Shown one piece after another: positions 1-50,591 of a stretch of 50,591 nucleotides of DNA. The translations under genes and the position numbers were made by a program. The number at the start of each line of letters is the position of its first letter. Within the stretch, counting starts at the first letter, position 1. The stretch comes from a virus. The stretch spans positions 1 to 50,591 of the IMG/VR virus record IMGVR_UViG_3300025892_000032, one strand, 5' to 3'. The notes under the pieces are model-generated. The model ran no database searches and was not told where the DNA came from. It saw nothing but the letters and a program-made list of their open reading frames with translations.

Positions 1-328
1 CAGAACCTTCACTATAATAACCTGTATTATCGTCCAAAGATGTTTCGTCGTCAATCTCCTTCATTCTACTTTCTAAGTATTCACTAACATCAGATGGAAG
101 GTCGTCACCTTTTATCATACCATACTTTCTTAAAGAGTCTCTAATATTTTTAAACTCATCATTAATTTTGTAATGTACGGACCATATAGAATCAGGGGCT
201 TCTGTAACTCGAAGTATTTCATCTTCAGTAAACCCGTGTTCTAAAAATAAAGACCTTAATTTTCTATATAAAACATATAGATTACCGTCTAAGTTGGTTT
301 GTTTAATAAATTTTAATGATGGTGACAT
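1..328 (-). CDS. Hypothetical phage protein, partial (runs off left edge)
   Basis: The frame opens at ATG 328 on the minus strand and stays open to base 1, so about 109 N-terminal residues are visible and the C terminus is missing. There is no signal peptide or membrane segment. The visible end is acidic, with clusters of Asp and Glu. It starts 5 nt after the stop of the preceding spanin-like gene, so it belongs to the same minus-strand operon. I do not recognise the family. Confidence 0.7.
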   Translation of the reverse strand, partial: MSPSLKFIKQTNLDGNLYVLYRKLRSLFLEHGFTEDEILRVTEAPDSIWSVHYKINDEFKNIRDSLRKYGMIKGDDLPSDVSEYLESRMKEIDDETSLDDNTGYYSEGS

Positions 329-333
329 TTTAA

Positions 334-747
334 TTACTCGTTACTTAAGACTACAGGTAAAATAGCGGTTAATACTGTGGTTAGTATTGTGACGTTACGT
401 GTGTTTCTTAACCTTTTTATCTTATCTTCTTTAGATACAATTTCTAAAGATTGATAAGTAGTTTTATCTACCAAACTTTTATTGATGAACATTAAGGAAT
501 CGGTTGTTGTTTTGAACTGAGATATTAGAATATTATTTTGTTCTACAATACCATTTAAATCATTTACTTGTAGTAATAAAGAATCCTTCTCTATTTTACA
601 TAGGTCGTACTTAACTAAATCTGCAGCAATTTGTTTTGCTTGAATTGTGGGAATACAAACTAAGTCTTCACTCACCGTATCGCTTTGCGAAAAAATCGGA
701 AAGCTCATTGTGAGACATATTATCGATACCATTAAGTGTCTTATCAT
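334..747 (-). CDS. Exported coiled-coil protein with C-terminal membrane segment, spanin-like
   Basis: 137 residues. The N terminus is a signal peptide (hydrophobic residues 5-20, then a typical Bacteroidota 'FSQS' cleavage region). A long Leu/Ile heptad stretch (about 30-115) follows, with a short hydrophobic segment (NVTILTTVLTAILPVVL) at the C terminus. A 'VCIPTIQAKQIA' stretch after the signal peptide is something I recall from hypothetical proteins of Bacteroidota phages. The gene begins inside the 3' end of the upstream anchored coiled-coil gene in another frame (80 nt overlap), the arrangement of embedded Rz/Rz1 spanin pairs. There is no good lipobox, so it is not a classical o-spanin. 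A role in disrupting the envelope at lysis is inferred from topology and overlap only. Confidence 0.6.
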   Translation of the reverse strand: MIRHLMVSIICLTMSFPIFSQSDTVSEDLVCIPTIQAKQIAADLVKYDLCKIEKDSLLLQVNDLNGIVEQNNILISQFKTTTDSLMFINKSLVDKTTYQSLEIVSKEDKIKRLRNTRNVTILTTVLTAILPVVLSNE

Positions 748-1045
748 AATCTTTTTTTAACTTATTTATTTGTTTATTCCTATTTTGGATTGTAGTGTTT
801 AAACTGTCTACCTTCGACTCGGTCTCAACTAAAGTGACCTCTAAACGCTCTTTTAATTTAGTTGCGTCATCAACTTTATCCTGTAACTTGTCTTTCTCTT
901 CTTCTAATAAAGAATCAAATCTTTCTTCGGCAGCCATAACTGCTCTATCAACAAAATTTTTGGTCATAGACCATACCGCAACACCACCTAATATACCTCC
1001 GATTAGTATTCCAATACCTAATGATATTAGTCTAACATTTTTCAT
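668..1045 (-). CDS. Membrane-anchored coiled-coil protein, i-spanin-like
   Basis: 125 residues. A single N-terminal membrane anchor (residues 5-27, Gly-rich 'GIGILIGGILGG') is followed by an almost uninterrupted highly charged coiled coil (30-110). This is the topology of Rz-type inner-membrane spanins: anchor in the inner membrane, helix across the periplasm. Its start overlaps the stop of the upstream tagged gene by 4 nt (ATGA), so translation is probably coupled. Its 3' end overlaps the next exported coiled-coil gene by 80 nt. Small size, topology and overlap favour a lysis role. It could also be an unrelated phage membrane protein; no holin or endolysin is certain next to it. Confidence 0.6.
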   Translation of the reverse strand: MKNVRLISLGIGILIGGILGGVAVWSMTKNFVDRAVMAAEERFDSLLEEEKDKLQDKVDDATKLKERLEVTLVETESKVDSLNTTIQNRNKQINKLKKDYDKTLNGIDNMSHNELSDFFAKRYGE

Positions 1046-1386
1046 ACTTGTTCAAAAGTTATTTCTTTATCATTGTTTTTACCAACTTTAATTTTAAACT
1101 TTTTTTGGGCTGACTCCATATTTTTAATTATCATATTTAATTTGTCTTTAGAAATTACACCTTCGGGGTCACCAGCTACAAAATTTCCGTCTAACTTAAA
1201 TTCACCTGTATCCATATTAAAATTAACAACGTCAAAATTACTAGCTGGATGATATACTTTATATAGTAATTTTTTACCTGAACTAGTTACGTATTCAATT
1301 TTACCGTCTTTAATACCTGTAAAATCTTCATATAAAGATTTAATATCCTTTATTTCTTCTTCTGAAATAACAATTCTTTTATCCAT
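1042..1386 (-). CDS. Tagged phage protein, N-terminal ISEEE motif
   Basis: 114 residues. The N terminus (RIVISEEEIKDIKSLYEDF) is a class I tag: a basic start, then I/L-S-E-x-E, then a short amphipathic helix ending in M/L-Y. Several otherwise unrelated proteins in this window share it. The remainder is a small soluble, mostly beta, lysine-rich domain with no recognised family. A TATTTAT promoter-like motif lies 17 nt upstream of the ATG, as for other tagged genes. The tag may target the protein into the prohead (inference); the domain's function is unknown. Confidence 0.75.
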   Translation of the reverse strand: MDKRIVISEEEIKDIKSLYEDFTGIKDGKIEYVTSSGKKLLYKVYHPASNFDVVNFNMDTGEFKLDGNFVAGDPEGVISKDKLNMIIKNMESAQKKFKIKVGKNNDKEITFEQV

Positions 1387-1403
1387 AACAATATTGTTTT
1401 ACA

Positions 1404-1410
1404 ATAAATA
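1404..1410 (-). promoter_or_regulatory. Phage promoter-like motif (TATTTAT), 17-nt spacing
   Basis: The coding strand reads AGTATTTATTG, 17 nt before the ATG of the tagged gene at 1386. It is one of 21 such motifs placed at two preferred distances from start codons in this window. Confidence 0.4.
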
Positions 1411-1454
1411 CTTTTGAAAACAAAAAATCCACACTTAGTGAGGATTTAAATGGA

Positions 1455-1805
1455 TTATTTCCATAGTATTTGAATCACAACAATAGTAGATGCAAGTATA
1501 AGGGTAACCAAAGTCTTAGGGGTTATACTTTGATTGAGGTGTAACCATGTCAATAATGCGTACACAAACATACCCAAAGAAAAACCTATTAACCTACTCG
1601 GCCACAACTCGCCATTAAAACCTCCAACACAATACTTTGTTCCATATATAAAAAAATAAGATATAGGTACACCCATAAGAGCCATAAACCAATTATTGTT
1701 TTTAAACCAATCGTTTATGAATTGAAGATTTAACTGATACCATACGGCAGTTTGACCTAAAAGGAATAATATAGAGCCAGTTATTATTTCTTTTATGCTA
1801 TTCAC
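1455..1805 (-). CDS. Four-helix phage membrane protein
   Basis: 116 residues with about four hydrophobic segments (6-25, 40-57, 70-90, 95-114). Conserved-looking features are 'LLGQTAVWYQLN' near the N terminus, 'GVPISYFFIYGTKYCV' in the middle, and 'ELWPSRLIGF'. I recall close relatives among hypothetical proteins of marine T4-like phages, but no function is known. It overlaps the upstream cytidylyltransferase-like gene by 8 nt, so the two are probably co-translated. Confidence 0.75.
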   Translation of the reverse strand: MNSIKEIITGSILFLLGQTAVWYQLNLQFINDWFKNNNWFMALMGVPISYFFIYGTKYCVGGFNGELWPSRLIGFSLGMFVYALLTWLHLNQSITPKTLVTLILASTIVVIQILWK

Positions 1806-2256
1806 TATCTTCAGCTCTTTTAACTATATCAGGATTCTGTTTAATCGTTTGAATAGTAATTAAGTCTTTAATTTTAGTGGTGGACCAATTGTGTGAACGA
1901 GTAGTATAGATTATATCTATGGGTAAGTGGTCACCTGTACATCTTTTACCAATATAGTCATCACCTAATATACGTACATCCGGCTTATAAAATTCCATCA
2001 ATTGAACCAGTTCTTCCTCTGTTTGATAGCAAACTACCTCATCGACGTATTTGATGGACATGAGGGTCTTATATCGTTCGTAGAGGGGTACTACAGGTTT
2101 ATACTTAGTGAATCTTGTTTCAGATGGGTCTTTCTGAAGAAATACCATAAAGTAATCACAATGTTCTTTAGCCGTTTCAAACGTATAAATGTAACCTGGG
2201 TGTAATAAATCAAAATTACCCGCAGTAAATCCTATCTTTCCTTTTTTACTATCCAT
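1798..2256 (-). CDS. Glycerol-3-phosphate cytidylyltransferase-like nucleotidyltransferase
   Basis: 152 residues of the HxGH nucleotidyltransferase superfamily, which joins a nucleotide to a small phosphorylated substrate. The signature GNFDLLHPGY (13-22) has H-x-G-Y in place of H-x-G-H. The second motif lies near the C terminus (HNWSTTKIKDLI, about residues 122-133), where the family normally has R-T-x-G-I-S-T-T. Length is slightly above TagD-type enzymes. The altered HxGH and missing Arg-Thr suggest an unusual substrate, or a binding rather than catalytic role. The substrate cannot be read from sequence. It heads an overlapping pair with the membrane protein downstream. Confidence 0.8.
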   Translation of the reverse strand: MDSKKGKIGFTAGNFDLLHPGYIYTFETAKEHCDYFMVFLQKDPSETRFTKYKPVVPLYERYKTLMSIKYVDEVVCYQTEEELVQLMEFYKPDVRILGDDYIGKRCTGDHLPIDIIYTTRSHNWSTTKIKDLITIQTIKQNPDIVKRAEDSE

Positions 2257-2292
2257 GTAACAATAATATCATATATAAAAATGATAGTCAAT

Positions 2293-2324
2293 AAAAAAAC
2301 CCTCCGAATAGAAGGGGTTTTTTT
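2293..2324 (-). terminator. Intergenic terminator-like hairpin
   Basis: An A-tract plus CCC is mirrored by GGG plus a T-tract around an imperfect C/T-rich stem. It lies downstream of the small gene at 2369-2521 on the minus strand and could work in both directions. Confidence 0.55.
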
Positions 2325-2368
2325 ATAAGTGTAGTAAATAAAAAACCTACCTGAATAGTAGTGGTTAA

Positions 2369-2521
2369 TTACTCTTCGTCTTTATTATATGTGTCTACGT
2401 GACCCAACTTCTTATTCACCATTTTATGGAAGTTTTCATTCATAATTTTCATACCTCCTTCGTGTTGTTCACGGATGGTGTTTTTTTCTTGTTCGGTTAA
2501 GTTGTTTAATAAATGCTTCAT
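2369..2521 (-). CDS. Small tagged protein, 50 aa
   Basis: 50 residues starting at ATG 2521, 3 nt after the stop of the upstream tagged gene, so probably co-transcribed. The protein is almost all tag: LLNNLTEQEKNTIREQHEGG near the N terminus matches the class I pattern (S/T-E-x-E-K-x-x-I-x-x-x-H/Y), followed by about 25 basic and acidic residues. I recall very similar small proteins from marine phage genomes. Being little more than a tag, it could be a scaffold-core or tag-interacting peptide rather than cargo; that is inference. Confidence 0.7.
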   Translation of the reverse strand: MKHLLNNLTEQEKNTIREQHEGGMKIMNENFHKMVNKKLGHVDTYNKDEE

Positions 2522-2524
2522 GTT

Positions 2525-3070
2525 TTATGTTGTTTTGTTATTATTACAGAATCCCTTAACAGGTACACCTGAACTGGATATAAAATTATCGATAGCTTTA
2601 GCCAGTTCATCACCCCTATCGTAAGAGACTCTTAATTCTTCGAGGACACCGTCTTTCAATTCCTTAGACATCTCAAAACTTCTACCCTTATTTACTGCTC
2701 TAATTATATCATCGATGAGGTTCACCAACTTACTATCTAATTTATCTAACAATAAACCAATCGCTTCGTCAGGTGTATTCACTTTTTCACCCTCCTGAAC
2801 TTTTTTAATTACATTTTTAATTGCAAATACACACTGTGCAACAGCACCTTCCACGTTATCACAAAGACTGTCAGAATCTGCAAGACCGTTTAAGGTTTTA
2901 AACAAGTTCATCATAACATTTTTATACTTAGTGACCAACTCAATGGCAGTAATTTTAGGGGGTCTGTTCTGAACTTTATCCTTTACCTTATCAATAATAT
3001 TTTCATCGACTGAATACATGTTAAGAATGTCCCGTTTCTCAGACTCAGATATAATTACTCTTTTACTCAT
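2525..3070 (-). CDS. Tagged helical phage protein
   Basis: 181 residues. The class I tag RVIISESEKRDILNMY is at residues 4-19. The rest is predicted mainly helical and soluble, with a pair of Cys (SLCDN and VAQCVF) and a third near the end. There is no catalytic motif or recognised family. The ATG is preceded by a TATTTAT motif at 14 nt spacing. It probably forms a two-gene unit with the 50-residue tagged protein that follows 3 nt later. If the tag is a capsid-targeting signal, this would be an internal head protein (inference). Confidence 0.75.
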   Translation of the reverse strand: MSKRVIISESEKRDILNMYSVDENIIDKVKDKVQNRPPKITAIELVTKYKNVMMNLFKTLNGLADSDSLCDNVEGAVAQCVFAIKNVIKKVQEGEKVNTPDEAIGLLLDKLDSKLVNLIDDIIRAVNKGRSFEMSKELKDGVLEELRVSYDRGDELAKAIDNFISSSGVPVKGFCNNNKTT

Positions 3071-3084
3071 AATATTCTTTTATT

Positions 3085-3091
3085 ATAAATA
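3085..3091 (-). promoter_or_regulatory. Phage promoter-like motif (TATTTAT), 14-nt spacing
   Basis: The coding strand reads GATATTTATAAT, 14 nt before the start at 3070. Confidence 0.4.
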
Positions 3092-3118
3092 TCACAAGAA
3101 AGAAAAAAGACAACCCAA

Positions 3119-3177
3119 ATTATCTTAAAGAGTCACTAAAGTAAGTCCCATAAGAAAGTCCAAAAAAAATTTCCGGC
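3119..3177. repeat. Dispersed intergenic repeat, copy A
   Basis: It contains two blocks shared exactly with 3995-4040: a 16-nt block (ATTATCTTAAAGAGTC) and a 34-nt block starting AGTCCCATAAGAAAG and ending TTTCCGGC. In copy A an extra 9 nt separates the blocks. The repeat lies upstream of two different tagged genes, just outside their promoter motif. Confidence 0.75.
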
Positions 3178-3270
3178 ATACGAAAGGTCTTATATTATTC
3201 TTCAAAATCGTTCATAAAGAATGCCAAGGTTTTATCCAATACTGCCAAATGGTTTGTTTAATTTTCTTTT

Positions 3271-3957
3271 TCATTTTTTCTCAGGTGTTGTAAAATGCCA
3301 TTGAATCAATTTGTCTCTTAGTTTTTCCGCTCCTCCTATAATCTTAAAAGGAAAAATCACAGAACGTTCATTTCTTGTCGCCAAATTGTTTTTGTCCCAT
3401 ACAGGGTTACCCGCCAATTCAAAGTATGCACGTACTTGGGATTTAGGGTTATCTACCAAAGCGTTCATGGGAGACATACCATGTTGTGCCATTTTAGCGG
3501 CCGGTGCGTATTGTTCACTGTCATAACTATATTTATTATTTGTTCCCTCGGTTTCGAACCAAAAAAAGAATGATTGCATTGCTTCGTTTAAAGCATTACC
3601 ATTCATTGTTAAAAAATAACCCAAATTACTTACATCACCTGTTTTAACTTCTTTAGGTTGCAACGTACCAATAAAAATTAAATCACTACCAACCTTTACA
3701 GGACCCAAGTTTGAGGATTCTCTTCCACTCTTACTTGTTCTAACATTAACTTTAAGTTTTTGTAATGGCATCGTTTGTCCGTTAATCGTGATTTTATCCG
3801 AAGCCATATTTTCCACCGAACCAAAATCCTTTCTCATATTAGGGTCAAGAGAACTATTTTTAAAACCTGATTTATCGACCCCTTGTTCAGATATTAAACC
3901 ATACATCTCTTGTATGTTTTTCTTTTCTTGTTCTGATAATATTAATCGTTGTCCCAT
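3271..3957 (-). CDS. Tagged phage protein (LSEQEKKNIQEMYGLISEQ)
   Basis: 228 residues when started at ATG 3957. The frame extends to 4026, but the upstream part covers the leader and repeat. The chosen start is supported by the homologous gene at 7507-7851 and by 17-nt spacing to the TATTTAT motif. The tag occupies residues 2-26 and ends ISEQ, an (L/I)xE site as used by T4-type prohead proteases. The rest is a Gly/Asn-rich domain with no match I recognise. The first 62 nt of the gene plus its leader are almost identical to those of the 7851 gene, while the protein bodies are unrelated. Confidence 0.75.
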   Translation of the reverse strand: MGQRLILSEQEKKNIQEMYGLISEQGVDKSGFKNSSLDPNMRKDFGSVENMASDKITINGQTMPLQKLKVNVRTSKSGRESSNLGPVKVGSDLIFIGTLQPKEVKTGDVSNLGYFLTMNGNALNEAMQSFFFWFETEGTNNKYSYDSEQYAPAAKMAQHGMSPMNALVDNPKSQVRAYFELAGNPVWDKNNLATRNERSVIFPFKIIGGAEKLRDKLIQWHFTTPEKK

Positions 3958-3981
3958 AATAATAATGTTTAATAATAAATA
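3896..3981 (-). repeat. Duplicated promoter-leader-tag block, copy 1
   Basis: 86 nt aligned without gaps to 7790-7875, with 84 of 86 bases identical. It covers the TATTTAT motif, the leader, the ATG and the first ~20 codons (the tag). Similarity stops as soon as the tag ends. Confidence 0.9.
3975..3981 (-). promoter_or_regulatory. Phage promoter-like motif (TATTTAT), 17-nt spacing
   Basis: The coding strand reads ATATTTATTATT, 17 nt before ATG 3957. The identical arrangement precedes ATG 7851. Confidence 0.45.
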
Positions 3982-3994
3982 TATCCAAACCCAC

Positions 3995-4040
3995 ATTATC
4001 TTAAAGAGTCCCATAAGAAAGTCCAAAAAAAATTTCCGGC
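3995..4040. repeat. Dispersed intergenic repeat, copy B (5' part)
   Basis: Shares the 16-nt and 34-nt blocks of 3119-3177 without the 9-nt insertion. It runs directly into a second, hairpin-bearing repeat at 4043-4112. Confidence 0.75.
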
Positions 4041-4042
4041 GT

Positions 4043-4112
4043 CAGAACGAAAAAAACTACGACCGAAAGGTCGGAAAAAAATTTTTCAGTGTTCCGGCAT
4101 ACAAGAGATTTT
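4043..4112. repeat. Structured repeat with GAAA hairpin, copy 1
   Basis: Hairpin CGACC-GAAA-GGTCG at 4060-4073, followed by an A7/T5 run and TTCCGGCAT. Copy 2 at 4356-4422 has CGTCC-GAAA-GGACG in the same place, a compensated base-pair change that supports real RNA or DNA structure. It abuts the 3' end of the small gene at 4111-4266. Confidence 0.65.
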
Positions 4113-4266
4113 AACCTCTATACTTGTTAATGAAGTGTAATTTCTCCTCAGAATTAGGTAAACTCCTTACCGTGTCGTGTAAAGTCCTTCCTTCTTCAAT
4201 TATATATGTTTTAGCCCATTCCATGGCCTTGCGATAATCTTCAGGGGTATAATTAAACTTATCCAT
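4111..4266 (-). CDS. Small hypothetical protein, 51 aa
   Basis: ATG 4266 to TAA 4111. The product is a soluble, charged 51-residue protein (starts MDKFNYTPEDYRKAMEWAK). A TATTTAT motif lies 15 nt upstream, matching the spacing seen at tagged genes, which supports the start. No family is recognised. It sits between the two copies of a structured intergenic repeat. Confidence 0.65.
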   Translation of the reverse strand: MDKFNYTPEDYRKAMEWAKTYIIEEGRTLHDTVRSLPNSEEKLHFINKYRG

Positions 4267-4281
4267 AATACGTGTTTACAA

Positions 4282-4288
4282 ATAAATA
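4282..4288 (-). promoter_or_regulatory. Phage promoter-like motif (TATTTAT), 15-nt spacing
   Basis: The coding strand reads ATATATTTATTTG, 15 nt before ATG 4266. Confidence 0.4.
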
Positions 4289-4355
4289 TATCAAATTAAT
4301 GGGGAATGTCTCTAATATACGGAACTTTTTCTCGGTCAGCAAAGATAAATTTGTC

Positions 4356-4422
4356 ACTACGAAAAAAAACACGTCCGAAAGGACGGAAAAAAATTTTTCG
4401 GTAATCCGGCATCAGAGAGATT
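4356..4422. repeat. Structured repeat with GAAA hairpin, copy 2
   Basis: Hairpin CGTCC-GAAA-GGACG at 4372-4385, the same A/T run, and TCCGGCAT followed by GAGATTT as in copy 1. It lies in a 225-nt intergenic gap between the small gene at 4111-4266 and the DoxX-like gene. Confidence 0.65.
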
Positions 4423-4444
4423 TACAAACAAATAAGCAAAATAA

Positions 4445-4470
4445 AACCCCCAAACCGAAGAAAGGGGGTT
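4445..4470 (-). terminator. Rho-independent terminator
   Basis: Stem AACCCCC/GGGGGTT with a purine-rich loop, followed on the minus strand by TTATTTT. It ends the DoxX-like gene transcript. Confidence 0.7.
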
Positions 4471-4491
4471 AAATTTACAAACGTAATGGGG

Positions 4492-4857
4492 TTACGCTCT
4501 ACGGAGATAAGTTTCATCACGAAGGATATAACCAATAAAGGCAAATGAACCCAACATAATAGGTGTCATAACTCCTGAACCCCCCATCATAGAGAGATGC
4601 ATGACCACAGCTCCCGTCATAATGGAACCCAAAAGAACGGAACCATATAATGAAGTACGGGGGTATACAAACAAAATAACACCAAGAACTTCAAGAATAC
4701 CCACCATAGTAAGGTAAGGGGTTAAGTTCATAAATGTAAAATTGTTTACCATTTCTTCTGTGCCGAAGATTTTAGAGAATCCCCCCATCACCAACATGAA
4801 AGAAACAAAAGCTGTAAATAACCAACCTAAGTTGGTGAGTGTTAAATACTTTTTCAT
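4492..4857 (-). CDS. DoxX-like integral membrane protein
   Basis: 121 residues with four hydrophobic segments (about 8-30, 45-65, 70-88, 95-113), the size and pattern of the DoxX-like family. The stretch 'FTFMNLTPYLTMVGILEVLG' resembles the family's conserved loop and third helix. Relatives are small inner-membrane proteins, some linked to thiol or oxidative stress. Phage copies are known but have no assigned role. The gene is followed by its own terminator, so it is likely a single transcription unit. Confidence 0.75.
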   Translation of the reverse strand: MKKYLTLTNLGWLFTAFVSFMLVMGGFSKIFGTEEMVNNFTFMNLTPYLTMVGILEVLGVILFVYPRTSLYGSVLLGSIMTGAVVMHLSMMGGSGVMTPIMLGSFAFIGYILRDETYLRRA

Positions 4858-4929
4858 AATATATAATTTTAGTTTTATATAATATATAAAATAATAAAAT
4901 ACTTGTAAATAGATGATATATAAATAAGA

Positions 4930-5085
4930 TTAACGATTACCGTTAGTAGATTCCAATTCCTCTATTTCCTTAATCAAGTCGTCGATGTTAATATTAGGTC
5001 CACCTGTAGTAGGCATCTGAAAAGAACGGTATCCCCTACTCTTCATGTCATATAAATTATCTTTAATAGTTAAAAGGTTCTTCAT
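4930..5085 (-). CDS. Small hypothetical protein, 51 aa
   Basis: ATG 5085 to TAA 4930. The product is soluble (starts MKNLLTIKDNLYDMKSRGYR) with an acidic C-terminal helix (IDDLIKEIEELE). It lies 19 nt downstream of the next minus-strand gene's stop, so it is probably co-transcribed with it. No family is recognised. Confidence 0.6.
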   Translation of the reverse strand: MKNLLTIKDNLYDMKSRGYRSFQMPTTGGPNINIDDLIKEIEELESTNGNR

Positions 5086-5104
5086 TACTTTTTATATAAA
5101 TTTA

Positions 5105-5497
5105 TTATTTAGGAATACGTTTGATATGGGGAACGATAAAATTATTTCCAGAGGAAAACCAATTACTACGAGATATCTTACACTCATCATACTTAACCCT
5201 ACCCCATAACCCAGACTCAAATAAACGAATACCCCGTTGTGAAATAAAAAAATCGTTGATGTATCCCTTTAAAAAAACCCTGTAGTCAGAAGGGGAGGTG
5301 TTACCACTATACTTACTGACTATAGTATCAAAGAATTTCTTGCTCCAATTAATATTAAAACCGTAAAGATAAAAACATATCTCACTATAATCATCACCTT
5401 TATTCATAAAGACTAACTTAGGTTTCTCTTCGTCAACAAGAAACCAATCAAAGTCTTTACAAAAATGTTGGAATATTAAATCGTACCTGTCTTTCAT
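5105..5497 (-). CDS. Hypothetical phage protein, 130 aa
   Basis: 130 residues, soluble, aromatic-rich and basic near the C terminus; no recognised domain. A Bacteroidota-type -7 element (TATCTTTG, complement of 5520-5527) lies 22 nt before the ATG, so the gene probably starts a transcript whose leader is very short. The promoter region overlaps the 3' end of the small membrane-protein gene at 5536-5694. Confidence 0.65.
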   Translation of the reverse strand: MKDRYDLIFQHFCKDFDWFLVDEEKPKLVFMNKGDDYSEICFYLYGFNINWSKKFFDTIVSKYSGNTSPSDYRVFLKGYINDFFISQRGIRLFESGLWGRVKYDECKISRSNWFSSGNNFIVPHIKRIPK

Positions 5498-5519
5498 ATG
5501 TTGGAGGTTGTTAATAATA

Positions 5520-5527
5520 CAAAGATA
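5520..5527 (-). promoter_or_regulatory. Host-type -7 element (TATCTTTG)
   Basis: Exact match to the Bacteroidota TAnnTTTG element. No clear TTTG lies at the usual -33 distance. Confidence 0.5.
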
Positions 5528-5535
5528 AGTGAAAA

Positions 5536-5694
5536 TTATTTACTTTCCCCTATTGAAATGTGATTTAAATATAACCTGAAGAGAGATGAACATAATAAAA
5601 AAATACTGATACCATATAACCCATCATCATATGCATAACAAGATAAAATTAAATACAGTAAAGGGATTTCTAAAGTCCTTATTATATCACCCAT
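5536..5694 (-). CDS. Small two-helix membrane protein, 52 aa
   Basis: ATG 5694 lies 1 nt after the stop of the DUF5675 gene (TAATATG), pointing to translational coupling. The product (starts MGDIIRTLEIPLLYLILSCY) has two hydrophobic stretches (about 8-22 and 27-42) joined by a short acidic turn, a holin-like layout. With a DUF5675 neighbour a lysis role is possible, but nothing in the sequence proves it. Confidence 0.6.
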   Translation of the reverse strand: MGDIIRTLEIPLLYLILSCYAYDDGLYGISIFLLCSSLFRLYLNHISIGESK

Positions 5695-5695
5695 A

Positions 5696-6238
5696 TTACT
5701 TGACCTTAACTGTGATTTCTATAGGTACCGTAATGGTCTTCTCATATGAAGGGGAAATCCCTATGTCCCCATCATAATCCACATAGGTAATCTCCACTTC
5801 CCCACCGTCAAGAAGAACCTGAGATATAGGGGGGTAAATTCTTTTATAGTTATTTGTTGATGACCCTATGAAACCATATTCTGTAATTTGATTATTGTTT
5901 TGTGAATCACCTACTAATAGACATCCTGATGTATCCTCAGCAGTATTTCCAATATGAATTAAAATATATTCAAATCCTGGTACATCCCTAACCCATAACA
6001 TCCCCTTATTAAAGTCTGTACCAAATCGTTCATTATAATCTTGGTTCATACCTCCTTCTGTTCTAAGAGTTACGTTGTATGTTCCTGATGGTACCCGTGT
6101 CTTACCCGATACCTTTTCATCTCTATACTCATCTTCCAAAGTATAAGATAGAAACTTACGTTTACCGTCAGTTACATCAAATAAAATCCCATTAGTTGAT
6201 GTCCCCTCACTTGATATTCTTAATACTTCTAGTTTCAT
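5696..6238 (-). CDS. DUF5675 family protein
   Basis: 180 residues. The block from about 45 to 115 carries features I associate with DUF5675: 'RVPSGTYNV', then 'VRDVPGFEYILIHIGNTAEDTSGCLLVG'-type residues (I/L-I-H-x-G-N ... S-G-C-L). The H...SGC pattern recalls L,D-transpeptidase active sites, and DUF5675 genes often sit near phage lysis genes, so a cell-wall role is plausible but unproven. The C-terminal ~50 residues form an extra beta-rich extension. The gene is coupled to a small membrane-protein gene 1 nt downstream. Confidence 0.7.
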   Translation of the reverse strand: MKLEVLRISSEGTSTNGILFDVTDGKRKFLSYTLEDEYRDEKVSGKTRVPSGTYNVTLRTEGGMNQDYNERFGTDFNKGMLWVRDVPGFEYILIHIGNTAEDTSGCLLVGDSQNNNQITEYGFIGSSTNNYKRIYPPISQVLLDGGEVEITYVDYDGDIGISPSYEKTITVPIEITVKVK

Positions 6239-6245
6239 ATATTAA

Positions 6246-6599
6246 TCATTTAATAAATGGTACAATATCAATATATCTTACATTCGCATTCAGACTCCTA
6301 TCTTTAAAATATGTAGAATGTATTTCTGTTAACTTACCGAAAATATCACCCTTCAATCCCATACTATCTATACCCCTCATTCCTTTACATTTTTCCTTTA
6401 ATGATATTTTGATTTTAGGAGTAATGTATTCATTGAACTTATCGTTCATTCTTTTTTCAAAATCATCTTTGGGATTGTCAATTGCCAACGACTCACCACC
6501 AGAAACAAATCCATCGAATTCAATCTTATCGATACATCTATTTACTGAAGGTAACATGTACTTCACAAGTAATCCGTACTTTTCTTTAAAGTCCTCCAT
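6246..6599 (-). CDS. Hypothetical phage protein, 117 aa
   Basis: The frame is open from 6614, but ATG 6599 (MEDFKEKYG) is preferred because a TATTTAT motif lies 4 nt upstream of it and would otherwise fall inside the gene. The product is a soluble Lys-rich protein with no recognised family. It is separated from the upstream MazG-like gene by a strong terminator, so it starts its own transcript leading into DUF5675. Confidence 0.6.
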   Translation of the reverse strand: MEDFKEKYGLLVKYMLPSVNRCIDKIEFDGFVSGGESLAIDNPKDDFEKRMNDKFNEYITPKIKISLKEKCKGMRGIDSMGLKGDIFGKLTEIHSTYFKDRSLNANVRYIDIVPFIK

Positions 6600-6603
6600 A
6601 ACG

Positions 6604-6610
6604 ATAAATA
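6604..6610 (-). promoter_or_regulatory. Phage promoter-like motif (TATTTAT), 4-nt spacing
   Basis: The coding strand reads GGTATTTATCG, directly before ATG 6599 and just downstream of a terminator. If this is a -10-type element, the mRNA would have almost no leader. Confidence 0.4.
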
Positions 6611-6625
6611 CCAAGTAAAATAAAA

Positions 6626-6646
6626 ACCCCTCCTAATTGGAGAGGT
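6626..6646 (-). terminator. Rho-independent terminator
   Basis: CCTCTCC/GGAGGGG stem with a T-run on the minus strand. It overlaps the stop codon of the MazG-like gene. Confidence 0.8.
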
Positions 6647-6890
6647 CTTTTAATTCGGTCTCTTTTACTACTTCCCTATTTTTCTTATATTCTATCCTTT
6701 CCTCGATTCTTTCACGGTCATAATACTTTTCAACCTGCTCTAATCTCCACTTCACATCACCAATCTCCTCGATAATTTCATTCTCAAAATCTACCTTAGG
6801 TTTGTTCAGTTGTTGGGTAATAATTAGTGCAAGTTCCAAACACTCTTCCGCCAACTTCTTATGTTCTCTTATTACTCGACCTATTTTCAT
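6633..6890 (-). CDS. MazG-like nucleotide pyrophosphohydrolase
   Basis: 85 residues. The E-E-x-x-E pattern (AEECLEL, 14-20) and E-E-x-x-D (EIIEEIGDVKW, about 40-50) are the metal-binding helices of all-alpha NTP pyrophosphatases, which hydrolyse (d)NTP to (d)NMP. It is short, as phage versions often are. It overlaps the upstream membrane-protein gene by 4 nt. In phages, MazG-like enzymes either tune the nucleotide pool or, in 2-aminoadenine phages, make dGMP for PurZ; the PurA/PurZ-like gene at 17984-18991 makes that worth testing. Confidence 0.7.
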   Translation of the reverse strand: MKIGRVIREHKKLAEECLELALIITQQLNKPKVDFENEIIEEIGDVKWRLEQVEKYYDRERIEERIEYKKNREVVKETELKDLSN

Positions 6891-7153
6891 TGTTTTGACT
6901 TCTCCTTTTTTTTAATATACTTCTTTAGTTCTTGACCATAAACTTTACGATACCCAAACTCTTCCATCCTACGTTGTCTGTTTGGAAAACGACTAAAGTT
7001 CCCCATACCATCCATATCCATTTCATCCGCATTATCGGATAGGTTTTTAAAATCTCGTTCCTGTTCTTTATGTGAACGATTAATCATGGTCAACAACCCC
7101 AACATATAGAGGATGAAAATAACTGACCCAACTGTGAACATTACAATTTGCAT
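6887..7153 (-). CDS. Small single-span membrane protein
   Basis: 88 residues. An N-terminal membrane segment (4-25) precedes a charged cytoplasmic tail with a basic Lys-rich C terminus. It overlaps the MazG-like gene by 4 nt and follows a small membrane-protein gene by 5 nt, so three short genes share a transcript from the promoter at 7364-7395. Family unknown. Confidence 0.65.
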   Translation of the reverse strand: MQIVMFTVGSVIFILYMLGLLTMINRSHKEQERDFKNLSDNADEMDMDGMGNFSRFPNRQRRMEEFGYRKVYGQELKKYIKKKEKSKQ

Positions 7154-7158
7154 GACTA

Positions 7159-7359
7159 TTACTTTTTGTTGTTATAGTAATCGTTTCGACGTTGACGAAT
7201 AGTAGTTGCCATACTCAATATTGATGGAACCCAAATTCCAACAAAGATACCTTCGAGTTGATACCCCATAAACCACAAGGTTACGGAATACAAGAATGAG
7301 ACAAAGGCAAGAATTACGGGATAATAGATTTCCCAAAATGTGATTAGTTTGTTTTTCAT
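7159..7359 (-). CDS. Small two-helix membrane protein, 66 aa
   Basis: The open frame extends to 7386, but the 5' part overlaps a perfect host-type promoter, so ATG 7357-7359 (MKNKLITFWEIYYP) is the real start. It lies only 4 nt from the -7 element, implying a leaderless or nearly leaderless mRNA. Two membrane helices (about 10-28 and 32-50) are followed by a basic tail (RQRRNDYYNNKK). It is first gene of an operon with the 88-residue membrane protein and the MazG-like gene. Confidence 0.7.
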   Translation of the reverse strand: MKNKLITFWEIYYPVILAFVSFLYSVTLWFMGYQLEGIFVGIWVPSILSMATTIRQRRNDYYNNKK

Positions 7360-7363
7360 ACCA

Positions 7364-7395
7364 CAAAGATAAGAATAACTTTCCAATTTCTCAAA
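7364..7395 (-). promoter_or_regulatory. Host-type promoter TTTG-N20-TATCTTTG
   Basis: -7 element at 7364-7371 and -33 element at 7392-7395 on the complement, both exact matches to the Bacteroidota consensus with a 20-nt spacer. It drives the membrane protein/MazG operon. Confidence 0.8.
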
Positions 7396-7398
7396 TTT

Positions 7399-7418
7399 TT
7401 TCTGGAAATTTCCAGAAA
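7399..7418. promoter_or_regulatory. Perfect 20-bp palindrome, candidate operator
   Basis: TTTCTGGAAATTTCCAGAAA is self-complementary over 20 bp and ends 3 bp upstream of the -33 box of the promoter at 7364-7395. That is the position of an activator or repressor site. No T-run follows it, so it is not a terminator. Confidence 0.55.
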
Positions 7419-7463
7419 GGTTTTTACCCCTTTTTCAGAAAGAGGGTCTTGTTTCTATATAAT

Positions 7464-7492
7464 AAAAAACCCCTCCGAGTTGGAGAGGTTTT
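7464..7492 (-). terminator. Rho-independent terminator
   Basis: CCTCTCC/GGAGGGG stem with a T6 run on the minus strand, downstream of the tagged gene at 7507-7851. Confidence 0.8.
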
Positions 7493-7506
7493 AACTAAAT
7501 ATGGTT

Positions 7507-7851
7507 TTATTGATTATCAGGATTTATTGGTATTGGTAATTCCTTACCGATTGTTTTATCACTAAGTTTTTGGTCAAGTTTCTTAACAAACGTTTTATAA
7601 GTATTAGTGAAATCTGAACCATTTGATTGTGCAATAATTGTCCCTGTTTGTATTTCAGTTAATTTAATATACGTGGCAAACTGGTCTTTCCAAACACAGA
7701 CAATATAATCAGTTTCAGTTCCTGACCCACCTGTCCCTGTCTTACTATTACATAAAGGGTTTTTAGATGTACCGTCTTGCTCATTAATCAAACCATACAT
7801 CTCTTGTATGTTTTTCTTTTCTTGTTCTGATAACATTAATCGTCGTCCCAT
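7507..7851 (-). CDS. Tagged phage protein (LSEQEKKNIQEMYGLINEQ)
   Basis: 114 residues from ATG 7851. The frame continues upstream to 8196, but that part crosses the G-rich region and lacks homology, and the duplicated block fixes the start. Tag residues 2-26 are nearly identical to those of the 3271-3957 protein, ending INEQ. The rest (27-114) is an unrelated small beta domain ('DYIVCVWKDQFATYIKLTEIQTG' region) with two Cys. A TATTTAT motif lies 17 nt upstream. It has its own terminator, so it is a single-gene unit. Confidence 0.75.
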   Translation of the reverse strand: MGRRLMLSEQEKKNIQEMYGLINEQDGTSKNPLCNSKTGTGGSGTETDYIVCVWKDQFATYIKLTEIQTGTIIAQSNGSDFTNTYKTFVKKLDQKLSDKTIGKELPIPINPDNQ

Positions 7852-7875
7852 AATAATAATGTTTAATAATAAATA
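7790..7875 (-). repeat. Duplicated promoter-leader-tag block, copy 2
   Basis: Gap-free 84/86 match to 3896-3981. It carries the TATTTAT motif, leader, ATG and tag codons in front of an unrelated protein body. Confidence 0.9.
7869..7875 (-). promoter_or_regulatory. Phage promoter-like motif (TATTTAT), 17-nt spacing
   Basis: Coding-strand ATATTTATTATT, 17 nt before ATG 7851; identical to the site at 3975-3981. Confidence 0.45.
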
Positions 7876-7924
7876 TCCAATTTTCCCAAAAAATTTTATA
7901 AACAATTTTTTCAGGATTCCCATA

Positions 7925-8070
7925 CAAATTTCATTTAGGCTATTGAACCCCCTTTTTGACCCCCAAAACCCCCAGGGGGAGGGGGGATACGGGAGGGTAT
8001 ACAGGGGGGACCCCCCATAGGAGGGGGTATATAGGGGGGTTCTTAGGTAAACTCCATATGGGTCCCCCCT
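7925..8070. other. G-run-rich intergenic segment
   Basis: Within the 463-nt gene-free stretch 7852-8314, this segment holds at least seven runs of 4-6 G on the plus strand (for example GGGGGAGGGGGG, and repeated GGAGGGGGTATA-type words), plus short C-runs. This is extreme for so AT-rich a genome. It could form G-quadruplexes. No credible gene is present. Confidence 0.7.
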
Positions 8071-8182
8071 TAGTGTATGTTGTTCTATGAGAGTCATGTC
8101 ATGACAACCACATATCCAAATATAATAGGGGGAAGTTATGAACTGACAATATGACAAATGTTGAAAAGTATTGGGGGGATTG

Positions 8183-8214
8183 TTTGGTATTGTCAAATAT
8201 TATTCGTATCTTTA
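8183..8214 (+). promoter_or_regulatory. Host-type promoter TTTG-N20-TATCTTTA
   Basis: -33 TTTG at 8183-8186 and TATCTTTA at 8207-8214, one mismatch from TAnnTTTG. It would start transcription near 8220, upstream of the gene pair at 8315-9151. Confidence 0.65.
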
Positions 8215-8216
8215 TG

Positions 8217-8264
8217 TTGACGCTTCAGATTTAGGTAGGGGGAAAAATAAAGCATCAACCTAAG
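8217..8264 (+). promoter_or_regulatory. Possible pseudoknot in 5' leader
   Basis: TTGACGCTT (8217-8225) can pair with AAGCATCAA (8250-8258) with one mismatch. The enclosed TTTAGG (8230-8235) can pair with CCTAAG (8259-8264), giving an H-type pseudoknot at the very start of the predicted transcript. Seen by eye only; no family match. Confidence 0.3.
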
Positions 8265-8291
8265 TTACGGCGAATTAAATTAATATCCAAA

Positions 8292-8298
8292 TATTTAT
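8292..8298 (+). promoter_or_regulatory. Phage promoter-like motif (TATTTAT), 16-nt spacing
   Basis: AATATTTATTG, 16 nt before ATG 8315. The gene therefore has both a host-type and a phage-type site. Confidence 0.4.
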
Positions 8299-8314
8299 TG
8301 TTAAATTATTCCAT

Positions 8315-8707
8315 ATGTCCAAAGATTATTTCAAGACTCTCCCCTCAGGTTACATAGAATATATTGATAAGATTATGAAGAACTTAGTTGTCGGTAGTCA
8401 CAAAGCACCTGAGTGGTCAGATGATTGGGATATACGTTTGGATAGTTTAGATGGTACCCCCATATTTTCTATTAATGGTGATAGTACTTATCCCATTTAT
8501 AGAATCAATTATAACCCCTCAGCTTTATTATTCAATATGGTTCCCATGGGTGGTGAAGGGGAACAACTCGAATTCATTGTTAGAGCATATGAAAAGTACA
8601 ACATTGAAAGACTCGTATATGATTTCTTCGAAAGAAGAAACGAAGACATAGAAATCCTTGGTAAGGGGCACGGGTTTAACCCTTGGACTCCTACCCGTTT
8701 TAATTAA
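8315..8707 (+). CDS. Hypothetical protein, first of tandem paralogues
   Basis: 130 residues, soluble. It shares with the next gene an N-terminal 'LPxxYIxYxDxIMxN' motif (about 9-23) and a central 'YNPxxxxFNMxPxG' motif (about 68-81), so the two are diverged tandem duplicates. The rest of each protein differs. Function unknown. Preceded by both a host-type promoter and a TATTTAT motif. Confidence 0.7.
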   Translation: MSKDYFKTLPSGYIEYIDKIMKNLVVGSHKAPEWSDDWDIRLDSLDGTPIFSINGDSTYPIYRINYNPSALLFNMVPMGGEGEQLEFIVRAYEKYNIERLVYDFFERRNEDIEILGKGHGFNPWTPTRFN

Positions 8708-8713
8708 TAACAC

Positions 8714-9151
8714 ATGAGTATATTAAATACATACATCGGCAGTGGACCAGAAGATTTTGACTTCGATAATATCCTACCCGAAAACTATATCAAATACCTT
8801 GATGGGATTATGGGGAATACCAATATGATTGTATCCACCAAACCTAACACTCCCCCATATTATGATAATGTATATGTAGTTAATTTTCTCCATGGTGTTA
8901 AACCAACAAAGGTGGTGATGAGATTACAAGGTGATATGGGGAGTGACAAATATCAGTTCCTGTATTATAACCCGAATGTCTTTATGTTTAATATGATTCC
9001 CCTCGGTATATACCAAAAAGAAAAGTTGGTGAAAAACCTATTCGAAGAATACTTTAAAGATAATATTATTATACGTTTTGAAAATATGGGGTATGAACTT
9101 ATCTTGAATACTATTAGAGTAATGGACGGGAAAGATATAAACACATACTAA
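8714..9151 (+). CDS. Hypothetical protein, second of tandem paralogues
   Basis: 145 residues, starting 6 nt after the previous stop, so in one operon with its paralogue. It has the same 'LPENYIKYLDGIMGN' and 'YNPNVFMFNMIPLG' motifs. The N terminus carries about 18 extra residues. No known family; soluble, no signal peptide. Confidence 0.7.
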   Translation: MSILNTYIGSGPEDFDFDNILPENYIKYLDGIMGNTNMIVSTKPNTPPYYDNVYVVNFLHGVKPTKVVMRLQGDMGSDKYQFLYYNPNVFMFNMIPLGIYQKEKLVKNLFEEYFKDNIIIRFENMGYELILNTIRVMDGKDINTY

Positions 9152-9555
9152 TCCGTTTCCATAGGGTTTTATTTTATAACTTGTTCATAACTATTTCCTC
9201 CTGTTGATATCATTAGGGGTAATTGTTGATAAATAAATGTGTCATTTTATTTGGTTTTGTCAAAATGTCATGTGGACTTTGCTCACGGCACAGAACCTTT
9301 GGAGGGTTTTGTGTTAGTATTACCCCCTCATATTTTCCAGCTAATAATAAATAAATCGATGATTTCATCGGCAGAATCCCCACTTTTCTTTAGTTTCCCC
9401 TTACTGTATATGTCTATTTAGAGAGAGATAGAGGTAGGGTATATATTCCAGATAAAAAGGTACATTATAAAGGGGGTAGCGGTGAGACGAAGTCCTATAA
9501 TCCCCTCCAACGTTCTCCTATCGATAATTTCTTATAAAACCCCAACGAAAAGACC
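9152..9555 (+). other. Gene-free 404-nt stretch with hairpins
   Basis: No convincing reading frame. It contains a perfect hairpin CGATG-ATTT-CATCG (9357-9370), facing GAGGG/CCCTC segments (9302-9329), and a GGGGG...CCCC pair (about 9473-9506). It could be a plus-strand structured RNA or a long leader for the gene at 9556. Confidence 0.35.
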
Positions 9556-9753
9556 ATGAATTTAGACTTTCTTAAGTGTCAAAATGTGGTAGAAAGTGGT
9601 GTAATATCCGAAGGATTATGTAATACTTATGAGTACATTTTCGTATATGGTTTTCCTTTTAGAAAACCCCTTAGTGTGTATGTCTCTAAAGTCTCTGAGG
9701 GGGAAGACTTCTTAGGTTATTATGGGGGGAATGGAACTATGAACGAAACATAA
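9556..9753 (+). CDS. Hypothetical protein, 65 aa
   Basis: Plus-strand frame from ATG 9556. Soluble protein with one Cys near the N terminus and Gly/Tyr-rich C terminus (YYGGNG). It follows the tandem paralogues on the same strand but is separated from them by 404 nt. No family or convincing promoter, so moderate support. Confidence 0.45.
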   Translation: MNLDFLKCQNVVESGVISEGLCNTYEYIFVYGFPFRKPLSVYVSKVSEGEDFLGYYGGNGTMNET

Positions 9754-9756
9754 CGA

Positions 9757-9830
9757 CCCGTGTATACGGGGAGTGGTTCACGTAGTGAAATGTATAGTGA
9801 GTAGTTCCATTTACTCCATAATATATCAGT
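9757..9830 (+). other. Three consecutive hairpins after gene 9753
   Basis: Perfect palindrome CCCGTGTATACGGG (9757-9770), then TTCAC/GTGAA and GAGTA/TACTC stems before the convergent gene end at 9826. No long T-run follows, so this is a structured 3' element rather than a clear terminator. Confidence 0.4.
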
Positions 9831-10311
9831 TAGTTCTTTTTAAACCTATAACGTGTGAGTAATCATAACATATGGAATCATACACCTTTAATATTTCATC
9901 TTTATATTTTATATCGTATAGTTCTCCTTTACCTGGCATTACTAAGTCATTTTCTTTTTTATATGGTGCCACGTTTTCCTTTAGTGTGGTTTCGAAATCG
10001 AATGCCCCTTTTGCTTGATATTTAAGGTCTCTAAATGTTTCTATTATTACAGGTTTCTCCCCTTCATATCTCATTTCATCACATATCCTTTGTTTTACTG
10101 TATTCTTTGTGTAACCTACTTTTAGGAACTCCATACCTTTTACACTAAAATGAACGTAATATACGGTATGTTCTCCGAAACAAGATTCTACTCTATTGAT
10201 AATAGTGTTTATTATATTTGGGAATGTTTTCATTATGTCCACGAGTATTTTTATTTTGGTCTCCGTGGATTCATTTCTGATATTTAAAAATCTTTCGTAT
10301 AGTTCTTTCAT
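9826..10311 (-). CDS. GIY-YIG/T5orf172-like protein
   Basis: 161 residues. The middle (about 48-85) reads 'VYYVHFSVKGMEFLKVGYTKN' then 'QRICDE', resembling the compact GIY-YIG core of the T5orf172/MUG113 group, in which G-x-T-x-N and a following Arg lie next to the nuclease active site. The order of conserved residues fits (aromatic pair, K-V/I-G-x-T, Arg), but the catalytic Glu is uncertain. It could be a DNA nuclease, including homing-type. It is a single gene on the minus strand between plus-strand genes. Confidence 0.55.
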   Translation of the reverse strand: MKELYERFLNIRNESTETKIKILVDIMKTFPNIINTIINRVESCFGEHTVYYVHFSVKGMEFLKVGYTKNTVKQRICDEMRYEGEKPVIIETFRDLKYQAKGAFDFETTLKENVAPYKKENDLVMPGKGELYDIKYKDEILKVYDSICYDYSHVIGLKRTN

Positions 10312-10396
10312 ATTTTAAGTATAGTAAAAAAATTTGTTATTTCATTGATTGAATATTTTAATTTTCTATATTTGTTTTATTAATGAGATAAAAGTT

Positions 10397-10474
10397 ATGT
10401 TAAAGTATTTCATAATACTGTTGAGTGTATTTGTTTTTATATACATTATTGATGAAATAAAATCTAAGGATTAG
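10397..10474 (+). CDS. Possible 25-aa membrane peptide
   Basis: ATG 10397 to TAG 10472-10474. One hydrophobic helix (LKYFIILLSVFVFIYII) is followed by a charged tail. A TATATTTG -7-like element lies about 25 nt upstream. Short but with a coherent membrane-protein composition; it could be chance. Confidence 0.35.
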   Translation: MLKYFIILLSVFVFIYIIDEIKSKD

Positions 10475-10494
10475 ATGAAACGTTACGTAAAACG

Positions 10495-11145
10495 TTAATT
10501 CCTGAAAATCTTACACAGTTGGTTATTTAACAATACTGTGTTTTCTGTAATGTTGTATTTGTGTAATACTTCGAATACAACACTTTCTACTATTTCTTTT
10601 GTTACACCCGAATCTCTTTCTATACACAAATTGTTGTTTGATTCTATGTCTACTGCAAGTTTCCCCTCTGATTCCCATGATGTAGGATATATTCCGAAAC
10701 TATATAAACCGTAAAAGTAATCTGATGTCATATCTAAATTGTATTTTGATATGATTTCTTGTACAATCTCCTCTGTTATCGATTGGAACTTTACTCTCAT
10801 CTCCGTCCATTTCTTTTCGTCTGTTGAATCCCAGTTATAGTACGCTTCGATAACTAAGTTTGGTGCTCCTAAGTATTTTCTGATATCTTCTATATTAGCA
10901 GCTTTCCATATCGTATCTACATACTGTGGGTCGAAGTTTGGTGATGTTGGATTTACCTTATCTAAGTCAGGTTTGATTTCTATCGTTACGATTGTGGCTC
11001 GCTTGTTTTCTTTATGAACGAACCACGCGTTGTTATGTCCTAAGTGTGCTTCGAAATCTAAGATTCCTTTAGCATATAATGTACCGAACAGTTTCTTTAC
11101 CGCTTCGAATAACTGTACCTCATCTTTAGAATACCCTATTTCCAT
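10495..11145 (-). CDS. Hypothetical protein, 216 aa
   Basis: Soluble alpha/beta protein without signal peptide or membrane segment and without a family I recognise. A TATTTAT motif lies 5 nt before ATG 11145, in the short-spacing class, so the mRNA leader would be minimal. Its promoter region is close to the divergent plus-strand promoter at 11186-11218. Confidence 0.65.
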   Translation of the reverse strand: MEIGYSKDEVQLFEAVKKLFGTLYAKGILDFEAHLGHNNAWFVHKENKRATIVTIEIKPDLDKVNPTSPNFDPQYVDTIWKAANIEDIRKYLGAPNLVIEAYYNWDSTDEKKWTEMRVKFQSITEEIVQEIISKYNLDMTSDYFYGLYSFGIYPTSWESEGKLAVDIESNNNLCIERDSGVTKEIVESVVFEVLHKYNITENTVLLNNQLCKIFRN

Positions 11146-11150
11146 ATGTT

Positions 11151-11157
11151 ATAAATA
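11151..11157 (-). promoter_or_regulatory. Phage promoter-like motif (TATTTAT), 5-nt spacing
   Basis: Coding-strand ACATATTTATAAC, 5 nt before ATG 11145. Confidence 0.4.
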
Positions 11158-11185
11158 TGTTTGTTTATTTAAAATAGTTTATTTA

Positions 11186-11218
11186 TTTGTGTATGTAGTT
11201 ACATTTTTTATATATTTG
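11186..11218 (+). promoter_or_regulatory. Host-type promoter TTTG-N21-TATATTTG
   Basis: Exact -33 (11186-11189) and -7 (11211-11218) matches. It starts the transcript of the T9SS-like lipoprotein gene at 11264. Confidence 0.75.
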
Positions 11219-11263
11219 TGTGTCGTCTTTACCCGCGATTACGTATTTAATAGTAAAACATAT

Positions 11264-11629
11264 ATGAAACTCATTTTAACATCCCTATTTATCACTTTCT
11301 TTCATATGGTGGCTAGTTGTCAGTTATCATTGGATTCATTGGTTACAGACCCTTTGTATGTCCCTAATGCCGTTACGTTTGACCACGACAATATAAATGA
11401 TGGTTGGAGAGCAGAAAGTATGGTTGAATGGGATGACTATGAAGTTTTAATATATAATAAATGGGGTGAGTGTATTTGGATGAGTGCGGATATTGAGGAG
11501 TGGTGGATTGGTGACCATCGATTTAAGGGTACTCACTATTCTCGTGATGGTTTGTATACGTATAGTATTTCCGCACGAAAGGGACTTGATTATATTAATA
11601 AAATGGGAACTATATACGTTATTCGATAA
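11264..11629 (+). CDS. Putative lipoprotein consisting of a T9SS type-B-like sorting domain
   Basis: 121 residues from ATG 11264; the frame is open from 11030 but overlaps the promoter. Residues 1-19 form a signal sequence ending VASC, which fits a lipobox with Cys19. The whole mature part resembles the gliding-motility/CHU_C C-terminal domain that directs proteins to the Bacteroidota type IX secretion system: 'YVPNAVTFDHDNINDGW', 'VLIYNKWGECIW', 'DGLYTYSISA' and 'GTIYVIR' line up with the family's PNAFTPNxDGxND, IFNRWGxxVF, GxYxYxI and GxIxLIR blocks. Normally the domain caps a large cargo; here it stands alone. It may be surface-exposed or jam the secretion machine (inference). The next small gene overlaps by one base. 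Confidence 0.7.
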   Translation: MKLILTSLFITFFHMVASCQLSLDSLVTDPLYVPNAVTFDHDNINDGWRAESMVEWDDYEVLIYNKWGECIWMSADIEEWWIGDHRFKGTHYSRDGLYTYSISARKGLDYINKMGTIYVIR

Positions 11630-11799
11630 TGGATTTATATGAAACCGTACATGAATCATTTGTATTATCTTTGATAGTGTGTTCTTCTTCTATTTCACTC
11701 GCATCAGTTGTATTAGTAATGGTTTGGTTATTTATTAGAAATAAAAATGAATACTACAAAGACGGTGTGAAAGTAGATGGTTATGAAGATTCTCTCTGA
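11629..11799 (+). CDS. Small single-span membrane protein, 56 aa
   Basis: ATG 11629 overlaps the stop of the preceding gene (TAATG), a classic coupling junction. One long hydrophobic helix (about 11-37) is followed by a charged tail (RNKNEYYKDGVKVDG). It is co-expressed with the T9SS-like lipoprotein and may anchor or partner it. Confidence 0.65.
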   Translation: MDLYETVHESFVLSLIVCSSSISLASVVLVMVWLFIRNKNEYYKDGVKVDGYEDSL

Positions 11800-11845
11800 C
11801 TGTGGCTGGTTCAAATCCCCCTACCCCCTTTTTTCACTTCTTTAA

Positions 11846-11852
11846 TATTTAT
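11846..11852 (+). promoter_or_regulatory. Phage promoter-like motif (TATTTAT), 5-nt spacing
   Basis: AATATTTATCATTA directly before ATG 11858. Confidence 0.4.
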
Positions 11853-11857
11853 CATTA

Positions 11858-12484
11858 ATGGAAGACAATCTATCAGATAAGTACGAGGAGTCAAAAAGGA
11901 TTCAATTGTTGTTTGACGGTCTGTTCTTTAACAAGATGGGTTTGTCTTGTGATGTCGTATATCTACCATCCATTTTACAACATATAGTTGTTGTAAATAT
12001 TGATTTATCGAAGATGTATCCATCTCTTGGTGGTAATCCTGATACGATTGAAGAACTCAAAAAGGGTGGATTCCACAGGGATTTATCTAAGTCTTTGAGG
12101 TATATTGACGTTCTACCTATGGATGTGTACACATATCCTGTATTCTCACTCGATAAAAAAGGTTTTGATGATTTGGATAAGATTAGAGATGGTGTATTAA
12201 AATCTTATGAGGAAGTAAAAGGTGTTATTGGTCATTGCCTAACTGAGGTTGATGTTGAGTGGATTCCTGACTTAGATACTATTTTAGGTCGAGACACAAT
12301 GGACGCAATCGATGAGTATATACTTAACTTAGATGATGATATATCATTAGCCTACAAACCATATTTATATTTCATGTATGGTCAAGGTAAGTGTGATGAT
12401 ATGAGTTTACCGTCAGCTTATAAAGTGATTGACGATATAAACCCTGATGTAAAATACATGAGACCTGAAAGAATTAAGAAATGA
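11858..12484 (+). CDS. Hypothetical protein, 208 aa
   Basis: Soluble, acidic, no signal or membrane segment and no recognised family. The stop overlaps the start of the next tagged gene by 4 nt (ATGA), so the two are translationally coupled. Short-spacing TATTTAT motif upstream. Confidence 0.65.
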   Translation: MEDNLSDKYEESKRIQLLFDGLFFNKMGLSCDVVYLPSILQHIVVVNIDLSKMYPSLGGNPDTIEELKKGGFHRDLSKSLRYIDVLPMDVYTYPVFSLDKKGFDDLDKIRDGVLKSYEEVKGVIGHCLTEVDVEWIPDLDTILGRDTMDAIDEYILNLDDDISLAYKPYLYFMYGQGKCDDMSLPSAYKVIDDINPDVKYMRPERIKK

Positions 12485-12969
12485 GAGATTTAATTAAAAA
12501 AGTATTAAGAGAAGAGTCAGAGTCCATGGACATAATGGATTTTTGGAGTAACTCTCCTAAGGTTACTGATGTGAATGATACCAAACAAATGGATAATTTC
12601 ATGTGGCACATCATCGATTATGTGGATTTTCCATCTGATGGAAACTACAGAAGAATTAAACCTTTTATCCTATCTTTAATTAGGTATGGTATGATTGATG
12701 TTGAGTTATATACCAATATGTACACATGGTTGAATCGTAAATTAAGAGAAATAAGTGATATTGAGGAAACTTTTCAAATGTCATTAGATTATGTTGGTGG
12801 TGATGATTCATATAGTGACTGGAAGTGGCACGTTCTGTCGTTAGGTAAGACTAATTTTGAACGTATTAAAGAGGGTTACGATGACTCTATTGAATTTGTT
12901 GAGTCACTAAGACCTATAGAATCCTTTAATTACGCATGGCCCCATCCATATGACTTTAGAGGTCATTAA
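12481..12969 (+). CDS. Tagged phage protein, class II tag (MRDLIKKVLREE)
   Basis: 162 residues. It begins with a short basic amphipathic helix ending in V-L-R-E, the class II tag shared with the genes at 24395 and 50398. Such N termini are common in marine T4-like phage proteins and match the pattern of T4 capsid-targeting peptides (hydrophobic-x-Glu cleavage site). The body is a Trp/Tyr-rich soluble domain with no known family. Coupled to the upstream gene by ATGA. Confidence 0.7.
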   Translation: MRDLIKKVLREESESMDIMDFWSNSPKVTDVNDTKQMDNFMWHIIDYVDFPSDGNYRRIKPFILSLIRYGMIDVELYTNMYTWLNRKLREISDIEETFQMSLDYVGGDDSYSDWKWHVLSLGKTNFERIKEGYDDSIEFVESLRPIESFNYAWPHPYDFRGH

Positions 12970-13121
12970 TTATCCGAAGTCATTCTAAAAGTACAAGCAG
13001 GTCTACCGTTAATTAACGGCATACCGTGTTCGTCATAGGTAATCGTTTTTACCTTCGTCTTCTTGTTTTTAAATCTTCCCGTTAGTATTGTATCACCAAC
13101 CTTTACTTCTAACTTAATCAT
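12966..13121 (-). CDS. Small conserved phage protein, 51 aa (VGDTILTGRFKNKKT)
   Basis: ATG 13121 overlaps the stop of the upstream small gene (ATGA). The sequence VGDTILTGRFKNKKTKVK, then a Gly-rich 'DEHGMPLINGR', is a pattern I recall from many marine T4-like phage proteins: a small SH3-like beta barrel, often fused to a class II tag. Function unknown. Its end overlaps the convergent plus-strand gene by 4 nt. Confidence 0.7.
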   Translation of the reverse strand: MIKLEVKVGDTILTGRFKNKKTKVKTITYDEHGMPLINGRPACTFRMTSDN

Positions 13122-13267
13122 TTTGACATACTTGGTCTCTGTACTGAGTTTAACAGTCCATCTCTATCTTCCACCCATTTACTAACGAAATCTTTATCGT
13201 TAGCGAAAACCTTCCAAACATAAAAGTCTTTAAGGTCATTAAGTAACATCCCTGTATCTATTTCCAT
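13118..13267 (-). CDS. Small hypothetical protein, 49 aa
   Basis: ATG 13267 to TGA 13118. Soluble, acidic, Trp-containing protein (starts MEIDTGMLLNDLKDFYVW). It overlaps the next gene by ATGA, so the two form a coupled pair. No family recognised. Confidence 0.6.
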   Translation of the reverse strand: MEIDTGMLLNDLKDFYVWKVFANDKDFVSKWVEDRDGLLNSVQRPSMSK

Positions 13268-13279
13268 TATATTATAATT

Positions 13280-13555
13280 TTAAATTCCCATACCTTCCAA
13301 AAAAGAGATAGTACTTTTATCTCGTGGTGTCTTTGTTTTCTTAGACTTAAGGTATTTAAGAGTTTCCCTAAGTTCGTCATTTTTATTCTTAGGTTTTATT
13401 TCCCCCTGTCTTTCAATAGGTTTAGTTATTTCATCCTTTTTTTCATTGTTTTTATAATAAACATTAGGGTAGTAAATCATCTGATATACTTTAGCCGCTC
13501 GTTCAGCGTTAAAAGTAGTCAGATAGATGAACATGTAACGAAGGATTTCTTTCAT
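13280..13555 (-). CDS. Hypothetical basic protein, 91 aa
   Basis: The open frame starts at 13645, but the upstream part overlaps a host-type -7 element. ATG 13555 (MKEILRYMFIYLTTF) lies 4 nt from that element, repeating the leaderless layout seen elsewhere here. The N-terminal third is aromatic and hydrophobic; the rest is Lys-rich and probably disordered. Family unknown. Confidence 0.6.
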   Translation of the reverse strand: MKEILRYMFIYLTTFNAERAAKVYQMIYYPNVYYKNNEKKDEITKPIERQGEIKPKNKNDELRETLKYLKSKKTKTPRDKSTISFLEGMGI

Positions 13556-13559
13556 AAAA

Positions 13560-13567
13560 CAAATATA
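13560..13567 (-). promoter_or_regulatory. Host-type -7 element (TATATTTG)
   Basis: Exact -7 match 4 nt from ATG 13555; the -33 position is a T-run rather than TTTG. Confidence 0.5.
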
Positions 13568-13627
13568 CGAAATATTACCCTTAAAAAAAAACTTACCAAG
13601 AACTTTTTTTAAATGAATACTTTTACC

Positions 13628-13635
13628 TATATTTG
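13628..13635 (+). promoter_or_regulatory. Host-type -7 element (TATATTTG)
   Basis: Exact -7 match 15 nt before the small membrane-protein gene at 13651; T-rich -33 region. Confidence 0.5.
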
Positions 13636-13650
13636 TAAAAAACAAATCTC

Positions 13651-13812
13651 ATGGACATCATCATCGCACTCATCGTAATCGGTCTAATTTTTAGTTTTGG
13701 TAGTTCTCTATTGGAGGGTATCTTTTCGGCAATTTCAGGTGGAGGTAAAGTCATCGGATTCATCATCGGACTCTTCATTTTGTATCTCTTCCTTACTGGT
13801 GGTTGTGGTTAA
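13651..13812 (+). CDS. Small membrane protein, 53 aa
   Basis: ATG 13651 to TAA 13812, preceded by a host-type -7 element. The product is hydrophobic throughout (starts MDIIIALIVIGLIFSFGSS), with two membrane segments around a Gly-rich turn and a Cys near the end. Its last 78 nt overlap the convergent minus-strand gene at 13735-14109. Both frames look coding, so a genuine antisense overlap is likely. Confidence 0.55.
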   Translation: MDIIIALIVIGLIFSFGSSLLEGIFSAISGGGKVIGFIIGLFILYLFLTGGCG

Positions 13813-14109
13813 GTATTCTTCTAATTTTTCAATACTAATTTTTTGAAACTCATTTTTAACTTCTGTAATATGTGTTTCATCTAATCCCATATAAAGTTTA
13901 AGCGTGTCTATAACCTGATACATATCTGCGTCTCCAACTAAGTAAGTATTTTGACTAATAGGTTTAGTATTCCATCCAATTTTTGCCTTTCTAAATACAA
14001 TATAACCTTCCTGACCCCCCACTCCTTGGAATGTGACTTGATAGTTACCTTCAATTTCAGTAACTATCGTTTTAAAGTTTTTATCTAAAAATTCTCTTAT
14101 TATCTCCAT
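13735..14109 (-). CDS. Hypothetical protein, 124 aa
   Basis: Soluble alpha/beta domain (about 1-85) followed by an acidic, Ser/Thr/Asp-rich tail that lies over the antisense small gene. It overlaps the upstream small membrane-protein gene by 10 nt. Family unknown. Confidence 0.65.
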   Translation of the reverse strand: MEIIREFLDKNFKTIVTEIEGNYQVTFQGVGGQEGYIVFRKAKIGWNTKPISQNTYLVGDADMYQVIDTLKLYMGLDETHITEVKNEFQKISIEKLEEYLTTTTSKEEIQNEESDDESDDFTST

Positions 14110-14276
14110 CCCAATAGTATATTAATTACGATAAACAAATTTGTAATAACTGATTGAAATACAATAAACGTTCTGATAATTGCAACTTTGTCGCTGTACC
14201 AATTATCTTTTTCATTTGCTTTTGAACCTAATGACTTAGCCCAAATAGTCCAGTATTTTTTGACTTTATCGTTCAT
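14100..14276 (-). CDS. Conserved small phage membrane protein, 58 aa
   Basis: ATG 14276 to TAA 14100. The product starts MNDKVKKYWTIWAKSLGSKA and ends with a membrane helix (TFIVFQSVITNLFIVINILLG). I recall close relatives of the 'KYWTIWAKxLGxKA...IRxxIVxQxxITNxFIxxNI' type in many marine T4-like phages. Role unknown. Overlaps the next gene's start by 10 nt. Confidence 0.75.
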   Translation of the reverse strand: MNDKVKKYWTIWAKSLGSKANEKDNWYSDKVAIIRTFIVFQSVITNLFIVINILLGWR

Positions 14277-14322
14277 TGTATTAATTCAATACAATAGTAA
14301 TCAAGTTTTTTTGTTGAGTCAA

Positions 14323-14715
14323 TTATATTTTTATAATATATCCGTTTTCTGTATTGCTCTCAAACCTTTTTTTATACTTATCAAAAGTATCTTCACCCCC
14401 TACTAATCTAACTCTACTATTAGGGTTATTATAATATTTTTTTAAATCTAATAAAGGTACGATTATGAATCTGTAAAACTCTTCACTATCTTCTTCATTA
14501 AAACCAAGGTATCTTAAAATGTTAAAGTAACTACTACTAGGTATGAAACCAAAATGGTCTATAAAAAGACCCACTATCTCACCTTTTTTAGTGTCAAAAT
14601 ATATGATTTCGTCTTCGTCCTTAGGGTTAGTATTTCGGTATACTTCTATATCTTCTTTAAACCCTATTAATTGGTTTTTTACTGCGTCAGGTAATTCGTT
14701 AAATTTATCCATCAT
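14323..14715 (-). CDS. Hypothetical protein, 130 aa
   Basis: Soluble, mostly helical, acidic protein overlapping the upstream gene by 4 nt. No recognised domain. Third gene of the coupled run 16249 to 14323. Confidence 0.6.
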   Translation of the reverse strand: MMDKFNELPDAVKNQLIGFKEDIEVYRNTNPKDEDEIIYFDTKKGEIVGLFIDHFGFIPSSSYFNILRYLGFNEEDSEEFYRFIIVPLLDLKKYYNNPNSRVRLVGGEDTFDKYKKRFESNTENGYIIKI

Positions 14716-15350
14716 CTCATAATTCTTTCACACATTAGATTTACATACGAAAATCCACTTTCTTTTATTCCATAAGTTTCAAACACATCATCAGCAATCT
14801 CAATAAGTTTATCACAATCCACACCTCTATCCATAAACCCGCTGTCAGTTCCTAATCCACTTTTACCTAATGAGTGTGAATATGCCATTATGGTAGTGTC
14901 GCTTGGGTATTCATGATTTGTTTGTAGTTGAACTAAAATATTATACTCCTGTATTAAATGGTACGGTATTTTATATTCATTAGTTAAGATATTAATGACC
15001 TCGTCATGACAATTCTTAACGACCTCTTGAACGTATTCATCATTTATATATGTGTAATCTTGTAATACGTTCGACCCCATCGGTGATAAACCAGTGTATT
15101 TTAAAATATCATTTACCTTATGTTCAATTTCATGGACTATTTTTTTATAGTTTTCGTCATAGGTTGGTGAACCCTTATACTGTTTGTCTATATCGATGTA
15201 AAATTGCAATAATACATAAGGATGGGTCGAATTTTTGACTACGCTAAAATCATGTTTTACTTCACTATTTTTGAACAGTACTGAGTCTATTATTTTGTTG
15301 AGTATCTTGACTGACTGTTCTAAGTCCTCTATTAGTTTTTCTTTATCCAT
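14712..15350 (-). CDS. Hypothetical protein, 212 aa
   Basis: Soluble alpha/beta protein. It contains 'IVHEIEHKVNDIL' (H-E-x-E-H, about residue 69 on), which resembles but does not match the HExxH metalloprotease motif; no third ligand can be argued. Coupled to its neighbours by a 2-nt gap upstream and a 4-nt overlap downstream. Family unknown. Confidence 0.6.
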   Translation of the reverse strand: MDKEKLIEDLEQSVKILNKIIDSVLFKNSEVKHDFSVVKNSTHPYVLLQFYIDIDKQYKGSPTYDENYKKIVHEIEHKVNDILKYTGLSPMGSNVLQDYTYINDEYVQEVVKNCHDEVINILTNEYKIPYHLIQEYNILVQLQTNHEYPSDTTIMAYSHSLGKSGLGTDSGFMDRGVDCDKLIEIADDVFETYGIKESGFSYVNLMCERIMR

Positions 15351-15352
15351 TA

Positions 15353-16249
15353 TTATATCTGTTGTTTAAAATATTCATGGAATAACTCCTCAACTTTTCT
15401 ATGGTCAGGATAAAAATTGTCAAGATACATTGTTTCAAGATTATGATAACTATCATCATAGTATCTCATTTCAGCCAAGAAACAAACAAAATTACTACAT
15501 TCTGAAAATATATCAAAATCTTCATACGTACCATTTGTGTAATAATCGTGAACTATATCGTTTAAGAAGTTGTCTACGTTTATTGATAACAGTTTACCAT
15601 TTTTGTTCTCATCAAACTTTATGTCGTCAGTTTTAAAATAACTTTTAATATCACTCATTACCCTTTCAAATACCTCATCTTCTGAAGCCTGTCTATAAGC
15701 CCAAGTATATATATTTTTAAGCTCATCAATAATATCACTATCTTCTAAATCATCAAAATCAAAGGATTCTTTACCCATTATTTTAGATAGAGTATTCTTT
15801 TCTTCATCGTTTAAAACATTCTCAATTTCATCATTTTCAAATTCAGGGAACCAGTCTTCGAACAATCCAGAATCATCTAAAATACCAGCTAAGTAATCAG
15901 GTCTAATAAGATTAGCCAAATCTTGTTTATCTAAAATAAGTCTGTTATCATCTACTATATCATACCTAAAAAGTTCTTTAATATCGTTGATGATATAATC
16001 AGCATCTTCGTAATATATTAACTTCATACCAACGTGTTCACAACCTACAGACTCTGCTAACTCTAAAAACTCAGACTTATCTTCCGATAATTTATTATCT
16101 ATAATATATTGTAAGTATGACTCACAGTCTTCATTAAAATAGTTTTGAAAAAACTCTATATCGAAAACATTATTATTGTAACTTTCGAGCAGTTTTTTCC
16201 TATCAGTCAGTAAGACTTTTATTAGACCTTTTTTTCCTCCGTTTTTCAC
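15353..16249 (-). CDS. Large acidic hypothetical protein, 298 aa, GTG start
   Basis: The frame opens with GTG at 16249. A TATTTAT motif lies 19 nt upstream, supporting this start. The first 15 residues are basic (MKNGGKKGLIKVLL), possibly a diverged class II tag. The remaining residues are very rich in Asp, Glu, Tyr and Phe, with many short helices. Such acidity could suit a DNA mimic or head-core protein, but nothing proves it. First gene of a three-gene coupled operon. Confidence 0.65.
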   Translation of the reverse strand: MKNGGKKGLIKVLLTDRKKLLESYNNNVFDIEFFQNYFNEDCESYLQYIIDNKLSEDKSEFLELAESVGCEHVGMKLIYYEDADYIINDIKELFRYDIVDDNRLILDKQDLANLIRPDYLAGILDDSGLFEDWFPEFENDEIENVLNDEEKNTLSKIMGKESFDFDDLEDSDIIDELKNIYTWAYRQASEDEVFERVMSDIKSYFKTDDIKFDENKNGKLLSINVDNFLNDIVHDYYTNGTYEDFDIFSECSNFVCFLAEMRYYDDSYHNLETMYLDNFYPDHRKVEELFHEYFKQQI

Positions 16250-16268
16250 TTATCTTTAAGTATATGTA

Positions 16269-16275
16269 ATAAATA
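16269..16275 (-). promoter_or_regulatory. Phage promoter-like motif (TATTTAT), 19-nt spacing
   Basis: Coding-strand AGTATTTATTAC, 19 nt before GTG 16249. Confidence 0.4.
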
Positions 16276-16285
16276 CTTATAAGAT

Positions 16286-16489
16286 ATGATTATCACCTCT
16301 CACTATGAATTAATTTGTTTATATCTACTTGTTGGTACGATTATTGGTTTCTTAATGGAAGGGATGTTTCGTTGGGTTGATGAAGACGTTTCAGGTATTG
16401 AGCGTTTTTGGTTAGTAACACTTTGGCCTCTTATGATATTAATTTTTATATACTACTTATTAGTAGGAATATTTGATTCAAATGATTAA
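16286..16489 (+). CDS. Small two-helix phage membrane protein, 67 aa
   Basis: Two membrane helices (about 9-26 and 42-62) around an acidic loop, with 'ERFWLVTLWPLMI' before the second helix. I recall similar small proteins in marine T4-like phages. The end overlaps the next gene by 8 nt. Confidence 0.65.
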   Translation: MIITSHYELICLYLLVGTIIGFLMEGMFRWVDEDVSGIERFWLVTLWPLMILIFIYYLLVGIFDSND

Positions 16490-17237
16490 ATTTTATACAA
16501 CTATATTATTATTATTCTCTCCATTACTTTTGTTAAGTCAGAGTGAAAGAGATGAAAAGATAAGGAAGAGAAGTGAACGTAACACTCCTACAACTAATTA
16601 TGTGGAGTCTACACCTGTGTTTGTACCAACTCCTGTACAATCACCTGTTTTCTATCCTAATAATTATTCTCCTTGGAATCCGTATGTACCTTACAGAACA
16701 AGAAATGATAACGGTATTTTTAATAGACGTAACTCAAATAGTCAAACTGAAAGAAATTCAAAACCTCTTAAAGTAAATTTAGGTTTTACTTTTAGTCCTA
16801 ACAAACCATCATCAGTCGGTTTATATGGAACTCTAGGTCGTGAAACATTTATTTATTTATCATATGAAGGTAGTAGTAAGTCTGAATATGAGCACTACTA
16901 TAATATCACGTTTGAAGAAGTGATGAGCTGGGGAGATGAACAAATAGACACTTTTGAGGAGTATAGTTCTTTCTCTATCGGTGTTGGTGGTAAAGTATTT
17001 AATTCATTATCCCATTTTGCAGGTGTAAATCTAAGTACAAAAAAAACCGATTTAGTATTCTATGATGAGTTTTCAGTTCTTTCTTCAAATGGAGAATATA
17101 GTATCACAGATAAGGTTGAAGAGGACTTTAATCTTATGTATGGTTTACTATATAACTATGAGAAGGTTACTTTCGGTTCTTCTGCGTATTTTTTAGGCGA
17201 CACTCGTTTTAATTTAAGTATTGGTTTTAACTTTTAA
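16482..17237 (+). CDS. Exported outer-membrane-type protein
   Basis: 251 residues from ATG 16482; another ATG three codons upstream is possible. Signal peptide residues 1-20 ending LLSQSE, then a low-complexity Pro/Asn/Tyr/Arg linker (about 30-100), then a beta-strand-rich region (110-251) ending in aromatic F-N-F, as outer-membrane barrels do. It could place a phage protein in the host outer membrane. Coupled to the small membrane protein upstream and convergent with the DHFR gene (4-nt overlap). Confidence 0.6.
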   Translation: MIKFYTTILLLFSPLLLLSQSERDEKIRKRSERNTPTTNYVESTPVFVPTPVQSPVFYPNNYSPWNPYVPYRTRNDNGIFNRRNSNSQTERNSKPLKVNLGFTFSPNKPSSVGLYGTLGRETFIYLSYEGSSKSEYEHYYNITFEEVMSWGDEQIDTFEEYSSFSIGVGGKVFNSLSHFAGVNLSTKKTDLVFYDEFSVLSSNGEYSITDKVEEDFNLMYGLLYNYEKVTFGSSAYFLGDTRFNLSIGFNF

Positions 17238-17611
17238 AAGTAATAATTAAAAATCTTACAGTTAGGATTCATTTTACTTAAGTTAGGGAATGTTACATTT
17301 CCAATTTCGTTATTATCTATGTGTGATATATGTAATTCGGTAAAAGAATTACAGAATTTTTCATAGGTTTTTTTCCCTCCGATACACCAATCAACATCGT
17401 AATAATGATTTTCTGAGTGTTCTATCCTATCCACAACTATTAACTTTCTATTCCTTAAAGGTGGAAGTGCTTGTGCGGTTCTATAACCAACTAAAAGAGA
17501 TGAATGTTCTGTGAGTTTTTTAAAGTGTAATAAATCCTCTTTATTGTACCAAAGTAATTTTTCATTCAGACCAATAAACCCTAAATTATTTACCGCCACT
17601 ATAGCTTTCAT
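17234..17611 (-). CDS. folA: Dihydrofolate reductase
   Basis: 125 residues, shorter than the usual ~160. It reduces dihydrofolate to tetrahydrofolate with NADPH, regenerating the cofactor oxidised by thymidylate synthase. Visible blocks: 'MKAIVAVNNLGFIGLNEKLLW', the acidic substrate residue in 'KEDLLHFKKLT' (Asp26), the cofactor block 'LLVGYRTAQALPPLRNRKLIVV' (about 39-60), and 'WCIGGKKTYEKF' (about 75-86). The C-terminal strands are truncated but the fold core is present. Start overlaps the stop of the HAD gene (ATGA). Part of the nucleotide-synthesis cluster with purA-like and thyA genes. Confidence 0.8.
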   Translation of the reverse strand: MKAIVAVNNLGFIGLNEKLLWYNKEDLLHFKKLTEHSSLLVGYRTAQALPPLRNRKLIVVDRIEHSENHYYDVDWCIGGKKTYEKFCNSFTELHISHIDNNEIGNVTFPNLSKMNPNCKIFNYYF

Positions 17612-17964
17612 ATCTCTTCTATTCTTTTGGCTTTGTCATCTATAACCAAATCAAAATGTGGTTTAGGGTTTGGGCTCATCCCTGTTACTAAGTCATGAAA
17701 CTTACATCCCCAACCTGTTAGTTGGTCCCACGTATAATCGGTGTAATCTTTTTTAGAAACTGAACCTCTTGCGGTCCAATAAACTATTTTCCAACCCTCA
17801 TCGTATAGTTTATTTATCTTATCAATATTATCTTCAATAGGTATTGATAAATCATACCTACGGTTATTGTTATCTTCGTAATAACAAATAGTCTCGTCAA
17901 TATCTACGAGTGCAACTTTTTGCTTACCTTCTTCGGTAAGTCTTTTTGCATTGTGAAATTTCAT
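17608..17964 (-). CDS. HAD-superfamily phosphatase
   Basis: 118 residues. Motif I is DIDETICYY (about 21-29, D-x-D-E-T), motif II 'VYWTARGS' (about 60-67), and motif III/IV the Lys-containing end 'HFDLVIDDKAKRIEEI' with D-D. This is the compact HAD group often found in phages, related to polynucleotide 3'-phosphatase and capsule phosphatases. Substrate unknown. It sits between the PurA-like and DHFR genes, overlapping the latter by 4 nt, so a nucleotide substrate is plausible. Confidence 0.75.
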   Translation of the reverse strand: MKFHNAKRLTEEGKQKVALVDIDETICYYEDNNNRRYDLSIPIEDNIDKINKLYDEGWKIVYWTARGSVSKKDYTDYTWDQLTGWGCKFHDLVTGMSPNPKPHFDLVIDDKAKRIEEI

Positions 17965-17983
17965 TTATTTCTACTTTTAAAAT

Positions 17984-18991
17984 TTATATCTCATAAGGTG
18001 ACTCACTAAAAGTTACTTCTTTCAAAGTTGAACACTCTTTAACTAAGTATTGTATGATAAACCCTTTAAATAACCTTTTGTCATTGAAGGTTAATAGATT
18101 CCCATTTTCTTTTAGTTTAAATGTATTTACTTTCTCTATTACGTCAATCTTATTTATAATTAGTTTATTTACACCGTTAATCTTAATTCCTTTTTTTAAA
18201 TCGTCTAAATCTAACCACCCGATTTGTCTTGGTCTACCTGTAGTAGCCCCAAACTCATTACCAACTTGTCTAATTAAATCAAATGTTCTTGATGGTTCTT
18301 CAAATTTTTTATTACCAACGTAGGTCCTATACGCCTTTGCAATTCCATAAACATCTCTAACCGTCTGATAAGGTACTCCGTTTTGTAAAGCTCCCGCGAC
18401 TGTACAGTGAGATGAAGTTACATATGGATAGTCTCCCCAATCTATATCCAACTCAAATCCTTGCGCACCTTCAAATAATATCTTAACCTCATCTTCTCCG
18501 TGAAGTTCATCATACATATCAACTACGTAATCAAATACTTCTTCACAGTCCTCTGCTCTTAATCCCGTTCTGTTATACTTTTCTCGGTATGTAGGTCCGT
18601 TACCTGTTTTTGTTGTGCCTATTTTGATGTCTTTGGTATCTTCCTCTACGTACTCATCTTTTGTAATGTGAACTCTCTTATCTATTAGTAAGTTTTCCCT
18701 AACTTTGAATCCTCCTTTTTCTAAGGTTCTTATTTCCTCTTCAAGTTTTGATGGGTTGACTATACAACCTGGCCCAATTATAGATTTAATACCATATATA
18801 ACACCTACAGGTATATAATGGGTTACGAACTTATTCCCATCATGGTATATGGTGTGACCCGCATTCCCACCTCCGTTATATCTAATTACGTGTGTGTACT
18901 CATCTTTTGTCGACGCTAAAGCGTGTGCCACTTTTCCTTTTCCTGTATCACCAGCCTGTAAATCGACGATGATGTCTGTGTATTTAATCAT
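17984..18991 (-). CDS. Short adenylosuccinate synthetase homologue (PurA/PurZ-type)
   Basis: 335 residues, about 95 shorter than E. coli PurA and close to the archaeal/phage short forms. PurA makes adenylosuccinate from IMP, Asp and GTP; phage PurZ uses dGMP on the way to 2-aminoadenine DNA. Visible blocks: GDTGKGK (14-20), GGGNAGHT (40-47), 'IGTTKTGNGPTY' (123-134), FEGAQG (172-177), 'GNEFGATTGRPRQIGWLD' (243-260) and NKID (279-282). The catalytic Asp of PurA is kept, but the next residue is Thr where PurA has Glu; as I recall PurZ reads GSTGKG, so this is intermediate. The C-terminal (S/T)xGPxR nucleotide block of PurA is not seen (ends SESPYEI). Confidence 0.85.
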   Translation of the reverse strand: MIKYTDIIVDLQAGDTGKGKVAHALASTKDEYTHVIRYNGGGNAGHTIYHDGNKFVTHYIPVGVIYGIKSIIGPGCIVNPSKLEEEIRTLEKGGFKVRENLLIDKRVHITKDEYVEEDTKDIKIGTTKTGNGPTYREKYNRTGLRAEDCEEVFDYVVDMYDELHGEDEVKILFEGAQGFELDIDWGDYPYVTSSHCTVAGALQNGVPYQTVRDVYGIAKAYRTYVGNKKFEEPSRTFDLIRQVGNEFGATTGRPRQIGWLDLDDLKKGIKINGVNKLIINKIDVIEKVNTFKLKENGNLLTFNDKRLFKGFIIQYLVKECSTLKEVTFSESPYEI

Positions 18992-19017
18992 TTCTTTTTA
19001 TTAACACTTAATTATAA

Positions 19018-19024
19018 TATTTAT
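19018..19024 (+). promoter_or_regulatory. Phage promoter-like motif (TATTTAT), 16-nt spacing
   Basis: AATATTTATAAAC, 16 nt before ATG 19041. The palindromic TATAAATA on the other strand could also serve the divergent PurA-like gene. Confidence 0.4.
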
Positions 19025-19040
19025 AAACGATTAATCAAGT

Positions 19041-19394
19041 ATGGCACACCCATTATTACACGCTAAATCATCAGTAAAAAAGTTCGGTGGAGAGGTAGAA
19101 GACTATATTGACATTCACAACTGGTTCGACGAGACTAAATCATGGATAGCACACAGTTACCACAGAGCATTTAGACACCATTCAGAAGGTATATTTGAGT
19201 GTGAAAAGGTATTTGGTGAGTCATTCATCAACTCAGACGGTAAAGTCGTTTATACACGTTATGTGGGAGAACAACATGTAAAAGAAGATTGTGCAAATAC
19301 AATTCCATCAGCTAAGGATTGGATTGACGCACTTAACAAAAAAGAAAAACCTATGTGGATGACTCGTAGTATGAACTTAAAGTTCGATGACTAA
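19041..19394 (+). CDS. DUF6915-like conserved protein
   Basis: 117 residues, His- and Trp-rich. Blocks 'AHPLLHAKSSVKKFGG', 'EDYIDIHNWFDETKSW', 'HRAFRHHSEGIFECEKVFG' and 'RYVGEQHVKEDC' match a family of bacterial and phage proteins I know as DUF6915. The many conserved His/Cys/Asp residues suggest metal binding, but no activity is known. Single TATTTAT motif at 16 nt; followed 11 nt later by the next plus-strand gene. Confidence 0.75.
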   Translation: MAHPLLHAKSSVKKFGGEVEDYIDIHNWFDETKSWIAHSYHRAFRHHSEGIFECEKVFGESFINSDGKVVYTRYVGEQHVKEDCANTIPSAKDWIDALNKKEKPMWMTRSMNLKFDD

Positions 19395-19401
19395 TATTTA
19401 T
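19395..19401 (+). promoter_or_regulatory. Phage promoter-like motif (TATTTAT), 4-nt spacing
   Basis: CTAATATTTATTAAC directly before ATG 19406; it lies in the short gap after the DUF6915-like gene. Confidence 0.35.
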
Positions 19402-19405
19402 TAAC

Positions 19406-20092
19406 ATGAAAGAACAAAACGAATTAAAGGTAGTATTAAATATATTTCAGAAGTTCTTAGAACTTAATAAATGTAAAAAAGTTATAATTGACGTAGATGG
19501 GTACGACTTAAATGTCAGTGATGAAAGGTTTATGTGTAATGGTCAAAGGGTTAGTCCACCAATCCCAATCGGAAAGTTTATTGAAAGTTTCATGGAGTCC
19601 ATAGACGCTAGTGCTGATTTGGATAGAGATAGTGAAGATGGTGAACAGGAAATATATAACTACGAATTCGTAATTGATTCAGAAAACAAACAAGTCTCTA
19701 TCCTTGGTAACTACAGTAAATACATAGTTGAAGAAACACAGATAACAGAGCTGTACGCAAATGAAATGGATGATGAAGAGTTTTCAAACTTCTTCAAAAA
19801 ACTAAGGGAAGAAGGTGATTTTGAATTGGACGTTCGGTTTGAAGGTGGTGGTGACTCAGGATGGATTCACGATACAGGTGAGACAAGAAAGACTGACAAT
19901 TACCCCGTACCTCCATTCATGATGGAAAAAATGTATCAAATGTTAGAAGATTACCCTGGTTGGGAAATCAACGAAGGTTCACAGGGTGAGTTTACTTTTG
20001 AATCGGCAGGTGGAAAAGATAGACTAACTCTTCATTTCAATATGAATACTGAAGTAACCGCTGAAGATTTAGTCTATCAATTTAAATATTAA
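19406..20092 (+). CDS. Conserved phage protein with GGGDSGW motif
   Basis: 228 residues, acidic. The C-terminal half holds 'VRFEGGGDSGWIHD' (about 148-161) and 'GWEINEGSQGEFTF', a combination I recall from DUF6878-type phage and bacterial proteins, function unknown. The N-terminal half (1-110) is less conserved. Convergent with thyA, overlapping it by 4 nt. Confidence 0.65.
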   Translation: MKEQNELKVVLNIFQKFLELNKCKKVIIDVDGYDLNVSDERFMCNGQRVSPPIPIGKFIESFMESIDASADLDRDSEDGEQEIYNYEFVIDSENKQVSILGNYSKYIVEETQITELYANEMDDEEFSNFFKKLREEGDFELDVRFEGGGDSGWIHDTGETRKTDNYPVPPFMMEKMYQMLEDYPGWEINEGSQGEFTFESAGGKDRLTLHFNMNTEVTAEDLVYQFKY

Positions 20093-21126
20093 TTACTCAG
20101 TGGAGCCTTAATTGTTGGGTGTGACTCATAATTATTAATCTTATATTCAAACTCACCATTTAAAATGTCTTGTTCAATAAGATGAATCTTAGGTAATTTA
20201 AAAGACTTTCTTTTAATTTGTTCTTTAGCCTGTTCTATATGGTTATTATATAAATGAACATCACCTAAGTTACCAATCAAATCACCAGGAATCATATTAA
20301 CTTCATCGGCTATTATTGTTAACAACATCGCATAAGACGCAATATTGAAAGGTAATCCTAAAAAGGTGTCTACACTCCTTTGATTCCACATAAGTGAAAT
20401 CTCACGTCTTGGAATACCGTATGAGTCCATATGTTCGTGGAAATAATCACTCGAACGACTCATAGGATTTACACCTTCATTATAGATGTCAATTCTCTCA
20501 TCTAAATTTAATTCTCTTGTGTATACTTGAAAACCATAATGACATGGAGGTAATACCATTTTATCAATATCACCTGGATTCCACGCGTTAACCATGAGTC
20601 TCCTTGAATCGGGATTATCTTTAATCTGTTCTATTAAATTTTTTATTTGGTCAACAGAAGACTTAACGTTTGGGAATCCCTTTTTGTTTGTTAGTTGGTG
20701 GTCGTACTTATCCCACTTTTTCCATTGTTTACCGTAAACTGGTCCTAACTCCCCATACAACTCCGCAAAACTATCATCAGTTTTAATGTTTTCTATAAAT
20801 TCATCCATAGACACATAGTCAACATCCGTAGCTAATAAGTTCATGAGTTTATAATTCTTATAAGCATCTCCGTTCCATATCTTACAATTATTTTCAACTA
20901 AGTAACGAATATTTGTATCTCCTTTTAAAAACCATTTAAGCTCTGTCATAAGTGATTTAATCGCCATCTTCTTAGTTGTAAGAAGTGGGAATCCATCTCT
21001 CATTCTATGACGTATTGAATAACCGAAGATTGACTTGGTACCTGTCCCTGTTCTATCTTTTTTTTCTATACCATATTGCATTATGGTCATCAAAAGTTCT
21101 TGATATTGTTTATCTAATTTATTCAT
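20089..21126 (-). CDS. thyA: Thymidylate synthase
   Basis: 345 residues. It methylates dUMP to dTMP with methylene-tetrahydrofolate. Visible: DRTGTGT (24-30, with the phosphate-binding Arg), 'LLTTKK', 'ELKWFLKGDTN' (62-72), catalytic Cys195 in PPCHYGFQ, 'RRLMVNAWNP' (175-184) and 'RSVDTFLGLPFNIASYAMLL' (from 250). It is about 80 residues longer than E. coli ThyA, with insertions near 90-150 and a phage-type one at 215-245 (SRSSDYFHEHMDSYGIPRRE). All key residues look intact. Together with DHFR it closes the folate cycle. It ends a coupled run of three genes beginning at 21567. Confidence 0.95.
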   Translation of the reverse strand: MNKLDKQYQELLMTIMQYGIEKKDRTGTGTKSIFGYSIRHRMRDGFPLLTTKKMAIKSLMTELKWFLKGDTNIRYLVENNCKIWNGDAYKNYKLMNLLATDVDYVSMDEFIENIKTDDSFAELYGELGPVYGKQWKKWDKYDHQLTNKKGFPNVKSSVDQIKNLIEQIKDNPDSRRLMVNAWNPGDIDKMVLPPCHYGFQVYTRELNLDERIDIYNEGVNPMSRSSDYFHEHMDSYGIPRREISLMWNQRSVDTFLGLPFNIASYAMLLTIIADEVNMIPGDLIGNLGDVHLYNNHIEQAKEQIKRKSFKLPKIHLIEQDILNGEFEYKINNYESHPTIKAPLSN

Positions 21127-21383
21127 AAAATTGTGTTGTTATAATCTTCTTTATTTAACATTACAAGCTCACCTCTATATTTACCGTAAAAATCATACTC
21201 GAACTCTTCAATTAATTCGAAGTTATCTCTTTTAAATTCATTAACAATAACATAGTCAGATTCATTAGGAAATCTCATTCTCACTTTAGAAAGTTCTTTC
21301 ACCGCTTCGTTTAGGACCCTATCTAAAGCATCTTCTTCATCGAAGTTAATATCTTCCATAACTTTAACTGTGTTGAAATTCAA
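21123..21383 (-). CDS. Hypothetical protein, 86 aa
   Basis: Acidic soluble protein overlapping the thyA start by 4 nt and the upstream small gene by 20 nt, so all three are probably co-translated. An ATG nine codons in (MEDINFDEED) is an alternative start that would remove the upstream overlap. Family unknown. Confidence 0.6.
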   Translation of the reverse strand: MNFNTVKVMEDINFDEEDALDRVLNEAVKELSKVRMRFPNESDYVIVNEFKRDNFELIEEFEYDFYGKYRGELVMLNKEDYNNTIL

Positions 21384-21567
21384 TTATAGTACTCACTATA
21401 GGTACTCTAAATAAAGGTGCATTTTTTTCTGTATCTTCTTGCTTTTGTAGTACTTCATAATAATCATCATGTGTTTTTATTGTCACTACATTCTCATAAT
21501 GTCTTGTTGTGTCTCTATGTGTAAATGTTAACGTGTGCTCAGACGTATTAAATTTTAATTCTATCAT
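21364..21567 (-). CDS. Hypothetical protein, 67 aa
   Basis: Small beta-strand-rich soluble protein (starts MIELKFNTSEHTLTFTHRD), first of the thyA transcript. It overlaps the next gene by 20 nt in another frame. No family recognised; start region has no clear promoter motif. Confidence 0.55.
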   Translation of the reverse strand: MIELKFNTSEHTLTFTHRDTTRHYENVVTIKTHDDYYEVLQKQEDTEKNAPLFRVPIVSTIIEFQHS

Positions 21568-21606
21568 CTTTTGTATTTTTTGTAATTTTATTTTTATAAA
21601 CAGAAA

Positions 21607-21634
21607 AACCTTTCCCTATATTAAGGGAAAGGTT
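21607..21634 (-). terminator. Rho-independent terminator
   Basis: Perfect 10-bp stem AACCTTTCCC/GGGAAAGGTT, followed by TTTTT on the minus strand, after the tagged gene at 21659-21952. Confidence 0.85.
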
Positions 21635-21658
21635 CACATTAATCAAGTTTTATTCTAA

Positions 21659-21952
21659 TCAGTTTCCAATAACTAAATCACCATAATCCAATTCATCCAT
21701 ACCTCCTTTCCCCTCTACCTCATCGTACATAAAAGCCTTGACTACAGCAACTAAAGACTGTTCTGATTGGGCTATCTTTGATTCCATCCAATCTTCTAAC
21801 TGCTCACCATCTTCCATCATTTCCCACATTTTATACGCTAATGTTGCTATAGTAAACATTTGTTGTTTGGCCATATATGAACCGTCTTTACTCTCTTTCA
21901 AGTTATCTTTAAGTTTTTTAAGCTGTTCCTCTGTAATAATAATATTACTCAT
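21659..21952 (-). CDS. Tagged small protein (IITEEQLKKL)
   Basis: 97 residues. The N terminus IIITEEQLKKLKDNLKES is a variant of the class I tag (I-T/S-E-x-x then an amphipathic helix). The remainder is one helical, Met-rich, acidic domain. A TATTTAT motif lies 21 nt upstream and a strong terminator follows, so it is a single-gene unit. Family unknown. Confidence 0.7.
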   Translation of the reverse strand: MSNIIITEEQLKKLKDNLKESKDGSYMAKQQMFTIATLAYKMWEMMEDGEQLEDWMESKIAQSEQSLVAVVKAFMYDEVEGKGGMDELDYGDLVIGN

Positions 21953-21973
21953 GTGTCTTTGTTTTTATATCTT

Positions 21974-21980
21974 ATAAATA
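21974..21980 (-). promoter_or_regulatory. Phage promoter-like motif (TATTTAT), 21-nt spacing
   Basis: Coding-strand ATATATTTATAAG, 21 nt before ATG 21952. Confidence 0.4.
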
Positions 21981-21985
21981 TATCC

Positions 21986-22423
21986 TTATTTGTATTCCTC
22001 ACAATAAATGTGCTCCCCGTCTCTACTTTTAACTATAATATTTACTATATAAATTCTACTTTCTATGTTATGCTCAAGACCTAAAAGTTTAAGTATTTTT
22101 TTTGGGATTACGTCAGCTTCCCACCACGCTGGGTCTACATTGTAATCATACCACAAACCATCACAATCAATATAAGATTTATTAGTATTTAGGTACATAA
22201 TAACATTAAATGAGTATTTAATTTCTTTAAATCCATTTTTAACTAACTCTTTCCTTTCATCTTCATCAATTTCACTGAATTCAAATTCAAAACGATTAAT
22301 AACATTTTCACCTCTACCATATTGATTCCATTTTCCCGAATCATCAAGTTTACCTAAAATACTTATTATATCAGGTGTGTTTAATAGTTTTTCTATAAAC
22401 TTAAATCTACTAGTGTCTAACAT
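21986..22423 (-). CDS. Hypothetical protein, 145 aa
   Basis: The frame is open from 22471, but ATG 22423 (MLDTSRFKFIEKLL) is chosen because a TATTTAT motif lies 4 nt upstream. Soluble alpha/beta protein with an aromatic patch 'DCDGLWYDYNVDPAWWEADV'. Similar Trp-rich phrases occur in uncharacterised phage proteins. Function unknown. Confidence 0.6.
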   Translation of the reverse strand: MLDTSRFKFIEKLLNTPDIISILGKLDDSGKWNQYGRGENVINRFEFEFSEIDEDERKELVKNGFKEIKYSFNVIMYLNTNKSYIDCDGLWYDYNVDPAWWEADVIPKKILKLLGLEHNIESRIYIVNIIVKSRDGEHIYCEEYK

Positions 22424-22427
22424 ACAT

Positions 22428-22434
22428 ATAAATA
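22428..22434 (-). promoter_or_regulatory. Phage promoter-like motif (TATTTAT), 4-nt spacing
   Basis: Coding-strand GATATTTATATGT, 4 nt before ATG 22423 and directly downstream of a terminator. Confidence 0.4.
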
Positions 22435-22443
22435 TCACAATAT

Positions 22444-22472
22444 AAAAAAAGGTGGAGAGTTTCCTCCCCACC
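22444..22472 (-). terminator. Rho-independent terminator with GAAA loop
   Basis: GGTGGGGAG-GAAA-CTCTCCACC followed by T7 on the minus strand, downstream of the gene at 22522-22785. Its 3' arm can alternatively pair with GGTGGAG at 22497-22503 (complement), so an anti-terminator fold is possible. Confidence 0.75.
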
Positions 22473-22520
22473 TGTAAGGCCGACTTGGATGTCGAACTCC
22501 ACCACTCGTATCACGACGAG
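22473..22520 (-). other. Hairpins upstream of terminator, possible attenuator
   Basis: On the minus strand CTCGT/ACGAG and CGAC/GTCG stems lie between the gene stop and the terminator. GGTGGAG (22497-22503) is perfectly complementary to CTCCACC in the terminator 3' arm. Confidence 0.35.
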
Positions 22521-22521
22521 A

Positions 22522-22785
22522 TTAATTAACCCCCTCTTTCATTTTAGTAACTGCGTACTGTCCGAGAGTCATGGAAGATGTGCTTCCTACAATCACACAT
22601 TCCTTAAGAATATCATAAGGGATGTGAATGAGATTGTCAACCCCGTTGAACATAGAAAGTGGGTTTTTCAATGCCAATGCCGAGTGGATGGCGTTGAGGT
22701 ATACTTTGTGTTGGTCCATTTCGTTCTCAAACTCTTGGTTCAACAACTGTCCAAACTGTGGGTGAATAATGACTACGTTTTTCAT
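22522..22785 (-). CDS. Hypothetical protein, 87 aa
   Basis: Soluble protein (starts MKNVVIIHPQFGQLLNQEF), with a hydrophobic C-terminal part. A full host-type promoter ends 4 nt before the ATG, so the mRNA should be leaderless or nearly so, like the neighbour at 23058. Family unknown. Confidence 0.65.
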   Translation of the reverse strand: MKNVVIIHPQFGQLLNQEFENEMDQHKVYLNAIHSALALKNPLSMFNGVDNLIHIPYDILKECVIVGSTSSMTLGQYAVTKMKEGVN

Positions 22786-22789
22786 ATCA

Positions 22790-22821
22790 CAAATATAAGA
22801 AAATTAATTCATACAAACAAA
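22790..22821 (-). promoter_or_regulatory. Host-type promoter TTTG-N20-TATATTTG
   Basis: Both boxes match exactly on the minus strand; the ATG at 22785 is 4 nt from the -7 box. Confidence 0.75.
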
Positions 22822-23058
22822 TAATTCGTCACGAACTTGTGTAAGTTCTTCAGTAGAACATTGGTCAAACAGGTATTCGTACTCTTCAGGGATGTCTTCC
22901 ATCATCAATTCGTGAATTGGAAAGTTGTTAATGTAGTTGTTCAGGTGACTCAGGAAGAATAGGTTACCTTCGATGTCGCATTCGAGAGATTGCCAACGCA
23001 TCGGCTCATTGTGAATCATATTGTCGAAGAGGTTGAAAGAGATTTCATTGTTTTCCAT
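22804..23058 (-). CDS. Hypothetical acidic protein, 84 aa
   Basis: ATG 23058 (MENNEISFNLF) is preferred over the upstream ATG at 23073, which lies beyond the -7 element. Helical, acidic and soluble; probably an early-expressed small phage protein because of its host-type promoter. Family unknown. Confidence 0.65.
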   Translation of the reverse strand: MENNEISFNLFDNMIHNEPMRWQSLECDIEGNLFFLSHLNNYINNFPIHELMMEDIPEEYEYLFDQCSTEELTQVRDELFVCMN

Positions 23059-23062
23059 ATCA

Positions 23063-23070
23063 CAAATATA
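23063..23070 (-). promoter_or_regulatory. Host-type -7 element (TATATTTG)
   Basis: Exact -7 match, 4 nt from ATG 23058; TTAG stands 19 nt upstream in place of TTTG. Confidence 0.6.
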
Positions 23071-23111
23071 CACATTTTACTTTAATATCCTAACTTTTAA
23101 AAAAAAAAGAT

Positions 23112-24044
23112 ATGAGAATAATTGTTACAGGAGGATTTGGTTTTATAGGTTCAAACTTTGTGAACTTAGTTAGAGAGAAACTACCGACAGCAGAAGTAGT
23201 AATCTTAGATAAAATGACTTACGCCGCTGACCCAAATAATATTAAACTACCTTGTAAGTTAATTAAAAAAGACATATGTAACGTCACACCTGAAGATTTA
23301 GGTTTATACGATTACATAGTTCATTTCGCAGCTGAAAGTCATGTAGATAATTCAATATTGGATGGTAGACCTTTTATGAATACCAACGTTATTGGAACAT
23401 TTAACTTGGTTGAATGTGCTAGACAAAATAAATCTTTGAAGAAATTTATCCATATATCAACAGATGAAGTTTATGGTGATATGATGGACTCTGAGTGGTT
23501 AAGTTCAAATGAACATCACAATCTCGCTCCAAGTTCTTACTACTCATCTTCTAAAGCATCTTCAGATATGATAGTACTATCAGCTAACAGGACATTTGGT
23601 CTACCCTATCTTTTAACAAGAACTTGTAACAATTATGGTGAAAACCAAAACAAAGAAAAGTTCCTACCTAAAATTTTCGATTCTATCATGGATGAAAAAA
23701 CTGTTCCTGTTTACGGTGACGGAAAACAGATTAGAGAATGGATGTACGTTAAGGACAATGTTGAGGTCATTTATGATTTGATGATGGATGATGAGGTTGT
23801 CAATGAAATATACAATATTGGTACTGATAATACTTTCTACAACTTAGAGTTAGTTGAAAAGATATCTGAAATTATTGGTAAGGATGTGACTTTTGAGTTC
23901 GTCCCTGACCGTTTAGGTCACGATAAAAAATACAATTTAGATTGTACAAAACTTAAAGAATACTACAAGTCAAAGGGTGAAGAGTATCAACCAAAAGATA
24001 TCATTGATTGGATGAAGTCATTCCTCCTTGAAGAAGTGGTGTAA
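23112..24044 (+). CDS. dTDP-glucose 4,6-dehydratase-type NAD-dependent sugar dehydratase
   Basis: 310 residues of the extended SDR family. NAD-binding GGFGFIGSN (7-15), 'HFAAESHVDNSI' (about 70-81), the STDEVYG active-site block with the Asp-Glu pair typical of RmlB (about 117-123), and Tyr-x3-Lys in YYSSSK. The substrate loop 'TRTCNNYGENQNKEKFLP' also matches RmlB. It converts a nucleotide-linked glucose to its 4-keto-6-deoxy form, first step to deoxysugars that could modify host surface, virion or DNA. No partner sugar gene is in the window. Divergent from 23058 and convergent with the next gene (44-nt overlap). Confidence 0.85.
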   Translation: MRIIVTGGFGFIGSNFVNLVREKLPTAEVVILDKMTYAADPNNIKLPCKLIKKDICNVTPEDLGLYDYIVHFAAESHVDNSILDGRPFMNTNVIGTFNLVECARQNKSLKKFIHISTDEVYGDMMDSEWLSSNEHHNLAPSSYYSSSKASSDMIVLSANRTFGLPYLLTRTCNNYGENQNKEKFLPKIFDSIMDEKTVPVYGDGKQIREWMYVKDNVEVIYDLMMDDEVVNEIYNIGTDNTFYNLELVEKISEIIGKDVTFEFVPDRLGHDKKYNLDCTKLKEYYKSKGEEYQPKDIIDWMKSFLLEEVV

Positions 24045-24378
24045 GTATATCTAAGTATCTCTTCTCCGCGTCTCTGGTCATTACGTAAGACATGTCGAAG
24101 TCGAGACCCATAGTATCTTTTATTCGATTCTCTAAGTATTCTTGCATTTCAGGTGATTGCTCATAACCATAGTGTATGAGATTAGATGATGACGGTAATA
24201 CTTTTAAGTCAATAAAACCCATTACGTTTCTAAGTAAAACAAAGTAAGGTTTACCGTCTTTGTGTAGAACCGCAGTGTCGTACACAAAACCTGGTAAGGT
24301 TCTATCTTCTAAATCCGTAAATATTAAACCATCTACGAGATTGTCTATTTGTTTCTTTAATACTTCAGGTAATTCCAT
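24001..24378 (-). CDS. Hypothetical protein, 125 aa
   Basis: Soluble protein, 125 residues, whose last 44 nt overlap the convergent sugar dehydratase gene. Located 16 nt downstream of a class II tagged gene, with which it is probably co-transcribed. Family unknown. Confidence 0.65.
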   Translation of the reverse strand: MELPEVLKKQIDNLVDGLIFTDLEDRTLPGFVYDTAVLHKDGKPYFVLLRNVMGFIDLKVLPSSSNLIHYGYEQSPEMQEYLENRIKDTMGLDFDMSYVMTRDAEKRYLDILTPLLQGGMTSSNQ

Positions 24379-24394
24379 GTTATTTTTTTATCGA

Positions 24395-25069
24395 TTAATT
24401 ATGGTCATACAATCTCCATGCGTTTTTATAGTTGTGGTCCATACCAGTCATAAACAATCCGTACTTATCAGCTATGTCTAAAAAAGGTTCTTTTACTGTC
24501 ATTCCTATTTCAGTAGTTACTTCATACAAATCATCCGAGCTAATACCGTGGTCAATCATAAATAGTTCATCAAAGTCCCATCTAGTATCATCATCTCTAT
24601 CTAAAAATTGTACTGAACCGTTAGTTATACGGACCTTCATACCTAATTCAACATCATATGGGTTTTCATCAGGAGTGTGTGTTTTCCTACTGATAACCCC
24701 AAAAGCTAAAGGTGTCACATCCATTTCGTATCCTCCTGAAGATATATGTCTTTTTTTACCTATACCTATTTCTTTTTTGGCTAACTCAAGTGCTTTATCA
24801 TATCCACCATGGAATTTTATTTTCAGTTTGTCAATCTCCTGTTCGTGTTCTAAACAGTTCAAACCAATATATCTACAGGGTGTTAGTTCTGTACCATTTT
24901 TACCCCAATAGTCAAATAAGAATTCTTCTACTTGAGGACTTAATTCCTTTTTTTTAGGTACTCCTTCCCAACCTTCACTCATTTCATACTCATCACTTTC
25001 AGGTGAAGCGTCAGTAACATGTGAATACTCTAAGTCTTCTTTCAATATTTTACGGATAAGTTCTCTCAT
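24395..25069 (-). CDS. Tagged phage protein, class II tag (MRELIRKILKED)
   Basis: 224 residues. Basic amphipathic N-terminal helix ending I-L-K-E, very close to that of the 12481 gene. An acidic, probably flexible linker (15-45) precedes a globular domain (50-224) with no recognised family. A TATTTAT motif lies 9 nt upstream. Tag plus acidic linker plus domain is the layout expected of a packaged head protein cleaved after the tag (inference). Confidence 0.7.
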   Translation of the reverse strand: MRELIRKILKEDLEYSHVTDASPESDEYEMSEGWEGVPKKKELSPQVEEFLFDYWGKNGTELTPCRYIGLNCLEHEQEIDKLKIKFHGGYDKALELAKKEIGIGKKRHISSGGYEMDVTPLAFGVISRKTHTPDENPYDVELGMKVRITNGSVQFLDRDDDTRWDFDELFMIDHGISSDDLYEVTTEIGMTVKEPFLDIADKYGLFMTGMDHNYKNAWRLYDHN

Positions 25070-25078
25070 AAGATATCA

Positions 25079-25085
25079 ATAAATA
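25079..25085 (-). promoter_or_regulatory. Phage promoter-like motif (TATTTAT), 9-nt spacing
   Basis: Coding-strand ACTATTTATTGAT, 9 nt before ATG 25069. Confidence 0.35.
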
Positions 25086-25100
25086 GTTTATAAACAAAAA

Positions 25101-25126
25101 AACCTCAGTCGATTAGAACTGAGGTT
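25101..25126 (-). terminator. Rho-independent terminator of the long RNA
   Basis: Perfect 9-bp stem AACCTCAGT/ACTGAGGTT followed on the minus strand by T7. It lies at the 3' end of the structured RNA candidate. Confidence 0.85.
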
Positions 25127-25983
25127 TTGATATTATATATATGTTGGGATTGGGGGTTAAGGACGCTGAGATTACACGTTTGAAAGATTCGTCTTTTGTG
25201 GGATTATTATTACGTTTTCCCCACTTATCCACTCCCTTGACAGGAGTATCGAATCAGTGTCGGTTACTATCGGTAACCACTCGTATCGTTGATAACTACT
25301 CGATTATTACTTTACTCTCTTAAGACTTGCGGTCTCTCAAAGGGTTAGCCAACCCACGAGGTATTTTATAACCAATATCCTTAGACTTGCGGTCTGAAGG
25401 AAAACTTCGTTGACAAAGGTCCGAAGTATTAGACACCTTTCGTCATCAACGCTCGAAGACTCGTGCTTTTCTAATTTAATTTTAGATAAACAACATGGAT
25501 TTATGAAAGATGTGCTTCGAGAGAAGTTCTATACCTTTGGAGTACAGAATGCTTCACACCTCTCTGTAAGTCTGTCAACTTACGGTAATTCAGGACCACG
25601 TTAACTTACGTATCGGAGACCCATCATACTGGTACTCAGCCCTACAACACCTGACAGGGTGTGTCGAACCGTCACCTATAGCTTTTCCTATTGATATCAC
25701 TATCTCAACTCTGATATTCCACGGATTCAGAGTGGTCTCGTCCCTTTAGCAGTTGCCCTTGGGGTCTTGACCGTAGCCACTTTGTTTAGTTGTCAGTCAT
25801 ACGACTGCGGATATCCGAGAGTTGCTCAACACTCTTCAATCCCTTTAGTCCTGTTGCCAGGGTTATCTACGACGCTAAACCGCCGATGACTAATAAACCT
25901 TTGTTTAAATTGAAAAAGGGGGTTAATCTTTTTTGATAAACTCGAACCAAAGGTTGTTCGTCATTAGTATTTCAAAGAACTTT
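25101..25983 (-). ncRNA. Long structured non-coding RNA candidate (~0.88 kb)
   Basis: The 1,055-nt gap between genes 25069 and 26125 has no credible reading frame on either strand, but is visibly richer in G+C than its surroundings. On the minus strand it begins just after a perfect host-type promoter (25987-26019) and ends at a strong terminator. Many local stems can be read: CCTG-GCAA-CAGG, CAGTC/GACTG, CTCTGA/TCAGAG, ACACC/GGTGT, GTAAGT/ACTTAC, ACTTCG/CGAAGT, TCCTT-AGAC/GTCT-AAGGA, GGTTAC/GTAACC and ACTCC/GGAGT. The hairpin AGACCGCAAGTCT occurs twice (near 25320 and 25382). Size, phage context and isolation resemble giant ornate RNAs such as GOLLD or ROOL, but I cannot assign it to either. 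It is not tmRNA, RNase P or rRNA by their hallmark sequences. Confidence 0.75.
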
Positions 25984-25986
25984 CGA

Positions 25987-26019
25987 CAAAGATAAGAAAC
26001 TTTTTTCTTATTCTCCAAA
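25987..26019 (-). promoter_or_regulatory. Host-type promoter TTTG-N21-TATCTTTG
   Basis: Exact boxes at 25987-25994 and 26016-26019 on the complement. The expected start near 25982 begins the structured RNA. Confidence 0.8.
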
Positions 26020-26124
26020 TGTTTTTTTACTTTTTTTAAAAAGGTAATATATAAATATTATTATTTTCTTCAAAAGTCTTACAAAGATATAAAAAAATCT
26101 ATTTGAGTCAAGCAAAAACTACAA

Positions 26125-26343
26125 TTATTCTTTAATTCGGTAGTTATCGAAGTTATTCATTAATGTTTCTAACCGACCACTAGCGGACTCCATCTGTTCA
26201 ATTAGTTTATCCATCTCTTCAAGTATACCAGGATGTTCTCCAATACCTGAGGGATTGTTAAAGTAAATTTCAAGTGTTGCTCGACTTTCTTCAATTAGCG
26301 CTTCGTATTTTTTAACCAAAGCATTAAAAATTATTGATTTCAT
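26125..26343 (-). CDS. Conserved small helical phage protein, 72 aa
   Basis: Entirely helical, amphipathic protein (starts MKSIIFNALVKKYEALIEES) with 'IYFNNPSGIGEHPGILEEMDKL' in the middle. I recall almost the same sequence pattern in many marine T4-like phages, without known function. It may form a coiled-coil dimer. Divergent from the DUF192 gene and upstream of the long RNA promoter. Confidence 0.75.
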   Translation of the reverse strand: MKSIIFNALVKKYEALIEESRATLEIYFNNPSGIGEHPGILEEMDKLIEQMESASGRLETLMNNFDNYRIKE

Positions 26344-26362
26344 ATTATTCTGTGATTACAAA

Positions 26363-26369
26363 TATTTAT
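26363..26369 (+). promoter_or_regulatory. Phage promoter-like motif (TATTTAT), 4-nt spacing
   Basis: AAATATTTATTATT directly before ATG 26374. Confidence 0.4.
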
Positions 26370-26373
26370 TATT

Positions 26374-26730
26374 ATGAAAGTAATCATAAAAGATAATATT
26401 TTTAAAGTCAAACTTTGCACCACACAGAATTCAATATCTAAAGGTATGATGGGTAAAAGATTCGATAAAGAATTTAATGGTATGTTATTTATGATGCCAA
26501 GTTCAGGAGAACAAAGTTTTTGGACATATAACTGTGTTATCCCTTTGGATATAATTATGATTAATAACGGTGCTATTGACACTATTAACCATAGTTGTCC
26601 TCCATGTGAGATGAAAGAAAAATGTGAATCTTATACAGGTAAAGGTAATGAGGTTTTAGAATTACAGGGCGGTACCTGTAAAAAATTGGGTATTAAAAAA
26701 GGAGACCGAGTCTCCTTTTCTTTAGTTTGA
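26374..26730 (+). CDS. DUF192 family protein
   Basis: 118 residues with the DUF192 pattern: 'CTTQNSISKGMMGKRF' (S-x-x-x-G-M-M-x-R), 'GMLFMMPSSGEQSFWTYNCVIPLDIIMINN' region (F-W-M-x-N/C-x-x-I-P-L-D-I-x-F/M-x-x) and an 'LELQGGTCKKLGIKKGD' end. Many phages and bacteria carry it; activity is unknown. It has extra Cys residues in a 'CPPCEMKEKCESYTG' insertion that could bind metal. Its 3' end overlaps the convergent DHH gene by 9 nt. Confidence 0.85.
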   Translation: MKVIIKDNIFKVKLCTTQNSISKGMMGKRFDKEFNGMLFMMPSSGEQSFWTYNCVIPLDIIMINNGAIDTINHSCPPCEMKEKCESYTGKGNEVLELQGGTCKKLGIKKGDRVSFSLV

Positions 26731-28137
26731 TTTACTTTCGTTAATCTTTTCTTTTAGAACTTCAACGAATCTTCGTTGAATCATCTTTACAAACTTAACG
26801 TATGGAGTGTCTCCCTCTTTTTTACCATACTTCTTTTTACCTGAAGGAGGTCTCTTACTTCTACCAAAATAATTTAGTGCTGAAATATTTGTAATACATT
26901 TGTGACCACCTGAGTTTGCTTGAATCATTTCCCAAGCGGGTACCCCTAATTTATCTAATATTGCCCACTCAGAATCAGTTAACTCATTCGACGGTGTATT
27001 CATAATCGTTTTTAGTCTATCCATATACTCCTCTCCTCCATCTATTGAACGTACTTTATCTCCATAAAATGCTTCTAAGTCGGCATTCGTAAATCCTACT
27101 GAATCTTCATCAAAACTTTTACCTGATTCAGAAATCCATTTAATTGTAGATAATGGAATTATTTTATCTTTTAGTTGTGGTTCCCATTTAGCTAACACTT
27201 CTTGAGCTATCTCACCTAAGTTTACACCTTTTAATTCTCTCTCTCCTTTGAATGGGTTACAACTCGCCTGTACCAATCCCATTGGCCATGCTATGACTAA
27301 GAAGTCAGCACCAGGGTTATTCTTAAATGGTGTGTACCTATCATAAGAACCTGGTTTAAACATTGAACCTCCACCGTATTGTACAATTATACCATCATCT
27401 ACATAAACTTTGTCACTATTTTTTTGTTTTTGAACGTATCCTTTTTGATTCAAAGCCATTTCTTCAGGACTTGCATACCCTTCTTGTTGTGCTATCTTAT
27501 TTATGTTTTGAAATATATTCAATAATGATGGTGTTGAGTTCATTACCAACTTCTCTAAGAATCCAGGTTTGTTTTTATATGCCAATAACAATTTATTTGT
27601 TGCCAAACCTAAAGCCATTTTATTTTGCTGTAATCCTTTATCTTTTTGTAATTTAAATATAAAGTTCATAATGTCTTGAGGTTCAAGACCAAATCTAGCG
27701 AAATCTGCCGAATCAACTGTTGATATTAATGTAATATCATCTGATGGGAATATGTCTGATGGTGACATAATATCAGAAAGTGTTGCCACATTTGAACGAG
27801 ATGACCTAAAGGATGTTGAAGTATCTCCCTCAACACCAGTCTGACTATCGTGGTGGTCTGTATGAACCACAAACATAGGTTTACCATGTGCGAAATCAAC
27901 TAAGACCGGCATTGTATCTCCTTGAGCGTCCTGTTTCTTAACTGCAAACTCTTTATCTCCATATTGAATTATTTCAGAGTCAACAACTTCAATACCATTA
28001 TTTTCTAAGTAGTTTTTCATTGCCAATGCTGTAGTGACACCGTCTAAATCTTGGTGAAAGTAAATTTTGGCTTTCTTATATCTATCGGCTAAGTCTTTTA
28101 TATTTCTTAGTCCTGTCTCGTTTAATATTTTTTTCAT
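26722..28137 (-). CDS. DHH-family phosphoesterase with tag-like N terminus
   Basis: 471 residues. The HQDLDG block (28-33), DFAHG (81-85) and HTDHHD (92-97, the D-H-H signature), with a further acidic block near 'STVDSADFARFG', are the metal-binding motifs of RecJ/NrnA-type phosphoesterases, which cleave single-stranded DNA, short oligonucleotides or cyclic dinucleotides. The C-terminal 300 residues are not the typical DHHA1 domain and end in a Lys/Arg-rich 'SKRPPSGKKKYGKK'. The N terminus MKKILNETG carries an I-L-N-E site like the tags. Being possibly packaged, it might act on host nucleic acid or signalling nucleotides (inference). One-base overlap with the upstream tagged gene. Confidence 0.75.
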   Translation of the reverse strand: MKKILNETGLRNIKDLADRYKKAKIYFHQDLDGVTTALAMKNYLENNGIEVVDSEIIQYGDKEFAVKKQDAQGDTMPVLVDFAHGKPMFVVHTDHHDSQTGVEGDTSTSFRSSRSNVATLSDIMSPSDIFPSDDITLISTVDSADFARFGLEPQDIMNFIFKLQKDKGLQQNKMALGLATNKLLLAYKNKPGFLEKLVMNSTPSLLNIFQNINKIAQQEGYASPEEMALNQKGYVQKQKNSDKVYVDDGIIVQYGGGSMFKPGSYDRYTPFKNNPGADFLVIAWPMGLVQASCNPFKGERELKGVNLGEIAQEVLAKWEPQLKDKIIPLSTIKWISESGKSFDEDSVGFTNADLEAFYGDKVRSIDGGEEYMDRLKTIMNTPSNELTDSEWAILDKLGVPAWEMIQANSGGHKCITNISALNYFGRSKRPPSGKKKYGKKEGDTPYVKFVKMIQRRFVEVLKEKINESKSN

Positions 28138-28451
28138 TACGCTCCTATACTTCCAATGTTTAAGTCACCATCCAAAGCGAATGATGCTACTATTAAATCA
28201 GGGTTCTCTTCAAGTCTAAACCTATACTGAGTTCCGTATCCACCATGACAAACTTCACTTAATTTATCACCTCCCAACTCTATTAACCAATTTAGTTTGT
28301 TTTTATCTTTTACGACTTCTTCAATACCTTTAACTTGATTTATTGGTATACATTTACTTTCTTGCTCATTCAAATATTGTCTTTTTGTTGCTGACTCGTG
28401 AAGATTTAATATTCTATCTTTTTCAGAGTCATCAATTCTAAATTGTCTCAT
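28137..28451 (-). CDS. Tagged phage protein (DDSEKDRILNLHESA)
   Basis: 104 residues. N terminus FRIDDSEKDRILNLHESATK is a class I tag and is followed by YLNEQ, an L-x-E site at residue 27-29. The remaining ~75 residues contain two Cys and a 'GYGTQYRFRLEENPD' strand region. TATTTAT motif at 17-nt spacing. The next gene, the DHH phosphoesterase, starts within its stop, so both are made together. Confidence 0.75.
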   Translation of the reverse strand: MRQFRIDDSEKDRILNLHESATKRQYLNEQESKCIPINQVKGIEEVVKDKNKLNWLIELGGDKLSEVCHGGYGTQYRFRLEENPDLIVASFALDGDLNIGSIGA

Positions 28452-28468
28452 GGTAATATACTTTTAAT

Positions 28469-28475
28469 ATAAATA
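28469..28475 (-). promoter_or_regulatory. Phage promoter-like motif (TATTTAT), 17-nt spacing
   Basis: Coding-strand GATATTTATATT, 17 nt before ATG 28451. Confidence 0.4.
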
Positions 28476-28490
28476 TCACCATAACAAAAA

Positions 28491-28511
28491 AACCCCTCAT
28501 ACAGAGGGGTT
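28491..28511 (-). terminator. Rho-independent terminator
   Basis: AACCCCTC/GAGGGGTT stem with T-runs on both strands; it ends the fasciclin gene transcript on the minus strand. Confidence 0.85.
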
Positions 28512-28540
28512 TTTTAAATTTATTAAGTTATAATTTAATT

Positions 28541-29584
28541 TCAGTTTTCAGTATGCATATACTGCTTACCGTTAAAGATATAAATTGTTCCAAATGGAAT
28601 GTCGCGAGTGCTGTCAAATCTTTGACCCATGACATTGTAGTAATTATTATCTCGTGGTTGTTGAGTGTACTGAATCTCACCGACACTATTAGTGGTGTTG
28701 TCTAACAAGACTGCGTCGATAGCATGAACTACACCATTTTGAGCTTCCAAATCAGCTAAGACTACTGTAGCCGTACCGTTAATTGTTACTGTTTCACCGA
28801 CACCGACTGTTAAAGTACCACCACCAACTGTAGTTGCTTCTAATCCATCATATAAATCAGTACTCATAACAGTAGTACCTAATACGTGATACAAAAGAAT
28901 GTCAGTCAAATTAGGAAGGACCAAAAGGTCAGTAACCTCAACACCCAATGTGGTTGCTAATGAAACAAAAGCGTCATCAGTTGGTGCGAATACTGTAAAG
29001 GTACCTTCGCCTTCTAAAGTCTCTTGTAGACCTCCTGCAATAACTGCAGCTTCGAGATAGTTATGGACCTCACTTGATTCAATCCAATCCCATACCGCAG
29101 TTACTACAGGTTCGGTAGGTGGAAGAAGTACCGCGTCAATAACATGAACAACACCATTATCTGTTGTAATGTCAGCAACAGTAACCATTGCGTTATTAAC
29201 CATAACGGTACTATCAGTAAGAGTGATAGTAATATCCTCACCCAAGAGTGTTTCAAAGGTATCACCATCCATTAAATCACCGCTCAATGCAATTGCGTTA
29301 ACAACATGGTACAATAAGATATCACCCAACCCTTCAAGAGCCAATAACTCTTCGGGTGTAATACCTAATTCATAAACCAAGTTTGTAATTGCATCATCGG
29401 TAGGTGCAAATACTGTAAATGTACCCGTGGTATCACTTAACGCTTCAACCAACCCCGCCTCGATAACAGCAGCTTCCAATAATGTATGGTCTTCACTACC
29501 AACTATCACGTCCACAACGGTGGACTGAGAAAAACTAACTAGGGATGTTAAGGCCAATCCCAATGCCATTAATACTTTTTTCAT
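28541..29584 (-). CDS. Secreted two-domain fasciclin (FAS1) protein with T9SS-like tail
   Basis: 347 residues. Signal peptide 1-19 (ending SFSQS), then two FAS1 repeats (about 22-155 and 165-300), each with 'HTLLEAAV' or 'HNYLEAAV', 'FTVFAPTDDAF'-type and 'ILLYHVV...VVHVIDAVLLP'-type blocks. The last ~45 residues (YYNVMGQRFDSTRDIPFGTIYIFNGKQY in scattered match) resemble a type A T9SS sorting tail: N-x-x-G-Q-R, then P-x-G-x-Y-I-x-x-G-K. FAS1 proteins are adhesins. A phage copy might act at the host surface or as a receptor-masking or aggregation protein. Own terminator; no clear promoter. Confidence 0.85.
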   Translation of the reverse strand: MKKVLMALGLALTSLVSFSQSTVVDVIVGSEDHTLLEAAVIEAGLVEALSDTTGTFTVFAPTDDAITNLVYELGITPEELLALEGLGDILLYHVVNAIALSGDLMDGDTFETLLGEDITITLTDSTVMVNNAMVTVADITTDNGVVHVIDAVLLPPTEPVVTAVWDWIESSEVHNYLEAAVIAGGLQETLEGEGTFTVFAPTDDAFVSLATTLGVEVTDLLVLPNLTDILLYHVLGTTVMSTDLYDGLEATTVGGGTLTVGVGETVTINGTATVVLADLEAQNGVVHAIDAVLLDNTTNSVGEIQYTQQPRDNNYYNVMGQRFDSTRDIPFGTIYIFNGKQYMHTEN

Positions 29585-29689
29585 GTTTTTTTTTAATTTG
29601 TTTTTATTGTCTTCATAGTATAGAGTATTAAAAATTATTAGTCAACTAATAAATTGTTTAATTTTTATATTGTTTTTTTAAGCAAAAAA

Positions 29690-29710
29690 GACCCCTTATT
29701 ATAAGGAGTC
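29690..29710 (-). terminator. Rho-independent terminator of pckA
   Basis: GACTCCTTAT/ATAAGGGGTC stem with one mismatch and T6 on the minus strand. The stop codon of the PEP carboxykinase gene lies inside the stem. Confidence 0.8.
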
Positions 29711-31171
29711 TTTTATCATATTAAAAAATTTATCTTGTCTATTATTATCAGGTTTTTCAAAAACTTTTTCCATATTATACTCACATATTCTTTTTGGAAT
29801 TTTTAATCCATTATAGTTTATGTAATCATCTTCGTAATCTCTATCTATAACTCCGTTAATTACTCCGCGAGTTTGTTTTAGTGAAAATCTATTATAATTT
29901 TTATCAAAACCTGTATTTACTAACCAAACTTTTACTTTCTTATTATCCCCTATCCTTTCTCTGAACATGTCAGTGTAGTCAGATATTTTTCTAGGTAAGA
30001 ATGGGTCGCCAAAACAAGGTGAGAATGTTGTGGTGGGTTCAGTAACCCCGACTTCAGTACCCGCAACTTTTGATGTATATCCTAACCCAAAGTACTTAAC
30101 AGCTTGTTCTGTGTTGAGTAGTGATATTGGAGGTAATACACCGAAAGCATCGAAAGATAAGAAGAATATATTCTCAACCTCTACGCCCCTACCTGTCATA
30201 CTTACTTTAACGTCACGCCTTATTTGGTCCAATGGGTAAGAAACTCTAATGTTTTCTGTTATACTACTATCACTAAAGTCAACAACACCTTCCTCATTAA
30301 CAATAACGTTCTCCAATAATGAAGTATTTGTTCTAGTGAATTTACTATGGATTGCATCCCATATTACAGGTTCTTTATATTCATCTAAATCTATGAGTTT
30401 AGCGTAACACCCACCTTCAAAGTTATATATGTAATCATTATACCAACCGTGTTCATCATCCCCAATAAAATACTTTAAAGGGTCTGAGGATAAAGTTGTT
30501 TTACCAGTACCTGACAGTCCAAAAAATAAATTAACACCTCTACCATCTTTAGTATTAGCGTTAGCGGAACAATGCATCGGTAAGACTCCTCTATCAACTA
30601 AAAGAGTATTCATAACGGTAAAGATACTTTTCTTTATCTCACCCGTATAACTCGTACCAGCTATTAGAATTTTTCTATCATCAAAATCTATTATTACGAA
30701 ATTCTCATTTTTAACATCCTTGGGTCTATTTTTACTTACAAAATCAGGACAATGTAATATTTCCCATTCAGTGAATGTGGTTGAGAATGTTGTTACAAAA
30801 CTTTGTGGGTCAATTAACATATTGTTGAAAAATATAATTGCCCAAGGCTCAGTACTCGTTATTTTAAAAGTCGCGCTGTGTTCATAGTTATAACCTGCTA
30901 CTTGCCTAGCACTAAAAGTTTTTGTTTCTTCAATATAATCTTTAATTTCATTTTTTAATGAAAGATAACTATCTCTATTTACCCTTTGGTTTATGACTCT
31001 TTCAAAATCGATTGTATTATCTGTGTATTTTCCCTCAGAAAAATATCTGTCTTTAGGTGACCTTCCAGTAAACTTACCAGTATTAAAATATAATAGACCG
31101 TCTTTGGTCGTCTTTATTCCTCTCTCCTTAGCAAGGGCCATTAATTGCTCAGTAGTTTCGTAATAAACCAT
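29699..31171 (-). CDS. pckA: Phosphoenolpyruvate carboxykinase (ATP)
   Basis: 490 residues (bacterial enzymes ~530-540). It converts oxaloacetate and ATP to PEP and CO2, the first step of gluconeogenesis. Key blocks are intact: TGRSPKD (35-41), YTGEIKK (175-181), HCSAN (200-204, metal-ligand His), P-loop GLSGTGKT (218-225), DDEHGW (238-243), 'FTRTNTSLLENV' (278-289) and ENIRVSYP (306-313). The protein begins directly with the catalytic core, lacking ~40 N-terminal residues found in cellular forms. It starts 5 nt after the methyltransferase stop, so it belongs to a phage operon reaching back to 33910. A metabolic gene of this kind is unexpected in a phage; it may feed PEP and sugars into nucleotide synthesis (inference). 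Confidence 0.92.
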   Translation of the reverse strand: MVYYETTEQLMALAKERGIKTTKDGLLYFNTGKFTGRSPKDRYFSEGKYTDNTIDFERVINQRVNRDSYLSLKNEIKDYIEETKTFSARQVAGYNYEHSATFKITSTEPWAIIFFNNMLIDPQSFVTTFSTTFTEWEILHCPDFVSKNRPKDVKNENFVIIDFDDRKILIAGTSYTGEIKKSIFTVMNTLLVDRGVLPMHCSANANTKDGRGVNLFFGLSGTGKTTLSSDPLKYFIGDDEHGWYNDYIYNFEGGCYAKLIDLDEYKEPVIWDAIHSKFTRTNTSLLENVIVNEEGVVDFSDSSITENIRVSYPLDQIRRDVKVSMTGRGVEVENIFFLSFDAFGVLPPISLLNTEQAVKYFGLGYTSKVAGTEVGVTEPTTTFSPCFGDPFLPRKISDYTDMFRERIGDNKKVKVWLVNTGFDKNYNRFSLKQTRGVINGVIDRDYEDDYINYNGLKIPKRICEYNMEKVFEKPDNNRQDKFFNMIKDSL

Positions 31172-31176
31172 TTTTT

Positions 31177-32052
31177 TTAGTTTGTTAATTCATCAACTTT
31201 TATTTTAAGTTGTTGTTGTTCCAACTTATAATCTTTAATTCTTTGTTTAGCAACTTCACAATAGTTTTTTGAGATGTCAATCCCTATCCATTCCCTACCT
31301 AACATTTCCGCCGCTAAACAAGTTGTTCCTGAACCGTTGAATGGGTCAAGTACTATATCTTCTTTATATGAAAGTATTTTAATTGCTCTGTAAGGTATAT
31401 CTAAAGAAAATGTTGCCTTTGTTTTTTGTTTGGTGTCAGCAAAGTAGTTCCACTGTCCAAAAACTAAAGACATAAAATCTTTCTTGTCTTTATCTTCGTA
31501 AACGAGTTTCTTTCTCATCCCACCTTTTTTAGTATCTTCCACCATTTGGTGCTCTCCCTTCCATTGTGGCGTACCCTTTACCTTTTTCTTGTGTAAGTTT
31601 TTGTAAGCCAAAATTACACATTCCTTAGGGTTATAAATATACGGCGAAGAAGGACTCATCCAACTTCCCCAAGCGGTTGTCTTACTTCTGTGTGGTGAAC
31701 TCTCCTCCAAATCAACAATACCGAAGAAACCAAAACCAATCTCTTTCATTATCATCCACATCTCAGCAGAGAAATAAATTCTACCTCCTTTATCCTGTCT
31801 GTTTATTTCATAAGGTATGTTAATAGCAATACGACCATCGTCTTTCAATACTCTATAAGCTTGAGTTAACCATTCCTTCGCGAAGACTTTATACTCCTCA
31901 AAGTATTTGTCATCGTCCCAACTATCATAATCAATACCAACACCATAAGGTGGTGATGTAACAATAAGGTCAATCGACCCCTCCTCCATCACCTCCATTT
32001 TCTTTATAGAGTCTGACGTATAAATCGTGTTTGTTTCCATCTTCATTTTCAA
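31177..32052 (-). CDS. DNA (N4-cytosine or N6-adenine) methyltransferase, TSPPY type
   Basis: 291 residues. Catalytic TSPPYG (32-37) and the SAM-binding DPFNGSGTT (236-244) occur in the order of beta-class enzymes. TSPPY is found in both N4-cytosine and some N6-adenine methylases. No restriction enzyme is adjacent, so it is an orphan enzyme, probably for host mimicry or protection from restriction. Its start overlaps the DUF3310 gene by about 80 nt; starting at Met5 would shorten that, but conserved N-terminal residues (NTIYTSDSIKKM) show the overlap is real. pckA follows after 5 nt. Confidence 0.88.
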   Translation of the reverse strand: MKMKMETNTIYTSDSIKKMEVMEEGSIDLIVTSPPYGVGIDYDSWDDDKYFEEYKVFAKEWLTQAYRVLKDDGRIAINIPYEINRQDKGGRIYFSAEMWMIMKEIGFGFFGIVDLEESSPHRSKTTAWGSWMSPSSPYIYNPKECVILAYKNLHKKKVKGTPQWKGEHQMVEDTKKGGMRKKLVYEDKDKKDFMSLVFGQWNYFADTKQKTKATFSLDIPYRAIKILSYKEDIVLDPFNGSGTTCLAAEMLGREWIGIDISKNYCEVAKQRIKDYKLEQQQLKIKVDELTN

Positions 32053-32263
32053 TTGTTTTTATTCTTCTTTCCAAATACCATAAAGCTTTCTTTAAGTCTT
32101 GTAAAGGGGGATTATCATCTTTTTTTCCACTACGACCTATGTATTTCAATACGTTAAATAAGTAAGCATCTTTGTCTATTCCCCAATTTTCAGCCACTTT
32201 TACTACCTCATATGGATTATCTTCACCTCCGTAATGTTCAGGATGGTTGACATGCTCTTTCAT
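31970..32263 (-). CDS. DUF3310 family phage protein
   Basis: 97 residues. 'VNHPEHYGG' (5-13), 'EVVKVAENWGIDKDAYLFNVLKYIGRSGKK' region and 'QDLKKALWYLERRI' are the hallmark blocks of DUF3310, small phage proteins related to nucleotide kinases by annotation only; function unknown. The last ~27 residues lie within the methyltransferase gene in another frame. Start overlaps the stop of the 54-residue gene (ATGA). Confidence 0.85.
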   Translation of the reverse strand: MKEHVNHPEHYGGEDNPYEVVKVAENWGIDKDAYLFNVLKYIGRSGKKDDNPPLQDLKKALWYLERRIKTIENEDGNKHDLYVRLYKENGGDGGGVD

Positions 32264-32424
32264 TTTTCAAGTAATTTTAACATTTTATCTTCGATATCCA
32301 TCGCATCTTTATATAGTTGGTCTGACTTTTTTCTATTTATTGTAGAATAAAGATTAGATTCATTTAGTAATTTTTCTTTCTTTTTACGTAATGACTTTAA
32401 CCTTATTAATCTAAAGATATTCAT
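32260..32424 (-). CDS. Small basic helical protein, 54 aa
   Basis: ATG 32424 to TGA 32260. Lys/Leu-rich coiled-coil-like protein (starts MNIFRLIRLKSLRKKKEK). It starts directly after the stop of the preceding gene (stop at 32425) and overlaps DUF3310 by 4 nt, so it fits tightly into the operon. Family unknown. Confidence 0.65.
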   Translation of the reverse strand: MNIFRLIRLKSLRKKKEKLLNESNLYSTINRKKSDQLYKDAMDIEDKMLKLLEK

Positions 32425-32643
32425 TTATTTTTCGTATTTTTTTCTTTTATTCTCTTTTCGGAGTTTTCTTTTCTTTTTTTCTGACATATTATCAGTAGTA
32501 TCATTTAAACCTACCACTGGTTTATTTTTTTTACCTTCTTTCCAAAGGTTTTTAGGACAGTACTCCCATCCGAACTTAACAAGGTGAATCGCCTCTTTAT
32601 CTGAGACTCTCTTTATCTCACTATTTTTCTTAATTGTTTTCAT
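32425..32643 (-). CDS. Small basic phage protein, 72 aa
   Basis: Contains 'IKRVSDKEAIHLVKFGWEYCPKNLWK' spread over residues 10-36, a pattern I recall from short proteins of marine T4-like phages, followed by a strongly basic, probably disordered tail. Possibly nucleic-acid binding. Overlaps its upstream gene by 14 nt. Confidence 0.65.
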   Translation of the reverse strand: MKTIKKNSEIKRVSDKEAIHLVKFGWEYCPKNLWKEGKKNKPVVGLNDTTDNMSEKKKRKLRKENKRKKYEK

Positions 32644-32821
32644 AATGTTTAAGATTTTCTTTTATTTCATTTATTGGTTTTTTGTCTGTGAACATTTTGT
32701 AAAACTCGTGTGACCAGTCATCACCAAAAATTAGCGCGTCTGAGTTGAACAAGTTTTCCATATAATTGTCCTCAGTCATTTCAATTATTTCTTTTGTTAT
32801 AAATCGCTTATTGAAACCCAT
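32630..32821 (-). CDS. Small conserved phage protein, 63 aa (MGFNKRFI)
   Basis: Soluble acidic protein with 'MGFNKRFITKE' and 'NSDALIFGDDWSHEFYKMF'. Similar 'SADALIFxDxFSxxFY' proteins are known to me from marine phages, function unknown. Overlaps both neighbours (14 and 25 nt). Confidence 0.7.
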   Translation of the reverse strand: MGFNKRFITKEIIEMTEDNYMENLFNSDALIFGDDWSHEFYKMFTDKKPINEIKENLKHYENN

Positions 32822-33210
32822 TTTAATTCTGAATTAAGTTTTACTGATACTATATGTTTTTTATCCCATTCGTTTGGTGATATTAAAGATAAGAACTTTT
32901 CTTCGTTATTTCCATAGTATAAATGATATATGTTACCAACAACTGGCTCAAAGGAATAGGTTGAGTTATATATCATATCATTTAGATTGACTTCGTCAAC
33001 CAATTTATTGTATTTTTCTACAATTTGTTCAAACTCTGATTTGAATATTTTCTGTAGTTTGTTTGCACCTTTTTGCTTGAACAAGTCAATATCATCAATC
33101 TCAATCTTTGGACCTGATATACTTGAAGCGTAGGGTAAGATATTTGCGTGAAACTTTTCGTTCTCCTCATCCCACACAATGTGGTCAGGATATCTACTTT
33201 TCTTTGGCAT
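32797..33210 (-). CDS. DUF2452-like protein
   Basis: 137 residues. 'HANILPYASSISGPKIEIDDIDLFKQKG' region, 'KIFKSEFEQIVEKYNKLVDEV', 'YSFEPVVGNIYHLYY' and 'FLSLISPNEW' match the conserved architecture of DUF2452, found in bacteria and phages, of unknown role. Overlaps the upstream gene by 17 nt and the next by 25 nt. Confidence 0.8.
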   Translation of the reverse strand: MPKKSRYPDHIVWDEENEKFHANILPYASSISGPKIEIDDIDLFKQKGANKLQKIFKSEFEQIVEKYNKLVDEVNLNDMIYNSTYSFEPVVGNIYHLYYGNNEEKFLSLISPNEWDKKHIVSVKLNSELKWVSISDL

Positions 33211-33910
33211 TTGTTTCTTTCAATTCATCTAACTTTATTGTCTGAGCAATATAGTTAATTACTTTTCTCTTAATAATTGATAGTAGACAACCCTCTAATG
33301 GGAACTCACTATCAAACTTAGCTTCGAAAACCAATGACCTTTTTGTGAGTTTCTTTTTTATTTCTTCTCCCCTTTCTACAAGTGTGAAAATACATTTTCT
33401 TTCGTCATACTTAGGATGAATCTTTCTTATGTTAAATTTATATAATAACTTCTCATCTTTATAATCAAACTTTATATAACCTTTTGTTGAGTTCTTTTTG
33501 GTGAATTTGAAATCTTTATTCGTGTTTTGTATTAAAACCGATTCAAATACAATAGACCAGATAGATTTTGCAATTAAAAAGTAGTCTTTAAGTCTATCGT
33601 TAGCGTCTTTAGATATCTTAACTATCTCTTTTAATTCGTTAGATTCAAATCCTGAAAGTTCTTTATAAACAATATTAGCTAGTAGTATTTCATCATCAAC
33701 ATCTTCAGGCTCATTTTTTAAGTGAATTCTTTTTAATTTACCTGAAATAGAGTTCAAGTTAGCTAAGTGTAATGTTAATTCTTGAAATGTTGGGTATAAA
33801 TTAAAGTTCTCTAACTCTTTATTTATTTTAGAAATATAATCTAATAAAACATATTCTTTATGTTCCATATCTATAGGCTCTTGTAAAATCCAATCTAAAG
33901 GTAATTTCAT
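33194..33910 (-). CDS. Hypothetical protein, 238 aa
   Basis: Soluble alpha/beta protein, first gene of the long overlapping operon that runs through DUF2452, DUF3310, the methyltransferase and pckA. No domain recognised. TATTTAATTATG just before the start is a one-base variant of the TATTTAT motif. Confidence 0.65.
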   Translation of the reverse strand: MKLPLDWILQEPIDMEHKEYVLLDYISKINKELENFNLYPTFQELTLHLANLNSISGKLKRIHLKNEPEDVDDEILLANIVYKELSGFESNELKEIVKISKDANDRLKDYFLIAKSIWSIVFESVLIQNTNKDFKFTKKNSTKGYIKFDYKDEKLLYKFNIRKIHPKYDERKCIFTLVERGEEIKKKLTKRSLVFEAKFDSEFPLEGCLLSIIKRKVINYIAQTIKLDELKETNAKEK

Positions 33911-33957
33911 AATTAAATATTATACCTTAAGAATAAAAAAAACTTTTAATTAATCAA

Positions 33958-35589
33958 TTAATCTACCCTAAATACATAATAATCGTGACCATCAATTCTA
34001 ATGTCATATTCTACACCATCATAATGTGATATATTGTGACCAACACCATCCGTATCCACCGCATCCTCAATTATCTCATCTTTATTTAAGAATTCCTCAA
34101 GGTCTAAATCGTAATCTTTAATATAATTTTGTGGGTTAGACCTAACGTCACTTAAATACTCATCCACCTTTTTTTCTATCATTTCCTCAGTGGGTTCTCC
34201 CTCAGGACTTAATGTTAAATCATCTCTCTCCTCTTCTAACTCATCTATTTTATCATATACTTCACCCCTTTCATCACTACTATAAGGTAACGAGTCAGTA
34301 TCTCTTGTCTTTCTATAAAGTTCTTCAATCTCTTGGTCTAATTCTTCGTGTCTTTTCTTTTGTTCTGTAGATAACGGTAGTTCATCTTCATCGAATATAG
34401 ATTCCCAATCATCTCTAACATAATCATCATACCAACTCTCAAAATAACTAACAATAGAATCTATGTCTATGTAATTCATCAAATAGTCTTCGTTAAATGA
34501 CTCCATTAACCCTATGTCATTAACCAAGTCGTTTAATCTAGATTTTGCGAGTTCGTAAACATCATCCCATTCACCCACAATATATTCACTATCTGTTTCA
34601 TTTTCACCCATCCATTTAAATGCTAAAATTTCTCCAGGATAAAAACTATTAGTCTCAGGTATTAAATTATATATGTCCTCATCTTCACCAACTTCATTCA
34701 CTAACCACTCATTTCTTAAACCACTCATCACAGCATTTGCCTTTCTTCCTACCTCATCTAATTCGTTGTTTTCAGGATTCCACGCATCTCTTTCTCTTAT
34801 ATCGTCCATCCTCCTTAGTAATCTTTCTCTTCTTATTCTATCATCTCTTTGGGCTCGTCTTTGTAACTCTTGTTTCGCTTTAATTTCGTCTTTAAATAAT
34901 TCGATATCACTAGCGTAATTTGTTGACATGTATCTTTGTATAACATTATCAATCTTTTCAAACTCAGGTGTCCCTAAAATCCACCCCACTTTAAATGAAT
35001 CATCAGGCGCATTATAGAAAATTTGTTTTCCATCATATTTTTGTAACATTGCAACTTTATAAAACTTACTACCTGATTTAGCTTTTTTATCTAAAAAATA
35101 AAATAATTTACCGTCTCTATTGTAGGACATAAAGTGACTATCACTACTTTTAGCTGCTGTACACCATTTACTACCCGCTCCGTAATAACAACTAGCCTCA
35201 TGTGTCTTTGGCGTTATCACAGTAAACCTGTCGTCTTCATACACTATGTCAGCCCCATCTATTTTTTTAACGTCCCTCCTTACCTTGTTTTCGTGTTTTT
35301 CAATCGCATCTGTAATATCTTTTAAAGTATTGTATTGATTAATATCTTTTATTTCTAAATTTTTTTGAAATTTTATAAACTTCTCTACCGCAATTTTCGC
35401 TTTAACTAAATCATCATTTAGATTTTCAGATGAAATGACCTTACCTAAAAAGTTTAAAAACTTTTGGTTAGATGACAGTTCTCTTGATAATAAAAATATC
35501 TTTTTTAAATCTTCTTTATTAAATTTATCTTTATATCTTGATAGGAATTCATCTTTTCTTCCTTCTAACAATACTTTACTAAGATTCAT
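33958..35589 (-). CDS. Large tagged protein with 'CYYG...WCTA' domain
   Basis: 543 residues. N terminus MNLSKVLLEGRKDEF has a short class II-like tag with L-L-E. A helical region follows (20-115). Next is the domain 'VITPKTHEASCYYGAGSKWCTA' to 'GKLFYFLDKKAKSG', in pieces over about 123-195, which I have seen in other marine phage proteins without a function. The C-terminal half (220-543) is very acidic, with coiled-coil stretches. The WCT domain recurs in the gene at 46557-47882, also tagged. A TATTTAT motif lies 18 nt upstream. Possibly a packaged effector (inference). Confidence 0.75.
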   Translation of the reverse strand: MNLSKVLLEGRKDEFLSRYKDKFNKEDLKKIFLLSRELSSNQKFLNFLGKVISSENLNDDLVKAKIAVEKFIKFQKNLEIKDINQYNTLKDITDAIEKHENKVRRDVKKIDGADIVYEDDRFTVITPKTHEASCYYGAGSKWCTAAKSSDSHFMSYNRDGKLFYFLDKKAKSGSKFYKVAMLQKYDGKQIFYNAPDDSFKVGWILGTPEFEKIDNVIQRYMSTNYASDIELFKDEIKAKQELQRRAQRDDRIRRERLLRRMDDIRERDAWNPENNELDEVGRKANAVMSGLRNEWLVNEVGEDEDIYNLIPETNSFYPGEILAFKWMGENETDSEYIVGEWDDVYELAKSRLNDLVNDIGLMESFNEDYLMNYIDIDSIVSYFESWYDDYVRDDWESIFDEDELPLSTEQKKRHEELDQEIEELYRKTRDTDSLPYSSDERGEVYDKIDELEEERDDLTLSPEGEPTEEMIEKKVDEYLSDVRSNPQNYIKDYDLDLEEFLNKDEIIEDAVDTDGVGHNISHYDGVEYDIRIDGHDYYVFRVD

Positions 35590-35607
35590 AATTGTGATAC
35601 TTTTATG

Positions 35608-35614
35608 ATAAATA
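35608..35614 (-). promoter_or_regulatory. Phage promoter-like motif (TATTTAT), 18-nt spacing
   Basis: Coding-strand AGTATTTATCAT, 18 nt before ATG 35589. Confidence 0.4.
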
Positions 35615-35646
35615 CTTAAGATTATAGAAATATTCTATCTACGGAC

Positions 35647-35653
35647 TATTTAT
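35647..35653 (+). promoter_or_regulatory. Phage promoter-like motif (TATTTAT), 37-nt spacing
   Basis: GACTATTTATATAA on the plus strand, divergent from the site at 35608, upstream of the 43-residue gene at 35691. Confidence 0.3.
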
Positions 35654-35690
35654 ATAATGAATAATAAACCTCTATAAAAAATTATCAATA

Positions 35691-35822
35691 ATGGGATGTG
35701 GATGTAAAAAAAAGGCTCAACAGTCTCAACAAACTGTTCAGACTCAAGCTCAAACAAATACTCAAGCAGTACAAGAAGCCGTAACAAAAACTGTTGAAAA
35801 GTATTATAAGAAAAAACAATAA
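35691..35822 (+). CDS. Small Cys/Lys/Gln-rich phage protein, 43 aa (MGCGCKKKA)
   Basis: ATG 35691 to TAA 35822. Starts MGCGCKKKAQQ, continues Gln/Thr-rich and ends basic. I recall short 'MGCGCK' proteins from many marine phages. The C-x-C pair could bind metal. Followed by a terminator on the plus strand. Confidence 0.7.
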   Translation: MGCGCKKKAQQSQQTVQTQAQTNTQAVQEAVTKTVEKYYKKKQ

Positions 35823-35846
35823 CCTATATTTTTTAGGTCATTAATT

Positions 35847-35872
35847 TAAAAGAGTCTTTTTAGACTCTTTTT
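35847..35872 (+). terminator. Bidirectional terminator
   Basis: AAAGAGTC/GACTCTTT stem with a T-run on the plus strand, after the 43-residue gene. Confidence 0.8.
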
Positions 35873-35882
35873 TATTTATTGT

Positions 35883-36749
35883 ATGTTTTTTTACACCTAT
35901 TATTTAAAAAAATTAATAGGAATGGAAAGTGTATTGTATGGGACTAACTTGTGTAATATCTTAGTTAATGAGATAATAAAAGAATTTAACGTTGTTGATA
36001 AAACACATATTAGTAACATCACTCTTTGTGATTTATCTCAATTCATTGTATTGAAAGGAGAAACAACTATTCAAAACCCTCTAAATTATTCTAAAGTATT
36101 CAGTTCTTTCTTAAATGGATTATCTGAAGTGGAAAGGAATTTTAATGTGATAGACTTAATAAACTATAATTCAAAACCTGATATCCACGTAATAGATATT
36201 GATGTCACATTCACAAGTGACCTACTATCTGAACCGTTGGTTGATACCTTCCCCTTAATTGGTCGTTTTGAAATTGACCATTTAAATAATTTGGTAAAAC
36301 ATAATAATCATAAGATTTACGATGAGGTCATAAAACTACCTGAATTCAAAGATTACCATGGTTTAAGTATGAAGTACTACGAGCCATATTTTTCAACAAA
36401 CTATTTTGGTAGAAATTTAATGAGTTCAAAATCATATGTAATTTATCTTAAATACATCGCATATAATTTATTTGAAAAACAACTCTGTAAAGATATAAGA
36501 TTTAAACTATTTTACACTGGCGATATAGATAAATTAGATTGGGAAACAATGTCTTTTGAAATACATAGTGAGTCTAACATACCGAAAATAGAGTGGACAA
36601 AATCCTTAATATTAGATTTGTTTGATTTTAAATATTCATACATAAAAAAACACTTATCTTTAGATGAATATGATTTCAATAATGAAATTCTTTCTAAGGA
36701 TAAGTGTTGGATGAAAAGAGATAAAACTTCAGAGATGATATTACTCTGA
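35883..36749 (+). CDS. Hypothetical protein, 288 aa
   Basis: Soluble alpha/beta protein. An internal ATG at 35922 (MESVLYGTNLCN) is an alternative start that would remove a hydrophobic 13-residue extension. The phrase 'DLSQFIVLKGETT' followed by an 'FSSFLNGL' helix recalls uncharacterised phage proteins, sometimes annotated as SAM-synthetase-like, but the catalytic residues of that enzyme are not visible. Convergent with the glutaredoxin gene (9-nt overlap). Confidence 0.6.
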   Translation: MFFYTYYLKKLIGMESVLYGTNLCNILVNEIIKEFNVVDKTHISNITLCDLSQFIVLKGETTIQNPLNYSKVFSSFLNGLSEVERNFNVIDLINYNSKPDIHVIDIDVTFTSDLLSEPLVDTFPLIGRFEIDHLNNLVKHNNHKIYDEVIKLPEFKDYHGLSMKYYEPYFSTNYFGRNLMSSKSYVIYLKYIAYNLFEKQLCKDIRFKLFYTGDIDKLDWETMSFEIHSESNIPKIEWTKSLILDLFDFKYSYIKKHLSLDEYDFNNEILSKDKCWMKRDKTSEMILL

Positions 36750-37025
36750 TAAAAACCCCTTAATCTTTTCTGCGGCCTCCTCAACTGTGTTGAATTGTTC
36801 GTCAGGTACGTTAAGTATAATCTTGTGTTTACCATCATCTTTAGTTTCTACTAAAGTAAACGCAGGTAAGAACTCACTACCAGAAGATTCAACGAATTGT
36901 TGGTATTCTTTTTCGTGTTCGTTAATATTTCTTACGTCAACATCAATACCTTCCTTATATATGATGTTTTTTAGGTTTTCACAGTGAGGACAACCGTCCA
37001 TAGTATATAAAATTGCAAACTTCAT
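36741..37025 (-). CDS. Glutaredoxin-like protein
   Basis: 94 residues of thioredoxin fold. Active site CPHC (12-15) in 'YTMDGCPHCENLK', then the cis-Pro region 'FLPAFTLVE' (about 54-62). It would reduce disulfides, probably serving ribonucleotide reductase together with the thioredoxin encoded just upstream (one-base overlap). No reductase gene is in the window. Confidence 0.8.
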   Translation of the reverse strand: MKFAILYTMDGCPHCENLKNIIYKEGIDVDVRNINEHEKEYQQFVESSGSEFLPAFTLVETKDDGKHKIILNVPDEQFNTVEEAAEKIKGFLSE

Positions 37026-37342
37026 TATAATATTTCTTTTACCATTTCACGTAATTGTGTTTCTGTTATAACACCGATTTTGTTTGTGACATTTTCACCT
37101 CCATTGAATCCTTTAATTGCCGGTATTGACCTAACCCCTAAACTAACAGCCATTTCCTTGTCTTGCTCTATGTCAAATTTATATAAACTAACTTCACTAC
37201 CTTCTTCCTCAAGTTGTTTTGCAACTTTTTCCACTATCGGACCAATCATCCTACATGGTCCACACCAATCAGCATATAAGTCTACTATAAACTTTTCTCC
37301 GCTGTTAATTTTTTGTTTTAATTCTTCAGATGTTAATTTCAT
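37025..37342 (-). CDS. trxA: Thioredoxin
   Basis: 105 residues, the normal length. WCGPC active site (26-30) in 'DLYADWCGPCRMIGP', cis-Pro in 'VRSIPAIKGF' (about 71-80), and a C-terminal amphipathic helix. It supplies electrons to ribonucleotide reductase and other enzymes. Translationally linked to the upstream gene (4-nt overlap) and the glutaredoxin-like gene, in the glutamine synthetase operon. Confidence 0.92.
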   Translation of the reverse strand: MKLTSEELKQKINSGEKFIVDLYADWCGPCRMIGPIVEKVAKQLEEEGSEVSLYKFDIEQDKEMAVSLGVRSIPAIKGFNGGENVTNKIGVITETQLREMVKEIL

Positions 37343-37689
37343 GATATTGTTTTGTATTTCTTAAATTTATTTAAGTAAAATATTATACTGTCTGTTGAAC
37401 CTTCTTTAGATAGACAGAATAATTTATATATATTTTCATCTACTTTTTTTACGAAATAAAAAAGTATTTTATTATCAAATTCTATTAGTCCGTTATTATA
37501 AATAGTAGTTGAACCATTGTAGTATTTATTAGACCATATTATTTTGTTTGATTTAAGTATAGTCTGTAGTAACTCCACAGTATAAAAGTCTGTCTCAAGT
37601 ATAGAGGGTTTAAAACCAATAATGTCCTCCGACAATTTTAGTAAATCATCGGGGACACTATCATAAGTATTATTTTTTTCTGTAATCAA
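37339..37689 (-). CDS. Hypothetical protein, 116 aa
   Basis: Soluble beta-rich protein overlapping both glutamine synthetase (4 nt) and thioredoxin (4 nt), so it is translated in step with them. No family is recognised. Its position suggests an accessory function in this metabolic operon, but nothing in the sequence shows one. Confidence 0.65.
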   Translation of the reverse strand: MITEKNNTYDSVPDDLLKLSEDIIGFKPSILETDFYTVELLQTILKSNKIIWSNKYYNGSTTIYNNGLIEFDNKILFYFVKKVDENIYKLFCLSKEGSTDSIIFYLNKFKKYKTIS

Positions 37690-38768
37690 CTTATCGAAAG
37701 TTCTTCAGACATTTCAAGTGGTTGGTCTTGACCATTTTTACATAAATCAATGGTGTCACTAATCACTTTGGTTATCTTGTATGGGTCTCCATTAGAAGCT
37801 GGTCTTCGGTCTTCTAAATAACCGTTCCACGTTTTAGAGGTCTCAAGAGGAACTCTAATTGATGCACCTCTATCCGATATACCCCAACTAAATTTAGTTA
37901 TATTTTGAGTCTCGTGAAGACCTGTCAAACGTAATTCATTACATGAACCGTAGTTTTCTATGTGTTCCAAATGACGAGATTCAAATAACTCAAGAATAGT
38001 TTCATAATATTCCTTATTACCATCTTCTCTCATTATTTTATCTGAAAAATTGCAATGAAGTCCTGAACCATTCCAATCACCTAATACTGGTTTTGGGTGA
38101 AACTCAATATGATAATCATATTCCTCTGACATTTGTTGTAGAATGTATCTAGAAATCCACAAATCATCACCAGCTTTAACCTTACCTTTACTAAATACCT
38201 GATATTCCCACTGACCTAACATAACCTCAGCATTTGTACCTGTAATGTCAATACCAGCCATTAGACAGTTTTCCAAATGTGAATCAACAAAACTTCTACC
38301 ACTTACTTGTAATTTACCTACACCACAGTAATACTTTCCTTGTGGTTCAGGAAATCCGTCTTTTGGAAATCCTAAAGGTTTACCATCTTTCATAAGTGTG
38401 TATTCCTGTTCAAACCCAAACCAAAGATTTTCGTCTTCATTTGTAAACAATCCTCTTGTATTAGTTTCGTGTGGTGTTCCGTCAGGATTCATTACTTCAC
38501 ATAAAACTAAGTAACTATCTAACATACCTTTATTTAAAGGATTTGGATAAAGTTTAACGGGTTTAAGTACACAATCTGAAAAGTGTCCTTTAGCTTGTTG
38601 AGTTGACGACCCGTCAAATGCCCATTGAGGACAATCAGTTAACCCAACTCCGTGAACTTTTTTTCCGTTTACTTCATGTGTGGGTGAATTAATTATTTTT
38701 ACCTTACTTCTTAGATTAGGTTCGGGTTCATACCCATCTAACCATATATACTCTAACTTAATTTTCAT
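37686..38768 (-). CDS. glnA: Glutamine synthetase, group II (eukaryotic/flavobacterial type)
   Basis: 360 residues, the usual GSII length. It makes glutamine from glutamate, ammonia and ATP. N-terminal beta-grasp 'KLEYIWLDGYEPEPNLRSK' (4-22), 'WAFDGSSTQQA' (49-59), catalytic FGFEQEY (117-123), 'PVLGDWNGSGLHCNFS' (227-242), 'GLHETQNI' (283-290), DRGASIRVP (299-307) and EDRRPASNGDPY (319-330) are all present, so it should be active. The sequence is close to flavobacterial GSII, suggesting acquisition from the host lineage. First gene of an operon with thioredoxin and glutaredoxin. Likely supplies amide nitrogen for purines and CTP. Confidence 0.95.
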   Translation of the reverse strand: MKIKLEYIWLDGYEPEPNLRSKVKIINSPTHEVNGKKVHGVGLTDCPQWAFDGSSTQQAKGHFSDCVLKPVKLYPNPLNKGMLDSYLVLCEVMNPDGTPHETNTRGLFTNEDENLWFGFEQEYTLMKDGKPLGFPKDGFPEPQGKYYCGVGKLQVSGRSFVDSHLENCLMAGIDITGTNAEVMLGQWEYQVFSKGKVKAGDDLWISRYILQQMSEEYDYHIEFHPKPVLGDWNGSGLHCNFSDKIMREDGNKEYYETILELFESRHLEHIENYGSCNELRLTGLHETQNITKFSWGISDRGASIRVPLETSKTWNGYLEDRRPASNGDPYKITKVISDTIDLCKNGQDQPLEMSEELSIS

Positions 38769-38814
38769 TGGTTTTTTTTAAAAAAATATTAATTTTTATT
38801 AAATAAGTCAACTT

Positions 38815-39354
38815 TTATCTCTTACAATATTTTTTACCTCCCTTAATATATATTGCACCATATGGTAAATTCTCAATGTTAGATAACTCCCTACCATTTA
38901 TGTCATATATTTTACTGTTTGAAGTTTCATAAAGATTATTGATTTCTTCAATATTAACAGTCTCATCTACCTCATTTAACTCAATACCATCCCAAATCAT
39001 ATTTATACAACTGACAGGACAAATATGGGACAAAATATCTGGATATCCCGCATAAATTAGTGCGTAGTGACAAATATCAAAAATTTCATTTTTGTTTACA
39101 TTGAAAATAACACTATCGTTTGGGTAGGTGAAGCATGTGTCAGTAATGTCATAGAACTCATTGTTAACGTTGAAGACAAATTTGGTTGTGTCTGTTGAGT
39201 ATTCCATACTTACAGTATTATGACCTTTTAAAATTAATTGGTTATCAATAATTTCGTGGGTGATGGAAACTTGAGTACACCAATAGGGTACCTGTGAAAA
39301 TATTTTGGGTGTGGTAACTAATACTAATAGGAGTGTTAAAATATTGTTTTTCAT
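38815..39354 (-). CDS. Secreted protein with T9SS type A-like tail
   Basis: 179 residues. Signal peptide 1-20 (ending KIFSQ), a beta-rich middle with six Cys in pairs, and a C-terminal tail from about 150: 'KIYDINGRELSNIENLPYG' then 'IYIKGGKKY'. This resembles the end of type A T9SS sorting domains (I-Y-D/N-x-x-G-R/K-x ... P-x-G-x-Y-I). It would be exported and perhaps handed to the host type IX system. Downstream of the lipoprotein/TonB-receptor cluster on the same strand, separated by a terminator. Confidence 0.7.
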   Translation of the reverse strand: MKNNILTLLLVLVTTPKIFSQVPYWCTQVSITHEIIDNQLILKGHNTVSMEYSTDTTKFVFNVNNEFYDITDTCFTYPNDSVIFNVNKNEIFDICHYALIYAGYPDILSHICPVSCINMIWDGIELNEVDETVNIEEINNLYETSNSKIYDINGRELSNIENLPYGAIYIKGGKKYCKR

Positions 39355-39387
39355 TGTACTAAATTTTTATAATTTCTAAAAATATAA

Positions 39388-39418
39388 AAAAAGGGATTCG
39401 AAAAACCAAATCCCTTTT
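39388..39418 (-). terminator. Rho-independent terminator
   Basis: AAAAGGGATT/AATCCCTTTT stem plus T-run on the minus strand, after the lipoprotein gene at 39444. Confidence 0.85.
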
Positions 39419-39443
39419 CATTTTTTTATGATATTATTGTAAA

Positions 39444-40073
39444 TTATTTAACCGGAATTGGAGTACCAACGGGATATGGTGACCCTTCTTTCGCAGCAGT
39501 AACAGAAGTCATACCTGAATCTACAGGAATAGCAAATCTTAATGGAATTGCCGCCTCATTTAAAGGACCGTAACATTTGGATAATATTATACCGTTGTCA
39601 AGTGTGTCTATAATGTCACATGGCATTGCAAACATATTACTCATACTGGTACTTGGTGAATTTGTGTCAACAATAAACTTACGATTAGTTGGTGGTAACC
39701 ATTCCCATCCGTTAGTTTCAGGATTAAATTGTGGTACTGTATCACTTGATGTAAAGAACCAAAAGAATGACCATGTTGTTCCGTCTGTCCCATCAGGAGT
39801 TTGTTGATTTTCTTTTACATTAAACTCTCCCCAAGTTTCACTTTTACCTTCCATAGCCAAGTTGGAAATTGATAGTCCGTTCATAACAGGACAAATTGCA
39901 CAACCTTCGTCGAACTCAGTTCCTTGTACAGTTATTTTTTTACCTGTAGGTACAGCACCTGACGCCCCACAAAATGAGAAAGAACCTTCATGTAGTACAA
40001 CCACTTCTTCAGGTTCAGGAGCACATCCAAATAAAAATGTAGCAGATAAAATAGTAAATAAAATATTTTTCAT
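39444..40073 (-). CDS. Putative outer-membrane lipoprotein
   Basis: 209 residues. Lipobox LFGC with Cys17, followed by an acidic stretch (APEPEEVV) of the kind that sends Bacteroidota lipoproteins to the cell surface. The mature part is a beta-rich domain with several Cys (CGASGAV, CAICPVM, CDIID, KCYG). No family recognised. Starts 3 nt after the stop of the second lipoprotein gene, so the two form one unit downstream of the TonB receptor. Confidence 0.7.
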   Translation of the reverse strand: MKNILFTILSATFLFGCAPEPEEVVVLHEGSFSFCGASGAVPTGKKITVQGTEFDEGCAICPVMNGLSISNLAMEGKSETWGEFNVKENQQTPDGTDGTTWSFFWFFTSSDTVPQFNPETNGWEWLPPTNRKFIVDTNSPSTSMSNMFAMPCDIIDTLDNGIILSKCYGPLNEAAIPLRFAIPVDSGMTSVTAAKEGSPYPVGTPIPVK

Positions 40074-40076
40074 GAC

Positions 40077-40694
40077 TTAGTTTGATTTATGAACTTTAAA
40101 TGGTGTAGATACTACTTCACCTTCACTTTGGTGACCTACTCTCCATCTTCTATTACTATTATCAGGGTCTGGTGTAGATTCAATCCATGCCGGACCTCCT
40201 TCAAATTCAAAATGAGATAATTCCCCTCCATGTGTAAAATTACTATGAGTACCCCATGTGTAATCCTTACCGAAAGTTGCGTTTAAGTCATCACCTGACA
40301 TATTTTTAATATTTTCCCAATCAATTTCATCCTCATGCCAAAGTTGAAAACCTAATTCTAATACACCTGTTATTGTACTGATACCAGGAAAATCTGTATC
40401 TAACCAATCGTGATGTTCTCCCATATCTCCTGACATACATGCAGTAACTGAATAGTCACCTGAATTTTTAGAATATTCATGAGATTCACCTGGCTCAATT
40501 ACCCCATAGTTAGATGCGGGAAATCCCTCAACTCTTGGGTCTGTCCATAAAGCATAACAAATAGGTACTTCAGTTTTATTTGTAAATTTTATTTTCCCTC
40601 CAGTTGCGCCGACAATAACGGTATCCACTTCCGTTTGTTGTCCACAACTTAGTAGTAAGAAGGATGACAACAATGTTAATAATGTGTTTTTCAT
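40077..40694 (-). CDS. Putative outer-membrane lipoprotein
   Basis: 205 residues. Lipobox LLSC with Cys17, then a beta-sandwich-like domain with His- and Trp-rich segments ('GEHHDWLDTDF', 'FQLWHEDEIDW'), which might bind metal or ligand. Family unknown. Cotranscribed with the lipoprotein at 39444 and adjacent to a TonB-dependent receptor, the usual arrangement of a receptor with accessory lipoproteins. Confidence 0.7.
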   Translation of the reverse strand: MKNTLLTLLSSFLLLSCGQQTEVDTVIVGATGGKIKFTNKTEVPICYALWTDPRVEGFPASNYGVIEPGESHEYSKNSGDYSVTACMSGDMGEHHDWLDTDFPGISTITGVLELGFQLWHEDEIDWENIKNMSGDDLNATFGKDYTWGTHSNFTHGGELSHFEFEGGPAWIESTPDPDNSNRRWRVGHQSEGEVVSTPFKVHKSN

Positions 40695-40790
40695 TGTTTA
40701 TGTTTTTTTAATGAGTTTATTTGATATTATATAATATCAAATTATAAGTATTAGTATACCTAATATTTTAAATTTTTTTAATAATAAAAA

Positions 40791-40813
40791 AGGGGTTCAG
40801 AAACTGAACCCCT
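40791..40813 (-). terminator. Rho-independent terminator of the TonB receptor gene
   Basis: Perfect 10-bp stem AGGGGTTCAG/CTGAACCCCT with T6 on the minus strand. Confidence 0.9.
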
Positions 40814-40843
40814 CTTTCATATGTTTTATAATATTATCGTAAA

Positions 40844-43597
40844 TTAGAAGTTATATCTTAAAGATGCATTCCAAGTTCTACCAAATCCAAACCACACTGA
40901 GTTACGTGTGTCAATACCGTTCCACGTATCTGATGTTTCAGATGCGTGAATATTAGTATTTGACTCCGCAATGTATGTAGTGTCGAATAAGTTATTTACG
41001 TTAACTCTAAACGTTGCGTTGTTACCTAACAAGTCAAAACGAGTGGTAACACCCAAATCAACTAAATTGTATGATGGTAACTTCAACGCCCCCTGGTTAT
41101 CGGGTGTGAAGAAGTCAGAACCTGTGATTGAGTAGTCAGCGTAAAGTCCGTCAACATATCTCATGCCTAAGTCTACATTCACACCTCTAGTTACTCTGTA
41201 GTCAACACCTAAGTTTCCAACAACTTGTGCCGCATCACCAACTTTAGCACCTTCAGTATAAAGAACTCCTGTACCAATCTCTTCTTGATTTTCATCAAAC
41301 AATGTGGTTTCAAAGTCTTTTGTGTACTTCCAGTCACCCAATGATAACATACCTGTGAGTTTTAAGTTGTTAGTAGGTCTATATGTAGACTCTAACTCGA
41401 TACCGTTGTGTTGAACGTCAATATCTCTGAACTGTGCAAATCCATCAACTCCTTGAGCGTTAGTTAATGATAGTGCTCTAAATCTGTTACCCCATGTTGT
41501 TGCATATGCGTTAACATTAACAGTAAGTTCATCACCTAAGTATCCATAACCTAATTCAAATGAAGTTATCTCCTCATTTTGTAAGTCATCATTAATGTTG
41601 TTAGCATAACTTGGGAATACTGCTGAGAAGTTTGGTTGACGTGAGATGAATCCCGCGTTAGCAAATACATTAGACTTTTCATCAATATTATAGTTTGCAC
41701 CACCCTTAATGTATCCACCACCTAAATTAGCGGTTTCTGAAATTGGGTTGTCTGGTTGGTCAAAGTAGTCTTCTCTTTGGAACGACTGATTTGATAATCC
41801 TGCTTGTACCACAGCATTAACTCTTCCATCATCATTATACTCGACAAGACCATTAACACCTGCCCATCCAACATTACCTACGTTATAGTAGTCAATTTTT
41901 GGACCGTTAAGACCTGTATTATTGAAAGGACTAGCATTTACAGTTGTGTTAACAAACTGACCTACGCTATTGTCGTTACCTGTTGAGTAGTACGCATCAA
42001 ATCCCATAAGGTTGTTTACTGTACGATAGTGGTATCCTTTATACTTTCTGAGGTCGATACCTATAGAAGCTCTCCACTTGTCTTTATCGTACTCTAAATT
42101 AGAGATAGCACCTACCCAGTCGTGTGAGTTCATAGACGCTCTACGAATCATACCACCACTGTTAACACCTCCTTCATTATATCCATTTGAACCAATGAGT
42201 TGTCCGTAAAAAGGACTGTCCATTAAAGTTGAATCTGGAATTGTTCCGTCAGCATCAATACCATAAGTTTGAGCTCCTGATTGATTGTCTGCAACAATAG
42301 CATCGAAATCAATTGTACCGTCATCGTTGCGGAATTGAGTTGTACTATCTTCATACATGAACTCATACAAATCTTTTCTATAAGGATGGACATCGTAGTT
42401 TCTTCCACGAGGACCTGTTCCTCCACCACGACCAGCAGAACCATAAACCGAAGTATTCAATGTTAAATCTTCGTTGATATCCCAATCCCAGTTAAAGGTT
42501 GCAAGTGGTTTGTTATAGAAATTTCTTCTCATAGAGAACTCCTCCCCATTTAAAGTACCTCCATTTGTGTTCCAACGAGCGTTGATACCATCGTCATTCT
42601 GTTCTCCAAACGTTTGAAAATCTCTGATAGAAACCCAAACATCTCTTTGGTGGTGCCATTGACCCGCACCTAAGACAGATAGGTTTAAAGCGTGTTTTGA
42701 ACCTTCAGGTTGATATCCAACAGCTCCGAAGTATGTCCAACCTTCACCACTGGTGTTGTCAACATATCCGTTACCTGCCCATCTACTCAACAAGAATGAT
42801 GACGCCCATCCATTCTCATTTTTACCTGTGTTGTAGTTTACACTTGTTTTGGTATAACCATCATTACCAATAGTTTCAGATACAGAACCACCTTGTTCCT
42901 TCTCTGCCGCCTTGGTAGAAATAGAAACGGTACCACCAACAGATGGAACCGCCAAACGTGTTGCACCCAATCCTCTTTGGATTTGAATACCTGAAGCAAC
43001 ATCGGTAAGACCTTGCCAATTAGACCAATATACCCATCCGTTTTCCATGTCATTAACAGGTTGACCGTTAATTAGGAATGATGTGTTACGTTGGTCGAAA
43101 CCCCTAAGAGATATTCTTGAGTCTCCGTAACCACCACCTTGTTTCGTAGCATAGACACCAGGTGTTCTATTCATGATTTCAGGGAATTCTTGGTTTCCGA
43201 CCTTCAAAGCAATCTCTGATGGACCAATAGTTGATACCGCAACTGGTGTTTCCCTCACTTTCGCAAAGTCAACAACGTTTACGATTACGGATGCTTCATC
43301 CAAACCCAACGCCGTAGCGGTTAATGATATGGTACCCATATCTTTTAGTGCTGGTACAGTTATTGTTTCATACCCGATAAAACGTACAACTAAGTTTCCT
43401 GTAGCCTCACTGTCGAGAGTGAATTCACCTGATACATTAGTTGATGTTCCTCGTGTGTTACCTTCAAGATAGACATTCGCTCCGATGAGCTCATTACCTG
43501 TCTTAGAGTCAACAACTTTACCTGTAATTTGGGAGAATAGGCTCGTAGTTGAGACCATCATTACTCCTAACATAAACAATCGATTAATTAATTTCAT
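40844..43597 (-). CDS. TonB-dependent outer-membrane receptor
   Basis: 917 residues, full length for the family. Signal peptide 1-22 (ending SLFSQ), carboxypeptidase-regulatory-like beta-sandwich (about 23-100: 'ITGKVVDSKTGNELIGANVYLEG'-type start), plug domain (about 115-230, with 'RTPGVYATKQGGGYGDSRISLRGFDQRN'-type block), then a long beta-barrel rich in aromatic strand ends, ending 'WNASLRYNF' with terminal Phe. Such receptors take up siderophores, glycans or vitamins using TonB energy. The ligand cannot be read. No frameshift or stop is present, so it looks functional. A receptor gene in a phage is very unusual: it could feed the infected cell, replace the phage's own receptor, or exclude rivals. 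Confidence 0.92.
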   Translation of the reverse strand: MKLINRLFMLGVMMVSTTSLFSQITGKVVDSKTGNELIGANVYLEGNTRGTSTNVSGEFTLDSEATGNLVVRFIGYETITVPALKDMGTISLTATALGLDEASVIVNVVDFAKVRETPVAVSTIGPSEIALKVGNQEFPEIMNRTPGVYATKQGGGYGDSRISLRGFDQRNTSFLINGQPVNDMENGWVYWSNWQGLTDVASGIQIQRGLGATRLAVPSVGGTVSISTKAAEKEQGGSVSETIGNDGYTKTSVNYNTGKNENGWASSFLLSRWAGNGYVDNTSGEGWTYFGAVGYQPEGSKHALNLSVLGAGQWHHQRDVWVSIRDFQTFGEQNDDGINARWNTNGGTLNGEEFSMRRNFYNKPLATFNWDWDINEDLTLNTSVYGSAGRGGGTGPRGRNYDVHPYRKDLYEFMYEDSTTQFRNDDGTIDFDAIVADNQSGAQTYGIDADGTIPDSTLMDSPFYGQLIGSNGYNEGGVNSGGMIRRASMNSHDWVGAISNLEYDKDKWRASIGIDLRKYKGYHYRTVNNLMGFDAYYSTGNDNSVGQFVNTTVNASPFNNTGLNGPKIDYYNVGNVGWAGVNGLVEYNDDGRVNAVVQAGLSNQSFQREDYFDQPDNPISETANLGGGYIKGGANYNIDEKSNVFANAGFISRQPNFSAVFPSYANNINDDLQNEEITSFELGYGYLGDELTVNVNAYATTWGNRFRALSLTNAQGVDGFAQFRDIDVQHNGIELESTYRPTNNLKLTGMLSLGDWKYTKDFETTLFDENQEEIGTGVLYTEGAKVGDAAQVVGNLGVDYRVTRGVNVDLGMRYVDGLYADYSITGSDFFTPDNQGALKLPSYNLVDLGVTTRFDLLGNNATFRVNVNNLFDTTYIAESNTNIHASETSDTWNGIDTRNSVWFGFGRTWNASLRYNF

Positions 43598-43639
43598 TAG
43601 TTTTTTTTTAAGTGTTTATTGGTTGTTTATATAATAAAA

Positions 43640-43664
43640 AACTACCCCCACTCTGAGGGTAGTT
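43640..43664 (-). terminator. Rho-independent terminator
   Basis: AACTACCC/GGGTAGTT stem plus T-run on the minus strand, after the gene at 43676-44272. Confidence 0.85.
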
Positions 43665-43675
43665 CTAAATTCAAT

Positions 43676-44272
43676 TTATGTGGTTTTTTCGGTTTTCGTT
43701 TCCGTAAACACGAAGGGGTCTCCTTCCCCGTCATTAATAAATGCGTAACCTCTTTCTATAAAAGCATCCTGTGTAGTACCCACACTGTCATAGAACTCCA
43801 TCATAGCGTTTTCATATGACTCTTCATCCTCCATATCATCTTCATCAGGATATTCAAAGTCTTCATCTTCGTCCGTGAATATTTGGTTTTTATGAACTAA
43901 AGTACCTCCAACTGGGTCGTATGATTCATCTTCATATCTATTTTCTATTGCCACATCAGGGTCTAATTTAACAAGTAGATTATAAAGATGCATCATAAAT
44001 TCTCTAACTGGATACCATGCAGATGTGACTTTAATTTCATTATCATCTATGGTATGTTCAAAGTACGCCCATTTAGGACCTATATTTTCGGTTGCCCATG
44101 AATTCATGGTTCCTCCCCCTTCACCAAGTTCAGGGTCGCTATAAAATACCTTTGCGAATCCTCCTGTGTCTGAGTATTCTAAAGAATCAAGTAAATCGAT
44201 GTACTCATTCATCTTATTAGTTACTTTTTCATTTCCAACAACTCTAATGTTGTTACTTACGTGATTTGCCAT
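43676..44272 (-). CDS. DUF1281/Api92-like phage protein
   Basis: 198 residues. Starts MANHVSNNIRVVGNEKV, and has 'ENIGPKWAYFEH' and 'VTSAWYPVREFM' in the middle, the layout of Api92-like/DUF1281 phage proteins (function unknown). A very acidic segment (about 130-160, runs of D/E) and a basic C terminus follow. Single gene with its own terminator. Confidence 0.65.
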   Translation of the reverse strand: MANHVSNNIRVVGNEKVTNKMNEYIDLLDSLEYSDTGGFAKVFYSDPELGEGGGTMNSWATENIGPKWAYFEHTIDDNEIKVTSAWYPVREFMMHLYNLLVKLDPDVAIENRYEDESYDPVGGTLVHKNQIFTDEDEDFEYPDEDDMEDEESYENAMMEFYDSVGTTQDAFIERGYAFINDGEGDPFVFTETKTEKTT

Positions 44273-44343
44273 GTTTGTAATTTTAAACTCATTAAGACTA
44301 ATTAAACTTATTAATAAGAAAAGTCTTAATGTGTGTTTTTTTA

Positions 44344-44475
44344 TTATCGCCCTTGTCCGCGATAACTCTTTTTATAATTTTTTGAATTTTTGTTCTTAGA
44401 GCTCTTCGTTTTGGAGTGTACTCCAGGTCGATTTACCGTGTTTTTGGTTTCGTAACCACCCGCAATTTTTGCCAT
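44344..44475 (-). CDS. Small basic phage protein, 43 aa (RPGVHSKTKSS)
   Basis: ATG 44475 to TAA 44344. Strongly basic protein (starts MAKIAGGYETKN, continues NRPGVHSKTKSSKNKNSK and ends YRGQGR). I recall 'PGVHSKxKxSxxKxSKNYKKxYxGQGR' proteins from many marine T4-like phages. Probably nucleic-acid binding. A full host-type promoter lies 30 nt upstream. Confidence 0.75.
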   Translation of the reverse strand: MAKIAGGYETKNTVNRPGVHSKTKSSKNKNSKNYKKSYRGQGR

Positions 44476-44504
44476 TTTTTTTTATTTTAAAAAGTTTTAC
44501 AATA

Positions 44505-44536
44505 CAAATATATGATAAACTTTTCTAAATGTCAAA
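44505..44536 (-). promoter_or_regulatory. Host-type promoter TTTG-N20-TATATTTG
   Basis: Exact boxes at 44505-44512 and 44533-44536 on the complement. The -33 box overlaps the 3' end of the PcfJ-like gene. Confidence 0.8.
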
Positions 44537-46223
44537 ACGGTAGGTCAAAATCTGAATCAATATTTTCATACTGTTCGTCCCAATCAGGTGTCATACTTTT
44601 AATTACACCATATCTATTCTCAATAAATGTGGCATTTCTTTCTATAACTTTACCATTATTGAACTCTTTGAACATTTTTGTAAGTTGGAATATTCCTTTT
44701 TCATAGAGTCTACTTAATCTGTTGTCAAGTATTTTCATTAACTCCTCATCCCAATCATCTGTAGATTGATTGAATTTTTTTCTGTTCTGTACTCTTTCGA
44801 ACCCCAAAGTAGTAATTAAATACTCTACGGTAATTCTATCCCCACCAAACATTGTATTTCTCCTTAATGATATTATTATATTGTGTGGTTTCTCAATATA
44901 AGTCCTAACACAATTAGATTGAGCTTTAGATTCTTCGTTATATTGAGAGGTGTTAGTAAGTAATACAGGATAGAATTCAAACCCGTCATACATAATCATT
45001 TCACTTACTTCGTTTTGAAAATTCTGTCCGTTGAATCTGCTGACTTTACCGTCTCTATAATTTTCTAACAGTTCAGTGATTCTATAGTGTTCTTCATTGA
45101 ATTCATCTCTATCTGTAAACCTCATCTTAAACTCCTCCCCAAATTTACTAAGTTTATTTATTGTAATAAGATGGTCCATTATTATATTCCAAACTATTTC
45201 AGAATCATTGTTTATCAAATTAACAATTCTTTTCTTATCTAAATTACTCAAATAAAATATCTTCTTTTTTGTAAACGCATCTTGGTTGTAGTAATTATGA
45301 TATAAGAAGTTACTCTCGTCTTTGAAAAAAGATTCTCTTATCGTATTGAAGTAGTCAACTCCCATAGTATGGTATACATCAACTAAAGTATTAAAGTCTA
45401 TGTGTGTGGCTTGATTCAGAATTTTTCTCACCCTTCGACCTTTTAAATTCGCAATACACATAAAGTAGTTAACAACATTACCATATTTTAGTAGTTTGTT
45501 TTTAGGTGTGGCAATAACTGTGTATTGATTTACCGAATCAGGGTATGAGACCTTATTATCTTTTAAATACATCTTATATATTTCTCCTTCCAAATAGTTT
45601 GACTTATAATCAAATAAAATATTGTTATTTTGAAATATAGAATATGCAAAAATTCTTAAGGCTTCATTCGCTATCTCATCACCTAAAGTAAGCGTTTTAT
45701 ATTGTGTAGAAATTAAACTCTGCCAGTTGTTATTATTTTGTGAAATTAAGTGATTAACATTTCTTCTTATCGCAAGTTTAACTTCAGTTAAAAATGGAAG
45801 GTAAAATGTATTACACCTTATTTTTTTTGACTTTATCTTTTTTCTTTTTGACTCGATAGTACCATGATAAAAATTTTTACTTTTATAGTTATAAGTCACA
45901 AATCTATGAGTTTTTAAAACTGAAAAATATTGTTTACCTACTCTTCTTCTTCTAACCGTGTGTGACCATCTAATACTAATCTTATTACCATCTTTTACTA
46001 CTTTTATTTTACACTGTGTTATAATAAGTTCTTTAGTTTTATCTGCGTAAAATTTCTTTACCTCGTCGTTTTCAATGTATTGAGTGTTATCTGTGTAAAA
46101 CTTACCCTCAGGATTTTTACACATATTTTTTACGATTTCTCCACTATTTACAGGACAAAAATCTTTATAACCAATCATATGATTACTTTGGTAATCTCTC
46201 TCATAAAGTATAATACCACTCAT
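44532..46223 (-). CDS. PcfJ-like protein
   Basis: 563 residues. The C-terminal part (about 425-480) reads 'FYPVLLTNTSQYNEESKAQSNCVRTYIEKPHNIIISLRR' in scattered match to PcfJ-like proteins, whose hallmark is an A/R-Q-x-x-C-V-x-x-Y block followed by a strand with paired Arg. PcfJ was named from a conjugative plasmid; its function is unknown. The N-terminal 200 residues are basic (VRRRRVGKQ, ESKRKKIKSKK), consistent with nucleic-acid binding. It starts 2 nt after the preceding gene's stop. Confidence 0.65.
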   Translation of the reverse strand: MSGIILYERDYQSNHMIGYKDFCPVNSGEIVKNMCKNPEGKFYTDNTQYIENDEVKKFYADKTKELIITQCKIKVVKDGNKISIRWSHTVRRRRVGKQYFSVLKTHRFVTYNYKSKNFYHGTIESKRKKIKSKKIRCNTFYLPFLTEVKLAIRRNVNHLISQNNNNWQSLISTQYKTLTLGDEIANEALRIFAYSIFQNNNILFDYKSNYLEGEIYKMYLKDNKVSYPDSVNQYTVIATPKNKLLKYGNVVNYFMCIANLKGRRVRKILNQATHIDFNTLVDVYHTMGVDYFNTIRESFFKDESNFLYHNYYNQDAFTKKKIFYLSNLDKKRIVNLINNDSEIVWNIIMDHLITINKLSKFGEEFKMRFTDRDEFNEEHYRITELLENYRDGKVSRFNGQNFQNEVSEMIMYDGFEFYPVLLTNTSQYNEESKAQSNCVRTYIEKPHNIIISLRRNTMFGGDRITVEYLITTLGFERVQNRKKFNQSTDDWDEELMKILDNRLSRLYEKGIFQLTKMFKEFNNGKVIERNATFIENRYGVIKSMTPDWDEQYENIDSDFDLPF

Positions 46224-46225
46224 AT

Positions 46226-46504
46226 TTAGTTTAAGTAAATTGTACCAAATTTGGTTTCTGATATTGGGGTAATTGGAGTTACCTCTCTATTATCTTCAAT
46301 ATTTAATTCGACTAATATTTCCAACATCTGTTTCTGAGTTAGTTGTATGTCCTCCCCTTTTTCATGATTAATAAGAGAGACTCTTTCCATTTCAGAAAAA
46401 AATTTGTCAGGGTTATTGTTACCAATTAATGTAACTAACTCATTAGGATTCTCGTTGAAAAATGTTTTCATTTGAGAGATATAAATTTGTACGTCTATAT
46501 TCAT
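46226..46504 (-). CDS. Conserved small phage protein, 92 aa
   Basis: ATG 46504 (MNIDVQIYISQMKTFF) is preferred over the upstream ATG at 46537, which lies within the terminator of the neighbouring gene. 'FFNENPNELVTLI', then 'EKGEDIQLTQKQMLEIL', is a pattern I recall from marine T4-like phages, function unknown. Coupled to the PcfJ-like gene that follows. Confidence 0.7.
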   Translation of the reverse strand: MNIDVQIYISQMKTFFNENPNELVTLIGNNNPDKFFSEMERVSLINHEKGEDIQLTQKQMLEILVELNIEDNREVTPITPISETKFGTIYLN

Positions 46505-46524
46505 GAAAAAATGTCTATAAAATA

Positions 46525-46550
46525 AAAATAACCACAAAAGTGGTTATTTT
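46525..46550 (-). terminator. Rho-independent terminator
   Basis: ATAACCAC/GTGGTTAT stem plus T-rich tail on the minus strand, after the WCT-domain gene. Confidence 0.75.
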
Positions 46551-46556
46551 CAAGTT

Positions 46557-47882
46557 TTATCTGAAGATATGTAATCCCTTTTTGTTTTCAATATCATCAG
46601 GGATTTTAACGTTTGGACTATTCTTTAGATTTACGACCTGAAGGTTATTCAATTTTGAAATTTCTTCAGGTAGATTTTGTAGATTTGGATTATTAGGTAG
46701 TGAAAGGAATACTAGATTATTAAGGTCTCCAATCTCTTTTGGTAATTTACTTATAATACCTTCCAAATGAAGTGCGTTTAGATTCTTAAATCTACTAATT
46801 GATTTCGGAAGTTCTACCGAAATTTCATCATTATCTCCCCTATATCTAGAATTTGACTTAACAAAATCAAGTCTTTCCAAATTATCAGGTAAGTTATCGA
46901 AAAACTCATCAAACCCGTAAAGAGTGATAAACTTAGACGCTGAATCTTTTGGGTATTCAACCGAAACTGAAGTCCCTTCGGAACCAGTTAATCCTTTCAT
47001 AAATTCAGGTTTGAAGACCTCTTTAAGTTCAGGATTTTTGGTTAAGAAAGGTACTAATTCAATCTGACGGTCATCAGGGTCCATATATTGATTACTTGGG
47101 AAATGGAACTGATATCTTAACGCTGGAAGTCCTGATACTTCACCAGTCGTTCTATCGTCGTTTCTAAATGATTTTGCCTCATTAGGAATAACTACATATA
47201 AAGGACCATCTTTAATATAATTATTGAACCATCTTAAACCAGGTGCAGATGTACACCATCCCGTTTCACCTTTACCTGGCCTCAACATATTACCACCGTA
47301 AAAACATGCTGCGTCACGTCCTAACTCTCCTTGGTCTTCAATTTTTACAACTGTCCACTCACTCCCCTTATGAATAATTTCACCACCAGGGTGCTCATAC
47401 GTTTTAGCTGCGGTCTTTTTTTCATCTTTACTCGCCTTAGTTTTTTCCAAACTAAAATCAGTGGTGATATCCATAAGACTATTTATAGTGTGCTTGTTGA
47501 TGTCTCTTTTTTCTTGTTCAATTTGACTTTTAAATCTATCAAACTTCTGAAGGTCTTCAGTTGTTTTAAACAAATCCTCAAAGAAAAGCCTTTGCAGTTC
47601 ACTCATCTCTTCTTTGAATTGTGGAGTTCCGTAATCGGATTCAGGTTCTAACTTAAGAAACTGTTTAATTAACCATGGACTATATGTTCCCGCCTTCTTA
47701 ATCTTATCCCCATCTCTACGAGTGGTAGGGTCTGCCAAGATAATTGTATCCAATTCTTCCGGCTTAATTCTAGCGGGTTTTACTTTATCGCCCTTTTTCT
47801 TAGGTTGAGCGTATGTCTTTTTCAGGATTTCATAACGACCCTGTTCAATAATGAGTCCTTTTAGTAGTCCGCTAAATTTCAT
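46557..47882 (-). CDS. Tagged protein with 'CFYG...WCTS' domain and leucine-rich repeats
   Basis: 441 residues from ATG 47882 (MKFSGLLKGLIIEQG). The upstream ATG at 47897 abuts the TATTTAT motif, whereas 47882 gives the usual 15-nt spacing. The N terminus has a class II-like tag with I-I-E. A basic linker (25-60) and helical region follow, then the domain 'GRDAACFYGGNM...GETGWCTSAP...GPLYVVIP' (about 190-250), shared with the 33958 protein, and four to five leucine-rich repeats at the C terminus (about 335-441: 'LKNLNALHLEGIISKLPKEIG'-like units). LRRs suggest binding to a protein. Function unknown. Confidence 0.75.
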   Translation of the reverse strand: MKFSGLLKGLIIEQGRYEILKKTYAQPKKKGDKVKPARIKPEELDTIILADPTTRRDGDKIKKAGTYSPWLIKQFLKLEPESDYGTPQFKEEMSELQRLFFEDLFKTTEDLQKFDRFKSQIEQEKRDINKHTINSLMDITTDFSLEKTKASKDEKKTAAKTYEHPGGEIIHKGSEWTVVKIEDQGELGRDAACFYGGNMLRPGKGETGWCTSAPGLRWFNNYIKDGPLYVVIPNEAKSFRNDDRTTGEVSGLPALRYQFHFPSNQYMDPDDRQIELVPFLTKNPELKEVFKPEFMKGLTGSEGTSVSVEYPKDSASKFITLYGFDEFFDNLPDNLERLDFVKSNSRYRGDNDEISVELPKSISRFKNLNALHLEGIISKLPKEIGDLNNLVFLSLPNNPNLQNLPEEISKLNNLQVVNLKNSPNVKIPDDIENKKGLHIFR

Positions 47883-47897
47883 CTCTTTCTTTTTCAT

Positions 47898-47904
47898 ATA
47901 AATA
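47898..47904 (-). promoter_or_regulatory. Phage promoter-like motif (TATTTAT), 15-nt spacing
   Basis: Coding-strand ACATATTTATATG, 15 nt before ATG 47882. Confidence 0.4.
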
Positions 47905-47922
47905 TGTTATAACTGTAAAAGA

Positions 47923-48768
47923 TTACAGATTGTAGTTCAAAATAAGTAACTCAGTTCCTTTGTTTTGTGTCTTACCTTTACTTGCTGATGCCGCTTTTAC
48001 AAATTCTTTCTGTTCCCAAATATAGTCATTTTTTGGAAACCACCCACTTAAAAGTTCAAAATCATAGTACGATAACGAAAACTTTCCTTTGATATTGTTT
48101 AGAGTTTTTGCCAACCTTTCGTGGTCATTCCTATCAAAGTCGTGATTAGAATAGTAGTTCTCTGTTTTCCAGTACGGTGGGTCTAAGTAAAAGTATGTCT
48201 TATCTCCATCGTACTTGTTAATGAGTTCCTCGAAGTCCATATTTTCAACCACATTAATTTTGTCGAACTTAGTTAACCACTTGTCGTTCTTCAACTTATC
48301 TCTAAACGTAAGGTACTTTGATTTGTACTTTCCCTTCAAATCGATATAGTTTGATGTCTCAGGTTTACTACCACTAAATACCTGTGTGATAATGTATGCG
48401 TACTGAGCAGCAACATCATAATCAGGGTAGTTTATTTCAAAGTCGTCTGCGAATATCTCAGATTGAAATTCTTTGAATAAGTCTTTGTATTCTGTAGGTG
48501 TATTCTCCACCCCTCGTTGTTGACAGGGAATAGACTCAATAGATTTAAGAAGTTCTGACGGGTTCTGTACACACATAAAGAGATTGTAATTCAACGGATT
48601 GAAATCGTTGTATACAATATTCTTAAGGTTTGGGTACTCATCCAAATCCATGTTATAGTAACACCAAAACATACCTCCGAATGGTTCGACATATGTTTCC
48701 ATGTCTTTTGGGTAATATGGTACAATCCATTTACCTATTTTACTTTTTCCTCCGATGTAACTAAGCAT
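47923..48768 (-). CDS. Dam-like (D12 class) N6-adenine DNA methyltransferase
   Basis: 281 residues from ATG 48768 (MLSYIGGKSKIGKW). An upstream ATG at 48807 lies within the promoter. 'YIGGKSKIGKWI' and EPFGG (28-32) bind SAM; DPPYW (196-200) is the catalytic motif; 'FSLSYYD' follows as in D12 enzymes. It methylates adenine N6 in a short site (not readable here). No restriction partner is nearby. Second solitary DNA methyltransferase in the window. A perfect host-type promoter suggests early expression, with a leader of only ~10 nt. Confidence 0.88.
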   Translation of the reverse strand: MLSYIGGKSKIGKWIVPYYPKDMETYVEPFGGMFWCYYNMDLDEYPNLKNIVYNDFNPLNYNLFMCVQNPSELLKSIESIPCQQRGVENTPTEYKDLFKEFQSEIFADDFEINYPDYDVAAQYAYIITQVFSGSKPETSNYIDLKGKYKSKYLTFRDKLKNDKWLTKFDKINVVENMDFEELINKYDGDKTYFYLDPPYWKTENYYSNHDFDRNDHERLAKTLNNIKGKFSLSYYDFELLSGWFPKNDYIWEQKEFVKAASASKGKTQNKGTELLILNYNL

Positions 48769-48784
48769 ACTTTTCGATTTACCA

Positions 48785-48815
48785 CAAATATAGTAAAGAA
48801 AATTCAAAAAGCAAA
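48785..48815 (-). promoter_or_regulatory. Host-type promoter TTTG-N19-TATATTTG
   Basis: Exact boxes at 48785-48792 and 48812-48815 on the complement, driving the Dam-like methyltransferase. Confidence 0.8.
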
Positions 48816-48917
48816 TTAATCTTGATTTTTTAATTTTTCAATCAATACAGATATAACGGATATAGTTATTATTGAGATTGAAAGGATTAAAAAAGTATGT
48901 CGAATATTGCGAAACCT

Positions 48918-49853
48918 TTATACATAATGTATTAATAATACTATAGCTACTGAAACAAGTAGACCAACTAATAACTTTAAGAAATCTTTAGCTACTATAG
49001 GAAATACTTGTTTTAAATTACCTTTCTTAGTTAGGTATGTGTTTAAAGCAAGTTCTCTACCACACAACAATCCAACAAATACCCATGTAGTTGACATAGG
49101 GACGTTATTTAATTGTTTAAAATACAATAGTAGGAAAGCATACACTAAGTCAATTAAAGTCGCTGAGCGAACGTATTTTGTATTTTGTTTGTCAAGAACT
49201 ATCTGCTGTATCTTACCACCTTGTTGATAAAATATCCACCCCAATCCTATAGTAAAAAAGGTTATAACACCTGACAGTTCAACAACTGAAAGTTGTCTTG
49301 GTAAGAACACTGCGATGTTTGCGATATCGTGTGAAAGCCACGTAAACCACAAAAAACTTGTGGTTAACCATTGTCCTATTCTCCAATATTTTTTATTACT
49401 TTCTTTTATGTCGTTATCTTCGTTGAATACTCCTGATATTAAGAACCATAATCCGTACGCCGCCACAGCTGCCAGACCATATCCTACAATACTTTTCATT
49501 AACATCTTCTCTAATACAAATGTTGACGCAAAAGCCGATAATACCAAAAATGATGTAGACACAGGAATACCTTTTCTTGTTAGGGCAACTAAAGCAAGAG
49601 GTGCAAGTGCGTGATACCACTGTACTTCTTGGAAGGGTATCTTATCTAATCTACCAAAGGATATGTCACCGTCATATACATTCCATCCATATATTAATGT
49701 GAAAGCCATTACGGATGAAGCGGCTAACCATAATACATACCATTTAAATTTTTCTTTATTTGATGCAATCCATGTGCCGAGCGTTTGTACACTATCATTG
49801 GCAATTACTGAGTAACCCGCCAATGTAAATCCTATTAATGAAAGTAATGTCAT
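48918..49853 (-). CDS. PiT/PHO4-family inorganic phosphate permease
   Basis: 311 residues, about nine to ten membrane helices. The two half-site signatures of the family are visible: 'GYSVIANDSVQTLGTW' (13-28, cf. G-A-N-D-x-x-N) and 'NVPMSTTWVFVGLLCGRE' near 250 (cf. G-x-P-V-S-T-T-H), with an inner 'GIPVSTSFLVL'. It would import phosphate with a cation. Length fits the short bacterial form lacking a big central loop. It starts 4 nt after a small envelope-protein gene, forming a two-gene unit. Phages often carry phosphate genes (e.g. pstS in cyanophages); a permease suggests phosphate limitation during infection. Confidence 0.88.
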   Translation of the reverse strand: MTLLSLIGFTLAGYSVIANDSVQTLGTWIASNKEKFKWYVLWLAASSVMAFTLIYGWNVYDGDISFGRLDKIPFQEVQWYHALAPLALVALTRKGIPVSTSFLVLSAFASTFVLEKMLMKSIVGYGLAAVAAYGLWFLISGVFNEDNDIKESNKKYWRIGQWLTTSFLWFTWLSHDIANIAVFLPRQLSVVELSGVITFFTIGLGWIFYQQGGKIQQIVLDKQNTKYVRSATLIDLVYAFLLLYFKQLNNVPMSTTWVFVGLLCGRELALNTYLTKKGNLKQVFPIVAKDFLKLLVGLLVSVAIVLLIHYV

Positions 49854-49857
49854 ATTT

Positions 49858-50304
49858 TTAAATTTTTATAGAAAATCTGAATCTTATGGTTTTAGAATTA
49901 TCCCATCCAATCCTGTAAGTAAATTTATTATTTTTATATGGTATGTCAACAGCCACCGCTAAATTATATAATTTATCATACCAAAATTCTTGTTGTACCC
50001 AAAGTTTGAACTTTTCAAATTTATAAATTAATCTAGGTTCAAACGTTGGTTGGTTATTTTCAATCTTATAATGTAGTGGTACACTAAATATTATCGGTGA
50101 TTCCGTAAAATTAAAGTTGTGTCTGTATGTGACTCTATTCTCATCCAACTTTGTTTTGTGTCTGAGTTCAAGTCCTCCCTTTTCAGTAATTTTGTGACTA
50201 AATGTTATGTAGGATTTTCCGTTGGTTCTCATCTCATAACCTATTTTTTGGGATAGGAGACTACAACTGAATAATAACATTAAAAATGTTAGTGTTAGTT
50301 TCAT
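49858..50304 (-). CDS. Exported beta-rich envelope protein paired with the phosphate permease
   Basis: 148 residues. Signal peptide 1-18 (ending SLLSQ), then eight or so short amphipathic strands with alternating charged and aromatic residues and a terminal 'IRFRFSIKI', typical of a small outer-membrane barrel. It immediately precedes the PiT gene (4-nt gap), so it may act as a phosphate-permeable or stabilising outer-membrane partner; that is inferred from position. Confidence 0.65.
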   Translation of the reverse strand: MKLTLTFLMLLFSCSLLSQKIGYEMRTNGKSYITFSHKITEKGGLELRHKTKLDENRVTYRHNFNFTESPIIFSVPLHYKIENNQPTFEPRLIYKFEKFKLWVQQEFWYDKLYNLAVAVDIPYKNNKFTYRIGWDNSKTIRFRFSIKI

Positions 50305-50397
50305 AATAATAAATTTCTAATCATATATAGAAATAGATTATTCAAAATTTCACATTATCTAATATGTTAGCCTTGTGTTAACAATTAAGAAACAATA

Positions 50398-50568
50398 TTA
50401 CTTATAACAATTCTTATAAGGTTTACACGAAGCTTTCTGTGAGAACCCCATATCTTTACAAAGCGTTTTTTCACAATAAGATTTACTCATCTTACGAGTT
50501 CCCTTATCATTACTTTGTTCTTTCTCCTCTAAGTAGGATTTAATAACACGTTTAATAATACTATTCAT
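50398..50568 (-). CDS. Small Cys-rich tagged phage protein, 56 aa (KMSKSYCEK)
   Basis: ATG 50568 to TAA 50398. N terminus MNSIIKRVIKSYLEEKEQ is a class II tag; then KGTRKMSKSYCEKTLC, 'DMGFSQKASC' and a terminal YKNCYK. Four Cys may form a small metal-binding knuckle. I recall nearly the same Cys module following class II tags in many marine T4-like phages. A TATTTAT motif lies 6 nt upstream. Confidence 0.75.
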   Translation of the reverse strand: MNSIIKRVIKSYLEEKEQSNDKGTRKMSKSYCEKTLCKDMGFSQKASCKPYKNCYK

Positions 50569-50574
50569 CAAAAT

Positions 50575-50581
50575 ATAAATA
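50575..50581 (-). promoter_or_regulatory. Phage promoter-like motif (TATTTAT), 6-nt spacing
   Basis: Coding-strand ATATTTATATTT, 6 nt before ATG 50568. Confidence 0.35.
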
Positions 50582-50591
50582 TAATGGAAGA

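Follow-up and report, generated by a model that had tools for sequence, protein, structure and literature searches.

What kind of RNA is encoded in the gap between two genes of this phage contig, and by which signals would a phage have it made? The window, i.e., the whole stretch of DNA that was analysed, is a 50.6-kb contig (IMG/VR record IMGVR_UViG_3300025892_000032; 50,591 nucleotides) and the gap lies on its minus strand between genes 24395-25069 and 26125-26343, both minus. The original prediction, made from the letters alone, was of a phage-borne, independently transcribed and highly structured minus-strand RNA recalling GOLLD, and it is supported by an Rfam match and by the flanking signals; the RNA is about 0.85 kb long. 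The gap had been described as free of genes and richer in G+C than its flanks. Both hold: the only ORFs inside it are two of 60 and 64 amino acids, both on the plus strand and thus opposite the GOLLD RNA, and its G+C content is 0.39-0.48 compared to about 0.23-0.36 in the immediate flanks. The proposed interval of 25101-25994 does contain the RNA, but its limits needed revision as the leader falls partly outside; the transcript probably spans from about 26075 or about 25980 to about 25096.

The window is syntenic on both sides with a 270-kb phage contig and is therefore a piece of a large phage. Homologues of the RNA sit on long phage contigs of up to 297 kb, and the phage carrying the locus is a large Bacteroidota-type phage. 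Unusual metabolic genes belonging to its lineage (Table 1) include an ATP-type PEP carboxykinase found in 11 related phage loci (most at about 76-91% identity), a glutamine synthetase found in five and a fasciclin protein conserved in related phage loci. There is also a weakly DHH-phosphoesterase-like protein (Pfam DHH, E-value 0.0018); in 90/90 loci where it was found, both GOLLD 5′ families included, its gene shares the strand of GOLLD at a distance of 1.2-4.2 kb. The adenylosuccinate synthetase matches PHROG 1211, whose annotation, 2-amino-type (PurZ-like) synthetase, makes base-modified phage DNA possible.

Table 1. Elements of the GOLLD locus in their order on the minus strand, followed by selected genes of the window.
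Feature	Position	Strand	Description
Distal promoter P1	26082-26111	-	TTGAC-N-TATCTTTG, Bacteroidota housekeeping type
AT-rich motif AATATTTATATATTACC	26043-26059	-	Kept in homologues; candidate phage-specific promoter motif
Proximal promoter-like site P2	25987-26019	-	TTTG-N21-TATCTTTG; overlaps a 7-bp AT-rich hairpin
boxA GTTCTTTGAAATA	25968-25980	-	Putative rRNA-type antitermination signal, opening the transcript
GOLLD 5′ domain	25565-25890 (approximate)	-	Outside the Rfam model; 85 consensus pairs, 15 helices
GOLLD 3′ domain	25163-25564	-	RF02032 positions 1-416; includes a short A/U-rich linker, no tRNA
AGACCGCAAGTCT hairpin 1	25383-25395	-	Stem in the Rfam GOLLD structure
GGGTTGGCTAACCC hairpin	25342-25355	-	Putative L21a position (bridge B8 of the solved cage)
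AGACCGCAAGTCT hairpin 2	25323-25335	-	Stem in the Rfam GOLLD structure
Intrinsic terminator	25096-25128	-	12-pair stem, then a T-rich run
Glutamine synthetase	37686-38768	-	
ATP-type PEP carboxykinase	29699-31171	-	
Fasciclin protein	28541-29584	-	
DHH-phosphoesterase-like protein	26722-28137	-	Weak match
Adenylosuccinate synthetase	17984-18991	-	PHROG 1211

Identity and fold of the RNA

The Rfam model of GOLLD (RF02032) matched the window with 304.9 bits (cmscan; E-value 2e-86 on the whole window), twice the Rfam gathering cut-off of 150 bits for this family. The match covers positions 1-416 of the 416 in the model, untruncated and with its alignment in register, and is the sole Rfam match above cut-off in the window. 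The original prediction could not assign the RNA to GOLLD or ROOL and had proposed an Infernal search against GOLLD, ROOL, OLE, and HEARO. Only the first of these matched, there being no Rfam match in the window to ROOL (RF03087), OLE or HEARO up to E = 10, nor any to ROOL in 30 related records. Judged by its sequence, the RNA is an added member of GOLLD, not of ROOL and not of a separate class, and its identity as GOLLD is close to certain.

GOLLD RNAs usually occur near tRNA genes, though this is not obligatory, and a rise in expression during lytic infection is expected of the class. No tRNA was found in the window by ARAGORN, and the 50.6-kb record has neither tRNA nor tmRNA. The two identical AGACCGCAAGTCT hairpins noticed in the original prediction are both stems of the Rfam GOLLD model. 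The GGGTTGGCTAACCC hairpin was placed at the L21a position by the published numbering (PMC12286853), and in all aligned family-0 relatives its loop, located by position only, has a self-complementary GC centre with varying flanks. Compared with the second family, that of the window appears to have the GC-palindrome and CGCAA loops of the two neighbouring P21 hairpins (3′ domain) swapped.

The 5′ domain required a comparison of its own. A search with a 16-base word taken from it yielded 100 viral loci, about 96 of which are real relatives, and clustering at 96% identity gave 29 non-redundant representatives; one match each in genome contigs (L122) and for L034 fell below the Rfam cut-off and was left out. 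RNAalifold on the 29 representatives gave 85 pairs, with 98.5% of cells paired. Changes on both sides were counted in 39 of these pairs vs 23.6 ± 2.1 in shuffles (0/500 shuffles as high), and a control in which the partner was displaced by one to three columns gave at most 17 compensated pairs. The score for covariation was 0.365 vs 0.154. Covariation above the controls therefore argues for a conserved RNA fold, and there is very little doubt that the 5′ domain is a real structured RNA.

In blastn searches, the 5′ domain was found solely in relatives of its own type, with other GOLLD 5′ domains unconnected to it. This, and the location of the 5′ 0.4 kb outside Rfam, would fit the suggestion in the original prediction of a new or strongly diverged class, in which case the likeness of this large ornate phage RNA to GOLLD or ROOL would be superficial. 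Such a class is highly improbable, being refuted by the full-length Rfam match, and a conserved 3′ domain joined to a 5′ domain that is not conserved is the published pattern of GOLLD (PMC12286853). Moreover, a covariance model of the last 128 positions of the 5′ domain gave weak matches in four other GOLLDs (E-values 0.03-0.4), at least three of them located and oriented as expected. The two GOLLD 5′ families are probably very distant relatives, and their non-homology is not claimed since the covariance model matches weakly where blastn links none. The chance that the gap holds a decayed or unrecognised protein gene, which the two small plus-strand ORFs might suggest, is negligible, as the Rfam match is decisive, loop length changes among homologues, and the features to which the original prediction had pointed as telling, covariation and coding frames, gave 39 compensated pairs among the 29 homologues, conservation that tracks RNA pairs and no conserved frame; a coding gene was rejected on these grounds.

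Promoter-type sites, terminator and probable boxA of the leader

The original prediction had also placed a Bacteroidota promoter and a terminator on the minus strand. A TAnnTTTG-type promoter site is indeed present, but there are two such sites, only one of which had been named. P1 persists in homologues with as little as about 72% identity. P2 overlaps an AT-rich hairpin of 7 bp (fold of -7.1 kcal/mol), which in P1 transcripts may be a boxB-like hairpin instead of part of a promoter; at this position, more distant homologues have TTTGACA-N-TAnnTTTG and then a separate hairpin. The terminator proved to be strong, and relatives such as L005 preserve its stem through compensatory changes.

The [AT]TATTTAT motif of the leader (26059-26043) also occurs 8-70 nt before start codons, with 12/53 genes having it in sense vs 4 antisense, which is only suggestive of a phage promoter. 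The T4-type late promoter TATAAATA was not enriched (11 and 6 found vs 6.7 expected per strand), and the related ATATTTAT before starts is likewise only suggestive as a promoter motif. Some leaders have extra small structured elements, located between tandem promoters in L006, L014, and L015 and between promoter and boxA in L134-L138; GATTTGAAAC..GTGATGAAAGATACTCG..ATCAAATC is an example.

In rRNA leaders, boxA is the site of NusB/NusE(S10), and the rrn order is boxB-boxA. A boxA leader was missed in the original prediction, and it is GTTCTTTGAAATA that would fill this role in the window. The leader of distant homologues is nearly random in alignment except for GTTCTTTGAAATA, its best conserved nine-column stretch, and the TCTT core of this element is invariant in 29/29 clusters. 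In 1.26 Mb of viral loci, GTTCTTTGAAA was at the GOLLD 5′ end in 102/102 cases with 0 elsewhere, and a ten-letter boxA form was there in 105/110; as these loci were chosen for GOLLD and include redundant copies, what carries weight is the count away from GOLLD, zero (or five), together with the conservation among clusters. GOLLDs of the second 5′ family carry GTTCTTTGAA in 13/17 representatives and GTTCTTTAAAA in two more, and boxA also stands at the 5′ end where the 5′ domain of a GOLLD is barely recognisable.

The same strings are found in host rRNA leaders. Among six plasmid-borne Bacteroidota rrn operons, four carry GTTCTTTGAA or GTTCTTTTGA at a distance of 130-225 nt before 16S, downstream of a TAnnTTTG promoter, and GTTCTTTGAA is present in the rrn leaders of Aureibacter, Prevotella, and Segatella. 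The other two, both Flavobacteriia rrn leaders, carry the variants GTTCCTTGA and GATCATTGA, and the host match of the boxA is therefore at the level of the phylum, not of a known host.

The position is also that of an rRNA leader, with boxA placed between promoter and structured RNA, an order kept in homologues. Most relatives have a small hairpin with compensatory changes between promoter and boxA, as in the boxB-boxA order of rrn, its arms being TCGGA/TCCGA, CAGGA/TCCTG, TTGGT/ACCAA, CAGTA/TACTG or TTAGT/ACTAA. The sole pre-boxA hairpin of the window is the one overlapping P2, which is only 6 nt from boxA. Transcripts from P2 might thus lack a complete boxA, with those from P1 alone certain to carry it. 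GTTCTTTGAAATA is probably a functional boxA.

boxA before other phage RNA genes

The occurrence of boxA was followed in 25 whole phage records, where the 11-mer was found 37 times vs 9 for a reversed control pattern. Thirty of these sites were examined with Rfam, giving 17 GOLLDs, four tmRNA genes and one seven-gene tRNA array, with no RNA family at the remaining eight. With regard to tmRNA, GTTCTTTGA or a variant lies within about 30 nt upstream of the mature 5′ end in 8/8 Bacteroidota-type phage tmRNAs inspected (L154, L164, L168, L156, L006, L014, L003, and L025). The boxA variants of GOLLD and tmRNA leaders were compared in L026/L029 and L025; in L029, GTTCTTTAAAA precedes both RNAs, as would be expected if the variant of a phage follows its host.

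Phages of other phyla have other boxA strings. Ruegeria phage DSS3_MAL1 has GCTCTTTGACA before a tRNA-GOLLD-tmRNA array, identical to the element in Ruegeria and Tritonibacter rrn leaders; in this phage (L145 2070-2533) the GOLLD match encloses a tRNA-Arg gene, as is typical of the linker-tRNA arrangement. In mycobacteriophage Bongo, TTGAGAACTCAATAGTG precedes a tmRNA-tRNA-GOLLD segment, and the Tsukamurella rrn leader is the same with one change, TTGAGAACTCAAYAGTG being common to the two. No boxA was found in the stretches read for the GOLLDs of one 642-kb phage and of the Acinetobacter and Streptococcus phages. boxA before GOLLD is thus, in the loci compared, common and not universal. Two wider roles were rejected. 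boxA does not mark every long non-coding RNA of phages, being absent from the unrelated ICP1 RNA and from the GOLLD stretches read in the Acinetobacter and Streptococcus phages and the one huge phage, nor does it generally signal tRNA arrays in phages, with just 1/16 tRNA-first arrays having one. It is fairly likely that phages infecting several phyla put their own host's boxA, often with a boxB-like hairpin, before GOLLD, tmRNA and sometimes tRNA arrays, such that the antitermination machinery of rRNA would see to the synthesis and folding of these RNAs.

These observations bear on two other readings of the element. A genuine boxA could serve as a decoy, an abundant leader RNA tying up NusB/S10 and so slowing host rRNA synthesis, instead of acting on the transcription of GOLLD itself. 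It does lie in the leader, outside the folded domains, and long non-coding RNAs of phages can outnumber every other transcript of an infection, as in phage ICP1 (PMC7567579). A decoy is nonetheless unlikely, since related phages also have the boxA before tmRNA and one tRNA array, where cis-acting control is simpler, and since its placement after the promoter and before the RNA, with a hairpin, follows the rrn order. Less likely still is that GTTCTTTGAAATA is part of the GOLLD fold or a processing site and resembles boxA by chance; its nearly fixed distance, within about 100 nt, from the folded 5′ domain would fit this, but it is in none of the consensus pairs, the same string occurs before tmRNA and in host rrn leaders, and in phages of other phyla its place is taken by the boxA of the respective host phylum.

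Proposed synthesis and comparison with known systems

As far as sequence goes, the locus has a full GOLLD match, a covarying 5′ domain, a terminator, conserved promoter-type sites and a boxA identical to those of host rRNA leaders. The best explanation of the whole, and a likely one, is a GOLLD made by the host polymerase under rRNA-type Nus-factor control, completed, folded and able to form a cage. In infection, host RNA polymerase would start at the housekeeping-type promoters, P1 and perhaps P2. The nascent boxA would then bind NusB/NusE(S10), and the Nus complex may ride with the polymerase as it does on rRNA, prevent premature (Rho-type) termination of a 0.85-kb RNA unprotected by ribosomes and aid co-transcriptional folding, the transcript ending at the intrinsic terminator. 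The Nus complex of E. coli both antagonises Rho and aids RNA maturation (PMC4807359, PMC5725501), and on rRNA the latter may be the main role of Nus factors rather than the blocking of Rho (PMC4807359). For a long non-coding CRISPR array, a boxA added in front brought the amount of RNA up about tenfold (PMC7862264).

The finished RNA would assemble like its solved relative, into a hollow cage of 14 subunits with the 5′ domains as caps and the 3′ domains as ring. That relative, GOLLD env-38, was seen by cryo-EM as a 14-mer cage (PDB 9MEE) and has 833 nt, with the 5′ domain at 1-420 and the 3′ domain at 421-833 (PMC12286853). A cage is likely in the case of the window's GOLLD because it agrees with env-38 in length, in domain boundary and in the self-complementary loop at the putative L21a position. 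Its linker has no tRNA, and covalent tRNA cargo is therefore ruled out for this member. According to the account given in PMC7567579, GOLLD of a Lactobacillus brevis prophage is dispensable for phage production, and any benefit is therefore probably conditional.

An rRNA-type boxA leader would provide a concrete and testable account of how a phage makes such an RNA, and would link GOLLD to S10/NusB and hence to the ribosome machinery. The uses of boxA have so far been rRNA, suhB, and CRISPR arrays, and would now extend to phage RNA genes. Ribosomes bind GOLLD in pull-downs (PMC12286853). The roughly 96 viral loci with covariation also offer a second deep family for work on cage structure. No text naming both boxA and GOLLD came up in a literature search and no description of such a leader was found; priority is not claimed, an earlier mention in Weinberg 2009 or Stringer 2020 being possible.

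Among known systems, the abundant non-coding RNA of about 800 nt in phage ICP1 (PMC7567579) is alike in its phage origin, its size and having no tRNA nearby, and differs in having no GOLLD match and no boxA. ROOL RNA (RF03087) is similar in size, phage setting and its RNA-only cage, but has no Rfam match in the window. GOLLD (RF02032) itself shares the full 3′ domain in register, a separate 5′ domain of about 0.4 kb, a total of about 0.83 kb, a variable linker and the phage setting, with a self-complementary loop core at the putative L21a position; the window's RNA differs in its short linker without tRNA, in having no tRNA or tmRNA nearby and in its rRNA-type boxA leader. With respect to this leader, the boxA of Legionella CRISPR arrays, GTTCTTTAAAA (PMC7862264), likewise precedes a long untranslated RNA and recurs unchanged where GOLLD begins in L026 and L029, although it belongs to a CRISPR leader and not to a phage RNA. 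The boxA of rRNA leaders is alike in its Bacteroidota rrn sequence, its position from promoter to structured RNA and the boxB-like hairpin before it in most relatives, the difference being that the putative boxA of the window would drive a phage cage RNA instead of rRNA.
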